Assembly: GCF_000250735.1 (NCBI RefSeq)
Contig: NZ_AHZV01000182.1
Coordinates: 1-64,000 of the forward strand
Direction: 5' to 3'
DNA from: Anaerophaga thermohalophila str. Valhall
Lineage (GTDB): Bacteria > Bacteroidota > Bacteroidia > Bacteroidales > Marinilabiliaceae
DNA length: 64,000 nucleotides
This document shows, in pieces, positions 1 to 64,000 of this stretch (position 1 is its first letter; each line of letters begins with the position of its first letter). Both the position numbers and the translations under genes were made by a program. The notes under the pieces were generated by a model. The model made no database searches. It worked only from the letters and a program-made list of their open reading frames with translations, and was not told where the DNA came from.

Positions 1-94
1 AAATTTTTGCATCCTTATTAACAACAAGTTAACTCCGGTACAAAAATTTAAAACGCCTTGATTTTGACAAAAATATGCCTTTTATACCGCACTC
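1..94 (+). repeat. Family A MITE-like repeat, cut by the window start
   Basis: These 94 bases match the right two-thirds of the 141-bp element found complete at 10848-10988 and, inverted, at 51489-51629. The shared core runs from the gttaactccggtac motif to the terminal tataccgcactc. The left end lies outside the window. It directly precedes a truncated cysteine desulfurase, so it may mark the breakpoint. Confidence 0.8.
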
Positions 95-138
95 ATTTAT
101 TTATTAAAAAATCAAACGCCAGTAATGTCAACGATTCG

Positions 139-345
139 TAAAATAATGATGTGCTTATTTCAACTGGTTCAGCTTGTCATGCCGATTCCATGAAAGTATC
201 ATCTGTACTGGAAGCCATGAAAATACCCCCCGAAGTTGCAGTCTCAACCGTACGGATATCCACCGGGAAAAATACCGCCGCCGAAGAAATTGACCGTGCA
301 GTAGCAATTATCTCAAAGGCAGTCGTCACTCTGCTTCATGGATGA
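139..345 (+). pseudogene. C-terminal relic of a cysteine desulfurase (NifS/IscS-like)
   Basis: The reading frame encodes only about the last 65 residues of a class V aminotransferase of the cysteine desulfurase family. It includes the hallmark loop STGSAC, whose Cys carries the persulfide in NifS/IscS enzymes, followed by a typical VRIS-G-N-T-EEID ending. The large PLP-binding domain with its lysine is absent, because an in-frame TAA lies just upstream and a family A repeat ends at 94. A normal family member has about 380-400 residues, so this cannot be active. A short translated peptide from the ATG at 151 is possible but unlikely to matter. The next gene encodes a DsrE-like sulfur-carrier protein, hinting at a former sulfur-transfer pair. 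Confidence 0.75.
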
Positions 346-369
346 AGAAATGATCAACGTTACAAAGAT

Positions 370-505
370 CAATAGATCGTTAGATTTTTAGATATAAGAT
401 GTAAGATAATTCATATTATCTTGATATACTGAATTATAGCAATCAAAACCTCTTGATCACAAATAATTGGTTTGCAGTATATTGCAAAAGTTTAACGGAG
501 TGTTG
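370..505 (+). repeat. Family C repeat (CAATAG ... TGTTG)
   Basis: The element starts CAATAGATCGTTAGATTTTTAG, continues with a taagatgtaagat segment, and ends in ttgcaaaagtttaacggagtgttg. The same two ends recur at 5199-5338, 9047-9203 (inverted) and 29978-30096, and left-end fragments occur at many other intergenic sites. No coding capacity is seen. Confidence 0.65.
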
Positions 506-531
506 AAAGATTGTAACTAAATAAATTCATC

Positions 532-888
532 ATGCAAAAAATTTTGATTCTTATTAACGACGCCCCTTACGGAACAGAAAAGGCGTACAACGCATTACGA
601 CTGGCCAACCAGTTGAATAAGGCCCACGAAGAGGTGGAAGTCCGTATATTTTTGATGGCTGATGCCGCTGCATGTGCCGTGGCCGGCCAAAGTACTCCAA
701 ACGGTTACTACAATATTGAGAGAATGATGAAGTTTTCCCTTAACAAAGGAACAAAAGTAAAAATATGTGGCTCATGTGCCAATGCACGCGGTCTTAAAGA
801 GGATCAGCTCATTGAGGGTACCCGACTAGTCACAATGGCCGAATTAACAGACTGGGTGGTTGACAGCGACAAGGTAATAACATTTTAA
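532..888 (+). CDS. DsrE/DsrF-like sulfur-relay family protein
   Basis: This 118-residue soluble protein has the compact DsrE fold pattern: an N-terminal beta strand (KILILINDAPYG), the F-M-A-D-A-A segment near residue 40, and a Cys-containing ICGSCANARG loop around residues 77-86. Family members are small cytoplasmic proteins that carry or relay persulfide sulfur, often as homotrimers or hexamers. Two Cys residues in the CGSC loop could serve that role here, by inference. It stands alone between a family C repeat and a family B repeat, with the cysteine desulfurase relic upstream. The ATG at 532 gives the full domain. The substrate partner is unknown. Confidence 0.8.
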   Translation: MQKILILINDAPYGTEKAYNALRLANQLNKAHEEVEVRIFLMADAAACAVAGQSTPNGYYNIERMMKFSLNKGTKVKICGSCANARGLKEDQLIEGTRLVTMAELTDWVVDSDKVITF

Positions 889-913
889 CCTGGTTAATTG
901 AAGCAATCTAAGT

Positions 914-1078
914 AGTGTCTGTCCATAAAGTATCATTTGCTTTGTTACGCTCGTCCGAAAATTGCTCATTTACGATGAGTAAACTCCGTATTTTCGGACT
1001 TCGCAAGCCTTACAACTGGCACTTTCTGAACAGACACACATATTGTGAAAATTTTTGCGAGTTTATAGACACGAACTA
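914..1078 (+). repeat. Family B 165-bp MITE-like element
   Basis: The element begins agtgtctgtccataaag and ends with a degenerate inverted copy near tatagacacgaact. Inside is a hairpin whose arms are gtccgaaaat and attttcggac. Copies of about the same 165-bp length lie at 28486-28650, 43802-43966 and 51204-51368. AAGT flanks both sides, consistent with a 4-bp target duplication. Confidence 0.8.
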
Positions 1079-1104
1079 AGTACCATTACGTATACCTGAT
1101 TTTG

Positions 1105-1112
1105 TAAGTTTG
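1105..1112 (+). promoter_or_regulatory. Possible -7 element (TAnnTTTG) of the Fur-family gene
   Basis: TAAGTTTG matches the Bacteroidetes sigma-ABfr -7 consensus and ends 4 bp before the ATG at 1117. If it is used, the transcript would start at or next to the ATG, giving an almost leaderless mRNA. No convincing -33 element was seen. Confidence 0.35.
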
Positions 1113-1116
1113 CTCT

Positions 1117-1530
1117 ATGCAATTTGAAAAAGAAAAAATACTCATAAACAGAAACATCAAACCAACTGCAATGCGGCAGTTGGTTCTTGATGTTTTGTCA
1201 AAACAAAAAGCTGCCATTAGCCTTCCCGAACTCGAAGATATGTTTGAGAAAGCCGACAAAGCCACCCTGTACAGAACACTGAAAACGTTTGAAGAAAATA
1301 AACTCATCCACCACATCGATGACGGTTCGGGGGCTGTGAAGTACGCATTGTGTCAGGAGAGTTGTGAATGTGAACCCGAAGATCTGCATGTACACTTTTA
1401 CTGCACTGTTTGCCAAAAAACCTTTTGCCTGAATGATACTCCGGTACCTTCCATTAATCTGCCAAAAGATTTCAGCCTCGAAAAAGTAAATATGGTTGTC
1501 AGCGGTATTTGTGCCTCCTGTCAAAAGTAA
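1117..1530 (+). CDS. Fur-family metal-responsive repressor
   Basis: This 137-residue protein has the Fur architecture: an N-terminal winged helix (RQLVLDVL through the TLYRTLKTFEENKLI recognition region, residues about 18-64) and a C-terminal metal-binding/dimerisation domain. The HVHFYC motif and two CxxC pairs (CTVC, and CASC at the very end) provide the usual metal ligands, the CxxC pairs forming a structural zinc site. Fur proteins bind operators when loaded with Fe, Zn, Mn or haem. The gene lies 70 bp upstream of a metal-exporting P-type ATPase on the same strand, so it probably controls that gene and perhaps itself. Whether it senses zinc or another metal cannot be told from the sequence. 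Confidence 0.88.
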   Translation: MQFEKEKILINRNIKPTAMRQLVLDVLSKQKAAISLPELEDMFEKADKATLYRTLKTFEENKLIHHIDDGSGAVKYALCQESCECEPEDLHVHFYCTVCQKTFCLNDTPVPSINLPKDFSLEKVNMVVSGICASCQK

Positions 1531-1533
1531 CTT

Positions 1534-1548
1534 TGCAACCCGGTTGCA
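1534..1548. promoter_or_regulatory. Candidate Fur-family operator (15-bp palindrome)
   Basis: TGCAACCCGGTTGCA is a perfect palindrome around a central C, placed between the Fur-family gene stop and the ATPase start at 1601. A TAACTTTG -7-like element follows at 1561-1568. Perfect dyads of this size and position suit a Fur-family site. There is no T-run, so a terminator is unlikely. Confidence 0.45.
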
Positions 1549-1600
1549 CCGCGTATTCGCTAACTTTGCCCACATACGAATAAAAGTTTAACGGAGTATT

Positions 1601-3691
1601 GTGAAAAAGTATCATCTCAAAAATCTCGACTGTGCTGCCTGCGCTGCAAAAATTGAAGACGGACTCAGGACACTGAAGGATGTAAAGTTTGTTAACGTAA
1701 GCTTTGCCAGTTTAACCATGACCATCGATGCCGATGACATGGAAAAGGTGAAGGACAGGATAAAAGAACTGGAGCCCGATGTGGAAGTAGAAGATCGGGA
1801 TGAAAAACAGAGAATGATTTCCAAAAGCGAGCTTGCCGAAAACAAAACTACCATTATTAAAGCAGTTTCGGGCACTGTGCTTTTGATAGCCGGAATTGTG
1901 TTTGAGAACCAATTAAGCAACACGTTCTTTCACATTGCAAAGTATGCATTGTTTATCATTGCTTACCTGATTGCAGGCTGGAATGTTCTGGCATCGGCTG
2001 TTAGAAATATCAGGCGGGGACAGGTTTTTAACGAGCAGTTTTTAATGTCCGTAGCCACCCTGGGCGCTTTTGCGATAAACGAAATGGCCGAGGCTGTAGC
2101 AGTTATGTTGTTTTACGTTGTGGGCGAACTGTTTCAGGATGTCGCCGTGGGGCGCTCCCGAAGATCGATAAAGGCCCTTCTGGAAATTAAGCCCGAATAT
2201 GCCAACCTGAAAGCCGGCTCTGAAATCAGAAAAGTTTCGCCGGAAGAAGTAAAAATCGGAGATATCATTATCGTTAAAGCGGGAGAGAAAGTGCCTCTCG
2301 ACGGAATCGTGACCGGTGGGAGTTCCTTCGTGGATACTTCGGCACTTAGCGGTGAGAGTGTGCCGCGCAAAGTAGAGGAGCATGACGAAATAATGGCCGG
2401 AGTGATCAACCAGTCGGGGCTGCTTACCATCGAGGTAAAAAAAAGATTCGGCGAATCCTCCATTTCCCGGATCCTCGAGTTGGTGGAAAATGCCACCTCC
2501 CGAAAAGCAAAGACCGAGAATTTTATTACCACATTTGCCAGGTACTACACGCCGGTGGTGGTGTTCGGCGCCTTGTTGCTGGCAGTTCTGCCGCCACTAT
2601 TAATCAGCGGGCAAACTTTCAGCGAATGGATATACCGGGCACTGGTGGTTCTTGTGGTTTCCTGCCCGTGTGCCCTGGTCATCAGCATACCGCTGGGCTA
2701 TTTTGGTGGCGTTGGCAGGGCATCGCAAAAAGGCATTCTGGTGAAAGGCTCAAATTTCCTCGATGCACTAAATCAGGTTGAAACCGTTGTGTTCGACAAA
2801 ACCGGCACCCTTACAAAAGGCGAATTCAAAGTGTCGGAAGTGGTAGCGTCAAGCTCAAATGGTTTTAGCAAAGACGACATTCTGGAATATGCTGCTTATG
2901 CAGAATACAATTCCAATCATCCCGTGGCAAAATCCATTCTCGATGCTTTTCATAAAAATATTGATCACGACAGAATAGCACACACCGAGGAAATTTCGGG
3001 ATATGGCATAAAGGCGGTAGTGGATGGCAAAGAAGTACTTGTCGGCAATGACAAGCTTTTGCACAGGGAAGATATCGACCATCCTGTTTGTGATGTAGAT
3101 GGAACGGTGGTATTTGTCGTCATCGACCGGAAGTATGCCGGATATATTGTGATTTCCGACAGCCTGAAACCCGATTCGACCGAAACGATAGCCAGGCTGA
3201 ATAAAAGAGGAATCCGCACCGTTATGCTGACCGGGGACAATGAGAATGTGGCACAGTCGATTGCAAAAAAGTTAAAGATCGACCGTTATTACCCGAATCT
3301 TTTGCCTGAAGATAAAGTTGACCAGATTGAAAAACTAATCCGTAACAGCAAGCGAGGCAAAGTGGTTTTTGTCGGCGACGGCATTAACGATGCCCCGGTA
3401 ATTGCCCGTGCCGATGTGGGAATGGCCATGGGAGCGCTCGGCTCCGATGCAGCCATCGAAACCGCCGATGTGGTGCTGATGACCGATTCGCCCTCTAAAG
3501 TGATTGATGCCATTGATGTGGCCGCAAAAACAAGAAATGTGGTTTGGCAGAATATCATTTTTGCAATGGGGGTAAAAGCTGCTTTCATTATACTGGGTAT
3601 TTTCGGAATAGCCTCAATGTGGGAGGCGGTTTTTGGCGATATGGGCGTAGCCCTGATAGCGGTCTTTAATGCTATACGGATATTGAAATAA
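1601..3691 (+). CDS. zntA: Heavy-metal P1B-type ATPase (Zn/Cd/Pb/Co exporter, ZntA/CadA-like)
   Basis: This 696-residue inner-membrane pump exports soft divalent metals with ATP. Visible parts in order are an N-terminal heavy-metal-associated domain with DCAAC (Cys11, Cys14); membrane helices from about residue 85; the actuator loop SGESVP; the transmembrane CPC motif (355-357); the phosphorylation motif DKTGTLT with Asp399; the HP motif in NSNHPVAKS; and GDGIND near 592-597. CPC with this HMA type indicates the Zn2+/Cd2+/Pb2+ class rather than CopA, though specificity is inferred. Translation starts at a GTG preceded by aacggag. It follows the Fur-family gene and a palindromic putative operator, and the ABC-2 permease starts 4 bp after its stop. 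Confidence 0.92.
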   Translation: MKKYHLKNLDCAACAAKIEDGLRTLKDVKFVNVSFASLTMTIDADDMEKVKDRIKELEPDVEVEDRDEKQRMISKSELAENKTTIIKAVSGTVLLIAGIVFENQLSNTFFHIAKYALFIIAYLIAGWNVLASAVRNIRRGQVFNEQFLMSVATLGAFAINEMAEAVAVMLFYVVGELFQDVAVGRSRRSIKALLEIKPEYANLKAGSEIRKVSPEEVKIGDIIIVKAGEKVPLDGIVTGGSSFVDTSALSGESVPRKVEEHDEIMAGVINQSGLLTIEVKKRFGESSISRILELVENATSRKAKTENFITTFARYYTPVVVFGALLLAVLPPLLISGQTFSEWIYRALVVLVVSCPCALVISIPLGYFGGVGRASQKGILVKGSNFLDALNQVETVVFDKTGTLTKGEFKVSEVVASSSNGFSKDDILEYAAYAEYNSNHPVAKSILDAFHKNIDHDRIAHTEEISGYGIKAVVDGKEVLVGNDKLLHREDIDHPVCDVDGTVVFVVIDRKYAGYIVISDSLKPDSTETIARLNKRGIRTVMLTGDNENVAQSIAKKLKIDRYYPNLLPEDKVDQIEKLIRNSKRGKVVFVGDGINDAPVIARADVGMAMGALGSDAAIETADVVLMTDSPSKVIDAIDVAAKTRNVVWQNIIFAMGVKAAFIILGIFGIASMWEAVFGDMGVALIAVFNAIRILK

Positions 3692-3695
3692 AGTT

Positions 3696-4430
3696 ATGAA
3701 GACTTCTATTGCCTTTTGGAGCATCCTGCGCAAAGACATGCAAAACTATTACCTGAAACCCCCCAATATCAGTTGGGGTATTATATTTCCGTTTGCCTGG
3801 ATGCTGATGATGTTTGTGAAATCGGGCAACACTTTCGAAATCAATGATGTTTTTCCGGGCATAGTAGCCATGTCGGTATTGTTTGGAACCACCTCCATGC
3901 TTTCGGTGACCATCACCTTTGAACGCAAGTCCCGTTCGTTCGAGCGTCTGTTGATAGCTCCAATAAAAACGGAGCTATTGGTATTGGCAAAGATTACAGG
4001 AGCCATACTGTTCGGGATTTTCAACAGCATTGTGCCCATACTATTTTCCGTTCTCTATTTTGCAGCAGATGTTGTAAACTGGCCGTTGCTTGTGGCCGGA
4101 GTGGTTTTGTTGTCCATCATCTCAACCCTGCTTGGCCTGTTTATTTCAGTATCGGCCAAAGAAGTTTTCGAAGCCCAAACCTATTCTAACTTTTTCCGCT
4201 TTCCCATGATTTTTCTTTGCGGTTTGTTTGTTCCTGTGGCTGCACTTCCGGCTATAGTTCAGCCAATATCGTACATTTTGCCGGTAACTTACGGGGTGGA
4301 TGTTTTGCATAATGCCATTACCGGCACCAAATGGCTGCCGGTAAGTCTTAGCTTGTTGCTGTTGATTATTTTCAGCTTTCTCCTGTTTTATATCAGTCTT
4401 TACAACATCCGCAAAAAATGGATTAACTGA
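3696..4430 (+). CDS. ABC-2 type transporter permease without a linked ATPase
   Basis: This 244-residue membrane protein has about six hydrophobic segments in the ABC-2 layout and the characteristic FERKSRSFERLL-APIK loop after the second helix, near residues 70-90. ABC-2 permeases export drugs, polysaccharides or lipids and need an ATP-binding partner. No ABC ATPase is adjacent, so its partner must be encoded elsewhere. Its start lies 4 bp past the P-type ATPase stop, implying cotranscription with the metal pump and a possible role in the same stress response. The substrate is unknown. Confidence 0.85.
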   Translation: MKTSIAFWSILRKDMQNYYLKPPNISWGIIFPFAWMLMMFVKSGNTFEINDVFPGIVAMSVLFGTTSMLSVTITFERKSRSFERLLIAPIKTELLVLAKITGAILFGIFNSIVPILFSVLYFAADVVNWPLLVAGVVLLSIISTLLGLFISVSAKEVFEAQTYSNFFRFPMIFLCGLFVPVAALPAIVQPISYILPVTYGVDVLHNAITGTKWLPVSLSLLLLIIFSFLLFYISLYNIRKKWIN

Positions 4431-4543
4431 TCATAGATAGTAATAAGTGGTACGTGGTATAATTTAGAGGCCTTGTTGAAATTAATTGATCAATAATGGA
4501 TGACCAATTAAATTTCGGGCAAATAATTTAAAAATATCACATC

Positions 4544-4934
4544 ATGAAAAAAACAATTTTACCTTACGGGCTGGTTTTATCAATTATGCTGATGGTCTCG
4601 TTTTTCAACATCAATGCCCAAAGACATCATCCGGGACATCACACACCGCCTAATGATTCAACATTTATCAACAAAATGGTGGAAAACATGTCAGAAGAGC
4701 TTTCGCTGACTGAAGAGCAAAAAAAAGAAAATCAAAGAACTTCATCTGGCTCATTTTAAAAAAGTCAGAGATGAGATGAAAGATGACCAGGAAAAAAACA
4801 GAGATGAGATGGAAAAAATGAAAGAAAAATTAGAAAACAGTGTTCTCGAGGTTCTTAACGACGAGCAAAAAGAGCGTTACAAAAAATATATGAAGGAATT
4901 AGGCGATCGTGGCAGGCATCGTCCTGTCCACTAA
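4544..4934 (+). CDS. LTXXQ (CpxP/Spy-like) periplasmic protein, frameshifted in an A8 run
   Basis: The first frame gives a signal peptide (MKKTILPYGLVLSIML... ending at NAQ), a His-rich stretch (RHHPGHH) and the start of an LTEEQ motif, then stops at 4759. Removing one A from the A8 run near 4720 joins it to a downstream frame with long charged helices and a second VLNDEQKERYKK motif ending at 4934. The repaired protein has about 129 residues, normal for Spy/CpxP-type periplasmic chaperones or metal-responsive sensors. A sequencing indel is likely, though homopolymer phase variation cannot be excluded. The location after a metal exporter fits the known use of LTXXQ proteins in metal and envelope stress. 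Confidence 0.72.
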
Positions 4935-5354
4935 AAAATGGCATGATGCAATAGATTGTTAGATTTTTAGATAATAGTAACCGACAGGCAGAAGTTCAAC
5001 AGGCAGAAGGCAGAAGTAATAAATTTTGTAGAAAAGAATTTTTCAGTTTATTCCGAAAATTTGCCAGATAAGCAAACATTAAACTTAATATGGTAAATTA
5101 TTGATTTAAAGCTGTTTAATGCCTTGAGTGAGATAAAAGTAATTTATTCGTTAGTTAGTCAGTAGTTGAAATTTCAAATAACGACATCTTCATAAATTCA
5201 ATAGATCGTTAGATTTTTAGAAATAAGATGTAAGATGGTTTTTACAACCTTGATATATTGCATTTTAACAAACAAACCTCTCTGTATGCAAACAGTTGGT
5301 TTACAGCGTATTGCATCTAAAAATCTAACGATCTGTTGACTTTATAGACACGCA
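4935..5354. other. 420-bp intergenic region with a complete family C repeat
   Basis: The region holds a short gacaggcagaag-type repeat, a left-end fragment of family C near 4950 and a full family C element at 5199-5338. In that element both ends carry the same 19-base sequence in opposite orientation (agatcgttag...). No gene, promoter or terminator was recognised. Confidence 0.5.
5199..5338 (+). repeat. Family C repeat with long terminal inverted repeats
   Basis: The left arm agatcgttagatttttaga at about 5203-5221 is exactly inverted at the right end near 5316-5334, and the outer tips are CAAT and GTTG. The internal segment includes gcaaacagttggtttacagcgtattgca, also seen in other family C copies. 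It can fold into a large hairpin and has no open reading frame. Confidence 0.65.
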
Positions 5355-7688
5355 CTAAATATTTGGCGTTTCCCACTTTTTAGTCTCCGTGCAGGCAATA
5401 TCCAATACCTGATCACCCGTCTGAATACGGAAATCTCCTTCTTCCAATATCCACTTACCGTCTTTCCCGACAAAAGCAAGGTCAGAGCCTTTTAGCTTTA
5501 AAGTCACTGTTTTGGTTTCACCCGGTTGCAATTCTATTTTTTCGAAGGCACGCAGGCGTCGTACATCAGGAGTCAGCGATGCAACAAGATCACTACTGAA
5601 CAAAAGCACACTCTCTTTTCCTGCACGATCGCCGGTATTGGTAACATCCACGGTAAATGTCAGCTCGTCATCTGCTGTAAATGAAGTTTTATCAACAGAA
5701 AAGTTACCATATTCAAAGTCGGTATAGCTCAACCCATAACCAAAAGCCCACTGAAACGACATCTGTGCATTGTAGTTATAGGCTCCTTCCATGGTTCCGG
5801 TTTGTTCACTTGGTTTATAATCATAACTGCCAAGTGAGTTAACTGCCTTAGGATAAGAAAAAGGCAATTTACCACTGAAATTTGTTTCGCCGCTGATGAG
5901 ATTGGCCAGAGCATCACCACCATAATTTCCGGGCAGCATAATATCGACCACTGCATCGGCCATAGGTTCAATTTCATTGATTACACGTGGACGTCCTCCA
6001 TTCAGAACCAGAACAATGGGTTTCCCTGTTTTGCTGAGTTCCTTTACCAAATTCAGCTGGTTTTCCGACAAGGTGAGATCGGATAAGTTTCCGGGAGTCT
6101 CGCAATAAGAATTTTCACCGATGCAGGCAAAAATAACATCTACCCCTTCGGCAGCAGCCACTGCTTTATCTATTTCAGGCTCGTTTTCTTCCCAGTACTG
6201 ACCGGCATTATTGTAAGTCACCCCGGGTTCGTAAACCACGTTATTATCGCCAAACTTTTTATTAAAGGCTTCCAGAATTGTATTGTGCTCAGCAGCAAAT
6301 TTATCAGCTCCTCTTCCCTGCCAGGTATACGACCAGCCACCATTAAGGGTTCGCATAGAGTTGGCATTGGGACCGGTTACCAAAATTCGCGTTCCATCGG
6401 TCAGCGGCAAAAGATCATTGTTGTTTTTTAACAAAATCATAGATTCTTCAGCGGCTCTGAGAGCAACCTCTCCAGACTCTTCCCCGCCGAATAAAGGAAA
6501 ATCACCAACTTCATAAACCGGGGTATCAAACAAACCCAGGCGGTATTTCATACGTAACACCCGGCGTACTGCATCGTTGATGCGACTCGTTTTCACTTCG
6601 CCTTCTTCCACCAGTTCTTTCAAAAGCACACAGAAATCCAGGTTGTAGGGTTCCATAGCCAGATCAATGCCGGCGTTGATGGCCAGTTTTATAGCTTCTT
6701 TCTTGTTTTCAGCAATCTTTTCTCTTGTGTAAAGATTATTAATATCGGCCCAGTCGGTAACGATAACACCGTCCCAATTCAGGTCTTCTTTCAGCCATTC
6801 GGTCAGGAGTTCATAACTGGCATGAACAGGCATGCCGTTAACAGAGCCGGAGTTAACCATCACCGACAAGGCACCAGTTCTGATGGCTTCCAAAAAGGGA
6901 GCAAAATGCTTCTCACGCAACTGCTGCTCGCTGATAATCGCAGGCGTACGGTCTTTCCCCGAATACGGGACACCGTACCCCATATAATGTTTCAGGCAAA
7001 CGGCAATTTGTTCTTTGCCTATATTATTGGGGTCATCCCCCTGAAAGCCTAAAACGGCTTCACGTCCCATTTCGGCATTTACAAAAGCATCTTCACCGTA
7101 ATTTTCCCACATACGGGGCCAGCGGGGATCACGGCCGAGGTCTAAAGTCGGCGTGAAAGTCCATGGCACACTTCCCGCTTTGGTCTCATAAGCAGTTATT
7201 TCTGCGCCTTTGCGAACCAGAGAACGGTTAAAGGCAGCCCCCATATTGATTGGTTGGGGAAACATGGTGCCATCCAGGATATAGGTTGAACCATGAATCT
7301 GATCCAAACCGTAAATACATGGAATACCAATCTCTTCCATGGATTTCTCCTGAATTTTACTGATAATCTCGTGCCACTTCTCTCTGGTCTGAGCCGTTGT
7401 TCCTGGCGTGTTAAGAATAGAACCCACTTTATAGATGCCAAACACAGTATCCATTCGGGCTTCGCTTAGTTGAAAATCGTCCCGATGAATAGTTCCGGGT
7501 TCACCCAGCACATCAATGGTCAACTGAGTCATCTGCCCGATTTTCTCTTCCAGTGTCATTCGGCTCAGCAAAGCCTCGACTTTCTGTTCAATTTCTTCAT
7601 CTTTCGGGATTGCAGATTTGGATGTTTCTCTTGCTGTACAAGCCTGAAAAACGACAATCGTGATTAAAAAAATAAAAATTTGTTTCAT
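5355..7688 (-). CDS. bglX: GH3 periplasmic beta-glucosidase (BglX-like lipoprotein)
   Basis: This 777-residue enzyme hydrolyses beta-glucosides or beta-xylosides. The N-terminus is a lipoprotein signal with lipobox FQAC (Cys16). The GH3 TIM-barrel domain follows, with [17 protein letters not shown] and the nucleophile region VIVTDWAD (Asp312). Then come the alpha/beta sandwich domain, with a candidate acid/base Glu in IGENSYCE, and a C-terminal fibronectin type III-like domain ([16 protein letters not shown]). The length and domain order match BglX. It is a single-gene unit: the DUF190/FluC pair lies upstream on the same strand and repeats lie downstream. The true substrate linkage cannot be read from the sequence. 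Confidence 0.92.
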
Positions 7689-7725
7689 GGTTTTATTAGT
7701 TTTGTGTGCATAAATTTATTTTTAC

Positions 7726-8082
7726 TCAACTTTTCTTTTTGCCCGTTTTATTAAGCAGAACATCCACTTTTTCGCGAATTACCAGGCAACCATAGCGCAT
7801 TTCCTCAAGTATAGGACGTATATTCTCATAAAAAGCCTCTATTTTATCATCATTGTCGATGATTTCCACCACAATCGGCACTTTTTCGGTTACCTCCCAA
7901 AATTTGTAAGAATGAATGACCGAGCTGGCGCCAAATCCCAAAACGCCTTTGATGACTGTAGCACCGGCAATTCCGGCTTCGCGGGCTTTAAAAACAATGG
8001 ATTCGGACAATGGCTGATGCCCGTCCTTGTCCGTTGAACTGATATAAATACGAAGAATGGAGGATTTCGTTGCTGATTCCAT
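7726..8082 (-). CDS. DUF190 (PII-like fold) protein
   Basis: This 118-residue soluble protein fits DUF190 throughout, with an RIYISSTDK strand, a variable loop, the GIAGATVIKGVLGFG segment at about residues 37-51, and KVPIVVEIIDNDDKI. DUF190 proteins have a PII-like fold and are often encoded beside FluC/CrcB fluoride channels. Here the fluoride channel gene lies upstream on the same strand, 340 bp away. A regulatory link to the channel is a guess from context. Confidence 0.85.
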   Translation of the reverse strand: MESATKSSILRIYISSTDKDGHQPLSESIVFKAREAGIAGATVIKGVLGFGASSVIHSYKFWEVTEKVPIVVEIIDNDDKIEAFYENIRPILEEMRYGCLVIREKVDVLLNKTGKKKS

Positions 8083-8422
8083 GTTATAAATATATTAGTA
8101 TTAATGAATCTAAATGCTGACACAATAACGCAAAGATTTATTACGGAAAAATTGTAATTCATCAGGCATATTTCATGCAAAAGATTGTTAGATTTTTAGA
8201 TAGTAGATGTAAGATGACTAATATAATGTTGAAAATTAGATTTTTAGTACAAACATTCATTTAATTATAAACAGCCAACTTCAAACAGTTTAAAATCAAT
8301 TAATTACATCAAGCAGGCATGTTTTAATAAATGAAAATATTCAACTAATTACAAATCATCTCATATCTTACCTGCCGGCAGGCCGGCATCTATGAATCTA
8401 ACAATCTATCAATTTAGGCATA
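8083..8422. other. 340-bp spacer between FluC and DUF190 genes
   Basis: It contains a family C left-end fragment near 8178-8215 and a short cctgccggcaggccggcatc palindromic repeat near 8370. Both are widespread intergenic repeats in this window. Otherwise it is AT-rich with no gene or riboswitch recognised. The insertion of repeats may have separated a formerly tight crcB-DUF190 pair. Confidence 0.5.
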
Positions 8423-8800
8423 TCACATTACTTTTATCAGCAAACGCCCAAGGAATACCGCCAAAAGCCCCAACAAAAAGCTTAACCCGGCATACGTTAC
8501 AAACCGAAAAATTTCATTGTTTTCCAAAAGCAACAATGCATCGTTGGAAAAAGACGAAAAAGTGGTAAATCCGCCACAAAGTCCGACAGTAAGAAACAGT
8601 CGCCATTCGGCTGTCATAAACTGCCCTTTTTCCGAAATACCAAAAAAGACCCCTATCAGAAAGCTACCTGCAATATTTACCAGAAAAGTGCCCCATGGAA
8701 AAGTGGAAACTACGGAAAGCTGAACGTATCGTGAGATAAGAAACCGGAAGATGGTACCGATGAATCCGCCAAAACCGGCTATGAGCATTGCCTTGACCAT
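8423..8800 (-). CDS. crcB: Fluoride ion channel FluC/CrcB
   Basis: FluC proteins are dimeric fluoride-selective channels protecting cells from cytoplasmic fluoride. This copy has four transmembrane helices and the family signatures GGFIGTIFRFLIS (N-terminal), GTFLVNIAGSFLIG and GLCGGFTTFSSFS. The last contains the TFSSF pore and sodium-site motif. An upstream in-frame ATG at 8869 would add 23 atypical residues, so the ATG at 8800 (MVKAMLIAG), giving about 125 residues, is preferred. No fluoride riboswitch consensus was found upstream on the minus strand. Confidence 0.92.
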   Translation of the reverse strand: MVKAMLIAGFGGFIGTIFRFLISRYVQLSVVSTFPWGTFLVNIAGSFLIGVFFGISEKGQFMTAEWRLFLTVGLCGGFTTFSSFSNDALLLLENNEIFRFVTYAGLSFLLGLLAVFLGRLLIKVM

Positions 8801-9046
8801 TGTTCTTAAATTGAATGTAACGGCAAAAATAATAAATCGGCAACAATGATGAGAAAGCACGATAATCATTATACGTCTTTATACGTATATATTTAACTCT
8901 GTTTCAATAAATTGAAATATATAAAATCGTCCATTTTTCCTTTGCTTTTAATTTTTTTCATCTATTTTTGTTATTTTAAACGCAAAGACGCCATGACACA
9001 AAGTTTTTGTTATGAAAAAACATCTAAAAATTAATCGTTTATTAAT

Positions 9047-9203
9047 CAATAGTCCGTTAAACTTTTGCAATACGCTGCAAACCAGTTGTTTGTTTTCAAG
9101 TATTTATATTTTTTAAAAATACAGTAAATCAGTATTTTATGAATCATATTGCTTGCCTGCCGGCAGGCAGGTATCTAACAATCTAAAAATCTAACAGTCT
9201 ATA
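9047..9203 (-). repeat. Family C repeat, inverted copy, in a 418-bp intergenic region
   Basis: The sequence from caatagtccgttaaacttttgcaa to atctaaaaatctaacagtctat is an inverted family C element. It carries a tgcctgccggcaggcaggta palindrome inserted near its end. The rest of 8801-9218 holds an aaacgcaaagacgccatgac-type repeat near 8980 and no recognisable gene. It ends 15 bp before the histidine kinase start, so it may supply part of that gene's leader. Confidence 0.6.
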
Positions 9204-9218
9204 TATTATATTTTCTTC

Positions 9219-10157
9219 ATGATTATTCAAATAGCACTTTTAACAGCGGTAATTCTCCAAATGGGAGCCCTTTTTAAGACTCTGGGCCTGATAAGAAAAA
9301 CCCGTTTCAACGTATCCTGGATCACGATATCGATTGCTTTTTTTCTGATGGCAATCCGCAGAGTTAGTGAGTTACTGGTCTTCACAAAAAATGCAGAACC
9401 GACCAGCATTGACTATTTCAACAGTTGGGTAGCAGTATTTATTTCTCTATTGATGTTTGTTGCCTCTTTTTACATCCGCAGAATTTTTAATTGGCAGGAA
9501 GAAATTGACAAAATTCGGAAACAAAATGAGGCACGGGTTTTATCGGCAATTATTGATACCGAAGAAAAAGAACGCCAGTCATTTGCCAGAGAATTGCACG
9601 ATGGTCTTGGCCCCATATTATCGTCAGTAAAAATGGCCTTTTCGGCCATCAACAAAGAAGAGATAGGAGAAAAAAACAAAGTAATCATGGAAAGAACAGA
9701 GAAATCGGTTGACCATGCAGTGACTGCTGTCAGAGAGATTTCAAACAATCTGAGTCCCCATATTTTGGAGACATTTGGATTACTTAAAGCCATTCGTTCC
9801 TTTTACAATTCCATAGCCCCCGTCCAAAAACCTGAACTTGATGTTGAAAACTGCGCGGTTCCGCCCAAACTCCCTAAAAACATAGAGGTTATCCTGTATC
9901 GTATTCTGTGCGAATTAATTAATAACACCCTGAAACATGCAAACGCCTCAAAAATCAACATTGTTATTTTTGAACAGTCGGGAACCCTCGAACTCAATTA
10001 CAGCGACGATGGCTGTGGCTTTGACTTAAAGCGGAAAAAACATCAGGGTAATGGATTGGACAACATCTCTTCCAGGGTGAAATCATTAGACGGAAAAGTG
10101 CAAATGCACAGCAAGAATAATAATGGTTTTTTTATTAAAATAAATATCCCGCTATGA
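9219..10157 (+). CDS. NarX/DegS-type sensor histidine kinase
   Basis: This 312-residue membrane kinase has about three N-terminal hydrophobic helices (residues 1-90) followed by a short coiled linker. The HisKA_3 dimerisation helix contains the phospho-acceptor His127 in FARELHDGLGP. A HATPase_c domain follows with the N-box ELINNTLKHA and G-boxes DDGCGFD and GNGLDNI. No PAS, HAMP or large periplasmic domain is present, so sensing is probably by the membrane segments. Its stop overlaps the start of the LuxR-type regulator by 4 bp, making the two a translationally coupled pair. The signal is unknown. Confidence 0.9.
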   Translation: MIIQIALLTAVILQMGALFKTLGLIRKTRFNVSWITISIAFFLMAIRRVSELLVFTKNAEPTSIDYFNSWVAVFISLLMFVASFYIRRIFNWQEEIDKIRKQNEARVLSAIIDTEEKERQSFARELHDGLGPILSSVKMAFSAINKEEIGEKNKVIMERTEKSVDHAVTAVREISNNLSPHILETFGLLKAIRSFYNSIAPVQKPELDVENCAVPPKLPKNIEVILYRILCELINNTLKHANASKINIVIFEQSGTLELNYSDDGCGFDLKRKKHQGNGLDNISSRVKSLDGKVQMHSKNNNGFFIKINIPL

Positions 10158-10786
10158 CACTGTACATTGTTGATGATCATCAGCTATTCCGTGAAGGGCT
10201 CAGGTTTTTGTTGTCCGACTGGGACTTCATTTCAGAAATACATGAAGCCGAAAGCGGAGAAGCTTTTTTAAAGATGACTGACGAAACAAAAGAAGCAATA
10301 GTTCTTATGGACATCGAACTTTCGGGCATTAATGGCATTGAAACAACAGAAAAATGTCTGCAGCAACACCCCGATTGGAAAATAATTGCACTCTCGATGT
10401 ATGGTAATGAAAACTACTATTCGGGTATGATCGATGCCGGGGCGAGTGGCTTTCTTTTAAAAAACTCAAAACTGGAAGATGTTAAAAAAGCCATTTCGGA
10501 TGTGGCTGAAGGCAACAATTATTTTTCACCCGAAATCCTTTCCGGAATTATTCAAAACATCAACAAAAAGAAAAACGGCCCCAAAAACAGTAAGCTCACC
10601 GAAAGAGAAATAGAAGTGCTTTTCAATATTTGTAAAGGTTTATCTAACCAGGAAATTGCCGAAGTACTTAATGTAAGCAAAAGAACCATTGATAAGCACC
10701 GGGAAAACATATTGCTTAAAACCCAATCATCAAATACAGCTCAGATGGTGGTTTATGCGATAAAAAACAAAATTTTTGAAGTATAG
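10154..10786 (+). CDS. NarL/FixJ-family response regulator
   Basis: This 210-residue protein has an N-terminal receiver domain with acidic pocket residues Asp7/Asp8, phospho-acceptor Asp53 (VLMDIEL) and a conserved Lys in FLLKNS. A C-terminal LuxR-type helix-turn-helix follows (LTEREIEVLFNICKGLSNQEIAEVLNVSKRTIDKH, residues about 146-180). It is the cognate partner of the overlapping histidine kinase. No target promoters can be assigned. Confidence 0.92.
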   Translation: MTLYIVDDHQLFREGLRFLLSDWDFISEIHEAESGEAFLKMTDETKEAIVLMDIELSGINGIETTEKCLQQHPDWKIIALSMYGNENYYSGMIDAGASGFLLKNSKLEDVKKAISDVAEGNNYFSPEILSGIIQNINKKKNGPKNSKLTEREIEVLFNICKGLSNQEIAEVLNVSKRTIDKHRENILLKTQSSNTAQMVVYAIKNKIFEV

Positions 10787-10847
10787 AAAAAACGACTAAA
10801 CGCAGAGACGCAAAAACGCAAAGGATTTTTATAAGATAGTTATTGAT

Positions 10848-10988
10848 GAGCCCGGTATAAAAAGCATCTTTGTTGCCAAACTCTGTGTTGTTTTAAATTT
10901 TTGCATCCTCATTAACAATTAGTTAACTCCGGTACAAAAATTTAAAACGCCTTGATTTTGACAAAAATATGCTTTTTATACCACACTC
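10848..10988 (+). repeat. Family A 141-bp MITE with 6-bp target duplication
   Basis: The element runs from gagcccggtataaaaagc to gctttttataccacactc, giving inverted termini of about 18 bp within longer imperfect arms. ATTGAT occurs immediately before and immediately after it, as expected for a 6-bp target-site duplication. An inverted copy of identical length lies at 51489-51629 and a partial copy at 1-94. It encodes nothing. Confidence 0.85.
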
Positions 10989-11404
10989 ATTGATGTCTTA
11001 TCACCAATATGCGTGCTTTTTTTGAAAAATATTTCTCAATGTTATCTAAAAATGGCTACGCCGTTTTTACGAATTTATTGATACCGTCCAAAAAGAAACA
11101 TTTTGAGAAAAATGGACTCAATTGATTACGCAGAGAGCTTAGAATGCTTCACAAATGAACATAAAGAAAAAACATACTTTTTGGACATCGCTATTGCGAT
11201 TCCGCGACATCCCCCATGCCGGTAAACTCCATGGTGCTAATCTCCTGATAGGCATATTACCGGGGTTTCATGGATAGAGGAAATAAATTTTTCAACCCAC
11301 TAATCTTCTACGTCTTTAAACGTACTTCCCAAATACGCTTTTGTACGGTTTGAAAGCAGCCGGGTTTGAAACACCTTTGTCATCAAAATCCAATTATTGT
11401 AACC
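10989..11404. other. Gene-poor spacer upstream of the PiT-like permease
   Basis: About 415 bp without a supported gene. It contains tccaaaaagaaacat and aacatactttttgga segments that are partly complementary, and a proline-tract-like catcccccatgccggtaaactcc stretch. A 27-codon frame starting at 11271 is too short to support. It could hold the promoter of the 11.4-14.8 kb genes, but no clear -7 element stands out. Confidence 0.4.
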
Positions 11405-12430
11405 ATGCTGATTCCTTTTCTAATACCATTTGTAATTGCCATGTTTCTTGCAATAAACATGGGAGGTAGTGGTACGGCACCTTCTTTTTCGGCGGCATAC
11501 GGAAGCAACATAATAAAACAAAGTGCCATCCCGGGCTTGTTTGGGATCATGGTCTTTTTAGGCGCTATAATTGGTGGAAAGAACACAGCTTATACTGTAG
11601 GGAAAGGCCTTATTCAACCGGAATTAATGACTTTCACCATTGTTTCAGTAATTTTAATATCGGTTGCTCTTGCTCTTCTTATAGCCAATTTGTTCGGCAT
11701 TCCGCAATCAACCAGCCAGGCAACCGTGATGGCGGTTATTGGCCCGGCCTTATATTTTAACTCGCTCAATACGCACAAACTTCTTTATGAGGTTCTGCCC
11801 ACCTGGTTTGTAATGCCAATCATCTCTTTTGTACTGGCATTTTTAATTGGGAAATACATCTACAAACCCATAAGAAAAAAAGGTTATACCATATCGAAAA
11901 AACTAAACGACCATTTCATGTTTAAGGGTGGCATACTGCTTATGTCGATGTATGTGGCTTTCTCTATCGGCACAAACAATGTTGCCAATGCGTCAGGTCC
12001 CATAGCGGTAATGGCGGTAAACGAGCTAAATATCAGTGACGCATATTTTCTTCAGGTACTGATTCTGGCTACGCTCATTGTGGCACCCAATTTTGGTATA
12101 GGAAGTTCGATTTTCGGGAAAAAGATACTCCGGAACACGGGCAAAGAAATAGTTCTTTTCGGAAAAGTTGAAGCCGTCATTATTGCATTTATTTCGGCAA
12201 CATTGTTACTATCTGCTTCGCTGATAAAAGGAATTCCCACTTCGTTGGTACAATTAAATGTATCAGCCATAATTGGCATTGGCGTGGCCAAACTTGGATG
12301 GAAAAACATTTTTTTCAAAACCGAAGTAAACCGCTTTTTCATTATGTGGATTATTGCACCACTTATTGCTTTTCTGGTTTCTTTATTGCTGACATGGGGA
12401 GCAGATAGCTGGGGAATGATCAATAGATAG
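11405..12430 (+). CDS. PiT-family (CysP-like) oxyanion permease
   Basis: This protein of about 341 residues has some ten transmembrane helices and the duplicated PiT signature. The first copy is AINMGGSGTAPSFSAAYGS near residues 15-33, and the second is FSIGTNNVANASGPIAV near 180-196. The N-terminal motif resembles CysP-type sulfate permeases more than classical phosphate PitA, so sulfate or another oxyanion is plausible. Substrate assignment is inference. A TTG at 11366 would extend the frame, but the ATG at 11405 starts directly at the first helix. The last codons and stop (ATCAATAGATAG) coincide with the beginning of a family C repeat fragment. It heads a same-strand run that includes the ABC-GTPase-FeS trio. 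Confidence 0.85.
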   Translation: MLIPFLIPFVIAMFLAINMGGSGTAPSFSAAYGSNIIKQSAIPGLFGIMVFLGAIIGGKNTAYTVGKGLIQPELMTFTIVSVILISVALALLIANLFGIPQSTSQATVMAVIGPALYFNSLNTHKLLYEVLPTWFVMPIISFVLAFLIGKYIYKPIRKKGYTISKKLNDHFMFKGGILLMSMYVAFSIGTNNVANASGPIAVMAVNELNISDAYFLQVLILATLIVAPNFGIGSSIFGKKILRNTGKEIVLFGKVEAVIIAFISATLLLSASLIKGIPTSLVQLNVSAIIGIGVAKLGWKNIFFKTEVNRFFIMWIIAPLIAFLVSLLLTWGADSWGMINR

Positions 12431-12557
12431 ATTCTTAGATGCCTGCCGTCTCATTTTTCACTTAAGTTTTAAAACGTAACCCAAAATTACGATTAAGAAC
12501 TGTTTTCTTTAATACAGATTTGCTCCAATTTTGCTTTATAATCAACAAGAACAAACC

Positions 12558-13382
12558 ATGGAACAAATCAAGAACATTACGATTATTGGCGGTATCGATA
12601 AATCCGGGAAGCAGGAAAATATCAAATGCTTCGATATCGCACAAGGTGAAATTATAGGCATTGTAGGGCCCACCGGAAGTGGGAAAAGTCAGCTAATTTC
12701 TGACATAGAACAATTATCTCAAAAGGACAGTTCTACACACCGCCAGATACTAATTAACGGAGAAATCCCTTCATCTGAACTACGTAACAACCCCAGACAA
12801 AAAATGGTGGCTCAACTGTCTCAAAACATGAACTTCCTGGCCGACATGAATGTCAGGGATTTTCTTTTACTACATGCGCAATGCCGGGGAAAAAGCATGA
12901 AAAATATCGATAAAATTATCTACATGGCTAACCAGTTAACCGGTGAGCCAATAAAGCCCAATGATAATCTAACCATTTTAAGCGGTGGCCAGACGCGTGC
13001 CCTGATGGTAGCCGATGTGGCAGTAATTAGTGAATCACCCATTGTATTGATTGATGAGATCGAAAATGCAGGTATCAAAAAACACGAAGCGCTGGAATTG
13101 CTTTCCGGATATAACAAACTCATCCTCATTGTCACTCATGACCCGGTAATGGCTCTCAGTACTCAGAAAAGAATAATAATGAAAAACGGGGGGATGACAG
13201 ACATTATTGATAGTTCTCCAGAAGAAAAAACAATTTCTACTCAACTAAGCCAAATCGACCAAACTATGCTCAAATTAAGAGAAATAATCCGCAATGGACA
13301 ACATATTGAAGGAAAAGACCTTAATCAGATATTTCCCGAATTACCCGTCAATAAAAAAATAACAACATTGGTAAATTATTAA
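12558..13382 (+). CDS. Soluble ABC-type ATPase of an ABC-GTPase-FeS cluster
   Basis: This 274-residue protein is a single ABC nucleotide-binding domain. Walker A is GPTGSGKS (37-44), followed by a Q-loop region, a signature LSGGQ within [11 protein letters not shown], Walker B LIDEIEN, and switch histidine in THDPV. It ends with a 60-residue helical tail. There are no membrane segments, and no permease partner lies next to it apart from the unrelated PiT-type transporter, so it is probably not a classical transporter component. The ATG at 12558 is preferred over an upstream frame start because the fold begins there. The GTPase gene starts 9 bp after its stop, implying an operon. The function is not recognised. 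Energising a metal-centre assembly or repair step is a context-based guess. Confidence 0.8.
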
Positions 13383-13391
13383 TTCTACTTT

Positions 13392-14093
13392 ATGAAGCTT
13401 GTAATTATTGCCGGAACACCGGGAGCAGGTAAAACATCGATATTGATCAACACAATAAAATTATTGAAAGGCGCAAACACAAAACCTGCCGTTGTTAAAG
13501 TAGATTGTCTTGCCACTGACGATGATAAACGATTTGCGACCTTAAGCATACCAGTTCTTACCGGGCTGTCTCGTGATATGTGCCCTGATCATTTCTCAAT
13601 CTATAATCTGGATGAAATGGTAAAATTCGCTGACAAGAACAATGCCGATACACTTATTATGGAAACCGCCGGTTTGTGTCATCGCTGCGCTCCCTACACA
13701 GACAATTGCCTTGGCATTTGTGTTATTGATTCTACAAGTGGGCCTAACAATCCCGGGAAAACAGGTCCCTTCCTGAGTTGTGCCGATATTGTGGTTGTCA
13801 CAAAAGGCGATATGATTTCGCAAGCCGAACGTGAAATTTTCAGAGAAAAAATACTTGAAGCGAATCCCGAATGCACAATCCTGGATGTCAATGGCCTTAA
13901 TGGTCAGGGAGCAGCTGAAGTAGCAAAGCACATCATGGCATCAGATAAAAAAGTTACAGATGAAGAAAGACTCAGACACAATGCGCCTTTTGCTGTCTGT
14001 ACACTATGTGTTGGCGAACAACGAGTAAGCAAAAAATACCATCGTGGATTACTTAGAAATATGAATGGTTTTCAGGAATATATCGGTGAATAG
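13392..14093 (+). CDS. Cys-rich HypB/UreG/CobW-type P-loop GTPase
   Basis: This 233-residue protein has a SIMIBI-class G domain: Walker [10 protein letters not shown] (8-16), a Walker B-like LIMETAG at 88-94 as in HypB/UreG, and a guanine-specificity motif TKGD (137-140). It is unusually rich in cysteines: Cys39, Cys64, a CHRC pair at 96/99, Cys106, Cys110, Cys130, Cys161 and a CTLC pair at 203/206. HypB, UreG and CobW relatives deliver nickel, cobalt or zinc to enzymes, so the cysteines suggest metal or Fe-S handling. The gene is sandwiched between the soluble ABC ATPase and the Fes-domain protein with short gaps (9 and 28 bp). The client protein is unknown. Confidence 0.8.
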
Positions 14094-14121
14094 CAAACCA
14101 AAAAAGTTAGACAAAAATATT

Positions 14122-14790
14122 ATGCTGAAGAAAATAACATCCCTCTTGCCAGGTTTTAATTGCGGAAATTGCGGATACAGCCAATGTGAAGATTTTGCCT
14201 TATCTTTAATCAACGGAGAAGAAGAACTATGTACTTGTCCCGTACTAAAACGCCAGGCGTTCGCAGCCAACAAAACTTCCATTGAGAAGCTTATTCAGAA
14301 GCAAAATCGAGATAACAACCATAATATCATTACCGGGGTTATTGATAATTACAAGGCAGACATTGTCCTCAAGCCTCTGAAAAACGAAAAAAGTTGCAGG
14401 GAAACCCTTTTACCCTTTTGCACGATCGACCTGAAAGCAGGAGATATAATAAAATATCGCCCGTTAGGTTGCCCGATAACACACATTGCCAAAATCATTG
14501 ATCGTCAGTACTCTCTCATTACAGTGGCAATTACAGGCCCGGATAATGATCGAAATATCGGAAACAATGCAGTAATAGATGTTGGTATTTGTATGGTACT
14601 TGCATTTCAGGGCCGATATGAAGGTAAAACATTAAAAGTTGGCGAAACGATACGTTTCCTTCCACATCATTGCATGATGCAGAAAATCCATAGTGGTGTA
14701 GTTGTCCAAATTGAAAAAGGAAAAGTACGAATTGAAATTATCGACCTGAAAGTATGGGGTATGCCGAAAATAAATTCTACCAATACTTAA
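14122..14790 (+). CDS. Fes-domain Fe-S protein with C-terminal beta-rich domain
   Basis: This protein of about 222 residues opens with LLPGFNCGNCGYSQCEDFA. The Cys pattern (Cys14, Cys17, Cys22, then Cys37/Cys39) is that of the Fes [4Fe-4S] domain found in the corrinoid iron-sulfur protein and related electron carriers. After a helical linker, residues from about 105 form a beta-rich domain with KYRPLGCPITHIAK and a HHCMMQK segment, adding more Cys and His. The ATG at 14122 is favoured because it begins directly before the Fes motif; an upstream ATG would overlap the GTPase gene. It is the third gene of the ABC-GTPase-FeS unit and is followed by a small terminator-like hairpin. No specific function is recognised. 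Confidence 0.78.
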   Translation: MLKKITSLLPGFNCGNCGYSQCEDFALSLINGEEELCTCPVLKRQAFAANKTSIEKLIQKQNRDNNHNIITGVIDNYKADIVLKPLKNEKSCRETLLPFCTIDLKAGDIIKYRPLGCPITHIAKIIDRQYSLITVAITGPDNDRNIGNNAVIDVGICMVLAFQGRYEGKTLKVGETIRFLPHHCMMQKIHSGVVVQIEKGKVRIEIIDLKVWGMPKINSTNT

Positions 14791-14828
14791 ATAACCTCTT
14801 AAATAAGTATTTTCACGTAAATAAAAAT

Positions 14829-14848
14829 AGGCAAAAAGCCTGTTTTTT
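14829..14848 (+). terminator. Small terminator-like hairpin after the FeS gene
   Basis: AGGC-aaaaa-GCCT forms a short stem followed by gtttttt. The stem is only 4 bp, so strength is doubtful. Its position 38 bp after the FeS gene stop and before the outer-membrane protein gene suggests the trio ends a transcription unit here. Confidence 0.45.
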
Positions 14849-14890
14849 AGAACGTTCGTCATGCCCAATTTTGCAATAAAGATTTGAACT

Positions 14891-16169
14891 ATGACTAAAT
14901 TATTTTCAACCATCCGGTTTTTCTTGCTTCTGACGTGCTTTATTTTTCTTTTTAATAATGCATTTGCTCAGATAAATGTAGACGCACAGTATCGTCCCCG
15001 CTTCGAAGTGCGCAACGGCTATCGTGAATTAATCCCTAAAGATGCCAACCCTTCGCTCATTGCATCTCAACGTATGCGGTTGTCATTGGTTTATGAAACG
15101 GAAAAACTGAAACTCAAATTTTCCCCCCAGGATGTGCGCGTCTGGGGGGATGAAAACCTGACCAGCTCCACGGGAGTTTACGGCAAAGTTGCATCTCTCG
15201 ATCTTTACGAAGGCTATATCGAGCTAAAACCGGCACCTTCAGTCAGACTTTCAATTGGCCGGCAGGTATTGTCTTACGATAATCAGCGATTACTTTCTGA
15301 ACGAAACTGGAACCAGAACGGACTTGCTTACGATGCCGTGGTGTTAAAAATGAAAAAAGAAAAGGACTGATATTCATATTGGAGCTTCCTGGAACTCCCT
15401 TGAAGCAACCACTTCTGAAAATTTTTATCCATCCCGAAGAATCAAATCATTAAATTTTCTATGGATAGAACATAAATTTTCTGACAATCTTAAAGGGGCT
15501 TTTTCACACATCGCTTCAGGAGTAACAAAAACCGACTCTTCATCCACAATGAATTTCCGGCAAACTTCAGGCATTTATATCGATTTAAATACAAAAAACA
15601 TCAGAGCCAAATCCAACTTGTATTATCAGTTCGGGAACAACCGGGAAGGAACTAATGTAAGTGCCTTACTTGCCGATGCAGACATAATGCTCAAAACAGG
15701 AAAGATATGTCCCGGAATGGGTTTCAGCTATTTGAGCGGGAACAAAAATCTTAACGGGAAAACCGACCATCTGTTTGATGTACTGTATGGCGCCCGGCAT
15801 CGTTTCTTTGGGCACATGGATTATTTCCGGAACATCTCGTCACATACCAGAGGCGGCGGCCTGGTTGACTTATACGTATACTTAAATTTGAAAGCTTCAA
15901 ATAAGATAAACATCAAAAACACCGGTCATTTCTTTTCACTGGCTCAACATAACAATCTTACTCCCGATAGCAAATACCTGGGTTATGAGAACGAATTGAA
16001 ATTTAATTATCGGTTTGATGACTGGGGGAATCTGGAAGCCGCCTGGTTGTTCTATCTGACAACAGATTCTTTTGAACAACTTCAGAACATTAACAATCCA
16101 GGATTTCCACAGTTTGTTTATGTGAGTCTGTCGGTAAACACGAATATCTTTAAAGCAATAGATCGTTAG
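14891..16169 (+). CDS. Outer-membrane beta-barrel (alginate-export-like), frameshifted
   Basis: The first part (to the stop at 15370) has a signal peptide ending NAFAQ and barrel strands such as AQYRPRFEVRNGYRE and SIGRQVLSYDNQRL. Removing one A in the A-rich stretch at about 15350-15363 gives a continuous frame to 16169, restoring roughly 425 residues of alternating amphipathic strands (GASWNSLEAT, LYYQFGNNREG). The pattern resembles the alginate-export/phosphate-porin-like family of Bacteroidetes. The final codons (GCAATAGATCGTTAG) lie in a family C repeat, so the natural C-terminus may have been replaced. It sits between the ABC-GTPase-FeS unit and the Pst-type importer, where an outer-membrane pore for the same solute would make sense. 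The indel may be a sequencing error. Confidence 0.72.
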
Positions 16170-16538
16170 ATTATTAGATACCTGCCGGCAGGTAGGTAAG
16201 ATGTAAGATGATTCGTATGCCATTGAAAATCTGTATTATCAAAGTGAATCCCTTAGATATAACCAATTGAATATAGGGTGCTTACAATAGTTTAACAAAA
16301 TATTATTTAAAGAAAAAGATTAATCAAGTCACAAAAACAAATAACAGTAATTGTCACTACGTTTTTATACTTAACTGATTTTTAAGTATAAACACTGTAT
16401 TTTTTCACTTATTAAGTCAATAAATTTGAATTATTAAAAAGTAATAGGTCGGTAGATTCTCGTATCCATACGATTTATCTTACCTACCTGCAGACAGGCA
16501 TCTTAAAATATAACAACCTATTGAAAATGACATTAACG
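16170..16538. other. Intergenic region upstream of pstS with family C fragment
   Basis: The first 50 bp are a family C left end carrying a cctgccggcaggtaggta palindrome. A second degenerate fragment lies near 16450-16500 with ctacctgcagacaggcatc. Between them is the inverted repeat annotated at 16366-16390. No gene is seen. Confidence 0.5.
16366..16390. promoter_or_regulatory. Inverted repeat, candidate operator of the pst genes
   Basis: TATACTTAA and TTAAGTATA form perfect 9-bp arms separated by 7 bp, about 150 bp upstream of the pstS start. The AT-rich dyad has no T-run and could bind a dimeric regulator. The regulator is unknown, and no phoB-like gene is nearby. Confidence 0.35.
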
Positions 16539-17474
16539 ATGAAAAAAACAACACTTTTCTGCTTAGCCATCCTGATAATTATTACAGGTTGTGTCTCAAA
16601 AAAAGAAAAAGAAAACACTTTAAGTTTTTCCGGGGCCTTTGCTTTATATCCTCTGGTCATTAAATGGTCGAAAATTTACAAGGAAGAACATCCCGAAATC
16701 CGGTTCAATATATCGGCGGGAGGGGCAGGCAAAGGGATGGCCGATGCACTGGCCGGCACAGTTGATCTGGGAATGTTTTCACGAGAAATCACCCAGGCCG
16801 AGAAAGACAAAGGCGTATGGTGGGTCGGATTATGCAAGGATGCCGTTTTACCTACGATCAGCGCCGATCATCCGTATTTAGAGCAATTAAGGCAACAGGG
16901 CATGACAAAGGATGAATTCAGAGCTGTCTTTATAGAGAAAAGCATAACCAACTGGGATGAAATTCTGGATGATGTTGATCCCCTGGATATACAGGTTTAT
17001 ACCCGCTCTGATGCCTGTGGAGCAGCAGGAACATGGGCAAAATATCTGGGCGGAAAGCAGGAAGACCTTAACGGGGTGGGCATCCACGGTGATCCGGGTC
17101 TGGCTGAAGCCGTAAGCAAAGACCGTGCAGGAATTGCCTACAACAATACCGCCTTCATTTATAATATTAACACCGGTAAGAAACATCAGGGCATCGAAGT
17201 TATTCCTGTCGATCTGAATGAGAACGGACAAATTGATTCTGAAGAAGACTTTTACGATGATTTTAACCAAACATTAAAAGCCATTGCAGATAAAGTTTAC
17301 CCCTCACCCCCTGCCCGTGAGCTGTACTTTGTAGCTAACGGAAAGCCGGACAAAGAAGCCACTTTGGAATTTATCAAATGGACTTTAACAACAGGGCAGA
17401 AGTATGTTAAAGAAGCAGGTTATGTACCTATTCCGGCCAAAAAGCTTAAAAAATACCTGTATAAAATAGATTAA
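16539..17474 (+). CDS. pstS: Pst-type periplasmic substrate-binding lipoprotein, divergent
   Basis: This protein of about 311 residues binds an oxyanion for an ABC importer. It has a lipoprotein signal with lipobox ITGC, the PstS-like start SFSGAFALYPLVIKW, and a long type II binding-protein fold. The anion-loop region differs from canonical PstS: AGGAGKGMADAL replaces the usual Gly-Ser-Gly segment, and RSDACGAAGTW replaces the usual Arg-Ser-Asp-Gly-Ser-Gly-Thr. Phosphate specificity is therefore not assured. A TTG at 16521 extends the frame by six codons, but the ATG at 16539 (MKKTTLF) starts a classic signal peptide. pstC, pstA and pstB follow on the same strand. No phoU was found. Confidence 0.82.
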   Translation: MKKTTLFCLAILIIITGCVSKKEKENTLSFSGAFALYPLVIKWSKIYKEEHPEIRFNISAGGAGKGMADALAGTVDLGMFSREITQAEKDKGVWWVGLCKDAVLPTISADHPYLEQLRQQGMTKDEFRAVFIEKSITNWDEILDDVDPLDIQVYTRSDACGAAGTWAKYLGGKQEDLNGVGIHGDPGLAEAVSKDRAGIAYNNTAFIYNINTGKKHQGIEVIPVDLNENGQIDSEEDFYDDFNQTLKAIADKVYPSPPARELYFVANGKPDKEATLEFIKWTLTTGQKYVKEAGYVPIPAKKLKKYLYKID

Positions 17475-17512
17475 TATTAACACATTCTTTAAGCAACAAA
17501 TACAGTCACTCA

Positions 17513-18403
17513 ATGCTAAATAAAACCATACGTTCAAGAATAACCGACAGCTGGATGTTGACTGCTCTTGTTATCATACTCTTTCTTCCATTAATTATAG
17601 GGCTGGCTCTCTTTCTAAAATCTATCCCCCTGTTTCATATCAGTTCTCTGCCATGCCTTTTATTTTCGGAAGACTGGGCGCCTAATGCCGGAGAATTTGG
17701 TTTTTGGCCGTTTATTTACAGTTCATTGTATGTCACTGCACTTTCTTTTGTTTTCTCGGCCCCGTTGTGTTTACTGGCAGCCATATACCTCACCGAATTT
17801 GCATCCAAAAGACTGATACAGATTATGCATCCCGTGATTGACATTTTGGCTGGTATTCCATCGGTTATTTACGGAATGTGGGGTATCTTGGTCATTGTTC
17901 CCCTAGCCGGGGAAATACTGGCTCCCTTTTTCAATATAAAATCGTCGGGTTACTCGGTTTTAGCCGGGGGAATTGTTCTGGCTGTCATGTGCATTCCCTA
18001 TATGCTGAATATGCTAATTGAATCATTTAAGACAGTCCCTTACGGATTAAAAGAAGCTGCTTTTTCTTTGGGCGCTACGCATTGGGAAACCATAAAACAT
18101 GTATTGTTACGAAAAAGCAGGCCGGGTATCCTATCGGCATTTGGATTAGGGCTGGCCAAAGCTTTTGGTGAAACACTGGCTGTAATGATGGTCGTGGGAA
18201 ATGTTATTCAAATCACCGGCAACCCTTTTAAAGCAGCATACCCTCTGCCTGCCCTGATTGCCAACAATTACGGAGAGATGCTCTCCATCCCTTTGTACGA
18301 TTCGGCTCTAATGTTTGCAGCACTAATACTTCTGATTGTTGTTTTATTGATCAATCTTATTTTCAGATATTTCATTGTCTCAAGTCATGCAGTTAAAATA
18401 TAA
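17513..18403 (+). CDS. pstC: Pst-type ABC importer permease PstC
   Basis: This 296-residue inner-membrane permease has about six helices and a binding-protein-dependent transport signature (EAAFSLGATHWETIKHVLLRK, residues about 181-201) that docks on the ATPase. The IPSVIYGMWG helix and FGLGLAKAFGETLAV segment are typical of PstC. It lies 38 bp after the binding-protein gene. Partner permease PstA follows after a repeated leader sequence. Confidence 0.9.
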   Translation: MLNKTIRSRITDSWMLTALVIILFLPLIIGLALFLKSIPLFHISSLPCLLFSEDWAPNAGEFGFWPFIYSSLYVTALSFVFSAPLCLLAAIYLTEFASKRLIQIMHPVIDILAGIPSVIYGMWGILVIVPLAGEILAPFFNIKSSGYSVLAGGIVLAVMCIPYMLNMLIESFKTVPYGLKEAAFSLGATHWETIKHVLLRKSRPGILSAFGLGLAKAFGETLAVMMVVGNVIQITGNPFKAAYPLPALIANNYGEMLSIPLYDSALMFAALILLIVVLLINLIFRYFIVSSHAVKI

Positions 18404-18482
18404 TACATAAGTTTCTGCATGCAAATTCCCTGTCTGCCGACAGGCAGGCATTCGACCATAATAAATAAATTTTATACAAATG
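18404..18482 (+). repeat. Repeated 5' leader element (family E) upstream of pstA
   Basis: The stretch tacataagtttctgcatgcaaattcc ... attcgaccataataaataaattttatacaaatg resembles the segments just upstream of arsM (22369-22440, minus), yitT (33030-33137) and lptE (49424-49530, minus). Here a tgtctgccgacaggcaggca palindrome is inserted, and the element's ATG (18480) opens only a three-codon frame, 40 bp before the real pstA start. Confidence 0.6.
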
Positions 18483-18519
18483 AAAGCATAACGAACGGCC
18501 AATCAGAAAAAATCACGCG

Positions 18520-19374
18520 ATGCGAAATGGAAAAACAATAGAAGAGAAGATATTTAAAATATTAACCGGAGTAGCCTGTTATTCACTCATTGCAATACTC
18601 GGGTATATTATTTTCATAATTTTTCGGAAAGGTTTTAGTTACCTGACCATAGAAATGATAACCCAACTGCCCACGGGAGGTTACTATTACGGAGGAGAAG
18701 GCGGAGTGCTCAACGCCATTGCAGGTTCGTTGTATATTGCCGGCGGCGCTACGCTCATTGCTCTCATTCTTGGCGTACCTGCTGCACTTTATATCAACTC
18801 ACACCTGATCCGGCACAAAAAAACTCAAAATACGGTAAGGTATATCCTGGACTCCTTGTGGGGAATTCCATCGATCGTTTATGGAGCTTTTGGTTTCACG
18901 TTAATGATCTGGCTTGGAATGAGTGCTTCATTAATGGCTGGCATCATTACGGTGGCTTTCCTGATCACACCCATAGTCATCCGTTCTTTTGATGAAGTGT
19001 TAAGTACCATCCCAAAGGGACTTCATGAAGCGTCTCTTGCACTCGGGTCCACGCGGTCTCAAACAGCCTTTAAGGTACTTCTGAAACAAGGTTTTTCAGG
19101 GTTAATCACCGCAGTTCTACTGGCATTCGGCCGAGGCATTGGTGATGCCGCTTCGGTTCTTTTTACAGCCGGTTATACCGACTTGATCCCTACAAATTTA
19201 GATGAACCGGCAGCCACTCTGCCTCTTTCCATTTTCTTTCAGCTCAGCTCTCCTATTCCTGCCGTGAGGGAAAGAGCTTATGCCGCAGCAGCTATACTTA
19301 CCATCATTGTTTTGATCATTAGCCTTTCGGCACGCTTTTTTGCCAAACGCTATTCAAAATCGAATTTAAAATAA
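18520..19374 (+). CDS. pstA: Pst-type ABC importer permease PstA
   Basis: This 284-residue six-helix permease carries the coupling motif EASLALGSTRSQTAFKVLLKQ (about residues 168-188), the SIVYGAFGFTL helix and FGRGIGDAASV near residue 205. These pair it with PstC. It starts at the ATG at 18520, and the ATPase gene begins 6 bp after its stop. Confidence 0.9.
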   Translation: MRNGKTIEEKIFKILTGVACYSLIAILGYIIFIIFRKGFSYLTIEMITQLPTGGYYYGGEGGVLNAIAGSLYIAGGATLIALILGVPAALYINSHLIRHKKTQNTVRYILDSLWGIPSIVYGAFGFTLMIWLGMSASLMAGIITVAFLITPIVIRSFDEVLSTIPKGLHEASLALGSTRSQTAFKVLLKQGFSGLITAVLLAFGRGIGDAASVLFTAGYTDLIPTNLDEPAATLPLSIFFQLSSPIPAVRERAYAAAAILTIIVLIISLSARFFAKRYSKSNLK

Positions 19375-19380
19375 AGAATT

Positions 19381-20198
19381 ATGGACACACTAACCGAAGA
19401 AAAAACCGGTACTTACTTTGCTTCGAAAGCAATCCGGAAAACACAACCTGAATCGGCCATCTCTATAAAAAACCTGAATGTCTTTGCCGGAGATCATCAT
19501 ATATTAAAAAACATCTGCCTTGAAATCCCCAAAAATAAAGTTACCGTCTTACTGGGACCATCGGGCTGTGGCAAAACAACTTTGCTCAAATCACTGAATA
19601 AATTAACCGATCTTTACAAAGAATTAGATGTGTCGGGAAGTGTTTTATCGGACAGAACGATATTCTTAATTCCAATCACAACGTTCCGGCGCTGAGACAA
19701 AAAATGGGACTGCTCTCTCAAAAGCCATATCCCTTACCTGTTTCCATTTTTAAAAATGTTGCTTACGGGATAAAACTGAAAGGGGTAAAAGATAAAAAAC
19801 TAATTGCATGGAATGTTGAGCAAAAGCTGAAAGAAGTTGGTTTATGGAACGAAGTAAAAGACCGCCTTCATTCATCTGCCGACAGTTTATCCATCGGTCA
19901 GCAACAACGCCTTTGTCTGGCTCGTGGACTTGCAGTAAAGCCACAAATTATTCTGGCTGATGAACCTACTTCTGCTTTAGACCCTGTGTCAAGTAAAATT
20001 ATTGAAGACCGCTTCAGAGAACTGAAGAAGCATTATACCATTGTGATTGTTACACATATTCTGAGGCAGGCTCAAAGACTGGCCGACAATGTGGTTTTCA
20101 TGCATTATGGGAAAATTATTGAACAGGGAGCACCGGAAACCGTAATCAAAAATCCGCAAAGTTCTCAATTGAAAGAATATCTTGTGGATGGATTTTAG
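19381..20198 (+). CDS. pstB: Pst-type ABC importer ATPase PstB, frameshifted
   Basis: The first part carries Walker A GPSGCGKTT (about residues 60-68) and stops at 19695. A second frame from 19704 carries signature LSIGQQQRL, Walker B ILADEPTSALDP and switch VTHILRQAQRLADN. The match to PstB is continuous if one base is added in the sequence gacagaacgat near 19665, which restores NDILNSNHNVPALRQKMG. The repaired protein has about 272 residues, a normal PstB length with a short N-terminal extension. A missing base in the read is the simplest explanation; a true mutation would abolish transport. Confidence 0.82.
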
Positions 20199-20215
20199 TT
20201 AGTGATCTATTGAAA

Positions 20216-21247
20216 CTAATACTTCCACTTATTGGCCAGTGCAACCAGCGACAGCATAACCGGAACCTCAACAAGCACACCAACTACCGTAACCAGCGCA
20301 GCAGGTGATTGCAGTCCGAAAAGTGAAATAGCCACCGCTACAGCCAGTTCAAAAAAGTTGCTGGCCCCGATCATGGCAGCAGGTGAACAAACCGGATGTG
20401 GCAGTTTCATTTTTTTACCGGCAAACCAGGTGATGAAAAAGATAAAATAGGTCTGAATGACCAATGGCACAGCCGCCAATAAAATAATAAGCGGATTGTT
20501 AACAATATTTTGTCCCTGAAAAGCAAAGAGCAAAACCAGCGTTACCAGAAGGGCAACAATGCTAACAGGTTTGAGTTTTGGCAAAAAAACATTCTTAAAC
20601 CATTCTTCACCTCGCCGTTTTAATAGAATTTTCTGGGTGATTACACCAGCTACAAGAGGAATAACAACAAATGTTACAATACTTGCAATTAGCGTGTTGT
20701 AAGGGATGGAAATATTGGTAATTCCCAGCAACAGTCCGACAATTGGCACAAAAGCCACCAAAATGATCAGGTCGTTTATAGAAACCTGCACCAGCGTATA
20801 GTTGGGATCACCGTTGGTCAGATAAGACCATACAAACACCATGGCCGTACAGGGAGCAGCTCCCAGAATAATGGCTCCTGCAATATACTCTCCGGCCAGT
20901 TCGGGTTCAATCCATGCCTGATAAAGGTGTGAGAAAAACAACCAGGCAAAGAAGGACATAGTAAAAGGCTTGATGAGCCAGTTGACCACCAGTGTTAACA
21001 CCACTCCTTTGGGGCGTTTCCCGATTTTTTTGATGCTCGAGAAATCAACCTGCAACATCATGGGGTAAATCATCAACCATATCAAGATCGCTACGGGAAT
21101 GTTTACTTTCGCTACTTCCAGGCGGCTGAAAACCTCGATGGAATCACCGGCAACATGGCCAATGACTATTCCCCCCAGAATACCAAGGGCGACCCAAATA
21201 GTAAGGTACTTCTCGAAGAATCCTATTTTTCGTTTTTGAGTGCTCAT
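20216..21247 (-). CDS. acr3: Arsenite exporter ACR3
   Basis: This protein of about 343 residues has ten helices of the ACR3/BART superfamily. The catalytic Cys lies in [17 protein letters not shown], with a conserved Glu in [11 protein letters not shown] near residue 300. ACR3 exports As(III) by proton antiport. The ATG at 21247 (MSTQKRK) is chosen over 21268 because it precedes the conserved start. It is the last gene of a minus-strand set arsR-arsC-arsM-acr3, separated from arsM by a 95-bp hairpin. Confidence 0.93.
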
Positions 21248-21465
21248 AAAATGAATGTTTAAACGCAAAGACGCTAAGGCGCAGAGTTTATTTTAGACTT
21301 ATTTATGTTATAGATCGTTAGATTTTTAGATTTAAGATATAAGATGATTCGTATTTGATTGAAAATATGCATTTTACCAGAACAACTCATGCGATACAAC
21401 CAGTTGATTTTAAAGTATTTAAAAGAGTTTTGCAAACTATTGGTAACATTAAAAAGGAAATGGCT

Positions 21466-21560
21466 TGCGCCATTTTTATTTTTCTTGTCCACGAAACGAC
21501 TGGAAGGAGTTCGATAACTCCTTCTGTCGTTTCGTGGACGACAAGAAAAATAATTGCGCA
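21466..21560. repeat. Large near-perfect hairpin between arsM and acr3
   Basis: Left arm tttttcttgtccacgaaacgac pairs with gtcgtttcgtggacgacaagaaaaa, with nested inner arms ggagt/actcc around tcgata and outer tgcgc/gcgca. The total stem exceeds 30 bp with few mismatches. It lies between the arsM stop and the acr3 start. It could be a terminator/attenuator within the ars operon or a small mobile palindrome. Confidence 0.7.
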
Positions 21561-21570
21561 GCAATTAATA

Positions 21571-22368
21571 CTATCCCATCTTCACAGCAAATAACGTAAT
21601 ACTGAAAATTCCGCCTCCTGATTGCTTAAATTCTTCCAGTTCATCAGGTGTAACATGATTCAGAAGTGTTTCATCCGACAAGACGATTTCCTTTTCCGTC
21701 TGAACTGTAATGCCGGAAAATCCCTGTCTTTTGACAATGGAGATGTATTCATCTTTGTCAATGGCACCGGAAACACAACCGGCATACATCTCGGCATCTT
21801 TTTTCAGGCCTTCAGGAAAATTTCCAACAATCACCACATCAGAAATAGAAAAGTGTCCTCCGGGTTTCAGCACTCTGAAAATTTCTGAAAAAGCTTTTTG
21901 TTTATCAGGTACCAGATTCAACACACAGTTGCTGATTACCACATCGAATGATGCATCGGGAAGTGGCATCTCTTCAATATCGCCCTGAACAAATTCTATA
22001 TTTTTAAATCCTGTCTTCTCCAGATTTTCGTTGGCCTTTTTGATCATCGCTTTAGTAAAGTCGAGGCCTGTCACCTTTCCTGAATCACCGGTTTGGGTTC
22101 TGGCTACAAAGCAGTCATTGCCCGCACCACTTCCCAGATCCAATACATGATGGCCTTCTTTAATTTGAGCAAACTCTGTAGGCAATCCGCACCCCAAGCC
22201 AAGGTCAGCGTCTTTGTTGTAACCTAGCTGCCCGGTGTAATCATCGTTAAACACTGAGTAGTCAACTTCCCCGTCGCAGCATCCTGTATCACCGCAGCAG
22301 GAGGTGTTGTTTTCGGCTATTTGCCCGTATTTGTTCTGAACAATTAGTTTTAAATCTTGTGGGTTCAT
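21571..22368 (-). CDS. arsM: Arsenite S-adenosylmethionine methyltransferase ArsM
   Basis: This 265-residue enzyme methylates As(III). It has an N-terminal CCGDTGCC cysteine cluster at about residues 24-31, the GLGCGLP motif containing a substrate-binding Cys, SAM motif I VLDLGSGAGND, and motifs FVQGDIEEMPLPD and SNCVLNLVPDK. The latter holds the second conserved Cys, and MYAGCVSGAI the third. All three cysteines expected for As(III) binding appear present. It lies downstream of arsC in the minus-strand ars set, with a family E leader repeat directly upstream of its ATG. Confidence 0.93.
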   Translation of the reverse strand: MNPQDLKLIVQNKYGQIAENNTSCCGDTGCCDGEVDYSVFNDDYTGQLGYNKDADLGLGCGLPTEFAQIKEGHHVLDLGSGAGNDCFVARTQTGDSGKVTGLDFTKAMIKKANENLEKTGFKNIEFVQGDIEEMPLPDASFDVVISNCVLNLVPDKQKAFSEIFRVLKPGGHFSISDVVIVGNFPEGLKKDAEMYAGCVSGAIDKDEYISIVKRQGFSGITVQTEKEIVLSDETLLNHVTPDELEEFKQSGGGIFSITLFAVKMG

Positions 22369-22440
22369 CCGTATAAAATTTATTTATTAAGGTCGGATGG
22401 AACTCGCGATTTCTTTATACATACCCTTTTGTGGCAGTTT
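22369..22440 (-). repeat. Repeated 5' leader element (family E) upstream of arsM
   Basis: Read on the minus strand, tatgtataaagaaatcgcgagttccatccgacc ... aaataaattttatacggatgaac matches the leaders of yitT and lptE closely and that of pstA partly. It abuts the arsM start codon, so it supplies that gene's 5' untranslated region. Confidence 0.65.
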
Positions 22441-22514
22441 TGAGAAATCAAAGCTCCATGCTCGTTTCATAAAATTAATTTGAAAATAATTCGATTTGAA
22501 AATTTGAAAATGCC

Positions 22515-22874
22515 TTAACCTACCTTTGAAGTACTGATAATCTTCGAGAGTATTTTGATGATAATATTTAATTTTTCAGACAGCAGCTCATTCTTTGGAT
22601 ATGTTTTAGATAAAGAACAAAGCAGCAACCAATACTCTGTTTCATCGGCTTCTTAGGCCGCAATCTTCATTTTATGAAGAAAATCGGCTTTGCTTTCTGC
22701 ATTCTGTGCTTCACGGGCATTTGCGCCAATTGACGTGCCTGCTTTCAATAATTGTCTTGCAATAACATATTTTCTTTTTTCTTCTAATAATTCTGAATAC
22801 TCAATTATTTCCAGAGAAAATTCAAGTGTGAGTTTAATAATTAGATTTTCTTTATCATTTCTCATAATCTTCAA
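22515..22874 (-). pseudogene. Four-helix-bundle (23S rRNA IVS-type) protein with internal stop
   Basis: The frame starts MKIMRNDKEN and shows the family motifs KYVIARQLLKAGTSIGANAREAQ and a DFLHKMKIAA segment at about residues 45-72. It is then interrupted by TAA where relatives carry Lys, and resumes EADETEYWLLLC to a stop at 22515. The whole frame is about 119 codons, the usual family size. Members are small helical proteins, first noted in rRNA intervening sequences and common as stand-alone genes in Bacteroidetes. A single A-to-T change would explain the stop. It sits between arsM and arsC and looks like an insertion into the ars operon. Confidence 0.7.
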
Positions 22875-22899
22875 ATTCTCAAATTAACTCATTTTCAAA

Positions 22900-23325
22900 T
22901 TATAAAACAGGTTCAATATCTTCTTTATAAAACTTATAAAAAGCATCTTTTATCTCGTCACGTACACGGATGAATTCGCTCCATATAAACTCATCACTGC
23001 CTGTGACATCTGAAGGGTCATCAAATCCCATGTGCAGACGGTGTTTTACCTTACCCATAAAAACAGGGCAGTTTTCGTTAGCTCCCCCGCAAACAGTGAT
23101 CACGTAATCCCATTCATCGCCCAGATATTGATCAACCGGGTCAGAAGTGTGATGACTGATGTCAATCCCGATCTCTTTCATCGCTTTTACCGCATTGGGG
23201 TTCAGTTTTCCTGATGCTTCAGTCCCGGCCGAACGTACATAAAGATCTTTGTTGAACGATTGCATGAAACCATGCGCCATTTGGCTACGGCAGCTGTTGC
23301 CGGTGCATAGAATGAGTATTTTCAT
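22900..23325 (-). CDS. arsC: Arsenate reductase, thioredoxin-coupled (LMW-PTPase type)
   Basis: This 141-residue enzyme reduces arsenate to arsenite. The P-loop CTGNSCRS puts the nucleophile at Cys7. The redox pair Cys79 and Cys86 in VITVCGGANENCP forms the disulfide relay typical of the Staphylococcus-type ArsC. A DDPSD segment supplies the catalytic Asp. It lies between the arsR gene upstream and arsM downstream on the minus strand. Confidence 0.93.
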   Translation of the reverse strand: MKILILCTGNSCRSQMAHGFMQSFNKDLYVRSAGTEASGKLNPNAVKAMKEIGIDISHHTSDPVDQYLGDEWDYVITVCGGANENCPVFMGKVKHRLHMGFDDPSDVTGSDEFIWSEFIRVRDEIKDAFYKFYKEDIEPVL

Positions 23326-23352
23326 GTTACTTTTTTCTTTTTTAGATTTTAG

Positions 23353-23491
23353 CCCGGATTATTCATAAATAATCCCTGTCTCCGACAACGACTAAGATTC
23401 AGTAAAAACTTTTTTTCAAAAGTTTAACTTTATCTAAGTCGGGGTTAACCTTCACTTTATTCATAAAAAAATAATTTATGAATAGTTCAGG
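23353..23491. repeat. Imperfect inverted-repeat element between arsR and arsC
   Basis: Cccggattattcataaataat at the left is matched by an inverted ataatttatgaatagttcagg at the right, about 100 bp apart. Inner segments gactaagat and atctaagtc also pair. It looks like a small degenerate MITE or a long hairpin in the arsR-arsC leader. Confidence 0.45.
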
Positions 23492-23527
23492 TTAGAAGTT
23501 AGAAAATCTGATTGTCAACAACATAAA

Positions 23528-23860
23528 TTATTCACATTGAAAATTGTCAACGGGTAATTCATTCAAAAAAGATTCACTGATTTTCTTTAATTCTTTCACT
23601 TTTTCGGGATTCAGACAATAATTGGTATGATTTCCGGTGACATGCCCCTGGATAAGTCCGGCCTTTTTCAACTCTGCCAAGTGCTGATTGACCGTTGTGC
23701 GACTAAGGGGAAGTTCTTCGGAAATATCTCCGGTAATGCAGACCCTTGTTTCTGCCAAATAACGAAGAATCTGCAAACGGGCCGGATGTCCCAATGCTTT
23801 ATAGAGCAACGCAGCATCCTGCAAATCCGAATCAAATAATGTTGTTTTCGCGAGTACCAT
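23528..23860 (-). CDS. arsR: ArsR-family repressor (first of three)
   Basis: This 110-residue winged-helix regulator has LLYKALGHPARLQILRYLAE (helix 1-2), the recognition region LPLSRTTVNQHLAELKKAGLI and a beta hairpin HVTGNHTNYCLN. A Cys at VCITGD in helix 3 and a C-terminal FQCE Cys may contribute to As(III) sensing; a classical CxC pair is not seen. It heads the arsC-arsM-acr3 set, and palindromic TACGTCA/TGACGTA sites overlap its promoter, consistent with autorepression. Confidence 0.9.
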   Translation of the reverse strand: MVLAKTTLFDSDLQDAALLYKALGHPARLQILRYLAETRVCITGDISEELPLSRTTVNQHLAELKKAGLIQGHVTGNHTNYCLNPEKVKELKKISESFLNELPVDNFQCE

Positions 23861-23883
23861 TTCTTATTTGTTTGACGCAAATA

Positions 23884-23908
23884 TACGTCAAATAATTTAT
23901 ATGACGTA
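23884..23908. promoter_or_regulatory. Probable ArsR operator and arsR promoter region
   Basis: TACGTCA and TGACGTA form perfect 7-bp arms with 11 bp between them, and a further tacgtc half-site lies at 23113-type spacing downstream (23113 not implied; it is at 23913-23918). On the minus strand a TATATTTG -7-like element overlaps the left arm, 23-30 bp before the arsR ATG. Repressor binding here would block arsR transcription directly. Confidence 0.6.
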
Positions 23909-24041
23909 ATTATACGTCGTTAATTTTGAAACCATTTTATTTTTGCAGTTATTTGGTACTTTTGCCAAATTGCCAAAATAAAATTCTGTCACGAATTTTA
24001 CGAAGCGCAGAAATGTTTTTTTGAAAAAAAGCCAAAGGCTT

Positions 24042-24380
24042 ATGAATCGGAAAATTACAAGTCAATATCAGGCAGAAGCAGAAATCTTCAAAGCGTTATC
24101 ACACCCTACAAGACTTTTCATTTTGCACACCATCAAAGAAAAGTCCTATTCTGTTTCTCAACTGGCCAAAATGGTTGGGATTGATATATCCACTATGTCG
24201 AAACATCTGGATTTACTGAAAAGATACAAACTCATTGGCGGAATAAAAGAACGCAATACGGTTTATTACCAGCTGACCATTCCGTGTCTGTTCGATTTCA
24301 TCCGCTGCGCACGAAAAATGATCGACTGTTCGCCGGAGTGTCAGCAATTGCAATGTGTTCCGAAGAAACTTAACCAATAA
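24042..24380 (+). CDS. ArsR-family repressor (second), heading rhodanese-TauE genes
   Basis: This protein of about 112 residues is a winged-helix regulator: AEIFKALSHPTRLFILHTIKE, recognition region GIDISTMSKHLDLLKRYKLI, then a C-terminal cysteine set (IPCLFDFIRCARKM and DCSPECQQLQC). The cysteine-rich tail suggests metal, metalloid or persulfide sensing, by inference. A TTG at 24021 opens the frame seven codons earlier, but the ATG at 24042 is preferred. The rhodanese-like gene follows 12 bp later, so it probably controls the rhodanese-TauE pair. Confidence 0.87.
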   Translation: MNRKITSQYQAEAEIFKALSHPTRLFILHTIKEKSYSVSQLAKMVGIDISTMSKHLDLLKRYKLIGGIKERNTVYYQLTIPCLFDFIRCARKMIDCSPECQQLQCVPKKLNQ

Positions 24381-24392
24381 AAATACATCATT

Positions 24393-24782
24393 ATGAACGA
24401 ACTGGAAAAAACCATTCAACGAATGGATTTTGAGTATTTTGCAACCGGGCAACATAAAGTTGAGCCGGAAACTTTCCTGCAAACTAAAAATGCTGTACTC
24501 TTAGATGTAAGATCGAAAGAAGAAATAGAAACAGTTCAGTTTCATCTTAAACATCACACAGACAAGCTTGAGATTCCTGCCCACGATGTACCATCAAATA
24601 TTGATAAAATTCCTAAAGATAAACTCATCGGGGTTTTTTGTTCTTCAGGCATACGATGTGTAATGATTTTTCTCTATCTCAAAAGCAAGGGTTTTGAACA
24701 CGTCAAAATTTTGGAGGGCGGCTACACGAAATTACTGCCGGCTCTGATGCCCGGAAAAATCTACAAACATCTCAATCAATAG
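24393..24782 (+). CDS. Rhodanese-like domain protein
   Basis: This 129-residue single-domain protein has the rhodanese CDC25-like fold: AVLLDVRSKEEIE (residues about 34-46), the active-site loop GVFCSSGIRC at 80-89 with a Cys at the expected catalytic position, and HVKILEGGYTKL at the end. Rhodaneses transfer sulfane sulfur. It lies 4 bp before a TauE/SafE exporter gene, suggesting a thiosulfate, persulfide or sulfite handling pair controlled by the upstream ArsR protein. Confidence 0.88.
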   Translation: MNELEKTIQRMDFEYFATGQHKVEPETFLQTKNAVLLDVRSKEEIETVQFHLKHHTDKLEIPAHDVPSNIDKIPKDKLIGVFCSSGIRCVMIFLYLKSKGFEHVKILEGGYTKLLPALMPGKIYKHLNQ

Positions 24783-24786
24783 ACCT

Positions 24787-25560
24787 ATGAACATATGGAT
24801 ATTGGCATTTATAATTTTTGCCATCGCGGCTACAATGACAACCACTGGTCGGGGCGGGGGCAACTTTTATGTACTTGCCATCGCCCTGGCAGGCATTGGC
24901 ATGCACGAAGCAGCAACAACCGGACAATTTGTGCTGATTGCATCTTCAATGACAGCCACATTCTTTTTTGGCAAAAAGAAAGTTATCGACTGGAAACTGG
25001 TTCTGCTAATCGGCGGAATGACGCTGGTTTCAGGTTTCCTTGGCGGTTTTTTCTCGGATATATTTGACGGAACAATGCTGAAAATCATTTTCGCTGTTTT
25101 TATCGCCATTGCATCCATTTTAATGCTTAAACCCGTAAAAGAAGGCCCCAAGGAAAACAGTAAATACCGGGTAAAACTGAAGTCGGGTGAAATAACTTAC
25201 CACATCAACTTATTTCTTTTTGTCCCGATCGTTCTCCTTACCGGTTTTGTATCGGGTATGGTTGGTGTTTCGGGTGGTTCATTTCTCGTTCCTTTGATGG
25301 TACTTGCAGTCGGTGTTCCCATGCACATTGCCGTTGGCACATCCACCACACTTTTTATGATCACCGCCACGGCCGGTTTCTTGGGACACCTGAGCACCGG
25401 TCACTTTGATGCGTCTCTGGCCATTCCGCTCGCAATTGCAGGCGCTGCCGGCGGATATCTGGGTACACATTTAACGGTAAAAATCCCTTCAAAAAAATTG
25501 AAACTGATCTTTGCGGCGACGTCGTTGCTGGCGGCCTTGCTTATGGTTTTAAATACTTAG
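24787..25560 (+). CDS. TauE/SafE-family sulfite/sulfur-compound exporter
   Basis: This 257-residue membrane protein has eight predicted helices and the duplicated TauE signature: TTTGRGGGNFYVLAI in the N-terminal half and GMVGVSGGSFLVPLM in the C-terminal half, followed by AVGTSTTLFMI. Family members move sulfite, sulfoacetate or other sulfur anions. Cotranscription with the rhodanese gene (4-bp gap) supports a sulfur substrate. Confidence 0.88.
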   Translation: MNIWILAFIIFAIAATMTTTGRGGGNFYVLAIALAGIGMHEAATTGQFVLIASSMTATFFFGKKKVIDWKLVLLIGGMTLVSGFLGGFFSDIFDGTMLKIIFAVFIAIASILMLKPVKEGPKENSKYRVKLKSGEITYHINLFLFVPIVLLTGFVSGMVGVSGGSFLVPLMVLAVGVPMHIAVGTSTTLFMITATAGFLGHLSTGHFDASLAIPLAIAGAAGGYLGTHLTVKIPSKKLKLIFAATSLLAALLMVLNT

Positions 25561-25643
25561 AAATCAAACAAAACTTTGCGTCATTGCATCTCTGCGTTTA
25601 AAACTATTTTAACGATCAATTTTTCTTACAGACTATTGTAATA

Positions 25644-26972
25644 CTACAAACTACCAAAAATAAGTCCCGAAGCAGTCGCCATAACCACTACCAGTGCAAC
25701 ATACATCAAAGTTTTTTGTGTTCCCATCACTCCGCGAATAACCAGCATATTTGGCAATGACAATGACGGGCCGGCCAACAGCAATGCCAATGCCGGACCT
25801 TTTCCCATTCCGGCAGCCATCAGTCCCTGAAGAATGGGTACTTCGGTAAGCGTTGCAAAATACATAAATGCACCTACGATTGAAGCAAAAAAGTTAGAAA
25901 ACACAGAATTACCGCCAACGAGCGACGTTATCCAGCTTTCGGGAATAATTCCGGCGATTGCTGTATTGCCATGTGTAGAGCCAAGTAAAAATCCGGCTGC
26001 CACAACCCCAATTGCCAATAGCGGCATAATTTGTTTGGTGAAATCCCAGGCCGACAACGTCCACTCCCGGTTTTCATCATGCTTCTTATCAGTCAGAGTA
26101 ATAATACTTAGGACGGCAATACCCACTACCATTGGTACAAGCGGGGATTTGGTTAAAAATGCTGACGCTGCGGTAACAATTGTCCCAAGAACCACATATT
26201 GCCATTTTAGTCTTAAAATGAAAATGAGTGAGAAAACCAATAAGACGGAAAAGAAAGAAGTGATGTACCATTTATTGGCCCACAGCCAGTAAAATCCGCC
26301 ACTGGTTACGTCATCACCCGGCTTTCCCCAGTTGGCAAAAACCAAAATCAGCACCAGAGTAAAAAAGTGGAAAGCGGTTTGCCACATGGGACGTTCTTCC
26401 GGTACATTTGGAAAATTCATCTGCTCTTCGCGTTTGGCTTTTTCTTCTTTGCGATAAATGAGCGACATAACAGAACCAATAACTACGGCAAAAATCACCG
26501 CACCAATAATTCGGGCAATCCCCATTTCAATTCCCAAAATACGGGCAGTAAGGATAATGGCCAGGATATTTATGGCAGGACCGCTGTACAAAAAAGCAAT
26601 GGCAGGCCCCAGACCAGCTCCACGCTTATGGATACTGGAGAAAAGCGGGAGTATGGTACAACTACAAACCGCCAGAATGGTTCCCGAAATTGAAGCAACA
26701 GAATAAGACAGCCATTTTTTTGCATTTGCTCCAAAATATTTCATCACCGCACTCTGGCTGACAAATACGGCAATTACTCCGGCAATAAAAAAAGCAGGCA
26801 ACAAACATAGAATAACATGCTCCTGTGCATACCACCTGGTAAGGTCAAAAGTGGCCATAATGGCTTCCTGAAAACGCGCACTACCCAATGGCATGAAGAA
26901 TGCAAAAAGAAATATCGCGATAATCCAGCCTAATATTTTTAATTCTTTTTTTAATTCCATTATCTTTTTCAA
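25644..26972 (-). CDS. ArsP/DUF318-type permease
   Basis: This 442-residue permease has about ten helices and the family motif AVCSCTILPLFSSIHKRGAGLGPAIAFLYSGPAIN at about residues 107-140. A pair of Cys in CSC and a second half GKGPALALLLAGPSLSLPNMLV complete the duplication. ArsP relatives export trivalent methylated and aromatic arsenicals, though many DUF318 proteins have unknown substrates. It follows a CPKC thioredoxin-like gene (13-bp gap) and an arsR gene, and arsM is in the same island, which makes methylarsenite export plausible. Confidence 0.85.
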   Translation of the reverse strand: MKKIMELKKELKILGWIIAIFLFAFFMPLGSARFQEAIMATFDLTRWYAQEHVILCLLPAFFIAGVIAVFVSQSAVMKYFGANAKKWLSYSVASISGTILAVCSCTILPLFSSIHKRGAGLGPAIAFLYSGPAINILAIILTARILGIEMGIARIIGAVIFAVVIGSVMSLIYRKEEKAKREEQMNFPNVPEERPMWQTAFHFFTLVLILVFANWGKPGDDVTSGGFYWLWANKWYITSFFSVLLVFSLIFILRLKWQYVVLGTIVTAASAFLTKSPLVPMVVGIAVLSIITLTDKKHDENREWTLSAWDFTKQIMPLLAIGVVAAGFLLGSTHGNTAIAGIIPESWITSLVGGNSVFSNFFASIVGAFMYFATLTEVPILQGLMAAGMGKGPALALLLAGPSLSLPNMLVIRGVMGTQKTLMYVALVVVMATASGLIFGSL

Positions 26973-26985
26973 TAACCTTATGTAC

Positions 26986-27216
26986 TCAACTCAGCATCTT
27001 TTTCAACGCATCATAAGAGGGTACACTTCCTTTGACTACAATTTCGCCATCTACAATAAGTGCCGGGGTCTTAGCAACATTGTACTGCATGATTTCCATG
27101 ATGTCTTCCACCTTTGAGATATTGGCTTCAATTCCCAGTTCTTCTACCGCATCACGCGTTAATTTTTCAAGGGTTTTGCACTTTGGGCACCCTGTACCTA
27201 AAACTTTTATATCCAT
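26986..27216 (-). CDS. Small thioredoxin-like (TM0996/MTH895) redox protein
   Basis: This 76-residue protein has the minimal thioredoxin fold with active site GTGCPKCKTLE (Cys10, Cys13) and the cis-Pro region VAKTPALIVDG. Proteins of this subfamily are frequently encoded next to ArsP/DUF318 permeases and ArsR regulators. It may reduce pentavalent arsenicals or the permease's Cys residues; the role is inferred from that neighbourhood. Confidence 0.88.
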   Translation of the reverse strand: MDIKVLGTGCPKCKTLEKLTRDAVEELGIEANISKVEDIMEIMQYNVAKTPALIVDGEIVVKGSVPSYDALKKMLS

Positions 27217-27249
27217 AGTTTTCTGCTTTTTAAAAACAAATAGTTCGTA

Positions 27250-27267
27250 GTTCGTAAAATCACGAAC
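27250..27267. promoter_or_regulatory. Candidate ArsR operator before the thioredoxin-permease genes
   Basis: GTTCGT and ACGAAC form perfect 6-bp arms with a 6-bp spacer, and a further ttcgta half-site lies just upstream on the plus strand. The dyad is 34 bp before the thioredoxin-like start, between it and the third arsR gene. It differs from the TACGTCA operator of the first arsR, implying separate control. Confidence 0.5.
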
Positions 27268-27282
27268 AAATATATTAAAAAA

Positions 27283-27594
27283 TTAGAGCGACCAAAAATC
27301 TTTAAACAACTTTTTGGCTTCCTCCCAATTCTCACTATTGACACAATACTTAATCCGGGGCGCCTCGATCTGCCCCTGAATCAGTCCGCTCTCTTTTAAT
27401 TCTTTAAGATGTTGTGATAAAGTTGATTTTGCAATGGGAAGCTCCTGCGAAAGATCGCCACTGTAACAACACGATTGGTTGGCCAGCAATTGCATAATAT
27501 ACACCCTTACAGGATGCCCGAGTGCCTTGGCATAACGGGCCATTTTCTGTTGCTCTTTTGAAGGAGCGATTTGTTTAATTCCTTGTATTTTCAT
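27283..27594 (-). CDS. ArsR-family repressor (third), with CC metalloid motif
   Basis: This 103-residue winged-helix protein shows MARYAKALGHPVRVYIMQLLA, then a vicinal Cys pair in NQSCCYSGDLS in the DNA-binding helix region, and the recognition segment LPIAKSTLSQHLKELKESGLI. A further Cys lies in KYCVNSEN. The Cys pair could bind As(III) or another thiophilic metal. It lies upstream of the thioredoxin-like and permease genes on the same strand, 66 bp from the former. Confidence 0.9.
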   Translation of the reverse strand: MKIQGIKQIAPSKEQQKMARYAKALGHPVRVYIMQLLANQSCCYSGDLSQELPIAKSTLSQHLKELKESGLIQGQIEAPRIKYCVNSENWEEAKKLFKDFWSL

Positions 27595-27599
27595 GGCTC

Positions 27600-28443
27600 T
27601 TAATACTTCAGCTCAATTTTCCCGTCGTAATAGTCGAGATATAATTGATCATGGTCTCCCTCTTCAAAGACCATCCCCAAAGATACACTCTTGCCGGAAA
27701 TTTTTTCAATTTGCACGGTTACATCCTCCTGGTTGACTAAATCAATCAGGTGATAAAGTGTTTCTGCCCTGCCTTCTATCTCTAATGGCATGGTTGTGAT
27801 AATGCCCCATTGTTTATCGGATGAAACCTGCATGAGTGATACGATTCGCGAAGAATCTCTCAAGACTACCTTCCCTTCTGCTTCAGCATCATCCAAAAGT
27901 AAGGCGGTTTGATCATTGTTTTCATAAACTCTCTCAATTGGCGGATGAGAACCGGATCGTTGAGCAACAAACCTGTCATTAAAGAAAACCTCGGAGATGC
28001 AAATATCATCATATTCTGTTCCGGCGTAGTTTTCCAGTATTTCCAACTTCATAATCAGAGAACTGTCCTCAATGGGGAACTCCATATTTTCTACAAACTC
28101 CGCTCGAACATTATTCTTGAACGCTTCGAAATTTTCTTTTGGCAAATTCAATTATCTGTTCCACAACCGCTCTCCTGGCTAAATATGAGTCGTTTTTTAA
28201 ATATATGGTTTCTTCGATGTACTCCCGGTTCGATTTAGGATATATGTCATTTATGACGAAACCCCGTTCAGCTAATGGCACTTTTTTTAATTGGTTATTA
28301 AAGTTAGTAAAATCTATCTCATTTCTTTTCTCATAAGCAGAATTAAAAGAAGCGGAATCGACCTGTGACATCGTCATTGTTTTTTCATCAAAGACAAACT
28401 GCGAATATTTCTTTTTTAAATTACTTATTCTCCTTAAGCGAAT
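27600..28443 (-). pseudogene. Truncated, frameshifted protein with glycan-binding-like C-terminus
   Basis: Two overlapping frames, 28377-28111 and 28151-27600, become one if an A is removed from ccaaaag near 28135-28140, giving AKENFEAFKNNV. The open frame extends upstream without a start codon to a TAG at 28444-28446, only 40 bp from a family B element, so the 5' end appears to be missing. The C-terminal half contains LEILENYAGTEYDDICISEVFF, which resembles the discoidin-like/NADase-type glycan-binding domains of Bacteroidetes secreted proteins. No signal peptide remains. It probably does not make a functional product. Confidence 0.5.
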
Positions 28444-28485
28444 CTACTCCTGCACTTTGTATATGTATTCAGAACGCACGTAATT

Positions 28486-28650
28486 AGTGTCTGTCCATAA
28501 AGTGCCATTTGCTGTGTTACGCTCGCCGCCAAAATACTCATTTACGAAAAGTAAACTCCGTTTTTGGCGGCTTCGCAAGCCTTGCAACTGGCACTTTCTG
28601 AACAGACACACATGCTGAAAAAATTTTTTGAAAGTTTATAGACGGGGACT
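28486..28650 (+). repeat. Family B 165-bp MITE-like element with AATT duplication
   Basis: It begins agtgtctgtccataaagtgcc and ends gtttatagacggggact. AATT lies directly on both sides, fitting a 4-bp target duplication. The inner hairpin arms here are cgccaaaa and ttttggcg, a compensated variant of the gtccgaaaat arms in other copies. With the sequence to 28806 it fills a 430-bp intergenic region with no other feature. Confidence 0.8.
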
Positions 28651-28806
28651 AATTAGTGTACCCCTAAAAAGCTTTTTCATTTTTGTCGGACAGTAGTGAA
28701 AACATATCTGAAATTTAGCGAGATTATATCTTTTTTCCCATATTTGTCATCACAGCAGCAAGTAACAAACATACTACATTAAATCAACAATTTAGACTCA
28801 CTCTAC

Positions 28807-29805
28807 ATGGAACGTTTCAAATTATTGTCATTACTTTTTCTGATACTATTCATTTTTCAGGAAGCAAACGCTTCTTATGACACACAAATCACCGTTGCCA
28901 AAGACGGGAGCGGTGATTACATGACTCTTCAGGAGGCGATTTATGACACGAAAGCGTTTCCCGACAGGCGCATTACCATTTATGTAAAGAAAGGGACATA
29001 CAAAGAAAAAGTGAATATCCCGGCTTTTAATACTCATCTTTCAATTATTGGAGAGGACCCGGAAAAAACCATCATTACCTGGGACGATCATTTTAAAAAG
29101 ATCGACAAGGGGCGCAACAGCACATTTTACACCTACACGATGAAAGTGGATGCCAACGATTTCTATGCAGAGAATCTGACCATTCGAAACACGGCGGGAG
29201 ATGTGGGGCAAGCCGTAGCGCTTCACTTAACAGGCGACAGGGTTGTATTCCGAAATTGTCGCATACTTGGGCACCAGGATACCTTTTATGGTGCAGGAGA
29301 AAGCAGCCGCCAATACTTTAGCCAGTGCTATTTCGAAGGAACAACCGACTTTATTTTCGGCGATGCCACCGTTTTATTCGAAGATTGCGAAATCCGCAGC
29401 CTGGCCAATTCCTACATTACAGCTGCCAGTACTCCTGCATGGAAAGATTTCGGCTTTGTTTTCCTCGATTGTAGACTTACCGCAGGTGACGCGGTTAAGA
29501 AGGTTTTTCTTGGCAGGCCATGGCGCGATTATGCCAGGGTAGCATTCCTGAATTGTTACATGGGCAATCATATTCATCCTCAGGGTTGGGCAAACTGGAA
29601 GGATACGGACCGCGACCAGACTGCCGAATTTTCTGAATATGGAAATACCGGCCCTGGCTCCAATCAAAGCAGCAGGGTTGGCTGGATGCATCAGCTGACA
29701 GATGAGCAGGCGCAGCAATATAAAATTGAAACCATACTGGCTCCGGTCTGCAACAAAGAGGCAGGCCATGAAATGTGGATATCCAGAAGAGCAGAGAGTG
29801 AATAA
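28807..29805 (+). CDS. Secreted pectinesterase (CE8)
   Basis: This 332-residue enzyme demethylates pectin. It has a signal peptide (residues 1-22, ending EANAS) and a right-handed beta-helix with the pectin methylesterase signatures. These include GHQDTFY, the catalytic aspartates in LGHQDTF and TDFIFGDATVLFE, and FLGRPWRDYARVAF with the conserved Arg/Trp. The length is normal for bacterial CE8. No other pectin genes or SusCD pair are adjacent, so it is isolated from a classical polysaccharide utilisation locus. Confidence 0.92.
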   Translation: MERFKLLSLLFLILFIFQEANASYDTQITVAKDGSGDYMTLQEAIYDTKAFPDRRITIYVKKGTYKEKVNIPAFNTHLSIIGEDPEKTIITWDDHFKKIDKGRNSTFYTYTMKVDANDFYAENLTIRNTAGDVGQAVALHLTGDRVVFRNCRILGHQDTFYGAGESSRQYFSQCYFEGTTDFIFGDATVLFEDCEIRSLANSYITAASTPAWKDFGFVFLDCRLTAGDAVKKVFLGRPWRDYARVAFLNCYMGNHIHPQGWANWKDTDRDQTAEFSEYGNTGPGSNQSSRVGWMHQLTDEQAQQYKIETILAPVCNKEAGHEMWISRRAESE

Positions 29806-30138
29806 TCAACTGATCACTTAGCCTGCTTTTGAATTTGGAGGCTATTGCCAGGATGTCTCAAAGTTTTTGTATTTTCGCAGCTTTAACAATAGCATAATAA
29901 GATAATTGAGTCTGTTCCTTAAAAAGCTATTTTTCACAAGATCGAGACAAAGTGATTTTTTGAAATGGCGCTTTATGCAATAGATCGTCAGATTTTTAGA
30001 TTTAAGATACAAGATGAACATTAAGGCACTGATAATTTGTATTTTAAATACAAACAATTGTCTTAAAATCGTTGGTAAAAGTTTAACGGACTATTGTTTA
30101 TGGACAGACACTAAAAATTAAATACTATAGAAGACACC
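29806..30138. other. 333-bp intergenic region before leuS with a family C repeat
   Basis: After about 170 bp of featureless AT-rich sequence lies a family C element at 29978-30096. It is bounded by CAATAG and CTATTG, 43 bp upstream of the leuS ATG. No promoter is recognised. A minus-strand 71-codon frame here is derived from the repeat. Confidence 0.5.
29978..30096 (+). repeat. Family C repeat bounded by CAATAG/CTATTG
   Basis: This copy shows the element's inverted termini most clearly: caatagatcgtcagatttttag at the left and aaaagtttaacggactattg at the right. Its internal sequence differs from the other copies, but the ends are conserved. Confidence 0.65.
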
Positions 30139-32927
30139 ATGGAGTACAATTTCAAAGAGATCGAAAAGAAGTGGCAAAAACACTGGAAAGACCAGAAAAC
30201 CTACAAGGTTGATATTGACAAAAACCGTCCCAAATACTATGTTCTTGACATGTTTCCCTACCCTTCCGGAGCAGGGTTGCACGTGGGACATCCGCTGGGA
30301 TATATAGCATCCGATATTTTCAGCCGGTACAAAAGATCTTCCGGATTTAATGTGCTTCATCCCATGGGATACGATGCCTACGGCCTTCCAGCCGAGCAGT
30401 ATGCCATTCAAACCGGACAACATCCGGCCATAACCACCGAAAACAATATAAAAAGATATCGCGAACAGCTCGACAAAATTGGTTTCTCTTATGATTGGGA
30501 CAGAGAAGTAAAAACCTGCGATCCCAAATACTATCACTGGACCCAGTGGGCTTTTATTAAAATGTTCCATCACTATTACGACAATAAAGCCGATAAAGCA
30601 CTACCAATTGAAGAACTGATTAAAAAATTTAATGCTTCGGGCACAAAGGATGTAGATGCTGCATCTTCGCAAAAACTCAATTTTTCTGCCGAAGAGTGGA
30701 AAAAATGAGCGAAAAAGAACAACAGGAAGTGCTTCTAAATTACCGTATTGCTTATCTGGCCGACACAATGGTAAACTGGTGCCCGGCACTTGGAACTGTA
30801 TTGGCCAACGATGAAGTAAAGGATGGGGTGTCACTTCGGGGAGGGCACCCGGTCGAACAAAAAGTGATGCGCCAATGGTCACTCAGAGTTTCTGCTTATG
30901 CAGAACGTCTGCTCAAAGGACTGGACAATATTGACTGGACAGAATCGCTCAAGGAAATCCAGAAGAACTGGATAGGCCGCTCCGAAGGTGCTGAAATGGT
31001 TTTCCCCGTAAAAGATTCGGATGTGGAGATGAAAATTTTCACCACCCGGGCCGACACAGTATTCGGGGTTACTTTTATGGTACTGGCCCCTGAAAGCGAA
31101 TTGGTTGATAAAATAGTTAAGCCCGACAAAAAAGCCGAAGTCGACCAATATATAAAGGATGCCAGGAAACGCACCGAAAGGGAGAGAATGTCGGAAGTCA
31201 AAAAAATGACCGGCGTTTTTACAGGAGCTTATGCCATCAATCCCCTGAACAATGAAGAAGTTCCTGTATGGGTAAGTGACTATGTTCTGGCCGGTTACGG
31301 AACAGGAGCCATTATGGCGGTACCGGCTCACGACAGTCGCGATTTTGCTTTTGCCCGTACTTTTGATCTGCCCATTGTTCAGGTTGTCGTTCCCCGGGGA
31401 GAAGAACCCGGCGATATAGACAAATGGGACGATGCAAGAGATTCCAAAGAAGGCTACATGATCAATTCCGGGTTTCTGAATGGTCTGAATGTTCCTGAAG
31501 CCATAGAAAAGACCAACGAGTACATCCGCGAAAAAGGCCTTGGTGAAGTGAAAGTAAATTACCGACTCCGCGATGCTATTTTCAGCCGTCAACGTTATTG
31601 GGGCGAACCATTCCCCGTTTATTACAAGGACGGAATGCCCTACACACTTGATGAGTCGGAACTTCCCCTGGAACTTCCCGAAGTCGACAAATATCTGCCC
31701 ACCGACAAAGGAGAACCGCCGTTGGGACGCGCCAAAAACTGGAAAACCAAAGAAGGATATCCCCTTGAATTAAATACTATGCCCGGGTTTGCCGGATCAT
31801 CAGCCTATTACCTGCGCTATATGGACCCCCATAATGATCAGATGCTGGTCAGTCCCGAAGCCAACCGGTACTGGCAGGATGTTGATCTTTATATTGGCGG
31901 TACCGAACATGCAACAGGACATCTTATCTATTCCCGTTTCTGGAACAAGTTTCTTTACGACCTTGGAGTAGTTTGCAAACCGGAGCCTTTCCGGAAGCTC
32001 GTCAACCAGGGAATGATACAGGGACGCTCCAATTTTGTTTACAGAATCAAAGGTACCAACACCTTTGTATCTTACAATCTTAAGAATGATTATGACGTCA
32101 CCCCCCTTCACGTTGATGTGAATATCGTAAACAACGATATCCTCGACATCGATGCCTTCAAAAAATGGAATCCCGAGTACAAAGATGCCGAATTCATCCT
32201 CGAGGAGGGCGATAAATATGTATGCGGATGGGCTGTGGAAAAAATGTCGAAATCAATGTTCAACGTGGTTAATCCCGACGACATCATTGAGCAATACGGT
32301 GCCGACACCCTTCGCCTTTATGAAATGTTCCTTGGCCCTCTGGAGCAATCCAAGCCCTGGGATACCAACGGCATTGACGGTGTACATAAATTCCTTCGCA
32401 AAACCTGGAGACTATTTTCCGATCGTGATGATAACATACTTGTAACCGATGAGGAACCTTCAAAGGCAGAGCTTAAAGTATTGCACCGAACTATTTCAAA
32501 AGTCACTGACGATATAGAGCGCTTTTCCTTCAACACCTGTGTCAGTGCTTTCATGATATGTGTTAACGAACTCAGCGACCTGAAATGCCATAAGCGGGCC
32601 ATTCTGGAGCCGTTGCTGGTACTTCTGTCACCATTTGCACCGCACATGACGGAAGAACTCTGGCACTTATCCGGACACAATGATTCAATTGTTGATGCCA
32701 CCTGGCCCCTGGCAGAAGAAAAATATCTGAAAGATGACACCGTGATCTACCCTGTTTCTTTCAATGGAAAAATGCGATTTAAACTGGAAATGCCTGCCCA
32801 AGCAGACAACGCTGAGATAGAAAAAGCCGCCCTGGAACATGAAGGAGCCGCCAAATGGATAGAAGGAAAAACCATCCGAAAAGTGATTATTGTTCCAGGC
32901 AAGATCATAAACATTGTTGTGTCGTAA
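30139..32927 (+). CDS. leuS: Leucyl-tRNA synthetase, frameshifted at an A-run
   Basis: This class I aminoacyl-tRNA synthetase charges tRNA-Leu. The first frame (to 30708) carries the HIGH motif as LHVGHPLGY near residue 52. The second carries the CP1 editing domain ([18 protein letters not shown]), a second catalytic segment with [10 protein letters not shown], the KMSKS loop as [15 protein letters not shown], and the anticodon-binding domain. Adding one A to the A6 run at 30700-30705 gives [12 protein letters not shown] and a continuous protein of about 930 residues. The gene is essential, so the gap is almost certainly a sequencing or assembly error. Confidence 0.93.
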
Positions 32928-33029
32928 AAATCAATCATGCAAGCTGCATCATACCAACAACTTAGACTAATTTTATACTGATGAAACGAGCATGGCAAGG
33001 ATTGCCATAATAGATCATTAGATTTTTAG

Positions 33030-33137
33030 ATATAAGATGTAAGATGAAATGAGCATAGAAAGGTAAACCACAATAAGAATATGTATAAGTTCTTGCATGC
33101 GAGTTCCATTAGGCCTTAACAAATAATTTTTATACGA
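33030..33137 (+). repeat. Repeated 5' leader element (family E) upstream of yitT
   Basis: The stretch taagatgtaagatgaaatgagcatag ... atgtataagttcttgcatgcgagttccatt ... aataatttttatacg is nearly the same as the reverse complement of 49424-49530 before lptE. Both end exactly at the start codon of the downstream gene. A family C left end lies immediately upstream at 33008-33030. Confidence 0.7.
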
Positions 33138-34058
33138 ATGAACAGAGAATACCTCTGGAGAGAGATTCGATCTTATATAATCATCACTGCCGGTTTGGCA
33201 ATGGGTTCCATTGGCTGGACCGGGTTCATTATTCCCAGTGAGATTGTAGGTGGCGGTCTCACCGGTATTTCCAGCATTCTCTTTTTCCTTTTCGACATAG
33301 ATGTGGGTTTAAGCAGTCTGTTAATCAATGCTGCCCTTATTCTTATTGCTATCAAATCCATTGGGGCCTCGTTTGGAATAAAAACCATTTATAGTGTTGT
33401 AGTATTTTCAGGTTTTCTCTCTTTCTTCAGCAATATATTCACCAGCGAACCCCTGGTAGGCGAAAAGATGATGGCAGCCGTAACCGGCGGCATTTTAAGT
33501 GGAATTGGCGGTGGACTTGTCTTTTCGTACGGTGGAAGTGCCGGCGGTACCGATATTATTGCCCGTATCATCAATAAGTATTACAACATCAGCATGGGCA
33601 GACTTCTGCTGGCGATGGATGCCATCATAATAGTGTCGGCCTATCCTATTTTCTGCTCAATAGAAACCATGGTTTATGGTTTTATGACCATGGCTGTTAT
33701 TGCTTATGCAATCGACCTGGTAATTTCGGGTAACAAACAAACCGTACAGTTTTTCATTTTTTCCCGCAAACATAAAGAGCTTGCCGAACAAATTGTTTAT
33801 ACCGGGAAAAAAGGACTGACTATTATTCCGGCTATTGGAGGCTATACGGGAGAAGAAATTAAAGTACTCATGGTTTATGCACGAAAAAAAGAATCATCCA
33901 TTATATTCAGAATCATAAAAAGTGTCGATCCTGAAGCATTCATTACTATGGGTAATGTAATGGGTATTTTCGGAGAAGGATACGACCGTTTAAAAATACG
34001 TGAAAAGAAACGTAAGCCTCTGACCGAAATTGAAGCAGAATTAACCGACCGAAATTAA
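33138..34058 (+). CDS. YitT-family membrane protein (DUF161/DUF2179)
   Basis: This 306-residue inner-membrane protein has about five to six helices in the YitT_membrane domain (GSIGWTGFIIPSEIVGGGLTGIS near residues 21-43, and GGSAGGTDIIARIINKYY near 130-147). A soluble C-terminal DUF2179 domain of about 85 residues follows. Family function is unknown. It starts at the ATG at 33138 immediately after a repeated leader element, and an M23 peptidase gene follows 27 bp after its stop. Confidence 0.88.
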   Translation: MNREYLWREIRSYIIITAGLAMGSIGWTGFIIPSEIVGGGLTGISSILFFLFDIDVGLSSLLINAALILIAIKSIGASFGIKTIYSVVVFSGFLSFFSNIFTSEPLVGEKMMAAVTGGILSGIGGGLVFSYGGSAGGTDIIARIINKYYNISMGRLLLAMDAIIIVSAYPIFCSIETMVYGFMTMAVIAYAIDLVISGNKQTVQFFIFSRKHKELAEQIVYTGKKGLTIIPAIGGYTGEEIKVLMVYARKKESSIIFRIIKSVDPEAFITMGNVMGIFGEGYDRLKIREKKRKPLTEIEAELTDRN

Positions 34059-34085
34059 AACGGGGAAATACCCAGCAAAAAAAGT

Positions 34086-35495
34086 ATGAAGAAAAAATAC
34101 ATAATTGGACTCATCGTATTATCCCTTCTGGGCTTTTCAACATTTTGGTGTTATCGCCATTTCAGTGGTATCAGAACGCCTGACACCGCATTACTTACGG
34201 ATAGCATCAACTTAGTGGTTGTTCCGCCCCCGCCTCCCGAAAAATTATACGGAATAGAAAAAGATTCTTTCATTATCGAAGACGGCGTAGTTCGTTATGC
34301 ACAAAACCTTGCCACTATTTTGTCTGACCACAACGTCGATTACTCCGTGATACATAACCTGGCGCAGGCATCGAAGGATGTTTTCGATGTGAGGAAAATG
34401 AAAGCAGGCAACCGTTACACCATTTTCTTCGAAGAAAAAGACTCTCTGAAGATACCGGTATGGTTTGTTTACGAGATCGACCCCATTGAATACATGGTCA
34501 TGTCACTTCGAGGAGATACTGTTATCTACCGCGACCACAAAGAGGTGAAATATAACAGGAAAACCACGGTAGGGGTTATCGAAACCTCTTTATGGAACAC
34601 CATATATGAAAACGAGCTAAATCCAAATCTTGCACTCGATCTTTCCGATATTTTTGCCTGGACAGTAGACTTCTTCGGGCTGGAAAAGGGCGACCATTTT
34701 ACGGTAATCTATGACGAGCAATACGTTGACAGTGCCTCAATAGGCATTGGGCCTATACATGCAGCCTACTTTCATCACAGGGGTAATCCTTTTTATGCGT
34801 TTCGTTATGAGCAGGATAGCGTGATGAGTTTCTTTGACGAAAAAGGCGCAAGTTTGAGAAAAGCATTTCTGAAAGCACCACTTAAATTTTCGCGCATCAG
34901 CAGCAGGTTTAGCAACAGTCGTTTGCATCCCGTGTTAAAAATCAGACGTCCTCATCACGGGGTCGATTATGCCGCTGCAACAGGAACCCCCGTCTATGCC
35001 CTGGGAGATGGTCGTATCACCCATAAAGGCTGGGATACCAAAGGAGGTGGTAATTTTATAAAAATTCGTCACAACAGTGTTTACACTACTGTATACATGC
35101 ACCTTTCGGGGTTTGCCAAAGGAGTCCGGAAAAACACGATGGTAACTCAGGGGCAACTTATCGGCTATGTCGGTTCAACAGGTCTTGCTACAGGGCCACA
35201 CCTCGACTTCAGGGTATATAAATACGGGAGAGCCATCGATCCCCTCACCATTGAAGCACCGCCGGTAGAACCAATTAAAGAAGAACAATTACCTGAATAC
35301 CTGGAATACATTAAACCCTGGAAACAAAAACTCGACAGCCTTACCAGAACACACTTTTTCAAGCGGGACTCTGCCGTTTCTCAAGAATTTGTGCAATCAC
35401 CCGGGGATAGTGTTCATACTCGAGACGGTGAACCCGCTCTGCCAGGGTCTCAGGAGTATCTCCTTCCTTCACCGGACAATGTGCCTGAAAGATGA
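34086..35495 (+). CDS. Membrane-anchored M23 (LytM-like) peptidase family protein
   Basis: This 469-residue protein has an N-terminal membrane anchor (residues 4-23), a periplasmic region with a LysM-like ENELNPNLALDLSDIFAWTVD segment, and a C-terminal M23 domain. Zinc-site motif HPVLKIRRPHHGVDYAA and YMHLSGF are present. The usual final HxH appears as TGPHLDFRV, with Asp in place of the second His (a zinc ligand in LytM), so activity may be altered or the Asp may bind zinc. The last 46 codons overlap the purN gene tail to tail by 137 bp, an unusual arrangement that could mean a lost natural stop. Confidence 0.87.
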   Translation: MKKKYIIGLIVLSLLGFSTFWCYRHFSGIRTPDTALLTDSINLVVVPPPPPEKLYGIEKDSFIIEDGVVRYAQNLATILSDHNVDYSVIHNLAQASKDVFDVRKMKAGNRYTIFFEEKDSLKIPVWFVYEIDPIEYMVMSLRGDTVIYRDHKEVKYNRKTTVGVIETSLWNTIYENELNPNLALDLSDIFAWTVDFFGLEKGDHFTVIYDEQYVDSASIGIGPIHAAYFHHRGNPFYAFRYEQDSVMSFFDEKGASLRKAFLKAPLKFSRISSRFSNSRLHPVLKIRRPHHGVDYAAATGTPVYALGDGRITHKGWDTKGGGNFIKIRHNSVYTTVYMHLSGFAKGVRKNTMVTQGQLIGYVGSTGLATGPHLDFRVYKYGRAIDPLTIEAPPVEPIKEEQLPEYLEYIKPWKQKLDSLTRTHFFKRDSAVSQEFVQSPGDSVHTRDGEPALPGSQEYLLPSPDNVPER

Positions 35496-35946
35496 TATCA
35501 CCATCATCGTATTTGTCGTTCACATAATGAATAGTGATTACCGGTTTTTTTTCGCCGTTTTCAATTACTGCCCTGTGCACATGCTGACCGTACATGCCTT
35601 TACCTCCGTATTTGGGCAACAATGCAGGATGAATATTAATAATCCGGTCTGGAAAAGCTTCAACAATATTTTGAGGTACAAGCCAGAGAAAACCTGCCAG
35701 TACAATCAAATCGGGAGATAAATCCATCAAAAAACGGAGCACCTCATCCGAATGAAAAAACATCTCTTTGTCAAACACTTTTGTTTTGATATTCAGTTTT
35801 TTTGCCCTTTGAAGAACCCCGGCATCCGAACGATTGGACAAAATATACGAAACTTCAACGCCGGGGCGGTTTTTAAAAAAAAACGCAATATTTTCGGCAT
35901 TGGAGCCCGATCCGGAAGCAAATAAGACAATATTCTTCATTCCCAA
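35359..35946 (-). CDS. purN: Phosphoribosylglycinamide formyltransferase 1
   Basis: This 195-residue enzyme adds a formyl group from 10-formyl-tetrahydrofolate to GAR in purine synthesis. Motifs are LFASGSGSNAENI (phosphate-binding, residues 7-19), LAGFLWLVP, INIHPALLPKYGGKGMYG with the catalytic Asn/His region, and HYVNDKYDDGDII with the catalytic Asp. The length is normal. Its start is divergent from acpP. Its 3' end overlaps the M23 gene. Confidence 0.92.
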   Translation of the reverse strand: MGMKNIVLFASGSGSNAENIAFFFKNRPGVEVSYILSNRSDAGVLQRAKKLNIKTKVFDKEMFFHSDEVLRFLMDLSPDLIVLAGFLWLVPQNIVEAFPDRIINIHPALLPKYGGKGMYGQHVHRAVIENGEKKPVITIHYVNDKYDDGDIIFQAHCPVKEGDTPETLAERVHRLEYEHYPRVIAQILEKRQSPA

Positions 35947-35969
35947 ATTTTTATCTTACGAAATTTTAG

Positions 35970-35977
35970 TACTTTTG
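35970..35977 (+). promoter_or_regulatory. Probable -7 element of the acpP-fabF-rnc operon
   Basis: TACTTTTG fits the Bacteroidetes TAnnTTTG -7 consensus, followed by ccccgtc. It lies 137 bp upstream of the acpP ATG. The -33 region is only a T-rich attttta. A 5' leader of about 130 nt is implied. Confidence 0.5.
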
Positions 35978-36113
35978 CCCCGTCAAAATTAGAAAAAAGA
36001 GGCCTGAAAACTAATTTCTTTTGAGGAATATTTGATTTATTTTGGGCAAATCTTTTTCTTTGCACAGTTGTTTTAAAACCAAATTATCTATTATTAACTT
36101 AAAATTTAAAGCT

Positions 36114-36350
36114 ATGTCAGACATTGCATCAAGAGTTAAGGCAATTATTGTAGACAAGTTGGGCGTTGACGAAACAGAAGTAACCAACGAAGCCAGCTTC
36201 ACCAACGATTTGGGTGCTGACTCTCTTGACACTGTAGAGCTGATCATGGAATTCGAAAAAGAATTCAACATTGCAATTCCTGATGATCAGGCAGAAAACA
36301 TCGGCACAGTGGGTGACGCCATTGCTTACATTGAAGAAAATGCAAAGTAA
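36114..36350 (+). CDS. acpP: Acyl carrier protein
   Basis: This 78-residue acidic protein carries the 4'-phosphopantetheine arm at Ser37 in [11 protein letters not shown] and shows the typical four-helix sequence ([22 protein letters not shown]). The frame extends 24 codons upstream, but the ATG at 36114 (MSDIASRV) matches all ACPs. fabF follows 35 bp downstream, giving the common acpP-fabF-rnc order. Confidence 0.96.
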
Positions 36351-36385
36351 TCAGTAAAAAGTAGAGTTATACTTTAAAAGCAGTT

Positions 36386-37636
36386 ATGGAGTTAAAAAGA
36401 GTAGTAGTTACAGGGTTGGGTGCCATTACTCCGATAGGTAAAACCATCGATGAGTATTGGGACAACCTGCAAAAAGGAGTAAGTGGTGCTGCACCCATTA
36501 CTCGATTTGACGCCACCCATTTTAAAACAAAATTTGCTTGCGAGGTAAAAGACTACAATCCTACCGATTACTTCGACCGCAAAGAGGCAAGAAAAATGGA
36601 CATGTTTGCTCAGTTTGCCATGATCGCAGCTGAGCAGGCATTCCGGGATGCTCAAATTGATCCCCAGGCCATAGACCAGGATATGGCAGGCGTCATCTGG
36701 GGTGCAGGCATTGGTGGTATCATCACTTTCCTCGACGAAACGCGTTCTTTTGTAAAGAACAATGAAGTACCTCGTTTTAATCCATTCTTCATTCCTAAAA
36801 TGATCTCTGACATTGCAGCAGGTCATATATCCATGAAGTACGGATTGAGGGGTCCCAATTACGGGACGGTATCGGCTTGTGCGTCTTCAACTCATGCTAT
36901 TGCAAGCGCTTTTGACCTCATCAGACTTGGAAAGGCTGAAATGTTTATTACAGGAGGCTCAGAAGCTGCAATAAATGAAGCAGGAGTAGGCGGATTTAAC
37001 GCCATGCAGGCAATTTCTACCCGGAACGACGACCCTGCCACTGCCTCACGCCCCTTCGACAAAGACAGAGACGGCTTTGTAATGGCAGAAGGTTCGGGTG
37101 CCCTGGTTCTTGAAGAATATGAGCACGCTGTGAAACGTGGTGCAAAAATCTATTGCGAACTGGCAGGTTCAGGTATGACCGCCGATGCCTATCACTTAAC
37201 AGCTCCCGACCCCGATGGGAAAGGTGCTGAAAGAGTAATGGCCAATGCACTGAAAGACGGAAATATTCGTCCTGATGAAGTAGATTACATCAACGTTCAC
37301 GGTACTTCCACCCCGCTGGGAGACATCGCTGAGCCACGTGCCATTCAAAAGGTATTTGGAGATCACGCGTATAAGCTGAGTATCAGCTCCACAAAATCAA
37401 TGACCGGACACCTGCTGGGTGCTGCCGGGGCTGTTGAGGCCATTGCATCGATTTTGGCAATGAAAAACAGCATTGTTCCTCCCACCATTAATCTTTTTGA
37501 GCTCGATCCCGAAATTGATCCAAAACTCAATTTGACAGTTGGAAAAGCTCAGGAAAGAAAAATAAAAGTGGCGATGTCGAATACTTTCGGCTTTGGAGGT
37601 CACAATGCATGTGTGGTATTTAAAGCAGTAGATTAA
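36386..37636 (+). CDS. fabF: 3-oxoacyl-[ACP] synthase II
   Basis: This 416-residue condensing enzyme elongates acyl-ACP in fatty acid synthesis. The catalytic triad is visible: Cys165 in SACASSTHA, His305 in HGTSTPLGD and His342 in MTGHLLGAAGA. The C-terminal NTFGFGGHNACVVF gatekeeper region is intact. It is the middle gene of acpP-fabF-rnc. Confidence 0.95.
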   Translation: MELKRVVVTGLGAITPIGKTIDEYWDNLQKGVSGAAPITRFDATHFKTKFACEVKDYNPTDYFDRKEARKMDMFAQFAMIAAEQAFRDAQIDPQAIDQDMAGVIWGAGIGGIITFLDETRSFVKNNEVPRFNPFFIPKMISDIAAGHISMKYGLRGPNYGTVSACASSTHAIASAFDLIRLGKAEMFITGGSEAAINEAGVGGFNAMQAISTRNDDPATASRPFDKDRDGFVMAEGSGALVLEEYEHAVKRGAKIYCELAGSGMTADAYHLTAPDPDGKGAERVMANALKDGNIRPDEVDYINVHGTSTPLGDIAEPRAIQKVFGDHAYKLSISSTKSMTGHLLGAAGAVEAIASILAMKNSIVPPTINLFELDPEIDPKLNLTVGKAQERKIKVAMSNTFGFGGHNACVVFKAVD

Positions 37637-37639
37637 GTT

Positions 37640-38377
37640 GTGTTTATACCGCTTTTCAAATCTATAAAACTTTTTTCCCGTAAGGGAAGAAAGTTTTATA
37701 GATTTATAAATTCAATAACCGGGATTCGGCCCGGCAATACCGACCTGTATCACCAGGCAATGGTGCATAAATCTGTTATCAGACGAAACAGAAGAAAAGC
37801 TCTTAACAACGAACGCCTGGAATATCTGGGAGATGCCATTCTCGGAGCCGTAGTTGCTCAGGAATTATATCTCCTCTACCCAAAAGAAGACGAAGGATTT
37901 CTCACAAAAACCCGCTCCAGAATAGTGAGCCGGGCCAATCTTAATCAAATCGCCCTCGACATGGGTCTTCAGGAATGGATACAATTCCATCCTCCAGGAG
38001 ACATATCACAAACACACATCCTTGGCGATGCACTCGAAGCCATTATTGGCGCCATCTTTCTTGATAAAGGTTACGGAAGTTCACGAAAATTCATCCGAAA
38101 CCGTATTCTCACCAAATACCTTGATTTGAAACAAATCGTTGAAAATGATACCAATTACAAATCGATATTAATAGAGTGGGGACAAAAAAATAAGCGCCCC
38201 GTCCATTTCATCACCGAAGAATACCCGGTAACAGAAGATAACGGTCCTGTTTTTATAGCCAGAGCTATTGTTAATGAAAAAATATCAGGAATGGGTACAG
38301 GGAATTCAAAAAAGGAAGCAGAACAGAAAGCTGCTAATGAGGCCTTAGAAAACGTCCAGACAGAAACACCTTTATAA
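37640..38377 (+). CDS. rnc: Ribonuclease III
   Basis: This 245-residue double-strand-specific endoribonuclease has the signature ERLEYLGDAILGAVVAQELY (residues about 58-77) and metal-binding acidic residues in GDALEAIIGAIFLDKG. A C-terminal double-stranded RNA-binding domain follows (YKSILIEWGQ... KKEAEQKAANEAL). The start is a GTG three bases after the fabF stop, supporting translational coupling. Confidence 0.94.
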   Translation: MFIPLFKSIKLFSRKGRKFYRFINSITGIRPGNTDLYHQAMVHKSVIRRNRRKALNNERLEYLGDAILGAVVAQELYLLYPKEDEGFLTKTRSRIVSRANLNQIALDMGLQEWIQFHPPGDISQTHILGDALEAIIGAIFLDKGYGSSRKFIRNRILTKYLDLKQIVENDTNYKSILIEWGQKNKRPVHFITEEYPVTEDNGPVFIARAIVNEKISGMGTGNSKKEAEQKAANEALENVQTETPL

Positions 38378-38513
38378 ATCAGGCTAGGTCTTGTGACGCT
38401 GATTTCAATAAAAACAGTTGATTTTTTCCCTTAGTTGATAAAGCTTTATTAACTGAATATCAAGGTTTAAAGTTAATTATTGTTAATCGCAGTGATTTTC
38501 GAAATCAACCCAT

Positions 38514-38521
38514 TATTTTTG
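38514..38521 (+). promoter_or_regulatory. Probable -7 element of the rprXY-like operon
   Basis: TATTTTTG matches TAnnTTTG and ends 4 bp before the ATG at 38526. If used, the transcript would begin at or beside the start codon, suggesting a leaderless message. The gaaatcaaccca stretch upstream has no clear -33 TTTG. Confidence 0.4.
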
Positions 38522-38525
38522 TAGT

Positions 38526-40127
38526 ATGAGCAGGAAATTCATTTGGGTATTGACCATTATTATAGCTTTTACTCTTGCGGGACTGATCTATATCCAGACC
38601 CTGTGGATAAAGAATGCTACGAAAATAAAGGAGGATCATTTCGATCAGACGGTCCGGCAAGCGATGGATCAGGTTATTACCCGTCTTGAAATGAATGAAA
38701 CATCGAGATTAGGCGCTCAGCTTAAATTAAACCCTATCAACAACCTGCCGGAAAATCTTCGCAAAGAAAACAAGTATTTCTCAGGACAAAGTCACCAAAC
38801 TCAGAGCGAGGAAGTCCCTCAACTCGACATTACCTTTGATTTCATTATCCAGGGCTCGAAAATGGATACCGAGTTTTCTACCTACAAAAAGGATTCACTG
38901 GTTTTCTCATATCGTGAAACCACCCCGATGATATTCAACAAATCGGAGGTAATGGACCCACTGGAAACGGCTTTCAACAACATCCAGCATCAGGTCCGCA
39001 ATAAGATGGAAGAACAACGGAAAAGACTTCTTAAAGACCTGTTTGATGATGTACCGATAGAACAAAGAGTGGATCGTGAACTGGTTGATGCTTTTCTCCT
39101 TAAAGAATTTGAAGAAAAAGGCATAAAACTCCCTTACGAGTTTTCGATTATAGATTCGCGGGGCAACCGTGTAATGTCGACGGTTGGTTTCGATGAAAGT
39201 AAAGCCAACAAAATTTACCAGAAATACCTGTTCCCAAACGATTTGCACCCTAAAGCTAACCACATACAGCTTTATTTTCCCGAACGGCCTAACTACATCA
39301 TGGATTCGATGGGAATGGTATTGCCAAGCGCTGTTTTTACAATTATTATGGTGCTGGCCTCTATCCTGACCCTGGTAATCATTGTACGACAAAAAAGACT
39401 TGATGAGATAAAAAACGATTTCATCAACAACATGACACATGAATTTAAGACACCAATATCCACAATATCGCTGGCATCACAAATGTTAAAAGATGGTTCG
39501 GTGGCGAAAAGCCCTAATAGTCTGAGACATATATCAAGTGTGATACAGGACGAAAGCAAAAGATTGAGTTTTCAGGTTGAAAAAGTCCTGCAAATGGCTA
39601 TCTTTGAAAAGGGAAGTGCCAGTTTAAAGATCAAAAAGGTGAATATTAACGAGCTTATTGCAAAAGTCACCAACAACTTTAAACTGAAGGTAGAAAACAA
39701 AGACGGGCAGATAATAGAAAAACTGGAAGCCAAGAATCCGACGGTTTACGTTGACGAAGTACATTTTACAAATGTTATTCATAACTTGCTGGATAATGCA
39801 CTGAAATATCGCCGTGGAAAGCCGATTTTTCATGTTAAAACATGGAATCGCCCGAAAAATGGAGTTGTAATATCCATACAAGATAACGGCATGGGTATTT
39901 CAAAAGAAAATATAAAGCGTATCTTTGAAAAGTTTTACCGGGTACCCACCGGCAACATACATAACGTAAAAGGATTTGGTCTTGGTCTGGCGTATGTCAA
40001 AAAGATTGTAGAAGACCATGGCGGGACCATTACTGTTGAAAGTGAATTAAATACAGGCACAAAATTTGAAATTTTTTTACCTTTTAAACATACCAAGGAA
40101 TGGAAAAAGAATATAAAATTCTCCTGA
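38526..40127 (+). CDS. rprX: RprX-like sensor histidine kinase
   Basis: This 533-residue inner-membrane kinase has a first helix at residues 6-26, a periplasmic sensor of about 230 residues, and a second helix near 262-284. The HisKA helix has His305 in NNMTHEFKTPISTI. A HATPase_c domain follows with N-box NLLDNALKYRRGK, G1 DNGMGIS and G2 GFGLGLAYVKKI. It is the kinase of an OmpR-type pair resembling Bacteroides RprXY. The response-regulator gene overlaps its 3' end by 28 bp. The signal is unknown. Confidence 0.88.
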   Translation: MSRKFIWVLTIIIAFTLAGLIYIQTLWIKNATKIKEDHFDQTVRQAMDQVITRLEMNETSRLGAQLKLNPINNLPENLRKENKYFSGQSHQTQSEEVPQLDITFDFIIQGSKMDTEFSTYKKDSLVFSYRETTPMIFNKSEVMDPLETAFNNIQHQVRNKMEEQRKRLLKDLFDDVPIEQRVDRELVDAFLLKEFEEKGIKLPYEFSIIDSRGNRVMSTVGFDESKANKIYQKYLFPNDLHPKANHIQLYFPERPNYIMDSMGMVLPSAVFTIIMVLASILTLVIIVRQKRLDEIKNDFINNMTHEFKTPISTISLASQMLKDGSVAKSPNSLRHISSVIQDESKRLSFQVEKVLQMAIFEKGSASLKIKKVNINELIAKVTNNFKLKVENKDGQIIEKLEAKNPTVYVDEVHFTNVIHNLLDNALKYRRGKPIFHVKTWNRPKNGVVISIQDNGMGISKENIKRIFEKFYRVPTGNIHNVKGFGLGLAYVKKIVEDHGGTITVESELNTGTKFEIFLPFKHTKEWKKNIKFS

Positions 40128-40783
40128 CCGAAGACGACGAGAACTTAGGCATGCTGCTTCGTGAATATCTCGAAGCCAAAGGTTATGAAACCGATCTTGT
40201 ACCAGATGGCGAACAAGGTTATGATGCATTCATGAACAAAAAATACGATGTATGTATTTTTGATGTCATGATGCCTAAAAAAGACGGATTTACTCTCGCC
40301 AAAGAGATTCGGATGGTAAATACCGATGTACCCATTATTTTCCTCACTGCCAAATCAATGAAGGAGGATATTTTCCAGGGGTTCAAGATCGGCGCCGACG
40401 ATTACATCGCCAAGCCATTTAGTATGGAAGAGCTGCTCTTCCGTATTGAAGCTATTTTGCGTCGCACAAAAGGCGGGCTTGCTAATCAGGAAGTCTTCCA
40501 GCTTGGGAAGTACAAATTCGACACCCAAAAGCAACAGCTGATCGATGGTGACAAGGTGGTTAAACTGACTACCAAGGAATCTGAACTACTGAAATTGCTT
40601 TGTAACAATGCCAACAAGGTATTAGAACGTAATTTCGCCCTCAAAACAATATGGGTGGACGACAATTATTTCAATGCCCGCAGCATGGACGTGTACATTA
40701 CCAAACTCAGGAAGCACCTGAAAGATGAACCATCGGTTGAGATTATCAACGTGCATGGTAAAGGTTACAAGTTGGTTCTCTGA
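40100..40783 (+). CDS. rprY: RprY-like OmpR-family response regulator
   Basis: This 227-residue regulator has a receiver domain (acidic Asp12/Asp13, phospho-acceptor Asp55 in CIFDVMMPKKDG, Lys in YIAKPFS) and a winged-helix DNA-binding domain. The latter has KLTTKESELLKLLCNN and ARSMDVYITKLRKHL, which closely follow the Bacteroides RprY sequence as recalled. Partner of the overlapping kinase. A strong terminator follows. Confidence 0.9.
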   Translation: MEKEYKILLTEDDENLGMLLREYLEAKGYETDLVPDGEQGYDAFMNKKYDVCIFDVMMPKKDGFTLAKEIRMVNTDVPIIFLTAKSMKEDIFQGFKIGADDYIAKPFSMEELLFRIEAILRRTKGGLANQEVFQLGKYKFDTQKQQLIDGDKVVKLTTKESELLKLLCNNANKVLERNFALKTIWVDDNYFNARSMDVYITKLRKHLKDEPSVEIINVHGKGYKLVL

Positions 40784-40823
40784 TTTATCCCCGGTCAGGA
40801 AAAGAGGAGTCAATAATTATCTG

Positions 40824-40868
40824 CCGGCCCGATGAGTAAAGTCATACCGGGCCGGAATATTATTTTTT
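40824..40868. terminator. Rho-independent terminator between rprY and an outer-membrane gene
   Basis: CCGGCCCG and CGGGCCGG pair in a GC-rich stem with a 16-base loop, followed by aatattatttttt on the plus strand. It sits between convergent genes (rprY + and the beta-barrel gene -) and can serve rprY. Use in the opposite direction is less clear. Confidence 0.75.
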
Positions 40869-40885
40869 GTCCGATTTTTATATGA

Positions 40886-41473
40886 TTACTTCTTCCCGGA
40901 GCTACGAAAACTAACAGCCAGACCAATTTCCAACCAGCCTGATCTCATATCGTCGGCATCCTCACTGTTCGAATGCAGATTATAATGATATCTTCCTTCG
41001 AGAGATAATCTCATGTTTCCTAACAGGAAACCGTAATCAATCCCTCCTGCCAATCCGAAAAGCGTCCTTCTGTCAAAAACAACATCGTCCTGGTGGTCAA
41101 GCACCATCTGTAAATAGGAGCCGGCATTCAATCCAATATCATGTTTTCTTCCCAGCGGAAATCTTGCCCGCGTCATAAAAGGAGTGTGAATAAAACTGTA
41201 CGAATAATCTGTTCCTTCCGAGCTGAAAGACAACCGGTTGTAATCCACTTCCACCAGAAATCCCATGTTTTTTGTCTGCATGTGAAGGTACCGGACACCG
41301 ACCACAGGGCCAAGGAAGTTGCTTCCCTCATCATCATCCGATATGTATGCCCTGGCAATATTTGCTGATGATTTAACCCCCACTTCAAAAAACGGAGTGA
41401 ATTCGCTTTGAGCAAACATGCCTCCGGCATTTAACAGCAAAAAGGCAGAAACAAAAAACAACAGTTGCCGCAT
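40886..41473 (-). CDS. Outer-membrane beta-barrel protein
   Basis: This 195-residue protein has a signal peptide (ending GMFAQ, residue 21) and about eight amphipathic strands of the small OmpA/PorT-like barrel type. Strands include FFEVGVKSSANIARAY, GFLVEVDYNRLSF, and a closing strand GWLEIGLAVSFRS with the C-terminal aromatic pattern. The exact role is unknown. It is a single gene flanked by a terminator and a repeat-rich region. Confidence 0.82.
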   Translation of the reverse strand: MRQLLFFVSAFLLLNAGGMFAQSEFTPFFEVGVKSSANIARAYISDDDEGSNFLGPVVGVRYLHMQTKNMGFLVEVDYNRLSFSSEGTDYSYSFIHTPFMTRARFPLGRKHDIGLNAGSYLQMVLDHQDDVVFDRRTLFGLAGGIDYGFLLGNMRLSLEGRYHYNLHSNSEDADDMRSGWLEIGLAVSFRSSGKK

Positions 41474-41934
41474 AGAGAGATTGTTAGATTGTTAGATTGT
41501 TAGATTATTAGATTATTAGATTATTAGGTTGTTAGGTTGTTAGTGTCTTACCCCTGATATTCGTGTTTTTTTTGGCAAAATTAATGCTCTGTCACCGCTC
41601 CGCGGTTAATTGTTACGGACTTTATTGGTAACGTTACCGCTCTGTCACCGCTCCGCGGTTTTAGTATTTTTAACCCTATATCAGCAGTTAATAGCCGCGG
41701 AGCGGCGACAGAACGGTAGAATTATGTAAAGAAAAACAAAAAGCTGCGGAGCAGTGACAGATAATGTATAAATTTGTTTGGTTCTGGCTTGTCCAGGTTA
41801 GGTTGTTAGGTTGTTAGGTTGTTAGGTTGTTAAGATTGTTGGTTGTTGGTAGCTCAACCTTAACCTCAACCTCAACCTTAACCTCAACCTTAACCTCAAC
41901 CTCAACCTTAGCAGGTTTCGGGTTGCTGGTTTTA
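41474..41934. repeat. Repeat-dense region: TTAGATTG tracts, CTGTCACCGC repeats, AACCTT tracts
   Basis: Three different repeats fill these 460 bp. At 41474-41545, tandem ttagattgttag/ttaggttgttag units occur, with more near 41800-41835. At 41587-41761 there are four copies of a ctgtcaccgctccgcggtt unit, two direct and two inverted. At 41854-41910 there are AACCTT/AACCTC hexamers in a telomere-like array. No coding sequence is supported. It lies downstream of both convergent-minus genes around it. Confidence 0.75.
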
Positions 41935-43722
41935 TCAATCGAGTTTCAGTACGGCAAGGAAAGCCTTTTGGGGTACTTCAACATTCCCTACCTGTTTCAT
42001 CCGTTTTTTTCCTTTTTTCTGCTTTTCCAACAGTTTCCGTTTTCGTGTAATATCGCCGCCATAGCATTTGGCTGTAACATCCTTACGCAGTGCTTTTACC
42101 GTTTCACGTGCAATAATCTTGGAACCGATGGCAGCCTGAATGGCCACATCAAATTGCTGTCGCGGTATTAATTCTTTCAGTTTTTCACACATACGGCGTC
42201 CCAAAGGGTAGGCATTGTCGGTATGTGTCAGTGTTGAAAGTGCATCAACCGGCTCACCGTTCAGAAGCACATCCAAACGTGCCAGTTTTGATGTACGATA
42301 ACCTGTTGTATAATAATCAAACGAAGCATACCCTTTGGAAATACTTTTCAATTTGTCATAGAAATCAAAAACAATTTCGGCCAGAGGCATATCAAAACTC
42401 AGTTCCACCCTGTCGGCCGTCAGGTAGTGCTGGTTGACCAATTCTCCCCGTTTACTTAAACATAAAGTCATTATAGGGCCGATAAAATCGGATCTGGAAA
42501 TAATCTGAGCCCGTATATAAGGTTCTTCCACATGATCGATAACCGTTGGCTCAGGTAACCCTGAAGGGTTGTGAACCTCCAGCACTTCTCCCTGTTTGGT
42601 ATATACCAGATACGGAACGTTGGGAACCGTTGTAATCACATCCATATCGAATTCCCGGTCGAGCCGTTCCTGGACAATTTCCATGTGAAGCATCCCGAGG
42701 AAACCGCACCGGAAACCAAAACCGAGCGCCACGGACGATTCCGGTTGAAATGTCAGGGATGCATCGTTGAGTTGAAGTTTTTCGATAGCTGCGCGCAAAT
42801 CTTCATAGTCATCCGTGTCGATGGGATAAACACCTGCAAAGACCATTGGTTTAACTTCCTCGAAGCCCGATATTGCTTTCGAGCAGGGACGGGCAACATG
42901 AGTGATGGTATCGCCGACCTTCACTTCCTTGCTCGTTTTAATGCCGGAGATAATATACCCCACATCGCCTGTGCTAAGCATATCACGAGGAACCATGCCA
43001 AGTTTCAGAACACCAATTTCATCGGCTTCATATTGACGTCCGGTATTCACAAATTTTACTTTATCCCCTTTTCGTATCTCGCCGTTCATCACTTTAAAAT
43101 AAGCAATAATTCCCCTGAAATTATTAAATACTGAATCGAAAATAAGAGCCTGAAGGGGTGCACCGGGATCGCCTACCGGTGGCGGTATCCGTTCCACAAT
43201 GGCATCGAGTATCTCTTCGGCGCCCATTCCTGTCTTCCCGCTTGCACGTATAATATCGCTCCTGTCGCAGCCTATGAGGTCAATAATCTGATCTTCTACT
43301 TCTTCAGGCATTGCACTTTCCATATCCATTTTATTAAGCACAGGGACGATGGTAAGATCGTGGTCTACAGCCTGATACAAATTACTTATGGTTTGCGCCT
43401 GGATTCCCTGTGTGGCATCCACAATCAAAAGCGCTCCTTCACAAGAGGCGATTGAACGCGATACTTCATATGAAAAATCCACATGCCCGGGGGTATCTAT
43501 CAAATTCAATGTATAAATTTCATCACCTTTAGGATATTGCATCTGTATGGCATGACTCTTAATGGTAATTCCCCGCTCCCGCTCCAGGTCCATACTGTCG
43601 AGGGTTTGTTCGAGCAATTCGCGATCGGTTACTGTTTTGGTTCGTTCCAGCAACCTGTCAGCCAAAGTACTCTTACCGTGATCGATATGGGCAATAATGC
43701 AAAAGTTCCTTATATTCTTCAT
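41935..43722 (-). CDS. lepA: Elongation factor 4 (LepA) ribosomal back-translocase
   Basis: This GTPase of about 595 residues remobilises stalled ribosomes. Motifs include G1 [10 protein letters not shown]3 [20 protein letters not shown] for guanine specificity, the LepA-specific [14 protein letters not shown], and the C-terminal [27 protein letters not shown]. The in-frame ATG at 43761 adds 13 atypical residues, so the ATG at 43722 (MKNIRNF) is preferred. Confidence 0.95.
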
Positions 43723-44210
43723 GTACAAATATGTTTTCTCTGATCTATGTTGTGTTGTCAAATGATTATGATCCGGAAACCAACAATGCTGGTTTGTTAT
43801 TTAGTGTCTGTCCCTAAAGTGCCATTTACTTTGTTACGCTCGTCCGAAAATTACTCATTTACGATGTGTAAACTCCGTATTTTCGGACTTCGCAGGCCTT
43901 GTCAATGACACTTTCTGAACAGACACTCATATAGTAAAAAATTTTGTGAATTTATAGACCGACACTACTTATTAATCATGTGTCTGCAAAGATATTTAAA
44001 TAATGGATTATTACATTGGTTGTTTCAATATCTTTAGTTTTATTGCTGTAACAGGAATTAATATTATTCTAATATCCCATCTTTTAATCATTGGTCTAAA
44101 AAATAGATTAACTCATCCATTGATTTAATCTTTCAGGACAAAATATTCCGGTTTTGCCTTGAAATTGGTCTTAAAATCGCGTAAAATAGCATTCTGAAAA
44201 AATCATCCTC
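43723..44210. other. 488-bp intergenic region containing a family B MITE
   Basis: It contains the element at 43802-43966. The remaining 244 bp to the epimerase start are AT-rich with no recognised gene, repeat or terminator. Divergent promoters for lepA (-) and the epimerase (+) must lie here. Confidence 0.5.
43802..43966 (+). repeat. Family B 165-bp MITE-like element
   Basis: This copy shows the cleanest termini: agtgtctgtccctaaagtgcc at the left and gaccgacact at the right, so AGTGTC/GACACT form the inverted ends. The internal hairpin arms are gtccgaaaat and attttcggac. Flanks ATTT and ACTT are a possible diverged 4-bp duplication. Confidence 0.85.
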
Positions 44211-45179
44211 ATGTATAAAATAATTGTAACCGGCTGTGCCGGATTTATCGGTTCCCATTTATCCGAAACATTACTAAAAGAAGGACATAAGGTTGTTGGT
44301 ATTGATAACTTCGACCCCTATTACAGTCCTGCCATAAAAAGAGACAACCTGAAGAATTGTTTTACTGACAAAAATTTTCTGTTTTTTGAGAAGGATTTAA
44401 GAGATGAAGCTTCTGTCCATAAAATCTTCTCCAAAGGAGCGGATATAATAGTTCATCTTGCAGGGAAAGCCGGTGTGCGTCCCAGTATTGAAGCCCCGCA
44501 AAGTTATATCGATCATAATATAACATCGACTAGAGTTGTGCTCGACGCTATGAAGAAAAGTAACATCACGAAACTGGCTTTTGCAAGCTCTTCGTCGGTA
44601 TATGGTAACAATCCGCAAACCCCGTGGCACGAAGACATAAATGTTGACAACCCCATTTCGCCTTACGCGTTTTCAAAAAAATCGTGCGAACTCTTAAATC
44701 ACACCTGGCATCATTTATACAGATTCGACATCATTAATATGCGATTTTTTACAGTATACGGGCCTCGTCAGCGTCCCGACCTGGCCATTCATAAATTCAC
44801 ACGCATGATGTTCGAAAATCTCCCGCTTACATTGTTTGGTGATGGCAGTACAGCCAGAGATTACACCTATATTTCGGATACAGTGAGCGGAATACGCGGG
44901 GTTATCAGCTACCTGATGTCGCACAATTCTGTGTTCGAGGTAGTAAATCTTGGCAACAATCATCCGGTGGCCTTAAAAGAGCTCGTTCAAAAAATAAGCC
45001 TGGCAACGGGCATAGACCCCCGAATTGAAAGATTACCTGTACAGCCGGGTGACGTCGATATCACTTATGCCGATATCGGGAAAGCCAAACGGATGATCGG
45101 TTATCAGCCACAGGTAAATCTTGAAAACGGCCTGAAATATTTCGTGGAATGGTTCAAAAAGAAAAAGGCCGCCTTTTAA
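44211..45179 (+). CDS. NAD-dependent sugar epimerase (UDP-glucuronate 4-epimerase-like)
   Basis: This 322-residue extended short-chain dehydrogenase has the Rossmann motif TGCAGFIGSHL (residues about 7-17) and the IDNFDPYYSPAIKRDNL segment typical of UDP-glucuronate epimerases. SSSSVYG and the catalytic YAFSK complete the SDR site. It probably interconverts nucleotide-sugar epimers for surface glycans. No other glycan genes are adjacent, so the exact sugar is uncertain. A short aaaaggc-gccttt dyad spans its stop codon. Confidence 0.85.
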   Translation: MYKIIVTGCAGFIGSHLSETLLKEGHKVVGIDNFDPYYSPAIKRDNLKNCFTDKNFLFFEKDLRDEASVHKIFSKGADIIVHLAGKAGVRPSIEAPQSYIDHNITSTRVVLDAMKKSNITKLAFASSSSVYGNNPQTPWHEDINVDNPISPYAFSKKSCELLNHTWHHLYRFDIINMRFFTVYGPRQRPDLAIHKFTRMMFENLPLTLFGDGSTARDYTYISDTVSGIRGVISYLMSHNSVFEVVNLGNNHPVALKELVQKISLATGIDPRIERLPVQPGDVDITYADIGKAKRMIGYQPQVNLENGLKYFVEWFKKKKAAF

Positions 45180-45221
45180 GACAGCCTTTCCTAATGTTAT
45201 ACTCAGTTTATGTTGCACTGA

Positions 45222-46871
<1,650 letters not shown>

Positions 46872-46894
46872 TTAGTAATGTTTTTAAGTTAAAA

Positions 46895-47173
46895 TTACGC
46901 GATGTAAAGAATGTCATTCTGCGAGATGAGTAAATAATCCTCACCGTCGATGTTCAATTCGGTTCCGGCGTATTTCCCATACAATACCACATCGCCGGGT
47001 TTTACCTGCATAGGTTCATCTTTTTTGTCAGCACCAACTAAAACCACTTCTCCTTTCTGCGGTTTCTCCTTAGCTGAATCAGGGATGATTATTCCGCTTG
47101 AAGTCTTTTCTTCGGCTGCCTGTGGTTTTACCAAAACCTTGCCGGCAAGAATTTTTCCTTTCAATGTTGACAT
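46895..47173 (-). CDS. groS: Co-chaperonin GroES
   Basis: This 92-residue lid protein has GKILAGKVLVKPQAAEEKTSSGIIIPDSAKEK, including the mobile loop (EKTSSGIIIPD), and GDVVLYGKYAGTELNIDGEDYLLI. It is the first gene of groES-groEL. Its 5' region to 47300 is free of obvious heat-shock operators. Confidence 0.96.
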   Translation of the reverse strand: MSTLKGKILAGKVLVKPQAAEEKTSSGIIIPDSAKEKPQKGEVVLVGADKKDEPMQVKPGDVVLYGKYAGTELNIDGEDYLLISQNDILYIA

Positions 47174-47417
47174 TTCTATTTTATTTAGACGTTAAACAAA
47201 ATTAATTACTCCGCCAACCTTTCATTCACAAACTATGCCAAAGCCAGGCGACCTCTAAAAAGGAAGAAAAGAAGGACATTTTTACAGCATAGCCCAAAGT
47301 TGTCTTATAAATCAAAATCCACAAACATTTCTAAAGTCAGAGTTTCGATATGTCGAAAAAACTCCATACATATTATATATCAAAATCTTAAAAGCAGAAG
47401 ACCTTTCAATAGCCGGC

Positions 47418-47450
47418 AAAAAAAAGAGTGTCAGCGATTGCTGACACTCT
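47418..47450 (-). terminator. Rho-independent terminator of the lptE-TPR-secG unit
   Basis: On the minus strand an 11-bp stem, agagtgtcagc and gctgacactct around a 4-base loop, is followed by a run of T (aaaaaaa on the plus strand at 47418-47424). It lies 29 bp after the secG stop and separates this unit from groES. Confidence 0.85.
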
Positions 47451-47478
47451 GTCATTTATTACTGTCAGTAATATTGTA

Positions 47479-47835
47479 TCAGAGACTGTCACCGGCAGCT
47501 TCTCCCGAGGGAGCAGCTTCTTCCTCACCCACACCAAAATCAGGAAGTTCCTGTGTTGGTGCGGTCATATTCTGAATTTCTTCATCAATAGCTGAACCCG
47601 ACTGCATCTCATCTTTTGGCAATACCATCACGGATATGAAGGACAGCACCAAAAGAGCGCTGGCAAGCGTCCATGTTGCTTTTTCCAGGAAATCGGCAGT
47701 TTTCCGAACCCCCATCACCTGATTGGAGGCTGAAAAATTTGAGGCCAGTCCGCCACCTTTGGAATTCTGAACCAGGACTATAAGTATCAGTAAAATACTG
47801 ACCAGAATTACCAAAACTGAAACAAATTGATACAT
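47479..47835 (-). CDS. secG: Preprotein translocase subunit SecG
   Basis: This 118-residue protein has two membrane helices (residues 4-24 and about 54-74) joined by the conserved cytoplasmic loop QNSKGGGLASNFSASNQVMGVRKTADFLEKATW. A long acidic tail rich in Glu and Ala follows, common in Bacteroidetes SecG. SecG assists SecYE protein export. It is the last gene of the lptE-TPR-secG unit and is followed by a strong terminator. Confidence 0.92.
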   Translation of the reverse strand: MYQFVSVLVILVSILLILIVLVQNSKGGGLASNFSASNQVMGVRKTADFLEKATWTLASALLVLSFISVMVLPKDEMQSGSAIDEEIQNMTAPTQELPDFGVGEEEAAPSGEAAGDSL

Positions 47836-47846
47836 ATCTTTCTAAA

Positions 47847-48875
47847 TTACTGTTTATTAATAAGCTCTTCCATTTCTTCAATACGACGTGCAAAGTAAAC
47901 ACTTTTTTCGGGATATTTCAAGCGCAAACGTTCGAATATCTCTATCGCTTTTTGATAACGGCCCTGTTTGATGTGAATGTTTGCCAGTGTTTCGGTCATC
48001 AGATCATCATTCTCCTCAACACTTTTCACAGAAAAATCTTTGTCGGGAACCGAACTATTATCTGATGGCACAATCCGGGTTTGATTGCCTGCTTTATTGA
48101 GAAAGTTATCTATAAGCTCCATTTTTCCGTCTTGTTTTGATTTTGGAACTTGCTCTTTCTCAGCATTGGTGCCTTTTTCCACAGGCTGATGTCTTAACAG
48201 ATAAAGCCATTCCGAAAATGAATGACTTTCATTAAAATCAATGGAGGATTTGGATACTTCGTACTCGAGAGAATAGGCAGATGAATAAGCTTCTTTCTCA
48301 TAATCAAGCAAGTCGGCAGAAGGTAATACAAGATCGGGATTGTGCTCATTCCCATCGTAGGCTCCTTCTTCGGCATCACCCTTTTCATCTTCCCTTTCTT
48401 CATCTATGCCTGAAAAATTTATCTGCTCGCCGTTTGCAGAAGTAATCGTATCATCAACCTCAAAATAGTTGGCATCATCACCCACTATCAGCTCAAGGTT
48501 ATTCGATGACCGGTGGTCAGTCTCTTCCCTGTTCTCATCACGAGAAAGGAGTTCAACAGATGGACTCTCCGGCTGATCCCCTGATGCTGCTTCATCCTTA
48601 TCAGGAGACGGAACATCAATGCGGGATTGTTCTGTAGATTCTTTTGCTGAAAATACATCGTTAATCAGGAAAAACAACTTTGACCGGTCGGGAATATACG
48701 CAGCAGCCAGTTTGAGTTCACTGTTAAACCGTATGTGGTCAAGCTTGTGAAGATTTTTGATCCACAGCATCCTGCCAGCCTGAAAAAACGGATAGGTATC
48801 AAGAACTTCTTTAAGCGTCTCAAGAGTTTGTTCATCCAGCATTTCAGGGGCTGATACCAGATCGATCAGTCGCAT
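47847..48875 (-). CDS. TPR-containing protein of the lptE-secG cluster
   Basis: This protein of about 342 residues has an N-terminal helical region (LETLKEVLDTYPFFQAGRMLWIKNLHKL), a long acidic disordered middle (residues about 90-270) and a C-terminal tetratricopeptide repeat, ETLANIHIKQGRYQKAIEIFERL. The ATG at 48875 (MRLIDLVS) is likelier than the one at 48893. It sits 20 bp after lptE and 11 bp before secG. Its conserved position between those envelope genes suggests an assembly or scaffold role, but the function is not established. Confidence 0.8.
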   Translation of the reverse strand: MRLIDLVSAPEMLDEQTLETLKEVLDTYPFFQAGRMLWIKNLHKLDHIRFNSELKLAAAYIPDRSKLFFLINDVFSAKESTEQSRIDVPSPDKDEAASGDQPESPSVELLSRDENREETDHRSSNNLELIVGDDANYFEVDDTITSANGEQINFSGIDEEREDEKGDAEEGAYDGNEHNPDLVLPSADLLDYEKEAYSSAYSLEYEVSKSSIDFNESHSFSEWLYLLRHQPVEKGTNAEKEQVPKSKQDGKMELIDNFLNKAGNQTRIVPSDNSSVPDKDFSVKSVEENDDLMTETLANIHIKQGRYQKAIEIFERLRLKYPEKSVYFARRIEEMEELINKQ

Positions 48876-48895
48876 ACGGCCCATAATAAACAATT

Positions 48896-49423
48896 TTACC
48901 AGTCAGCAAATGCTTTATTAAAAATATTATCCGTAAGTTCTTCCACAATCTCACTAACCAACTCACCCTCAATGGCTGTAATGTTCTGTTCACTCGGGAA
49001 ATCGCGATATGCCGAAAAAGAAGACTCCCAACTTTTTTCGGGGTCTTTAAAGTTTTCGTATCGAACATTAATCCTAACAGTCAAACGGGTTTCAGCCGAA
49101 ACAGCGTCTGCCTGAATAGCAAGTGGTTCTGTTTCGTAACCGGTTATTTCTCCTGAAAAGTCCACATCTCCGGTTTCTTCAGCAAGTGTAAGTCTCGAAC
49201 CGTTAATAACCCGGTCTTTCAGGGCTTCGGTAAGGGTCTGGCTTAAAACGGGGTTTATATATGCAGCTCTGTTATCGAACGTCTGAACAGAGGCAGTATG
49301 CACGTTTTCTGGAATGGATGCCCCGTCGAATGTCATCTGAATGGCACATCCATGCATCAGAAAGGACACTACTAAAACCCACATACTTTTTGTTATGACA
49401 CTCTTAATCTGATGTTTATTCAT
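48896..49423 (-). CDS. lptE: LPS-assembly lipoprotein LptE
   Basis: This 175-residue lipoprotein has a signal with lipobox MHGC at about residues 23-26 and the LptE-like pattern: VQTFDNRAAYINPVLSQTLTEALKDRV, VDFSGEITGYE, and SEIVEELTDNIFNKAF. LptE plugs LptD during LPS insertion in the outer membrane. The ATG at 49423 directly follows a family E leader repeat. The sigma-54 activator gene lies upstream on the same strand. Confidence 0.85.
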   Translation of the reverse strand: MNKHQIKSVITKSMWVLVVSFLMHGCAIQMTFDGASIPENVHTASVQTFDNRAAYINPVLSQTLTEALKDRVINGSRLTLAEETGDVDFSGEITGYETEPLAIQADAVSAETRLTVRINVRYENFKDPEKSWESSFSAYRDFPSEQNITAIEGELVSEIVEELTDNIFNKAFADW

Positions 49424-49530
49424 TCGTATAAAATTTATTTAACTAATTGGCCGAATGGAACTCGCATGCAAGAACTTATACATGTTCTTATTATGGTAAA
49501 ACTATCTATGTTCATTTCATCTTACATCTT
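49424..49530 (-). repeat. Repeated 5' leader element (family E) upstream of lptE
   Basis: On the minus strand taagatgtaagatgaaatgaacatag ... atgtataagttcttgcatgcgagttccatt ... ataaattttatacgaatg corresponds almost base for base to 33030-33137 before yitT, ending at the lptE start codon. The region also carries ttacatcttacatcttaca units of family C. Confidence 0.7.
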
Positions 49531-49646
49531 ACATCTTACATTTAATAGTTGTTACCCGGCTGTTAGAATTGTTAATGTTGTTAGTTACCGAATGTAATAA
49601 GTTTTATTACATCATCTATTTGATTGGCTCAAGTTATGGGTAATTC

Positions 49647-49786
49647 TTAACCTTAACCTTAACCTCAGTCTCAACCTCAATTAATAATTGGTAACTGGTA
49701 ATTGATAATTAATCTGTGGTGAATCCTCAACCTTAACCTCAACCTTAACCTCAACCTCAACCTCAACCTTAACCTTAACCTCAACC
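49647..49786. repeat. Telomere-like AACCTT/AACCTC tracts
   Basis: Runs of AACCTT and AACCTC hexamers occupy 49647-49680 and 49726-49786, separated by ggtaactggtaattgataatt units. A similar array lies at 41854-41910. Both arrays are just downstream of minus-strand genes. They are low-complexity tandem repeats with no coding role seen. With 49424-49646 they fill the 400-bp gap before the sigma-54 activator. Confidence 0.75.
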
Positions 49787-49826
49787 GGTAATTGCCCGTT
49801 TACTCCATGTGCCTGTGAAACTGCTT

Positions 49827-51104
49827 CTATCCTTCAATATTGTGTTCTTTAATTTTACGATACAAAGTGCGTTCCGAAATTCCCAACTCTTTGGCTGCCT
49901 GCTTCCGTTTTCCACTATGCTTCTCAAGGGCTTTCTTTATGAGTTCCACCTCCTTTTCTTCAAGAGAGAGCGACTCTTCAACTAACTCTTCAGTATCTTC
50001 AATATTATGGTGTTCTTCGGCAGGGCTATTGTTTTGTCTGCGCTGACTGAAAGGAACAATAGTTCCCTCTTTGAGTAGCTGAGGATTGGTTAAATCCTGC
50101 GCAGTATCCTGATAAAGGTTTTGAATTATTTCGGCATTATCACCTTTTAGGCTGACGTCATTCCCGTGTTGCAAAATTTCCAGCACAAGCTTTTTAAGAT
50201 CGTTCATGTCCCTTTTCATATCAAAAAGCACCTTGTAAAGGATTTCGCGCTCGTTGGAGAAATCAGAGCCCCCAAATTGATGCTCCCGGCCGCCAATCAA
50301 AGCAGGCAGATTATCTCCTTCATGATAAGGCAGATATTTTTGCAGATCACTGGCTGTCAGCACTCTTTCTTTTTCAATAATAGAAATCTGTTCGGTAATA
50401 TTTTTCAATTGCCTGATGTTTCCAGGCCACCGGTATCGTTCCAGCATCTCACGGGCACTCTGGTCGAGCTTAACGGCCGGCATCCGGTAGCGGTCGGCAA
50501 AATCGGCTGCGAATTTTCTGAACAACAGGTAAATATCCTCAACACGTTCACGAAGAGGCGGAATATTGATGGGAACACTGTTCAAACGATAGAACAGGTC
50601 TTCACGAAATTTCCCTTCTTTAATAGCTTTTTCGAGGTTGACATTGGTGGCTGCCACAACCCGGACATTGGTCTTCAATATTCGTGACGAACCCACGCGC
50701 ATAAATTCGCCGGTCTCCAGTACCCTAAGCAGTCGAACCTGCGTGGCAAGAGGAAGCTCTCCTATCTCGTCCAGAAAAATGGTGCCTTCATTGGCTTCCT
50801 CGAAATATCCCTTACGGTCGGAATAGGCACCGGTAAAAGCGCCCTTTTCGTGACCAAACAATTCGGAATCGATGGTACCTTCGGGAATGGCGCCACAGTT
50901 AACGGCTACATATGAACCATGCTTACGAATGCTATGCTGGTGAATGATCTGGGGAAACACCTCCTTTCCCGTACCGCTCTCGCCTGTTATGAGAACCGAC
51001 AAATCGGTAGGAGCCACCTGAACAGCGACATCAATAGCCCTGTTAAGTGCTTCAGAATTTCCTATAATCCCGTAACGTTGCTTGATTTGCTGTATATTGA
51101 CCAT
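49827..51104 (-). CDS. Sigma-54-dependent activator lacking a receiver domain
   Basis: This 425-residue AAA+ activator starts almost directly with its central domain: Walker A GESGTGKE, the sigma-54-contacting loop GAFTGAYSDRKGYFEEA, Walker B GTIFLDEIGE, and a Fis-type helix-turn-helix at the C-terminus (KRKQAAKELGISERTLYRKI). No receiver, GAF or PAS domain is present; only about 20 residues precede the AAA+ domain. It probably needs another protein or level control to be regulated. Upstream of lptE in a cluster often conserved in Bacteroidetes. A TAACTTTG -7-like element lies about 35 bp upstream (51137-51144, minus). Confidence 0.92.
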   Translation of the reverse strand: MVNIQQIKQRYGIIGNSEALNRAIDVAVQVAPTDLSVLITGESGTGKEVFPQIIHQHSIRKHGSYVAVNCGAIPEGTIDSELFGHEKGAFTGAYSDRKGYFEEANEGTIFLDEIGELPLATQVRLLRVLETGEFMRVGSSRILKTNVRVVAATNVNLEKAIKEGKFREDLFYRLNSVPINIPPLRERVEDIYLLFRKFAADFADRYRMPAVKLDQSAREMLERYRWPGNIRQLKNITEQISIIEKERVLTASDLQKYLPYHEGDNLPALIGGREHQFGGSDFSNEREILYKVLFDMKRDMNDLKKLVLEILQHGNDVSLKGDNAEIIQNLYQDTAQDLTNPQLLKEGTIVPFSQRRQNNSPAEEHHNIEDTEELVEESLSLEEKEVELIKKALEKHSGKRKQAAKELGISERTLYRKIKEHNIEG

Positions 51105-51203
51105 AAAATAACTGCTATTTTTTCAGTATCAACTGACAAAGTTACTATTCTTTGTCTGTTTTTCCATTTTACGCATCGATAAAATATAAAACCCGTACTA
51201 AAC

Positions 51204-51368
51204 AGTGCTCGTCTATTAACTCGCAAAGAATTTTTACAGTATGTGTGTCTGTTCAGAAAGTGTCATTTACAAGGCTTGCGAAGTCCGAAAATACGGAGTT
51301 TACGCATCGTAAATGAGTAATTTTCGGACGAGCGTAACACAGTAAATGGCACTTTATGGACAGACACT
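51204..51368 (-). repeat. Family B 165-bp MITE-like element, inverted
   Basis: It matches the other 165-bp copies in the reverse orientation, ending with gccattta ... tatggacagacact at the right. Flanks AAAC and AAAT are a weak 4-bp duplication. It lies in the 543-bp region 51105-51647, which also holds a family A element and otherwise shows no gene. Confidence 0.8.
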
Positions 51369-51488
51369 AAATATTATTTTGAGGTGCTGTGAGTTTTGTC
51401 TATTTTTATTCCACGCTGAGAACGCAAAATTAAAGGAATGCTAAAATCGCAAAGAAACAAGCATGGAAAGGTTTACCACAACAAGAAT

Positions 51489-51629
51489 GAGTGCAGTATA
51501 AAAAGCATATTTTTGTCAAAATCAAGGCGTTTTAAATTTTTGTACCGGAGTTAACTCATTGTTAATGAGGATGCAAAAATTTAAAACAACACAGATTTTG
51601 GCAACAAAGATGCTTTTTATACCGGACTC
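51489..51629 (-). repeat. Family A 141-bp MITE with AAGAAT duplication
   Basis: Termini gagtgcagtataaaaagc and gctttttataccggactc are inverted repeats, and AAGAAT flanks both sides as a 6-bp target duplication. The length equals that of the copy at 10848-10988. It ends 18 bp before the kdsB start, so it sits inside the kdsB leader. Confidence 0.88.
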
Positions 51630-51647
51630 AAGAATTAAAACAATAAT

Positions 51648-52406
51648 ATGAAAACAGAAGATATACTTGGAATTATACCTGCAAGATACGCATCAACCAG
51701 GTTTCCCGGAAAACCGCTTGCCGATATTGGCGGAAAACCGATGATACAGCGTGTATATGAACAAGCCTCAAAAGCGTTAACGCAGCTCGTCGTAGCAACC
51801 GATGACACCAGAATAATGGAGGCTGTTAAAAATTTCGGTGGGGTGTGTGTGATGACTTCCGACAGGCACCGCAGCGGAACCGACCGCTGCACTGAGGCGC
51901 TTGACAAAACCGAAGCATTAAACAATCGTAAATATCAGGTGGTTGTGAATATTCAGGGAGATGAGCCATTCATCGATCCACAGCAAATTGAAAAGCTTGT
52001 TATGTGCTTCTACAATGCCGAAACCGAAATTGCAACACTGGTAAAGCCACTGAAAAACAATAATGATCTATTCGATCCGAACAAACCCAAAGTTGTTTTG
52101 AACAGTACCTCGCAGGCATTATATTTCAGTCGTTCACCCATTCCCCATCTGCGAAATTTCCCTAAAGAGGAATGGCATCAACACCACAATTATTATATAC
52201 ACATCGGACTCTATGCGTATCGTACCGACGTGCTCAGAGAAATAACCCTTCTCAAACCCGCTCCTTTGGAATTAGCCGAGTCATTGGAACAACTGCGGTG
52301 GATCGAAAACGGATATGCAATTACTACCCGCAAAACCGAATTTGAAAGCTGGTCGATAGACACCCCGATGGACATTGATGAACTCAAGAGTAAAGGAGTA
52401 TTTTAA
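51648..52406 (+). CDS. kdsB: 3-deoxy-manno-octulosonate cytidylyltransferase
   Basis: This 252-residue enzyme activates Kdo with CTP for lipid A-core synthesis. Motifs are IPARYASTRFPGKPL (nucleotide-binding, residues about 9-23), VATDD, HRSGTDRCTEA and NIQGDEPFIDP with the catalytic acidic pair. The end GYAITTRKTEFESWSIDTPMDID is typical. The gene's leader is occupied by a family A MITE, which may influence its expression. Confidence 0.95.
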   Translation: MKTEDILGIIPARYASTRFPGKPLADIGGKPMIQRVYEQASKALTQLVVATDDTRIMEAVKNFGGVCVMTSDRHRSGTDRCTEALDKTEALNNRKYQVVVNIQGDEPFIDPQQIEKLVMCFYNAETEIATLVKPLKNNNDLFDPNKPKVVLNSTSQALYFSRSPIPHLRNFPKEEWHQHHNYYIHIGLYAYRTDVLREITLLKPAPLELAESLEQLRWIENGYAITTRKTEFESWSIDTPMDIDELKSKGVF

Positions 52407-52481
52407 AAATTCAACCAACAGGAGCAGAGGGAACTGAACTGTTAAGAAACGAATATAAAGCTAACATAAAAAAGTAACAAT

Positions 52482-52880
52482 ATGAACATTCCAATTATTA
52501 TAGCAAATATCCTTACGCTTTTGGCATTTGTAATTCACACTTTTTTAGGGGACAGAGAACTGAAAATAATTGAGCCGGAGAATGAAAATGACGAAAAATA
52601 TTTAAAACGTGAAAAATGGACAATGGTAAGAAGTGGCTGGCATTGGATTTCGTTTGACTTACTACTTGCCACCGTCGGACTTGGATTGATAAACTTTACA
52701 AGCTTTTTTCAAAGTGAAAGACTTCTGCTTCAAATATTAGCGGTTTATTTTCTTGGATACGGTATCGTTTGGATAATTGGAATAGCAATTTCCAGGAATT
52801 TTCCAAAAAATTACCTGAAATTGGGACAATGGATTTTATTATGGGTGATTAGCGGACTGATTTTTATCGGTCTAAATTAA
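52482..52880 (+). CDS. Small four-helix membrane protein, unknown function
   Basis: This 132-residue protein has four likely membrane helices: residues 2-22, about 52-72, 82-105 and 115-131. A charged loop (ELKIIEPENENDEKYLKREKW) lies between the first two. The pattern is common in Bacteroidetes hypothetical proteins, but no family or function is recognised. It stands between kdsB and a secreted nucleoside-hydrolase-like protein. Confidence 0.7.
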   Translation: MNIPIIIANILTLLAFVIHTFLGDRELKIIEPENENDEKYLKREKWTMVRSGWHWISFDLLLATVGLGLINFTSFFQSERLLLQILAVYFLGYGIVWIIGIAISRNFPKNYLKLGQWILLWVISGLIFIGLN

Positions 52881-53040
52881 CGATTATTAAAAAAGCCTAA
52901 ACGCTGAGACGCCATGACGCAAAGTTCTTATTATGACAGAGTTATAGCCGTTTTTTAATTTCGCAAAATATTGATTATCAGTTATTTGTTAAAATTAACA
53001 AGATATTGAATATATCCTGGAAACTATAAACTTAACATTT

Positions 53041-53961
53041 ATGAAGACTAAAATCATTATACTAATTGCCATAGCTATTTTTTCCATGGCATTCAACACC
53101 AATCCGGAAGAAATATCTTCAAAAAACGGGACTTTTAACACAGAGAAAGACCTGCTGCTGGTACAATTTGATTGTAAGACCGATGTCGACGACATTCACA
53201 CTATGGCAGCCCTGGCTACCCTGATGTCTGAAGAAGATTATTCAGAAGTAAATTATCATGCTGTTACCGGTGCTTATGGTATTCAAGAGGGGCCTTACGT
53301 GCCTCCTAACGACTTGCTCCAACTTGCTTTTCGCGACAACTGGACAGATGCACATAAAGATTTTGAATCGGCTATTAATAAAGTAAAAGAATTAGTTAAA
53401 ACAACCCTCAAAAACCAGGGTGATGTATGGATTGCCGATGCCGGGCAGTCGGATTTTACGGCTGAAGTAGTTAAAGCAGTCAAAGCTGATATTCCGGAGA
53501 TAAACACTTCACACCGCATTCATGTAGTTCAACATTCAAACTGGAATGAAGAAGTGACTTCGCCCGGGCATCTGAGATATGTAAAAGATAATACCGATTA
53601 TCATAAAATTCCGGACGGGAATGCCGTTGGAAATGGTTCGCCGGGATTTCGTTCTCCTGATTACACCCACTGGCAGGATAAAGTTGCTGACCCCCGGTTA
53701 GTTGAAATATGGCAGCTTGCTATTGAAATCGCAAACAAATACAATGGGAAAGACGGACGTTACAATAACGAAGCGATCTCTGCAGGAGGCCTGGACTTCT
53801 CGGACCTCTCCGAAGTTTGTTGGATTTTGGGATTAAAAGACATAAAGGATACTGAAGAATTCTTTAATTTTATAAAAAGCAAATTCGATGAAGAAACTTC
53901 CACTTATAGAAAAGGACGGCTGGCTGGAACCCTTTGCGCCTGCACTGGAAGCTACATATAA
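53041..53961 (+). CDS. Secreted nucleoside-hydrolase-like protein overlapping glgB
   Basis: This 306-residue protein has a signal peptide (residues 1-18) and a DCKTDVDDIHTMAALATLM segment near 44-62, like the calcium-binding DxDxxxDD loop of inosine-uridine nucleoside hydrolases and related DUF1593 proteins. Further SPDYTHWQDKVADPRLVEIW and ISAGGLDFSDLSE support a glycosidase-like fold. The first Asp of the loop is in DCKTD, so the metal site may be modified. Its last 25 codons overlap the start of glgB in another frame, so its real C-terminus may have been lost by a deletion or frameshift. The substrate is unknown. Confidence 0.6.
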   Translation: MKTKIIILIAIAIFSMAFNTNPEEISSKNGTFNTEKDLLLVQFDCKTDVDDIHTMAALATLMSEEDYSEVNYHAVTGAYGIQEGPYVPPNDLLQLAFRDNWTDAHKDFESAINKVKELVKTTLKNQGDVWIADAGQSDFTAEVVKAVKADIPEINTSHRIHVVQHSNWNEEVTSPGHLRYVKDNTDYHKIPDGNAVGNGSPGFRSPDYTHWQDKVADPRLVEIWQLAIEIANKYNGKDGRYNNEAISAGGLDFSDLSEVCWILGLKDIKDTEEFFNFIKSKFDEETSTYRKGRLAGTLCACTGSYI

Positions 53962-55906
53962 TGAATACACTGACATTTTGGACGAAATCAACGATAGCAG
54001 AGACGGGATCGTAAATTTTGCCGGCAATCATCTGTTCTTTGGACTGCATCCATACAGTGACGGATGGGTTTTTCGCGAATGGGCTCCCAACGCGGAAAAA
54101 ATATATATTGTCGGAGACTTTTCGGACTGGAAACCGCATGAATCTTTTCGGCTACAAAAAAAGGACCACGGGATATGGGAAATATTTCTTTCTGACTCCA
54201 CTTTAAAACATCAGGATTATTTTAAACTATTCGTGGTATGGGATACCGGTTCGGGGTATCGAATTCCTGCCTATGCCAACCGTGTCGTTCAGGATCCGTC
54301 CACTTTGCTCTTTAGTGCTCAGGTTTGGTGTCCCGGTGCAGCATTTCAATGGACCGACCATAACTTTCATCCCGATATCAAGCACCCGCTCATTTATGAA
54401 GCACACATTGGCATGGCTCATGAAGAAGAAAGGATAGGAACATTTAAAGAATTTGCAGAAGACATTTTGCCCCGGATTCAAAAGGCAGGATACAACGTTA
54501 TACAACTCATGGCCATTCAGGAGCATCCGTATTATGGAAGTTTTGGCTATCATGTTTCCAACTTCTTTGCGCCCAGCAGTCGATTCGGAACACCAGAGGA
54601 ACTAAAATCACTGGTCAACCGTGCCCACGAAATGGGAATGGCTGTGATCATGGATATCGTACATTCGCATGCCGTAAAGAATGAAGAAGAAGGGTTAAGT
54701 CGCTTTGACGGCACCCTGGATCAATATTTTTACCCTGGCGACCGGGGATTTCACCCGGCATGGGATTCGAGGTGTTTCGACTATGGGAAAAAAGAGGTAA
54801 TGATGTTCTTGCTGTCCAACTGCAGGTACTGGATCGAAGAATATCATTTCGACGGATTCCGGTTCGACGGTGTAACCAGTATGCTTTATACACATCACGG
54901 ACTCGAAAAAGCATTTACCAGCTATCATGATTATTTTGACGGCAGCCGCGACCAAAATGCTCTGGTTTACCTGATGATGGCCAATCATCTCATCCACAAA
55001 ATTAAGCCCGGAGCCATCACCATTGCCGAAGAAATGAGCGGTTATCCAGGAACGGGAGCTCCTCCCGAAGATGGGGGCCTGGGATTCAACTTTCGATTGT
55101 CGATGGGCGTGCCCGATTTCTGGATCAAACTCATCAAAGAATTACCGGATGAAAGCTGGAATATGGGAATTATTTTTCACGAGCTAACCCAGCACCGTCC
55201 TGAAGAGCGTACCATTTCCTATACAGAATCGCACGACCAGGCACTTGTTGGTGACAAAACCATTATTTTTCGCCTGGCCGACAAAGAGATGTATGATTTT
55301 ATGAGCAAAGACAAGCCAAGTCTGATCATCGACAGGGCCATAGCTTTGCATAAAATAATCCGGCTGGTCACTCTCACTACTGCCAACGGAGGATATCTCA
55401 ATTTCATGGGGAACGAATTCGGTCATCCCGAGTGGATAGATTTTCCACGGGCAGGAAACAACTGGTCGTATAAATATGCGCGTCGCCAATGGCGTCTTGC
55501 CGATGATAAAAACCTGAAATATGAATGGCTTGGAGCTTTCGATCAGGCGATGATCAGAACGGTTGTTGAACAAAACATTTTAAGCCCCCTTCCGGTATAT
55601 CTAAACCTTGCCAATGAGGGTGACAAAATACTCGCTTTCAACAGGGGTAACTTTCTGATGGTTTTCAATTTTCATCCCACGCGGTCGTTCCCGGATTATG
55701 GAATACCGGTTGCACCCGGAAAATACAAGATCATTCTCAACTCCGACAAACATGAATTTGGAGGTTTCGACCGGGTTGACCAGCAACAACTCTATTTCGC
55801 CCAACCGGTGGGAGAGAATCCGGCAAACGGCTATCAGCTTAAACTTTATCTTCCCAACCGGACAGGACTGGTATTGAGGAAAATTCCCACGCCGAGGGTA
55901 CACTAA
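53888..55906 (+). CDS. glgB: 1,4-alpha-glucan branching enzyme (GH13)
   Basis: This 672-residue enzyme introduces alpha-1,6 branches in glycogen. It has an N-terminal CBM48 (GWVFREWAPNAEKIYIVGDFSDW, residues about 57-79), a GH13 barrel with DIVHSHAV, nucleophile Asp327 in FRFDGV, acid/base Glu in IAEEMSG (381) and Asp450 in TESHDQ, and a C-terminal beta domain. The architecture resembles the eukaryotic-type branching enzymes used by many Bacteroidetes. Translation begins inside the 3' end of the preceding gene. It converges on the synthase-phosphorylase fusion gene. Confidence 0.93.
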   Translation: MKKLPLIEKDGWLEPFAPALEATYNEYTDILDEINDSRDGIVNFAGNHLFFGLHPYSDGWVFREWAPNAEKIYIVGDFSDWKPHESFRLQKKDHGIWEIFLSDSTLKHQDYFKLFVVWDTGSGYRIPAYANRVVQDPSTLLFSAQVWCPGAAFQWTDHNFHPDIKHPLIYEAHIGMAHEEERIGTFKEFAEDILPRIQKAGYNVIQLMAIQEHPYYGSFGYHVSNFFAPSSRFGTPEELKSLVNRAHEMGMAVIMDIVHSHAVKNEEEGLSRFDGTLDQYFYPGDRGFHPAWDSRCFDYGKKEVMMFLLSNCRYWIEEYHFDGFRFDGVTSMLYTHHGLEKAFTSYHDYFDGSRDQNALVYLMMANHLIHKIKPGAITIAEEMSGYPGTGAPPEDGGLGFNFRLSMGVPDFWIKLIKELPDESWNMGIIFHELTQHRPEERTISYTESHDQALVGDKTIIFRLADKEMYDFMSKDKPSLIIDRAIALHKIIRLVTLTTANGGYLNFMGNEFGHPEWIDFPRAGNNWSYKYARRQWRLADDKNLKYEWLGAFDQAMIRTVVEQNILSPLPVYLNLANEGDKILAFNRGNFLMVFNFHPTRSFPDYGIPVAPGKYKIILNSDKHEFGGFDRVDQQQLYFAQPVGENPANGYQLKLYLPNRTGLVLRKIPTPRVH

Positions 55907-55908
55907 AT

Positions 55909-56013
55909 AGTGTCTGCCCATAAAGTACCATTTGCTGTGTTACGCTTGTAACTGGCACTTTCTGAACAGACACTCAAATTGTAAAAATTTTTTGTAAGTT
56001 TATAGCAATACTC
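55909..56013 (+). repeat. Internally deleted family B element
   Basis: It has both ends of the 165-bp element (agtgtctgcccataaagtacc and cagacactcaaattgtaaa ... tttatag) but lacks about 60-65 bp: the text jumps from gttacgctt to gtaactggcac. The lost piece is essentially the internal hairpin. It lies 3 bp past the glgB stop. An aaaactttgcgtcattgcg repeat follows near 56092, and a family C right end (actccgttaaacttttac) near 56009. Confidence 0.75.
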
Positions 56014-56168
56014 CGTTAAACTTTTACAGATATTTGGTAATTAATTGTTTACACAATTAATGGCACAAATCACAACGCTCTCATAATAAAAACTTTGCGT
56101 CATTGCGTCTCTGCGTTTGGGCTTTTTTTTAACTGACTATTGTATAGACGAGCACCAAATAAATCAGT

Positions 56169-59100
56169 TTAGAACCATCTTACCAGGGCGAAGTCCTGCT
56201 GATGAGGCAGATGTTCGTTCTTTGGGAACATCCTGATACCAAACTTGAAGGAACCCGGCAGATTGAGTTTGTACTTCATCTCGTAATAAACCACAGAACC
56301 TTCTTTTTTAGTCACTTTAAAAGGTTCTTTATGCAGAATTGGCGGAAAGTCTTCCTCTGTTGATTCCACAATAAGCATTTCGAGGCCAACATCAATATCC
56401 TCCAGTTGTTTAAGATCAAGCTTAACCTCGATAATATAATCATCCCCAATCCCTAACTCCTGCCGTGCTATATCGGGCATATTAACTTCAAGAAGCTCAA
56501 TATCATTCCATCCCGACATCACCCTCCGCTTCCACGAAGCAATGTCATGAACCAGCTCGCAATCGGTGGCGCACAATGCCTTCAACCGTTTGTGCATGGG
56601 TTGATAAAACCGGGACAGATAATCATCAATCATCCGTCGGGTTGTAAATCGGGGCGCTATATGTGCGATTGAGTTTTTGATGTAACGAACCCATCCAACC
56701 GGAACGTCATCTTCATTCACATCATAAAAAAGGGGTACAATTTCATTCTCAAGAATACTGTAAATGGTTGCAGCATCCAAATCGTCCTGAAAATCCTGAT
56801 TATCGAATGATTTTTTCTCAGTAAGACCCCAGCCGGCTTCTTCTTTAAAACCTTCGTACCACCAACCATCGAGAACACTAAAATTGAGAACCCCGTTAAG
56901 TTCCGCTTTCTGACCACTTGTTCCTGATGCCTCGAGCGGCCGGGTAGGTGTATTGAGCCATACATCAACACCGCTAACCAACCGCTTGGCCAGTTCCATG
57001 TCATAATTTTCCAGGAAAATGATTTTACCTATAAATTCAGGTTGCTTGGAAATATCTATAATCTTCTTGATTAGCGCTTGCCCTGCCTCATCGGCCGGAT
57101 GTGCCTTGCCGGCAAAAATGAACTGGACAGGCCGCTCAAAATCGTTAACAATTTCGGACAGCCGTTCAAGGTCCCTGAAAAGGAGGTGAGCACGCTTATA
57201 GGTGGCAAATCGTCGGGCAAATCCAATGGTAAGTGCATCTTCGTCAAGTATGTCTAACACTTCCACTATGTGGGCAGGCGAATCGTGACGTTTAGACATG
57301 CTGCTTTCGAGGCGTAGACGCACAAAATCCATCAGTTTTTTCCTTAACACATGCCTTACTTCCCAGATTTTCCTGTCCGGAACATCATAGATTCGCTTCC
57401 AGTATTCTGTATTGGAAACATCTGACAGAAACTCAGGGCCAAACATCTCTTTATAAAATTCCTGCCACTCAGAAACGGTCCACGTTCCATAATGTACACC
57501 GTTGGTCACATGCCCAATGTGAAGCTCGTCGGGGAAATAACCACTCCACAGGTTACGAAACATTCTTCGTGTGACGCTTCCGTGCAATTCACTCACGCCG
57601 TTCATTTCCTGAGAAGTTTTAGCAGCCAGAACACTCATTGAGAACATTTCATCGGCCCCTGCATGTTCGCGGCCAAGGTCCATGAACTCATCCCATGAGA
57701 TTTTAAGCTTTTCGGGTATATGGCGCAGATAAATACGGAACATATCCTCATCAAATTTATCATGTCCTGCGGGAACCGGTGTATGGGTTGTAAAAAGAGA
57801 AGTAGCCCTTACAATTTCAAGTGCTTCAGCATAGCTGTACTTTTTTTCAACCAGGTCTACCAGTCGTTCCACATTGATCAGAGCCGCGTGTCCTTCATTA
57901 ATATGAAATATGTCCACATGGGCATTCAATTCCTCTAAAAGTCTGATTCCTCCTATTCCGAGCAATATCTCCTGTTTCAGTCTGTTCTCCCAGTCGCCGC
58001 CATAAAGCTGGTGCGTAATCTGACGGTCGGCCGGCGTATTGCGATCCACATCGGCATCAAGAAGATATAAAGAAACCCTTCCTACCTGGGCTTTCCAGAC
58101 TTTCGCGTGCAGACTGCGCCCCGGTAGTTCAATGGAAATATACAGCGGATGACCATCCCGGTCACGAATCTCTTTTAGCGGAAGGAGAGAAAAATCCTGG
58201 GCTTCATAGTTAGCTGTCTGTTCTCCATTTACCGAGAGTGCCTGGCTAAAATATCCAAAACGGTAAAGCAGTCCTACTGCAACCATTTTCACCCCTCTGT
58301 CGCTGGCTTCCTTCAGATAGTCGCCGGCAAGAATTCCAAGACCACCTGAATATATTTTAAGTATGTTGCTTAACCCATATTCCATGCTGAAATACGCAAT
58401 ACGGACATCGTCTGAAAAATCTCTGTCCATATAAGCTCTGAATTCCGAATAGACAGCATCCAGCCTGGCAACAAAATCATCATCAGCAGCCAGTTCGCTA
58501 AGACGTTCATAAGATACCTTATCGAGAAGTTGCACCGGATTTTTCCCGACCTTTTCCCATATTTCCGGACTTACGGTCTCAAACAAATCCATCAGTTTGT
58601 AGTTCCAGGTCCACCATAGATTTCGGGTGAGTTCATGAAGTACCTTAATGCGACCGGGCAATCTTGATTTTACCACGAGTTTTTTCCATCCCGGAACCGG
58701 ACTGGTTTGCGGCACCAGTTTAATACGTGCTTCTCTTTTTACGGCTGTAAATTTATCGCGACGATTGGTTACTTCTTTCAGTGCAATATCATAAGCCTTG
58801 TAGTAATTTTTAATCAGATTATCCCACTCAAGTAAGGCAGCGAGTTCCCTGGCATTCTGTCGTATTGCATCAACTTGTCCGGGCGACTTTTCTGCAAAAT
58901 CCTCAACCAGATTTGCAATCTTCTCTACTACCTGAAAATAGTTTTCGTCGTCACGCGGAATCACGGCCACACCTTCTTCGATACCTTTAGAGTGGCGTGA
59001 AGCCCAAAGTCCGAATCCGGAAAGGGTAGTTGTAACAGACGGAACACCATACGCTACACTTTCATGAGGGGTATATCCCCATGGCTCGTAATAGGATGGA

Positions 59101-60401
59101 AACACTGCCATATCCATTCCCATCAGCAGATCGTAATATGGAATATTAAAAATGCCATCATCTCCATTCAGATAACAAGGCACAAATATCAATTTGACTC
59201 TCTCGGACAATTCGTTGCTAAGATGGATTTCCTGTATCTTATTGATTATGGGATCGTACCCGATATCATTTAATCCGTGAGTAAGAAAGGGATTGGGAAG
59301 TGGACCGTCGCTCGCCCCTTTTTTCAGCCGGGCAACAAGGTCTTTCCGCGCACCGTAAGTATTAGCCGGAATCAGAACAAAGGCAAGAATCTCTCTCTTG
59401 TTGCTGCTTTGTTCGTTGAGGTGTTTTAAAACATCAAGAAATACATCAGTACCTTTGTTTCTGTATTCATAACGGCCGCTGTTGACAACAAAGAGCGCAT
59501 CATCACTAATGCTTCCACCAAGCAGGGCGGAGGCCACTGAAGTAAGTTTCTGCCTTGCCTGCTCTCTTTTCCTGAGGTAATCCTGACCGGTTGGAACTAT
59601 CCTGTTGTCAAATCCGTTAGGTGTTACAACGTCCACTTCGTGAGAGAGAAACCTGGCACACTCTCTGGCAGTGAGTTCGGAAACGGTAGTGAAACAATCC
59701 ACATTACACGCGGTGGTTTTTTCCATTGAATGTTTTGATACCACATTAAAGTCGACGGCTTTGGCATCGGCGTCATACTCATCAAGACGCTGATAAAGAG
59801 GCTCGTTATGTCCGGCCAAAGCTCTTCCAACCACAGTTGCATGTGTGGTAAAGATGGTACCTACCTGAAGCAAATGATCCCTTAAATAAAGGGCCCCACT
59901 ACCGGTCATCCATTCATTAAAATGAGCCACCACCTTTTCAGTTTCCGAAATGTAAAACTGATAAAAACTTTCAATCACCATTCCTGCGGCATACCCAAAC
60001 AGGGCAGGTTCCACGTAGTCCCATTGACCTGAAAGGCTGTCGAGCTTAAAACTCTCCCATAGTTTGGCAAGGATTTCATTCTTCCTGACCACCAACGGGC
60101 TAAAATCAACCAAAAAAACTACAGGTTGTCCAGGAATGTTCCAGCGTCCGGTTTTTACCCTCAGTCCATCGCGATGTAACATTTCCTGCCATTCGCTGAA
60201 AAGATTGGGGTCAGGAATAAACTCAGGGTTTTTCCGGGGCCCTCTCCAAACATCCGGCCCAATAAAAATTAAATTGTCTTTGAATTGCTCTATAAGTGTA
60301 GTGGCTTTAGAGGCCAGCACTGTATGTATTCCGCCTGTTTTATTGCAAACTTCCCAACTTGTTTCAAAAACAATATCCGGCTTCAGATAACTATCCATCA
60401 T
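56169..60401 (-). CDS. Glycogen synthase (GT3)-glycogen phosphorylase (GT35) fusion
   Basis: This 1410-residue protein joins two complete enzymes. Residues 1 to about 550 are a GT3, yeast-type glycogen synthase (FETSWEVCNKTGGIHTVLASKA, and YEPWGYTPHESVAYGVPSVTT with the catalytic Glu region). Residues from about 570 carry an N-terminal helical domain (LHELTRNLWWTWNYKL), then a GT35 alpha-glucan phosphorylase (YFSMEYGLSNILKIYSGGLGILAGDYLKEASD). The PLP lysine is Lys1165 in EASGTSGQKAELNG. The two parts have opposing roles, chain elongation and phosphorolysis. The frame is continuous, with no sign of a repaired stop. It lies downstream of GH57, GT4 and debranching genes. Confidence 0.9.
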   Translation of the reverse strand: MMDSYLKPDIVFETSWEVCNKTGGIHTVLASKATTLIEQFKDNLIFIGPDVWRGPRKNPEFIPDPNLFSEWQEMLHRDGLRVKTGRWNIPGQPVVFLVDFSPLVVRKNEILAKLWESFKLDSLSGQWDYVEPALFGYAAGMVIESFYQFYISETEKVVAHFNEWMTGSGALYLRDHLLQVGTIFTTHATVVGRALAGHNEPLYQRLDEYDADAKAVDFNVVSKHSMEKTTACNVDCFTTVSELTARECARFLSHEVDVVTPNGFDNRIVPTGQDYLRKREQARQKLTSVASALLGGSISDDALFVVNSGRYEYRNKGTDVFLDVLKHLNEQSSNKREILAFVLIPANTYGARKDLVARLKKGASDGPLPNPFLTHGLNDIGYDPIINKIQEIHLSNELSERVKLIFVPCYLNGDDGIFNIPYYDLLMGMDMAVFPSYYEPWGYTPHESVAYGVPSVTTTLSGFGLWASRHSKGIEEGVAVIPRDDENYFQVVEKIANLVEDFAEKSPGQVDAIRQNARELAALLEWDNLIKNYYKAYDIALKEVTNRRDKFTAVKREARIKLVPQTSPVPGWKKLVVKSRLPGRIKVLHELTRNLWWTWNYKLMDLFETVSPEIWEKVGKNPVQLLDKVSYERLSELAADDDFVARLDAVYSEFRAYMDRDFSDDVRIAYFSMEYGLSNILKIYSGGLGILAGDYLKEASDRGVKMVAVGLLYRFGYFSQALSVNGEQTANYEAQDFSLLPLKEIRDRDGHPLYISIELPGRSLHAKVWKAQVGRVSLYLLDADVDRNTPADRQITHQLYGGDWENRLKQEILLGIGGIRLLEELNAHVDIFHINEGHAALINVERLVDLVEKKYSYAEALEIVRATSLFTTHTPVPAGHDKFDEDMFRIYLRHIPEKLKISWDEFMDLGREHAGADEMFSMSVLAAKTSQEMNGVSELHGSVTRRMFRNLWSGYFPDELHIGHVTNGVHYGTWTVSEWQEFYKEMFGPEFLSDVSNTEYWKRIYDVPDRKIWEVRHVLRKKLMDFVRLRLESSMSKRHDSPAHIVEVLDILDEDALTIGFARRFATYKRAHLLFRDLERLSEIVNDFERPVQFIFAGKAHPADEAGQALIKKIIDISKQPEFIGKIIFLENYDMELAKRLVSGVDVWLNTPTRPLEASGTSGQKAELNGVLNFSVLDGWWYEGFKEEAGWGLTEKKSFDNQDFQDDLDAATIYSILENEIVPLFYDVNEDDVPVGWVRYIKNSIAHIAPRFTTRRMIDDYLSRFYQPMHKRLKALCATDCELVHDIASWKRRVMSGWNDIELLEVNMPDIARQELGIGDDYIIEVKLDLKQLEDIDVGLEMLIVESTEEDFPPILHKEPFKVTKKEGSVVYYEMKYKLNLPGSFKFGIRMFPKNEHLPHQQDFALVRWF

Positions 60402-60430
60402 TATGTTTAGGTGTTATTATTCAACTTCAA

Positions 60431-61898
60431 CTACTTTGAATCTTTGCTCTTCTTTACTGCACTTTTTTTGGCTGCAGACTTTCTCTTCCCTTTTGTTGTA
60501 TTTGTTGCAGATTTGGTTTTTGTGCCGGATTTGGTTTCAGACACGGCGGTAGTATCCGCAGCAACTGTTTTTTTGCCGGTTCCTTTTTATACTGCTGTTT
60601 CGCTTCCGGCTTCTGAGCTTATGTAATTCTTCTTCCAGTTTTCTGATCTTGTTATCCTTGTCTTCCAGGATGCCGGCAAGATTTGCCAATTCTTTCTCCT
60701 CCGAACTATACGGTACAGCAGCATTCAGCCGGATGGAGAAATCACTCAGAACATTCATATAATTAATGAAAGCATCATACGGAGTTTCATAAGGATTGAA
60801 ATAAGCGTGCACGTCCCCGTCTGAAAAGAATTTTGTGCACATATAGTACAGATGATCGCTACACTGCAAGTAATTCCAGTCTTTCTGTAACCTGGAATCG
60901 GTACATTTGTTCATTTTGGGCAACAGTGAATACAATTTATCAAATGCTTCCTGTTGCATTTCGTTGCCCAGCCAGGCCGTCAGATCACGTTCTTCATCGG
61001 CCCATGATATCGGGTTGGGCACATGAACGGGTGCCACCACCTGATGTTCGGCTACTATTTGGGATGGTGTACCAAACCGGAGCGACTTGTGCTTAAGAAT
61101 ATCACCCGGCAGATGTTCAAGAAACTCGAAAATACCTGTTTCTTTAGGCTGATGCTCACCAAAGGTTTCATAATCCATAAACAGGTTTACAACTTCTTCC
61201 TTTTTATCGAGCCGGTTTAGCCATCCGGCAAATTTATGACTGGTAAGCGGCCATTCATTCCATCCTTTGTCGCCAAACCTGAAGGCTATATCATCACTTA
61301 ATTTATAATTCTTGAGAAGCACTTTCAGCCTGGGATTTAAAGCGTTACAATACAAGAAATTCGGACTCTTCCATCCAAGTACGTGCTTTGCCCCTTCGGT
61401 AAGCATAGCTTTGAATCCCATACGCCCAACCATATCTCCAATGTGATCGGAATAGACCAATTCGGTGTTCCTGAAAACAGAAGGACGCTGTCCAAATAAC
61501 TCTTCTATCAGATCGGAATGAGCTTTCACCTGGCTGACAAAAGCTTCTTCATCCTTTAATGCTACAAGTGAATGAGCATAAGTTTCTGCCAGGAACTCCA
61601 CATGCCCGGTGGAAGCCAACGCGCGAAAACTTTCCAGCACTTCGGGAGCATATAGTTTAAACTGTTCAATGGCCACCCCTGTAATGCTGAAGGTAATCTT
61701 GAACTTCCCTTTATATTTGCTGATAAGCTTTAGCAGCAATTCATTGGTTGGCAGGTAACAATTAACCGCTATTTTATTGAGAATAGATTCATTGGTATAA
61801 TCATCAAAATAATAATGATCATTGCCAATATCGAAAAACCGATATCTCCGAAATCGGAAAGGTTGATGAACCTGGAAGTAGAAACATATTGTCTTCAT
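60431..61898 (-). CDS. GH57 alpha-glucan-active enzyme, with frameshifted Lys/Ala tail
   Basis: This GH57 family protein begins TICFYFQVHQPFRFRRYRF and contains the nucleophile region FRNTELVYSD with Glu146. The catalytic domain ends near residue 400 and is followed by a coiled-coil EDKDNKIRKLEEELHKL. As read, it stops at 60537 after an odd Arg/Cys-rich end. Adding one base near 60612-60620 continues into a tail of about 60 residues rich in Lys, Ala and Thr (QKPEAKQQYKKEPAKKT) to a stop at 60431. Such tails are common in DNA- or polysaccharide-associated proteins. It probably trims or transfers alpha-glucan chains. The GT4 gene lies 29 bp upstream. Confidence 0.82.
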
Positions 61899-61927
61899 AA
61901 CTTGCTTTTTTATCCGGATTAAGCTTA

Positions 61928-63229
61928 TTAACGATAGAACTCCTTCAATACGCTGTCGTATACTTCTTTAACATTAAGGGCTGATTTTTCCCACTTAAGA
62001 GAATCAACTTCCTTTTTCCCGTATTTTACAAACATTTTGGAAAGAGCGGGATACTTCAGAACGCCATGAATTGCATCGGCCATGGCATCCACATCCCAAA
62101 AATTAGTTTTAATGGCGTAGGTAAGTATTTCGGCAACACCCGACTGATGAGATATCAACACCGGAACATTGCTCTGCATAGCCTCTAATGGTGAAATGCC
62201 AAAAGGTTCGGACACCGAAGGCATCACGTAAAGATCACTCATAGCCAGCATGGAAAAGACCTCTTCCCCCCTGAGAAAACCTGTGAAATGAAATTTATCC
62301 ATAATTTTAAGCTGGGCAGCGCGTCGTATCATTCGATGCATCATATCGCCACTGCCTGCCATCACAAATCTTACGTTATCGATTTTTTGTAATACCCGGT
62401 GTGCTGCTTCAACAAAATACTCAGGTCCCTTTTGCATGGTAATCCTCCCGAGAAAAGTCACCAGCTTTTCATTGGTACCCTTCCTGAAAACCGGTTTCTC
62501 TTTGTGTTCCAGGGGTTCAACCGCATTGTATACTGTAGTTACCTTTTCTTCAGGGATACCATATTTTTCAATAACGGTACGCCGGGTAAGGTTACTCACA
62601 GCAATCACTTTATCGGCAGCTTGCATTCCCCGTTTTTCAATATCAAAAACTACAGGATTAACGCTTCCCCCGCTCCGGTCGAAATCAGTAGCATGTACAT
62701 GTACAATCAATGGTTTTCCGGTAGCTTCTTTTGCAGCAATACCGGCCGGGTAGGTCAGCCAGTCGTGAGCATGGATCAAATCAAACGAATAATCCTGGGC
62801 AATTACATTGGCAACCAGAGCATAATTATGGATCTCCTGTAGAAGGTCCTCCCCGTAAGCTCCGGAAAATGGAATTCGCCCATACTCATCGGTCTGGATG
62901 TATTGAAAGGGACGCTTCTCTGTTCGCGTTTTTTTATGATGGTAATATTCATCCGGATCGGTATAGGGCATCAATTTGGCACCTACTTCGATGTAATCGA
63001 GTTTGTTACTAAAATATTTCAGGTTAAGCTTACGATGTCGTACCGGAATATTATTGGCACCAACCAGGCTTATACCATGCTGCTCTTCATCTCCAAAAGC
63101 TTTGGGAACAACAAATAATACCTGAAGATCAGAAATATATGACAACCCTTTGGTAAGGCCAAAACAGGCCGTCCCCAGGCCCCCGGATATATGTGGCGGA
63201 AATTCCCACCCGAACATTAATACCCTCAT
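61928..63229 (-). CDS. GT4/GT5-like glycosyltransferase of the glycogen locus
   Basis: This 433-residue GT-B enzyme has MRVLMFGWEFPPHISGGLGTA at the N-terminus, a DLIHAHDWLTYPAG segment, and the C-terminal nucleotide-sugar site VMPSVSEPFGISPLEAMQSNVPVL with the catalytic Glu. This gene is usually found in Bacteroidetes between debranching enzyme and GH57 genes and is taken to be an alpha-glucan synthase. Its start overlaps the debranching enzyme stop by 4 bp, a translational coupling. Confidence 0.9.
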   Translation of the reverse strand: MRVLMFGWEFPPHISGGLGTACFGLTKGLSYISDLQVLFVVPKAFGDEEQHGISLVGANNIPVRHRKLNLKYFSNKLDYIEVGAKLMPYTDPDEYYHHKKTRTEKRPFQYIQTDEYGRIPFSGAYGEDLLQEIHNYALVANVIAQDYSFDLIHAHDWLTYPAGIAAKEATGKPLIVHVHATDFDRSGGSVNPVVFDIEKRGMQAADKVIAVSNLTRRTVIEKYGIPEEKVTTVYNAVEPLEHKEKPVFRKGTNEKLVTFLGRITMQKGPEYFVEAAHRVLQKIDNVRFVMAGSGDMMHRMIRRAAQLKIMDKFHFTGFLRGEEVFSMLAMSDLYVMPSVSEPFGISPLEAMQSNVPVLISHQSGVAEILTYAIKTNFWDVDAMADAIHGVLKYPALSKMFVKYGKKEVDSLKWEKSALNVKEVYDSVLKEFYR

Positions 63230-64000
63230 ACGTTACTGTATTTTTCAATTAGTTTAATAATATGAAGTACACCGGCTACGTTCCAGGCCATTGAAACTGC
63301 CCCTTTCCCTATATGAGGAGGATTCCCGTTGAAACATTCGGAAATGGTTCCGATACAATGGTTCCCCATCTCTTCTTCAAATCCATCCAGCATACGTTTC
63401 ACGAACGACAGCCCCCCCTGCTTATGGATGTCGAGGTAGGCATCGGCAAAAAAAGCAGCCAGCCAGGGAAATACTGTTCCCTGATGGAGGGCAATGTCAC
63501 GTTGGGTCTGATCTCCTTCGAACACACCTTTGTATTTCGGATCCTGGGGTGATAGTGTACGAAGCCCCCGTGGTGTCAGCAATTCTTTTTTTACAACATC
63601 AACAACGGCTTTTCGTTCTTCCTGACTAAGCGGAGAAAAAGGGAAAGCAGCAGCAAATATCTGATTGGGCCGGATGGAAGCATCCCTTTCTTCTCCGTCA
63701 ACATAATCATAAAGACATCCATCTTTGGAGTTCCAGAAAACATTTACGAAAGCTTCCCTGACATTTTGGGCCAGCCGGAAGTATGGTTCAGCAATTTTTT
63801 CCTGCCCTGAATCTACTGCCAATGTAGCAAAATACATAAGCGCATTATACCATAAGGCGTTCAGTTCCACAGTATACCCGGGTCGCCAGGTCACAGGTTT
63901 GCCCTCTGCCATGGCCTCCATCCATGTCAAGGGCACGCCTTCCTTTTTGGCATACAACAGGCCTGAATCGTCCATGCGCATATTTGGTTCATTAAGGCTG
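63226..64000 (-). CDS. Glycogen debranching enzyme (amylo-alpha-1,6-glucosidase), C-terminal part
   Basis: The frame is open beyond the window's right end, so only the C-terminal 258 or so residues are seen. They show the GDE (GH133) six-hairpin barrel end: WRPGYTVELNALWYNALMYFA, IRPNQIFAAAFPFSPLS, HQGTVFPWLAAFFADAYL and GTISECFNGNPPHIGKGAVSMAWNVAGVL. The ISECF region holds a likely catalytic acidic residue. Debranching supplies linear chains to the phosphorylase. It is the first seen gene of the GDE-GT4-GH57-synthase/phosphorylase operon. Confidence 0.93.
   Translation of the reverse strand, partial: SLNEPNMRMDDSGLLYAKKEGVPLTWMEAMAEGKPVTWRPGYTVELNALWYNALMYFATLAVDSGQEKIAEPYFRLAQNVREAFVNVFWNSKDGCLYDYVDGEERDASIRPNQIFAAAFPFSPLSQEERKAVVDVVKKELLTPRGLRTLSPQDPKYKGVFEGDQTQRDIALHQGTVFPWLAAFFADAYLDIHKQGGLSFVKRMLDGFEEEMGNHCIGTISECFNGNPPHIGKGAVSMAWNVAGVLHIIKLIEKYSNV

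Follow-up and report, generated by a model that had tools for sequence, protein, structure and literature searches.

A probable non-autonomous mobile DNA element of about 97 bp that inserts after ATGAA and can rebuild start codons in Anaerophaga

Introduction

The right end of some IS200/IS605 members resembles the target, and IS200/IS605 elements have an insertion bias towards the lagging strand. According to PMC7290912, the family is characterized by the absence of terminal inverted repeats and of target duplication, by insertion 3' of a short string and by structured ends. REP/BIME repeats associated with RAYT constitute a second described system; according to PMC3733652, GTAG repeats often supply the TAG stop codon to neighbouring ORFs. 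A third one is BrickBuilt of Porphyromonas gingivalis; PMC4596501 describes it as a MITE with inverted repeats that includes a minisatellite and lies at a distance of 49-591 nt from the closest coding sequences.

The present work concerns a repeated segment found in a stretch of 64,000 nt of Anaerophaga thermohalophila str. Valhall (hereafter the window), the genus being placed by NCBI in the Marinilabiliaceae (Bacteroidia, Bacteroidota). Like non-autonomous IS200/IS605 elements, it has neither inverted repeats nor duplication, it inserts 3' of a specific pentamer and its right end is target-like; hairpins are found near both ends (the stems P1 and P2, which covary), although in P1 the left end is paired with the centre. 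It differs from them in that its target, ATGAA, is used at start codons and rebuilt, and in that the two stems share a central CAT. With REP/BIME it has in common many intergenic structured copies per genome. Unlike REP/BIME, its ends are devoid of the GTAG/CGTC tag, it is not a simple 20-40 bp palindrome, it is not found beside the RAYT-like gene examined and it is oriented towards the gene at start codons. The stop supply by GTAG repeats is the mirror image of the start supply by the element and is the nearest published statement found. Like BrickBuilt, it is a repeated mobile element of the class Bacteroidia, whereas inverted repeats, a minisatellite and a distance from coding sequences are features of BrickBuilt. 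It also differs from DDE-type MITEs, being without terminal inverted repeats or target duplication. No description of such an element was found in searches of open-licence PMC papers.

The reading that we consider probable is that the repeated segment is mobile DNA: a non-autonomous element, about 97 bp long, which lacks terminal inverted repeats and whose insertion rebuilds the start codon.

Results and Discussion

Copies of the element in the window

Five copies are present within the window, all of them hits of the covariance model, and the unit length is 99-107 bp in the four other than the older copy before yitT. The copy at the yitT start (33044-33142, + strand; nhmmer and covariance-model hits) is an insertion absent from the ortholog in G001, a second Anaerophaga genome. 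Its last five bases, ATGAA (33138-33142, +, same hits), contain the start codon. The 5' arm of P1 lies approximately at 33048-33058 (+, mapped by eye) and its partner, the 3' arm CATGCGAGTT, approximately at 33096-33105 (+), with the covariation of P1 in the diverse set as evidence. The 5' arm of P2, CATTAG (33107-33112, +), pairs with the start-codon segment with one A-G mismatch; the 3' arm, CGAATG (33135-33140, +), includes the yitT start codon. Upstream, 32981-33043 (+) is made of a left-end fragment of a further unit (32981-33017) and a linker from another AT-rich repeat. An older diverged copy (32878-32985, +, covariance model) is the first of the tandem pair before yitT, and its ortholog is the sole element copy at yitT in G001.

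Two further copies are on the minus strand. One (49419-49520; nhmmer and covariance model) has its right end at the lptE start (49423), a site that is filled in G001 too. The other (22364-22470; covariance model) has its right end at the start (22368) of a methyltransferase gene («arsM») and contains ~12 extra nt within its left part. A degenerate copy (18382-18484, +; nhmmer E 9.5e-6; covariance model R1 E 0.012) is localized 35 bp before a pstA-like permease ORF (18520). The window also holds an empty site at the start (ATGTA, 44211-44215, +) of an epimerase-like gene, the G001 ortholog of which has an element ending in ATGAA.

A preliminary description of this DNA had reported a common leader before three unrelated genes and a degenerate one before pstA. 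The former is recovered here as element right ends at the start codons 33138 (+), 49423 (-) and 22368 (-), the latter as the copy ending at 18484. The limits that it gave at yitT must be shortened, since the element covers 33044-33142 and 33030-33043 is the other repeat, linking the two yitT copies. Pfam assigns YitT (PF02588) and LptE (PF04390) to the genes behind the copies at 33138 and 49423, BPD_transp_1 permease at the «pstA» place, and a predicted class-I methyltransferase, without implying arsenite specificity, at the «arsM» place. With up to 3 mismatches, there are 4 occurrences of ATAAATTTTATACGAATG in the window where 0.19 are expected, a number attained in none of 100 shuffles. Two occurrences of GCATGCGAGTTCCATT, both of them exact, compare with 0.56 expected when 3 mismatches are allowed.

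Other repeats are present in the window. The second AT-rich repeat, AGATCATTAGATTTTTAGATATAAGATGTAAGATG, is found at 371-407, 5200-5237, 8179-8217, 21310-21347 and 29979-30018, and links double element copies. Short tandem repeats with units of 6-8 bp (AGATTGTT, GTTAGGTT, CTCAAC, CCTCAA) occupy 41478-41543, 41797-41908 and 49725-49786.

The genome of the strain comprises 4.54 Mb in 371 contigs. When up to 3 mismatches are allowed, the string of the right end gives 78 forward and 123 reverse matches in all of it, the reversed control giving 0 and 2. The consensus extends from ATGAAACGAGCATG to TTTTATACNNATGAA, i.e., ~97-102 bp, and adjoining tandem copies have a single ATGAA in common. Between the two inner arms, ATGTATAA (e.g., window 33080-33088) is nearly invariant among Anaerophaga copies. 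A variant of ~220 bp (C277:18871-19093 and about 10 G001 loci) has its middle replaced by a stretch in which TGTCATTCTGAGCGGAGCGAAGAATCT is accompanied by a partial inverse of itself; this stretch resembles a REP pair that has been inserted.

Target and empty sites

At 129 non-tandem left ends, the pentamer preceding ACGAG is ATGAA (81), ACGAA (14), TTGAA (13), GTGAA (6), ATAAA (5), AAGAA (3) or one of 7 singletons. The right pentamer is nearly fixed, i.e., ATGAA in 134 of 157 cases. Candidate empty sites, the flanks being joined by script, were obtained for 18 of the 111 copies used as queries. At these sites the pentamer is identical to the left one in 14/18 and to the right one in 8/18; the better fit is with the left in 8, with the right in 2 and tied in 8, several of these ties looking like matches to the copy's own right end. 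The clear cases with differing ends read ACGAA on the left, ATGAA on the right and ACGAA when empty; they lie within a repeat with ~100 empty database hits each, a figure that gives no copy number since the database includes overlapping loci. Another case is C296:41617, with the empty site TAGAA vs. the right end ATGAA. Since most empty sites match the left pentamer and the right one is nearly always ATGAA, the right ATGAA is carried by the element and there is no duplication. Sequence comparison thus establishes that insertion takes place immediately 3' of NNGAA, in most cases ATGAA, that the target is not duplicated and that ATGAA forms the last five bases of the element.

Among the queries from G000, the strain's own genome, 21 of 97 had an orthologous 3' flank, and among those from G001 36 of 161; of these, 10 and 11, respectively, were flagged as filled in both species. 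These filled or empty flags are automatic, and «empty» partners with a remnant or another copy were excluded from the count. Eight ortholog pairs have a start filled in one species and empty in the other. Five are alignable on both flanks (C38:10790, B175:100359, B175:36133 with its empty partner at window 44211, B175-41004 and L289-1854); the others are B175-51624, B192-49221 and B201:6246 (a 72-codon ORF). The empty starts read ATGAA in four pairs and ATGGA, ATGTA, ATGAG and GTGAA in one each, while the filled starts are always ATGAA. In the three cases of ATGTA, ATGGA and ATGAG the filled site reads ATGAA at both ends, so that either a substitution in the empty lineage or an alteration of the target is needed. 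At B175-41004 the TGA of the upstream gene overlaps the downstream ATG; after insertion the stop stays on the left and the start is rebuilt on the right (frame read by eye). For yitT, the start ATGAA is found at the same residue, with no element found, in four genomes of the genus g5 (probably Marinilabilia). In G001 the gene is preceded by a single old partial copy, which G000 shares in addition to a further insertion.

The mechanism that we propose is as follows. Insertion at a start codon ATGAA leaves the old ATGAA to the left of the element and a new in-frame ATGAA on its right. As insertion is 3' of ATGAA and the element itself ends with ATGAA, a gene hit at its start codon regains one, and the orientation towards the gene is automatic. 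Insertion into the ATGAA of an older copy leads to tandem arrays. The native start would then open a short upstream ORF (predicted as ATG AAA CGA GCA TGR). A conserved leader peptide is rejected: in many copies codon 5 is TGA (GCATGA), and yet the stem is preserved.

Placement relative to genes

Placement was analyzed in 1.08 Mb of G000 and 0.736 Mb of G001, with 1,365 genes called by a simple coding-score script, a caller that may favour the in-frame ATG brought by the element. The non-tandem right ends number 161: 57 form the start of a called gene, 76 precede a co-oriented gene, 27 precede an opposed one and 1 is at an edge; none (0/161) is wholly inside a called gene. One copy (L004), read by eye, is in the last codons of a gene. 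The 89 right ends of G000 comprise 31 at gene starts, 35 upstream of co-oriented and 8 upstream of opposed genes, and 15 within tandem arrays; the corresponding values for the 102 right ends of G001 are 26, 41, 19 and 15, with 1 at a contig edge. Of those at gene starts, 50/57 are exactly at the called start and the other 7 are in frame with it.

Free ATGAA, i.e., outside the copies, are distributed as 6122 in genes, 254 at starts and 942 intergenic (38 at edges were unused). When starts are compared with intergenic free ATGAA, all 57 cases give an odds ratio (OR) of 2.05 (p 1.2e-4), i.e., starts are used about twice as often; the OR is 2.67 for G000 (p 1.4e-4) and 1.61 for G001 (p 0.058, not significant). 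For the 50 exact starts only, the values are 1.80 (p 0.002) overall, 2.16 (p 0.004) for G000 and 1.55 (p 0.10) for G001. The preliminary description had left it to a genome-wide survey whether copies lie at random relative to genes; in these 1.08 and 0.736 Mb they do not, with no right end wholly in a gene, 57 at gene starts and the excess at exact starts given above. Its suggestion of a mobile element that targets start codons holds as far as mobility and the over-use of start codons are concerned, but the recognised string is NNGAA/ATGAA and not the start codon itself. In the proposed mechanism, in-gene insertions would be removed by selection, and those at start codons would be retained, the gene still having a start.

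Identical copies in one genome

In genome G476, seven identical 99-bp copies are inserted at different sites, which leads to the conclusion that the element was active recently. Five of the seven open ORFs of 353-521 aa (two of which run off the locus) and the other two open 6 and 30 codons. When all 14 copies of this genome are read, 9 open ORFs of at least 281 aa. In the same loci the free ATGAA are 8 at starts and 40 intergenic, i.e., 9:5 for the element vs. 8:40 (OR 9, p 0.001). The nine called starts sit upstream, inside the element (3 nt before the right ATG in two, 21 nt in seven), and the start excess vanishes with exact or one-codon matches only (2:5, p 0.60). In a test independent of the gene caller, the criterion was an ORF of 100 codons or more preceded by at most 30 open codons; 9/14 element ends open such an ORF, vs. 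11/219 free ATGAA, among which those within genes are also counted. The counts for G491, from which one right end that the caller placed within a gene is left out, are 6:8 vs. 6:38 (p 0.052). Young copies are thus often at gene starts, either through the choice of the enzyme or through selection.

The flanks of the identical copies differ in the 8 bases on each side, except for a common T before and a common A after. More generally in G476 (L489-L500, L431-L433), T precedes the left ATGAA in 13/14 and A follows the right ATGAA in 14/14, start or not. The target preference may be longer than ATGAA, or specific to a subfamily.

These flanks also bear on the alternative that the copies were propagated without transposition, leaders recombining with one another by gene conversion or homologous recombination. 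Such a spread would suit the many copies in repeat-rich intergenic DNA and the tandem arrays. It is nevertheless very improbable, given that the change from the element to unrelated flanking DNA is abrupt and occurs at two constant points, that clean empty sites exist and that the flanks of the seven identical G476 copies are different.

Occurrence across the order

Covariance model R1, the calibration of which is rough, has matches at E <= 0.001 in 52 of 198 genomes of the GTDB order (own genome included), and six genomes have at least 20 scored matches. By DNA similarity, the element is found in 11 of 61 relatives (own genome included), all within the family, and in none of 394 other genomes of the phylum; the wide range is thus visible by the covariance model alone. 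Among the strict-pattern matches listed, those named are from Anaerophaga, Marinilabilia and Thermophagus. No match was found in plasmids, phages or IMG/VR.

Outside the genus, 55 hits from 22 genomes were checked. In 36 of them an ORF of 104 aa or more, which in some cases runs off the locus, begins at the ATGAA of the right end; 3 are tandem-internal and 16 are other cases. The hits checked are those with the highest scores in each genome, a selection that may favour well-preserved copies at start codons. In the nearer genera, the fraction of non-tandem right ends at which an ORF of 60 aa or more begins is 5/16 in Marinilabilia, 4/7 in Thermophagus, 1/3 in G018, 2/5 in G023/G032 and 7/11 in G005, G008, G009, G015, G025 and G031, where the genes differ from one another.

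Base-paired stems

P1 is formed by the left end (GAAAC..GCATG) and the centre (CATGC..GTT), P2 by the central CATNNG and the right-end CNNATG; both share one central CAT. The stems were proposed by eye, then tested against shuffles and slid versions. RNAalifold gave no consensus structure on the A1 alignment. With 60 Anaerophaga copies, P2 has 44 both-side-changed cells, a value reached by 0 of 500 shuffles (slid versions, 1-6), while P1 covariation is absent from this Anaerophaga-only set (no both-side-changed cells). With 40 diverse copies, both-side-changed cells are 14 for P1 and 31 for P2 (0/500 shuffles for both). The re-search of 51 model-selected loci gave 57 hits spanning the whole model; over these order-wide hits, 16 pairs have 116 both-side-changed cells (0/500 shuffles; slid versions, 9-31) in an alignment that was fitted to the covariance model and hence leans towards it. 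The P1 arms are AACCCACATGTT/AACATGTGGGTT in G476 and AAGTTTCATGAG/CTCATGAAACTT in G007, i.e., fully complementary despite their different sequence.

Such stems could also belong to a functional RNA leader, a translation switch in which the central CAT would pair with the left or the right ATG, spread and kept for gene control. This explanation accounts for the burial of the start codon by P2, for the covariation of both stems, for the long ORFs opened by 5/7 identical G476 copies and for the copies that precede different genes in other genera. A maintained RNA helix should favour wobble pairs. The cells with G-U plus U-G vs. A-C plus C-A in P2 are 17:13, 7:4 and 2:2 in A1, A2 and A3, i.e., 26:19 when summed over these partly overlapping sets (p 0.37), which is no clear excess. 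The absence of a preference for G-U over A-C in the terminal stem thus gives no support to a maintained RNA leader, and the pattern of P2 cells fits better with a DNA-level constraint, or with decay after insertion, than with a kept RNA helix. Moreover, the genes behind the copies are different and 104/161 Anaerophaga right ends are not at called starts. At gathering score, neither the window nor any of 20 loci has an Rfam match, and a known riboswitch or sRNA is rejected on this ground. Altogether, the RNA leader appears improbable. For the mobile element that we favour, movement would take place via a single-stranded DNA intermediate folded into P1 and P2, possibly cut by an enzyme in trans as in the «peel-and-paste» transposition of IS200/IS605.

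Search for the mobilising enzyme

The element could be a MITE mobilised in trans by a Y1 transposase (IS200/IS605 or RAYT), an ordinary member of its kind; the lack of terminal inverted repeats and of target duplication, the insertion 3' of a short fixed string and the structured ends are all in keeping with this. The Y1 (PF01797) genes of G000 and G001 differ, G018 has a RAYT-like gene only, and their palindromes are unlike the element. In G476, the genome with seven identical copies, no stand-alone Y1 was found, this genome being 95% complete so that one could be missed; its only Y1-like stretch is part of a 1270-aa ORF in which an Eco57I methylase domain is also found. Replication-strand bias is absent (60 leading : 54 lagging, non-start clusters). 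For 67 copies, no pairing association was found between the target flank (-1 to -3) and the copy's own centre (p 0.65-0.86), the pentamer itself varying too little. A Y1 MITE is therefore a possible but rather unlikely explanation. As no Y1 gene with the element's ends, no strand bias and no guide-target match at -1 to -3 were found here, the element is not filed in IS200/IS605, though it is similar in working.

Other candidates were considered. Thirty further Y1 loci were inspected; none is enclosed by element ends, and three weak element hits are nearby. The other Y1 loci scanned are not enclosed either, and over the whole set a few have a copy close by. An IS200-like TnpA as the source is rejected, its loci having different flanks. 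Two element copies lie ~0.4 kb from the TnpA at G001:C198, which is unsurprising with one element hit per 6 kb. A RAYT repeat is also rejected, since the palindromes on either side of the RAYT-like gene at G000:C357 (L154 1100-2000) are its own and bear no relation to the element. The IS91 Y2 transposase (PF04986) is present in three g5 genomes and absent from the element-bearing G000, G001 and G018, by which the element differs from IS91-type systems. An autonomous copy was looked for among the left-only and right-only copies; the fetched stretches, which are part of each genome, contain no transposase-sized insert between matching ends.

Y1_Tnp-scoring stretches are also seen in large Eco57I-type methylase ORFs, at 994-1071 in L510:3-3812 (-) and at 638-730 in L509:2600-6796 (+), and Y1 hits occur within other very long frames in several more genomes. 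The seven identical copies in one genome make the mobilising enzyme directly searchable.

Conclusion

A broader proposal is made tentatively, and is less likely than the mobile element itself: a new class of mobile DNA across this Bacteroidota order, which would prefer and rebuild translation starts, be moved by an enzyme that is neither Y1 nor IS91, and be a source of starts for several percent of Anaerophaga genes. In the sample analyzed, ~4% of called genes (57/1,365) begin at or by a start codon carried by the element, so that gene starts, 5' leaders and upstream ORFs are in part written by mobile DNA. Rebuilding the start would be a simple route for a selfish element to occupy a gene at its most sensitive position and yet leave it intact.
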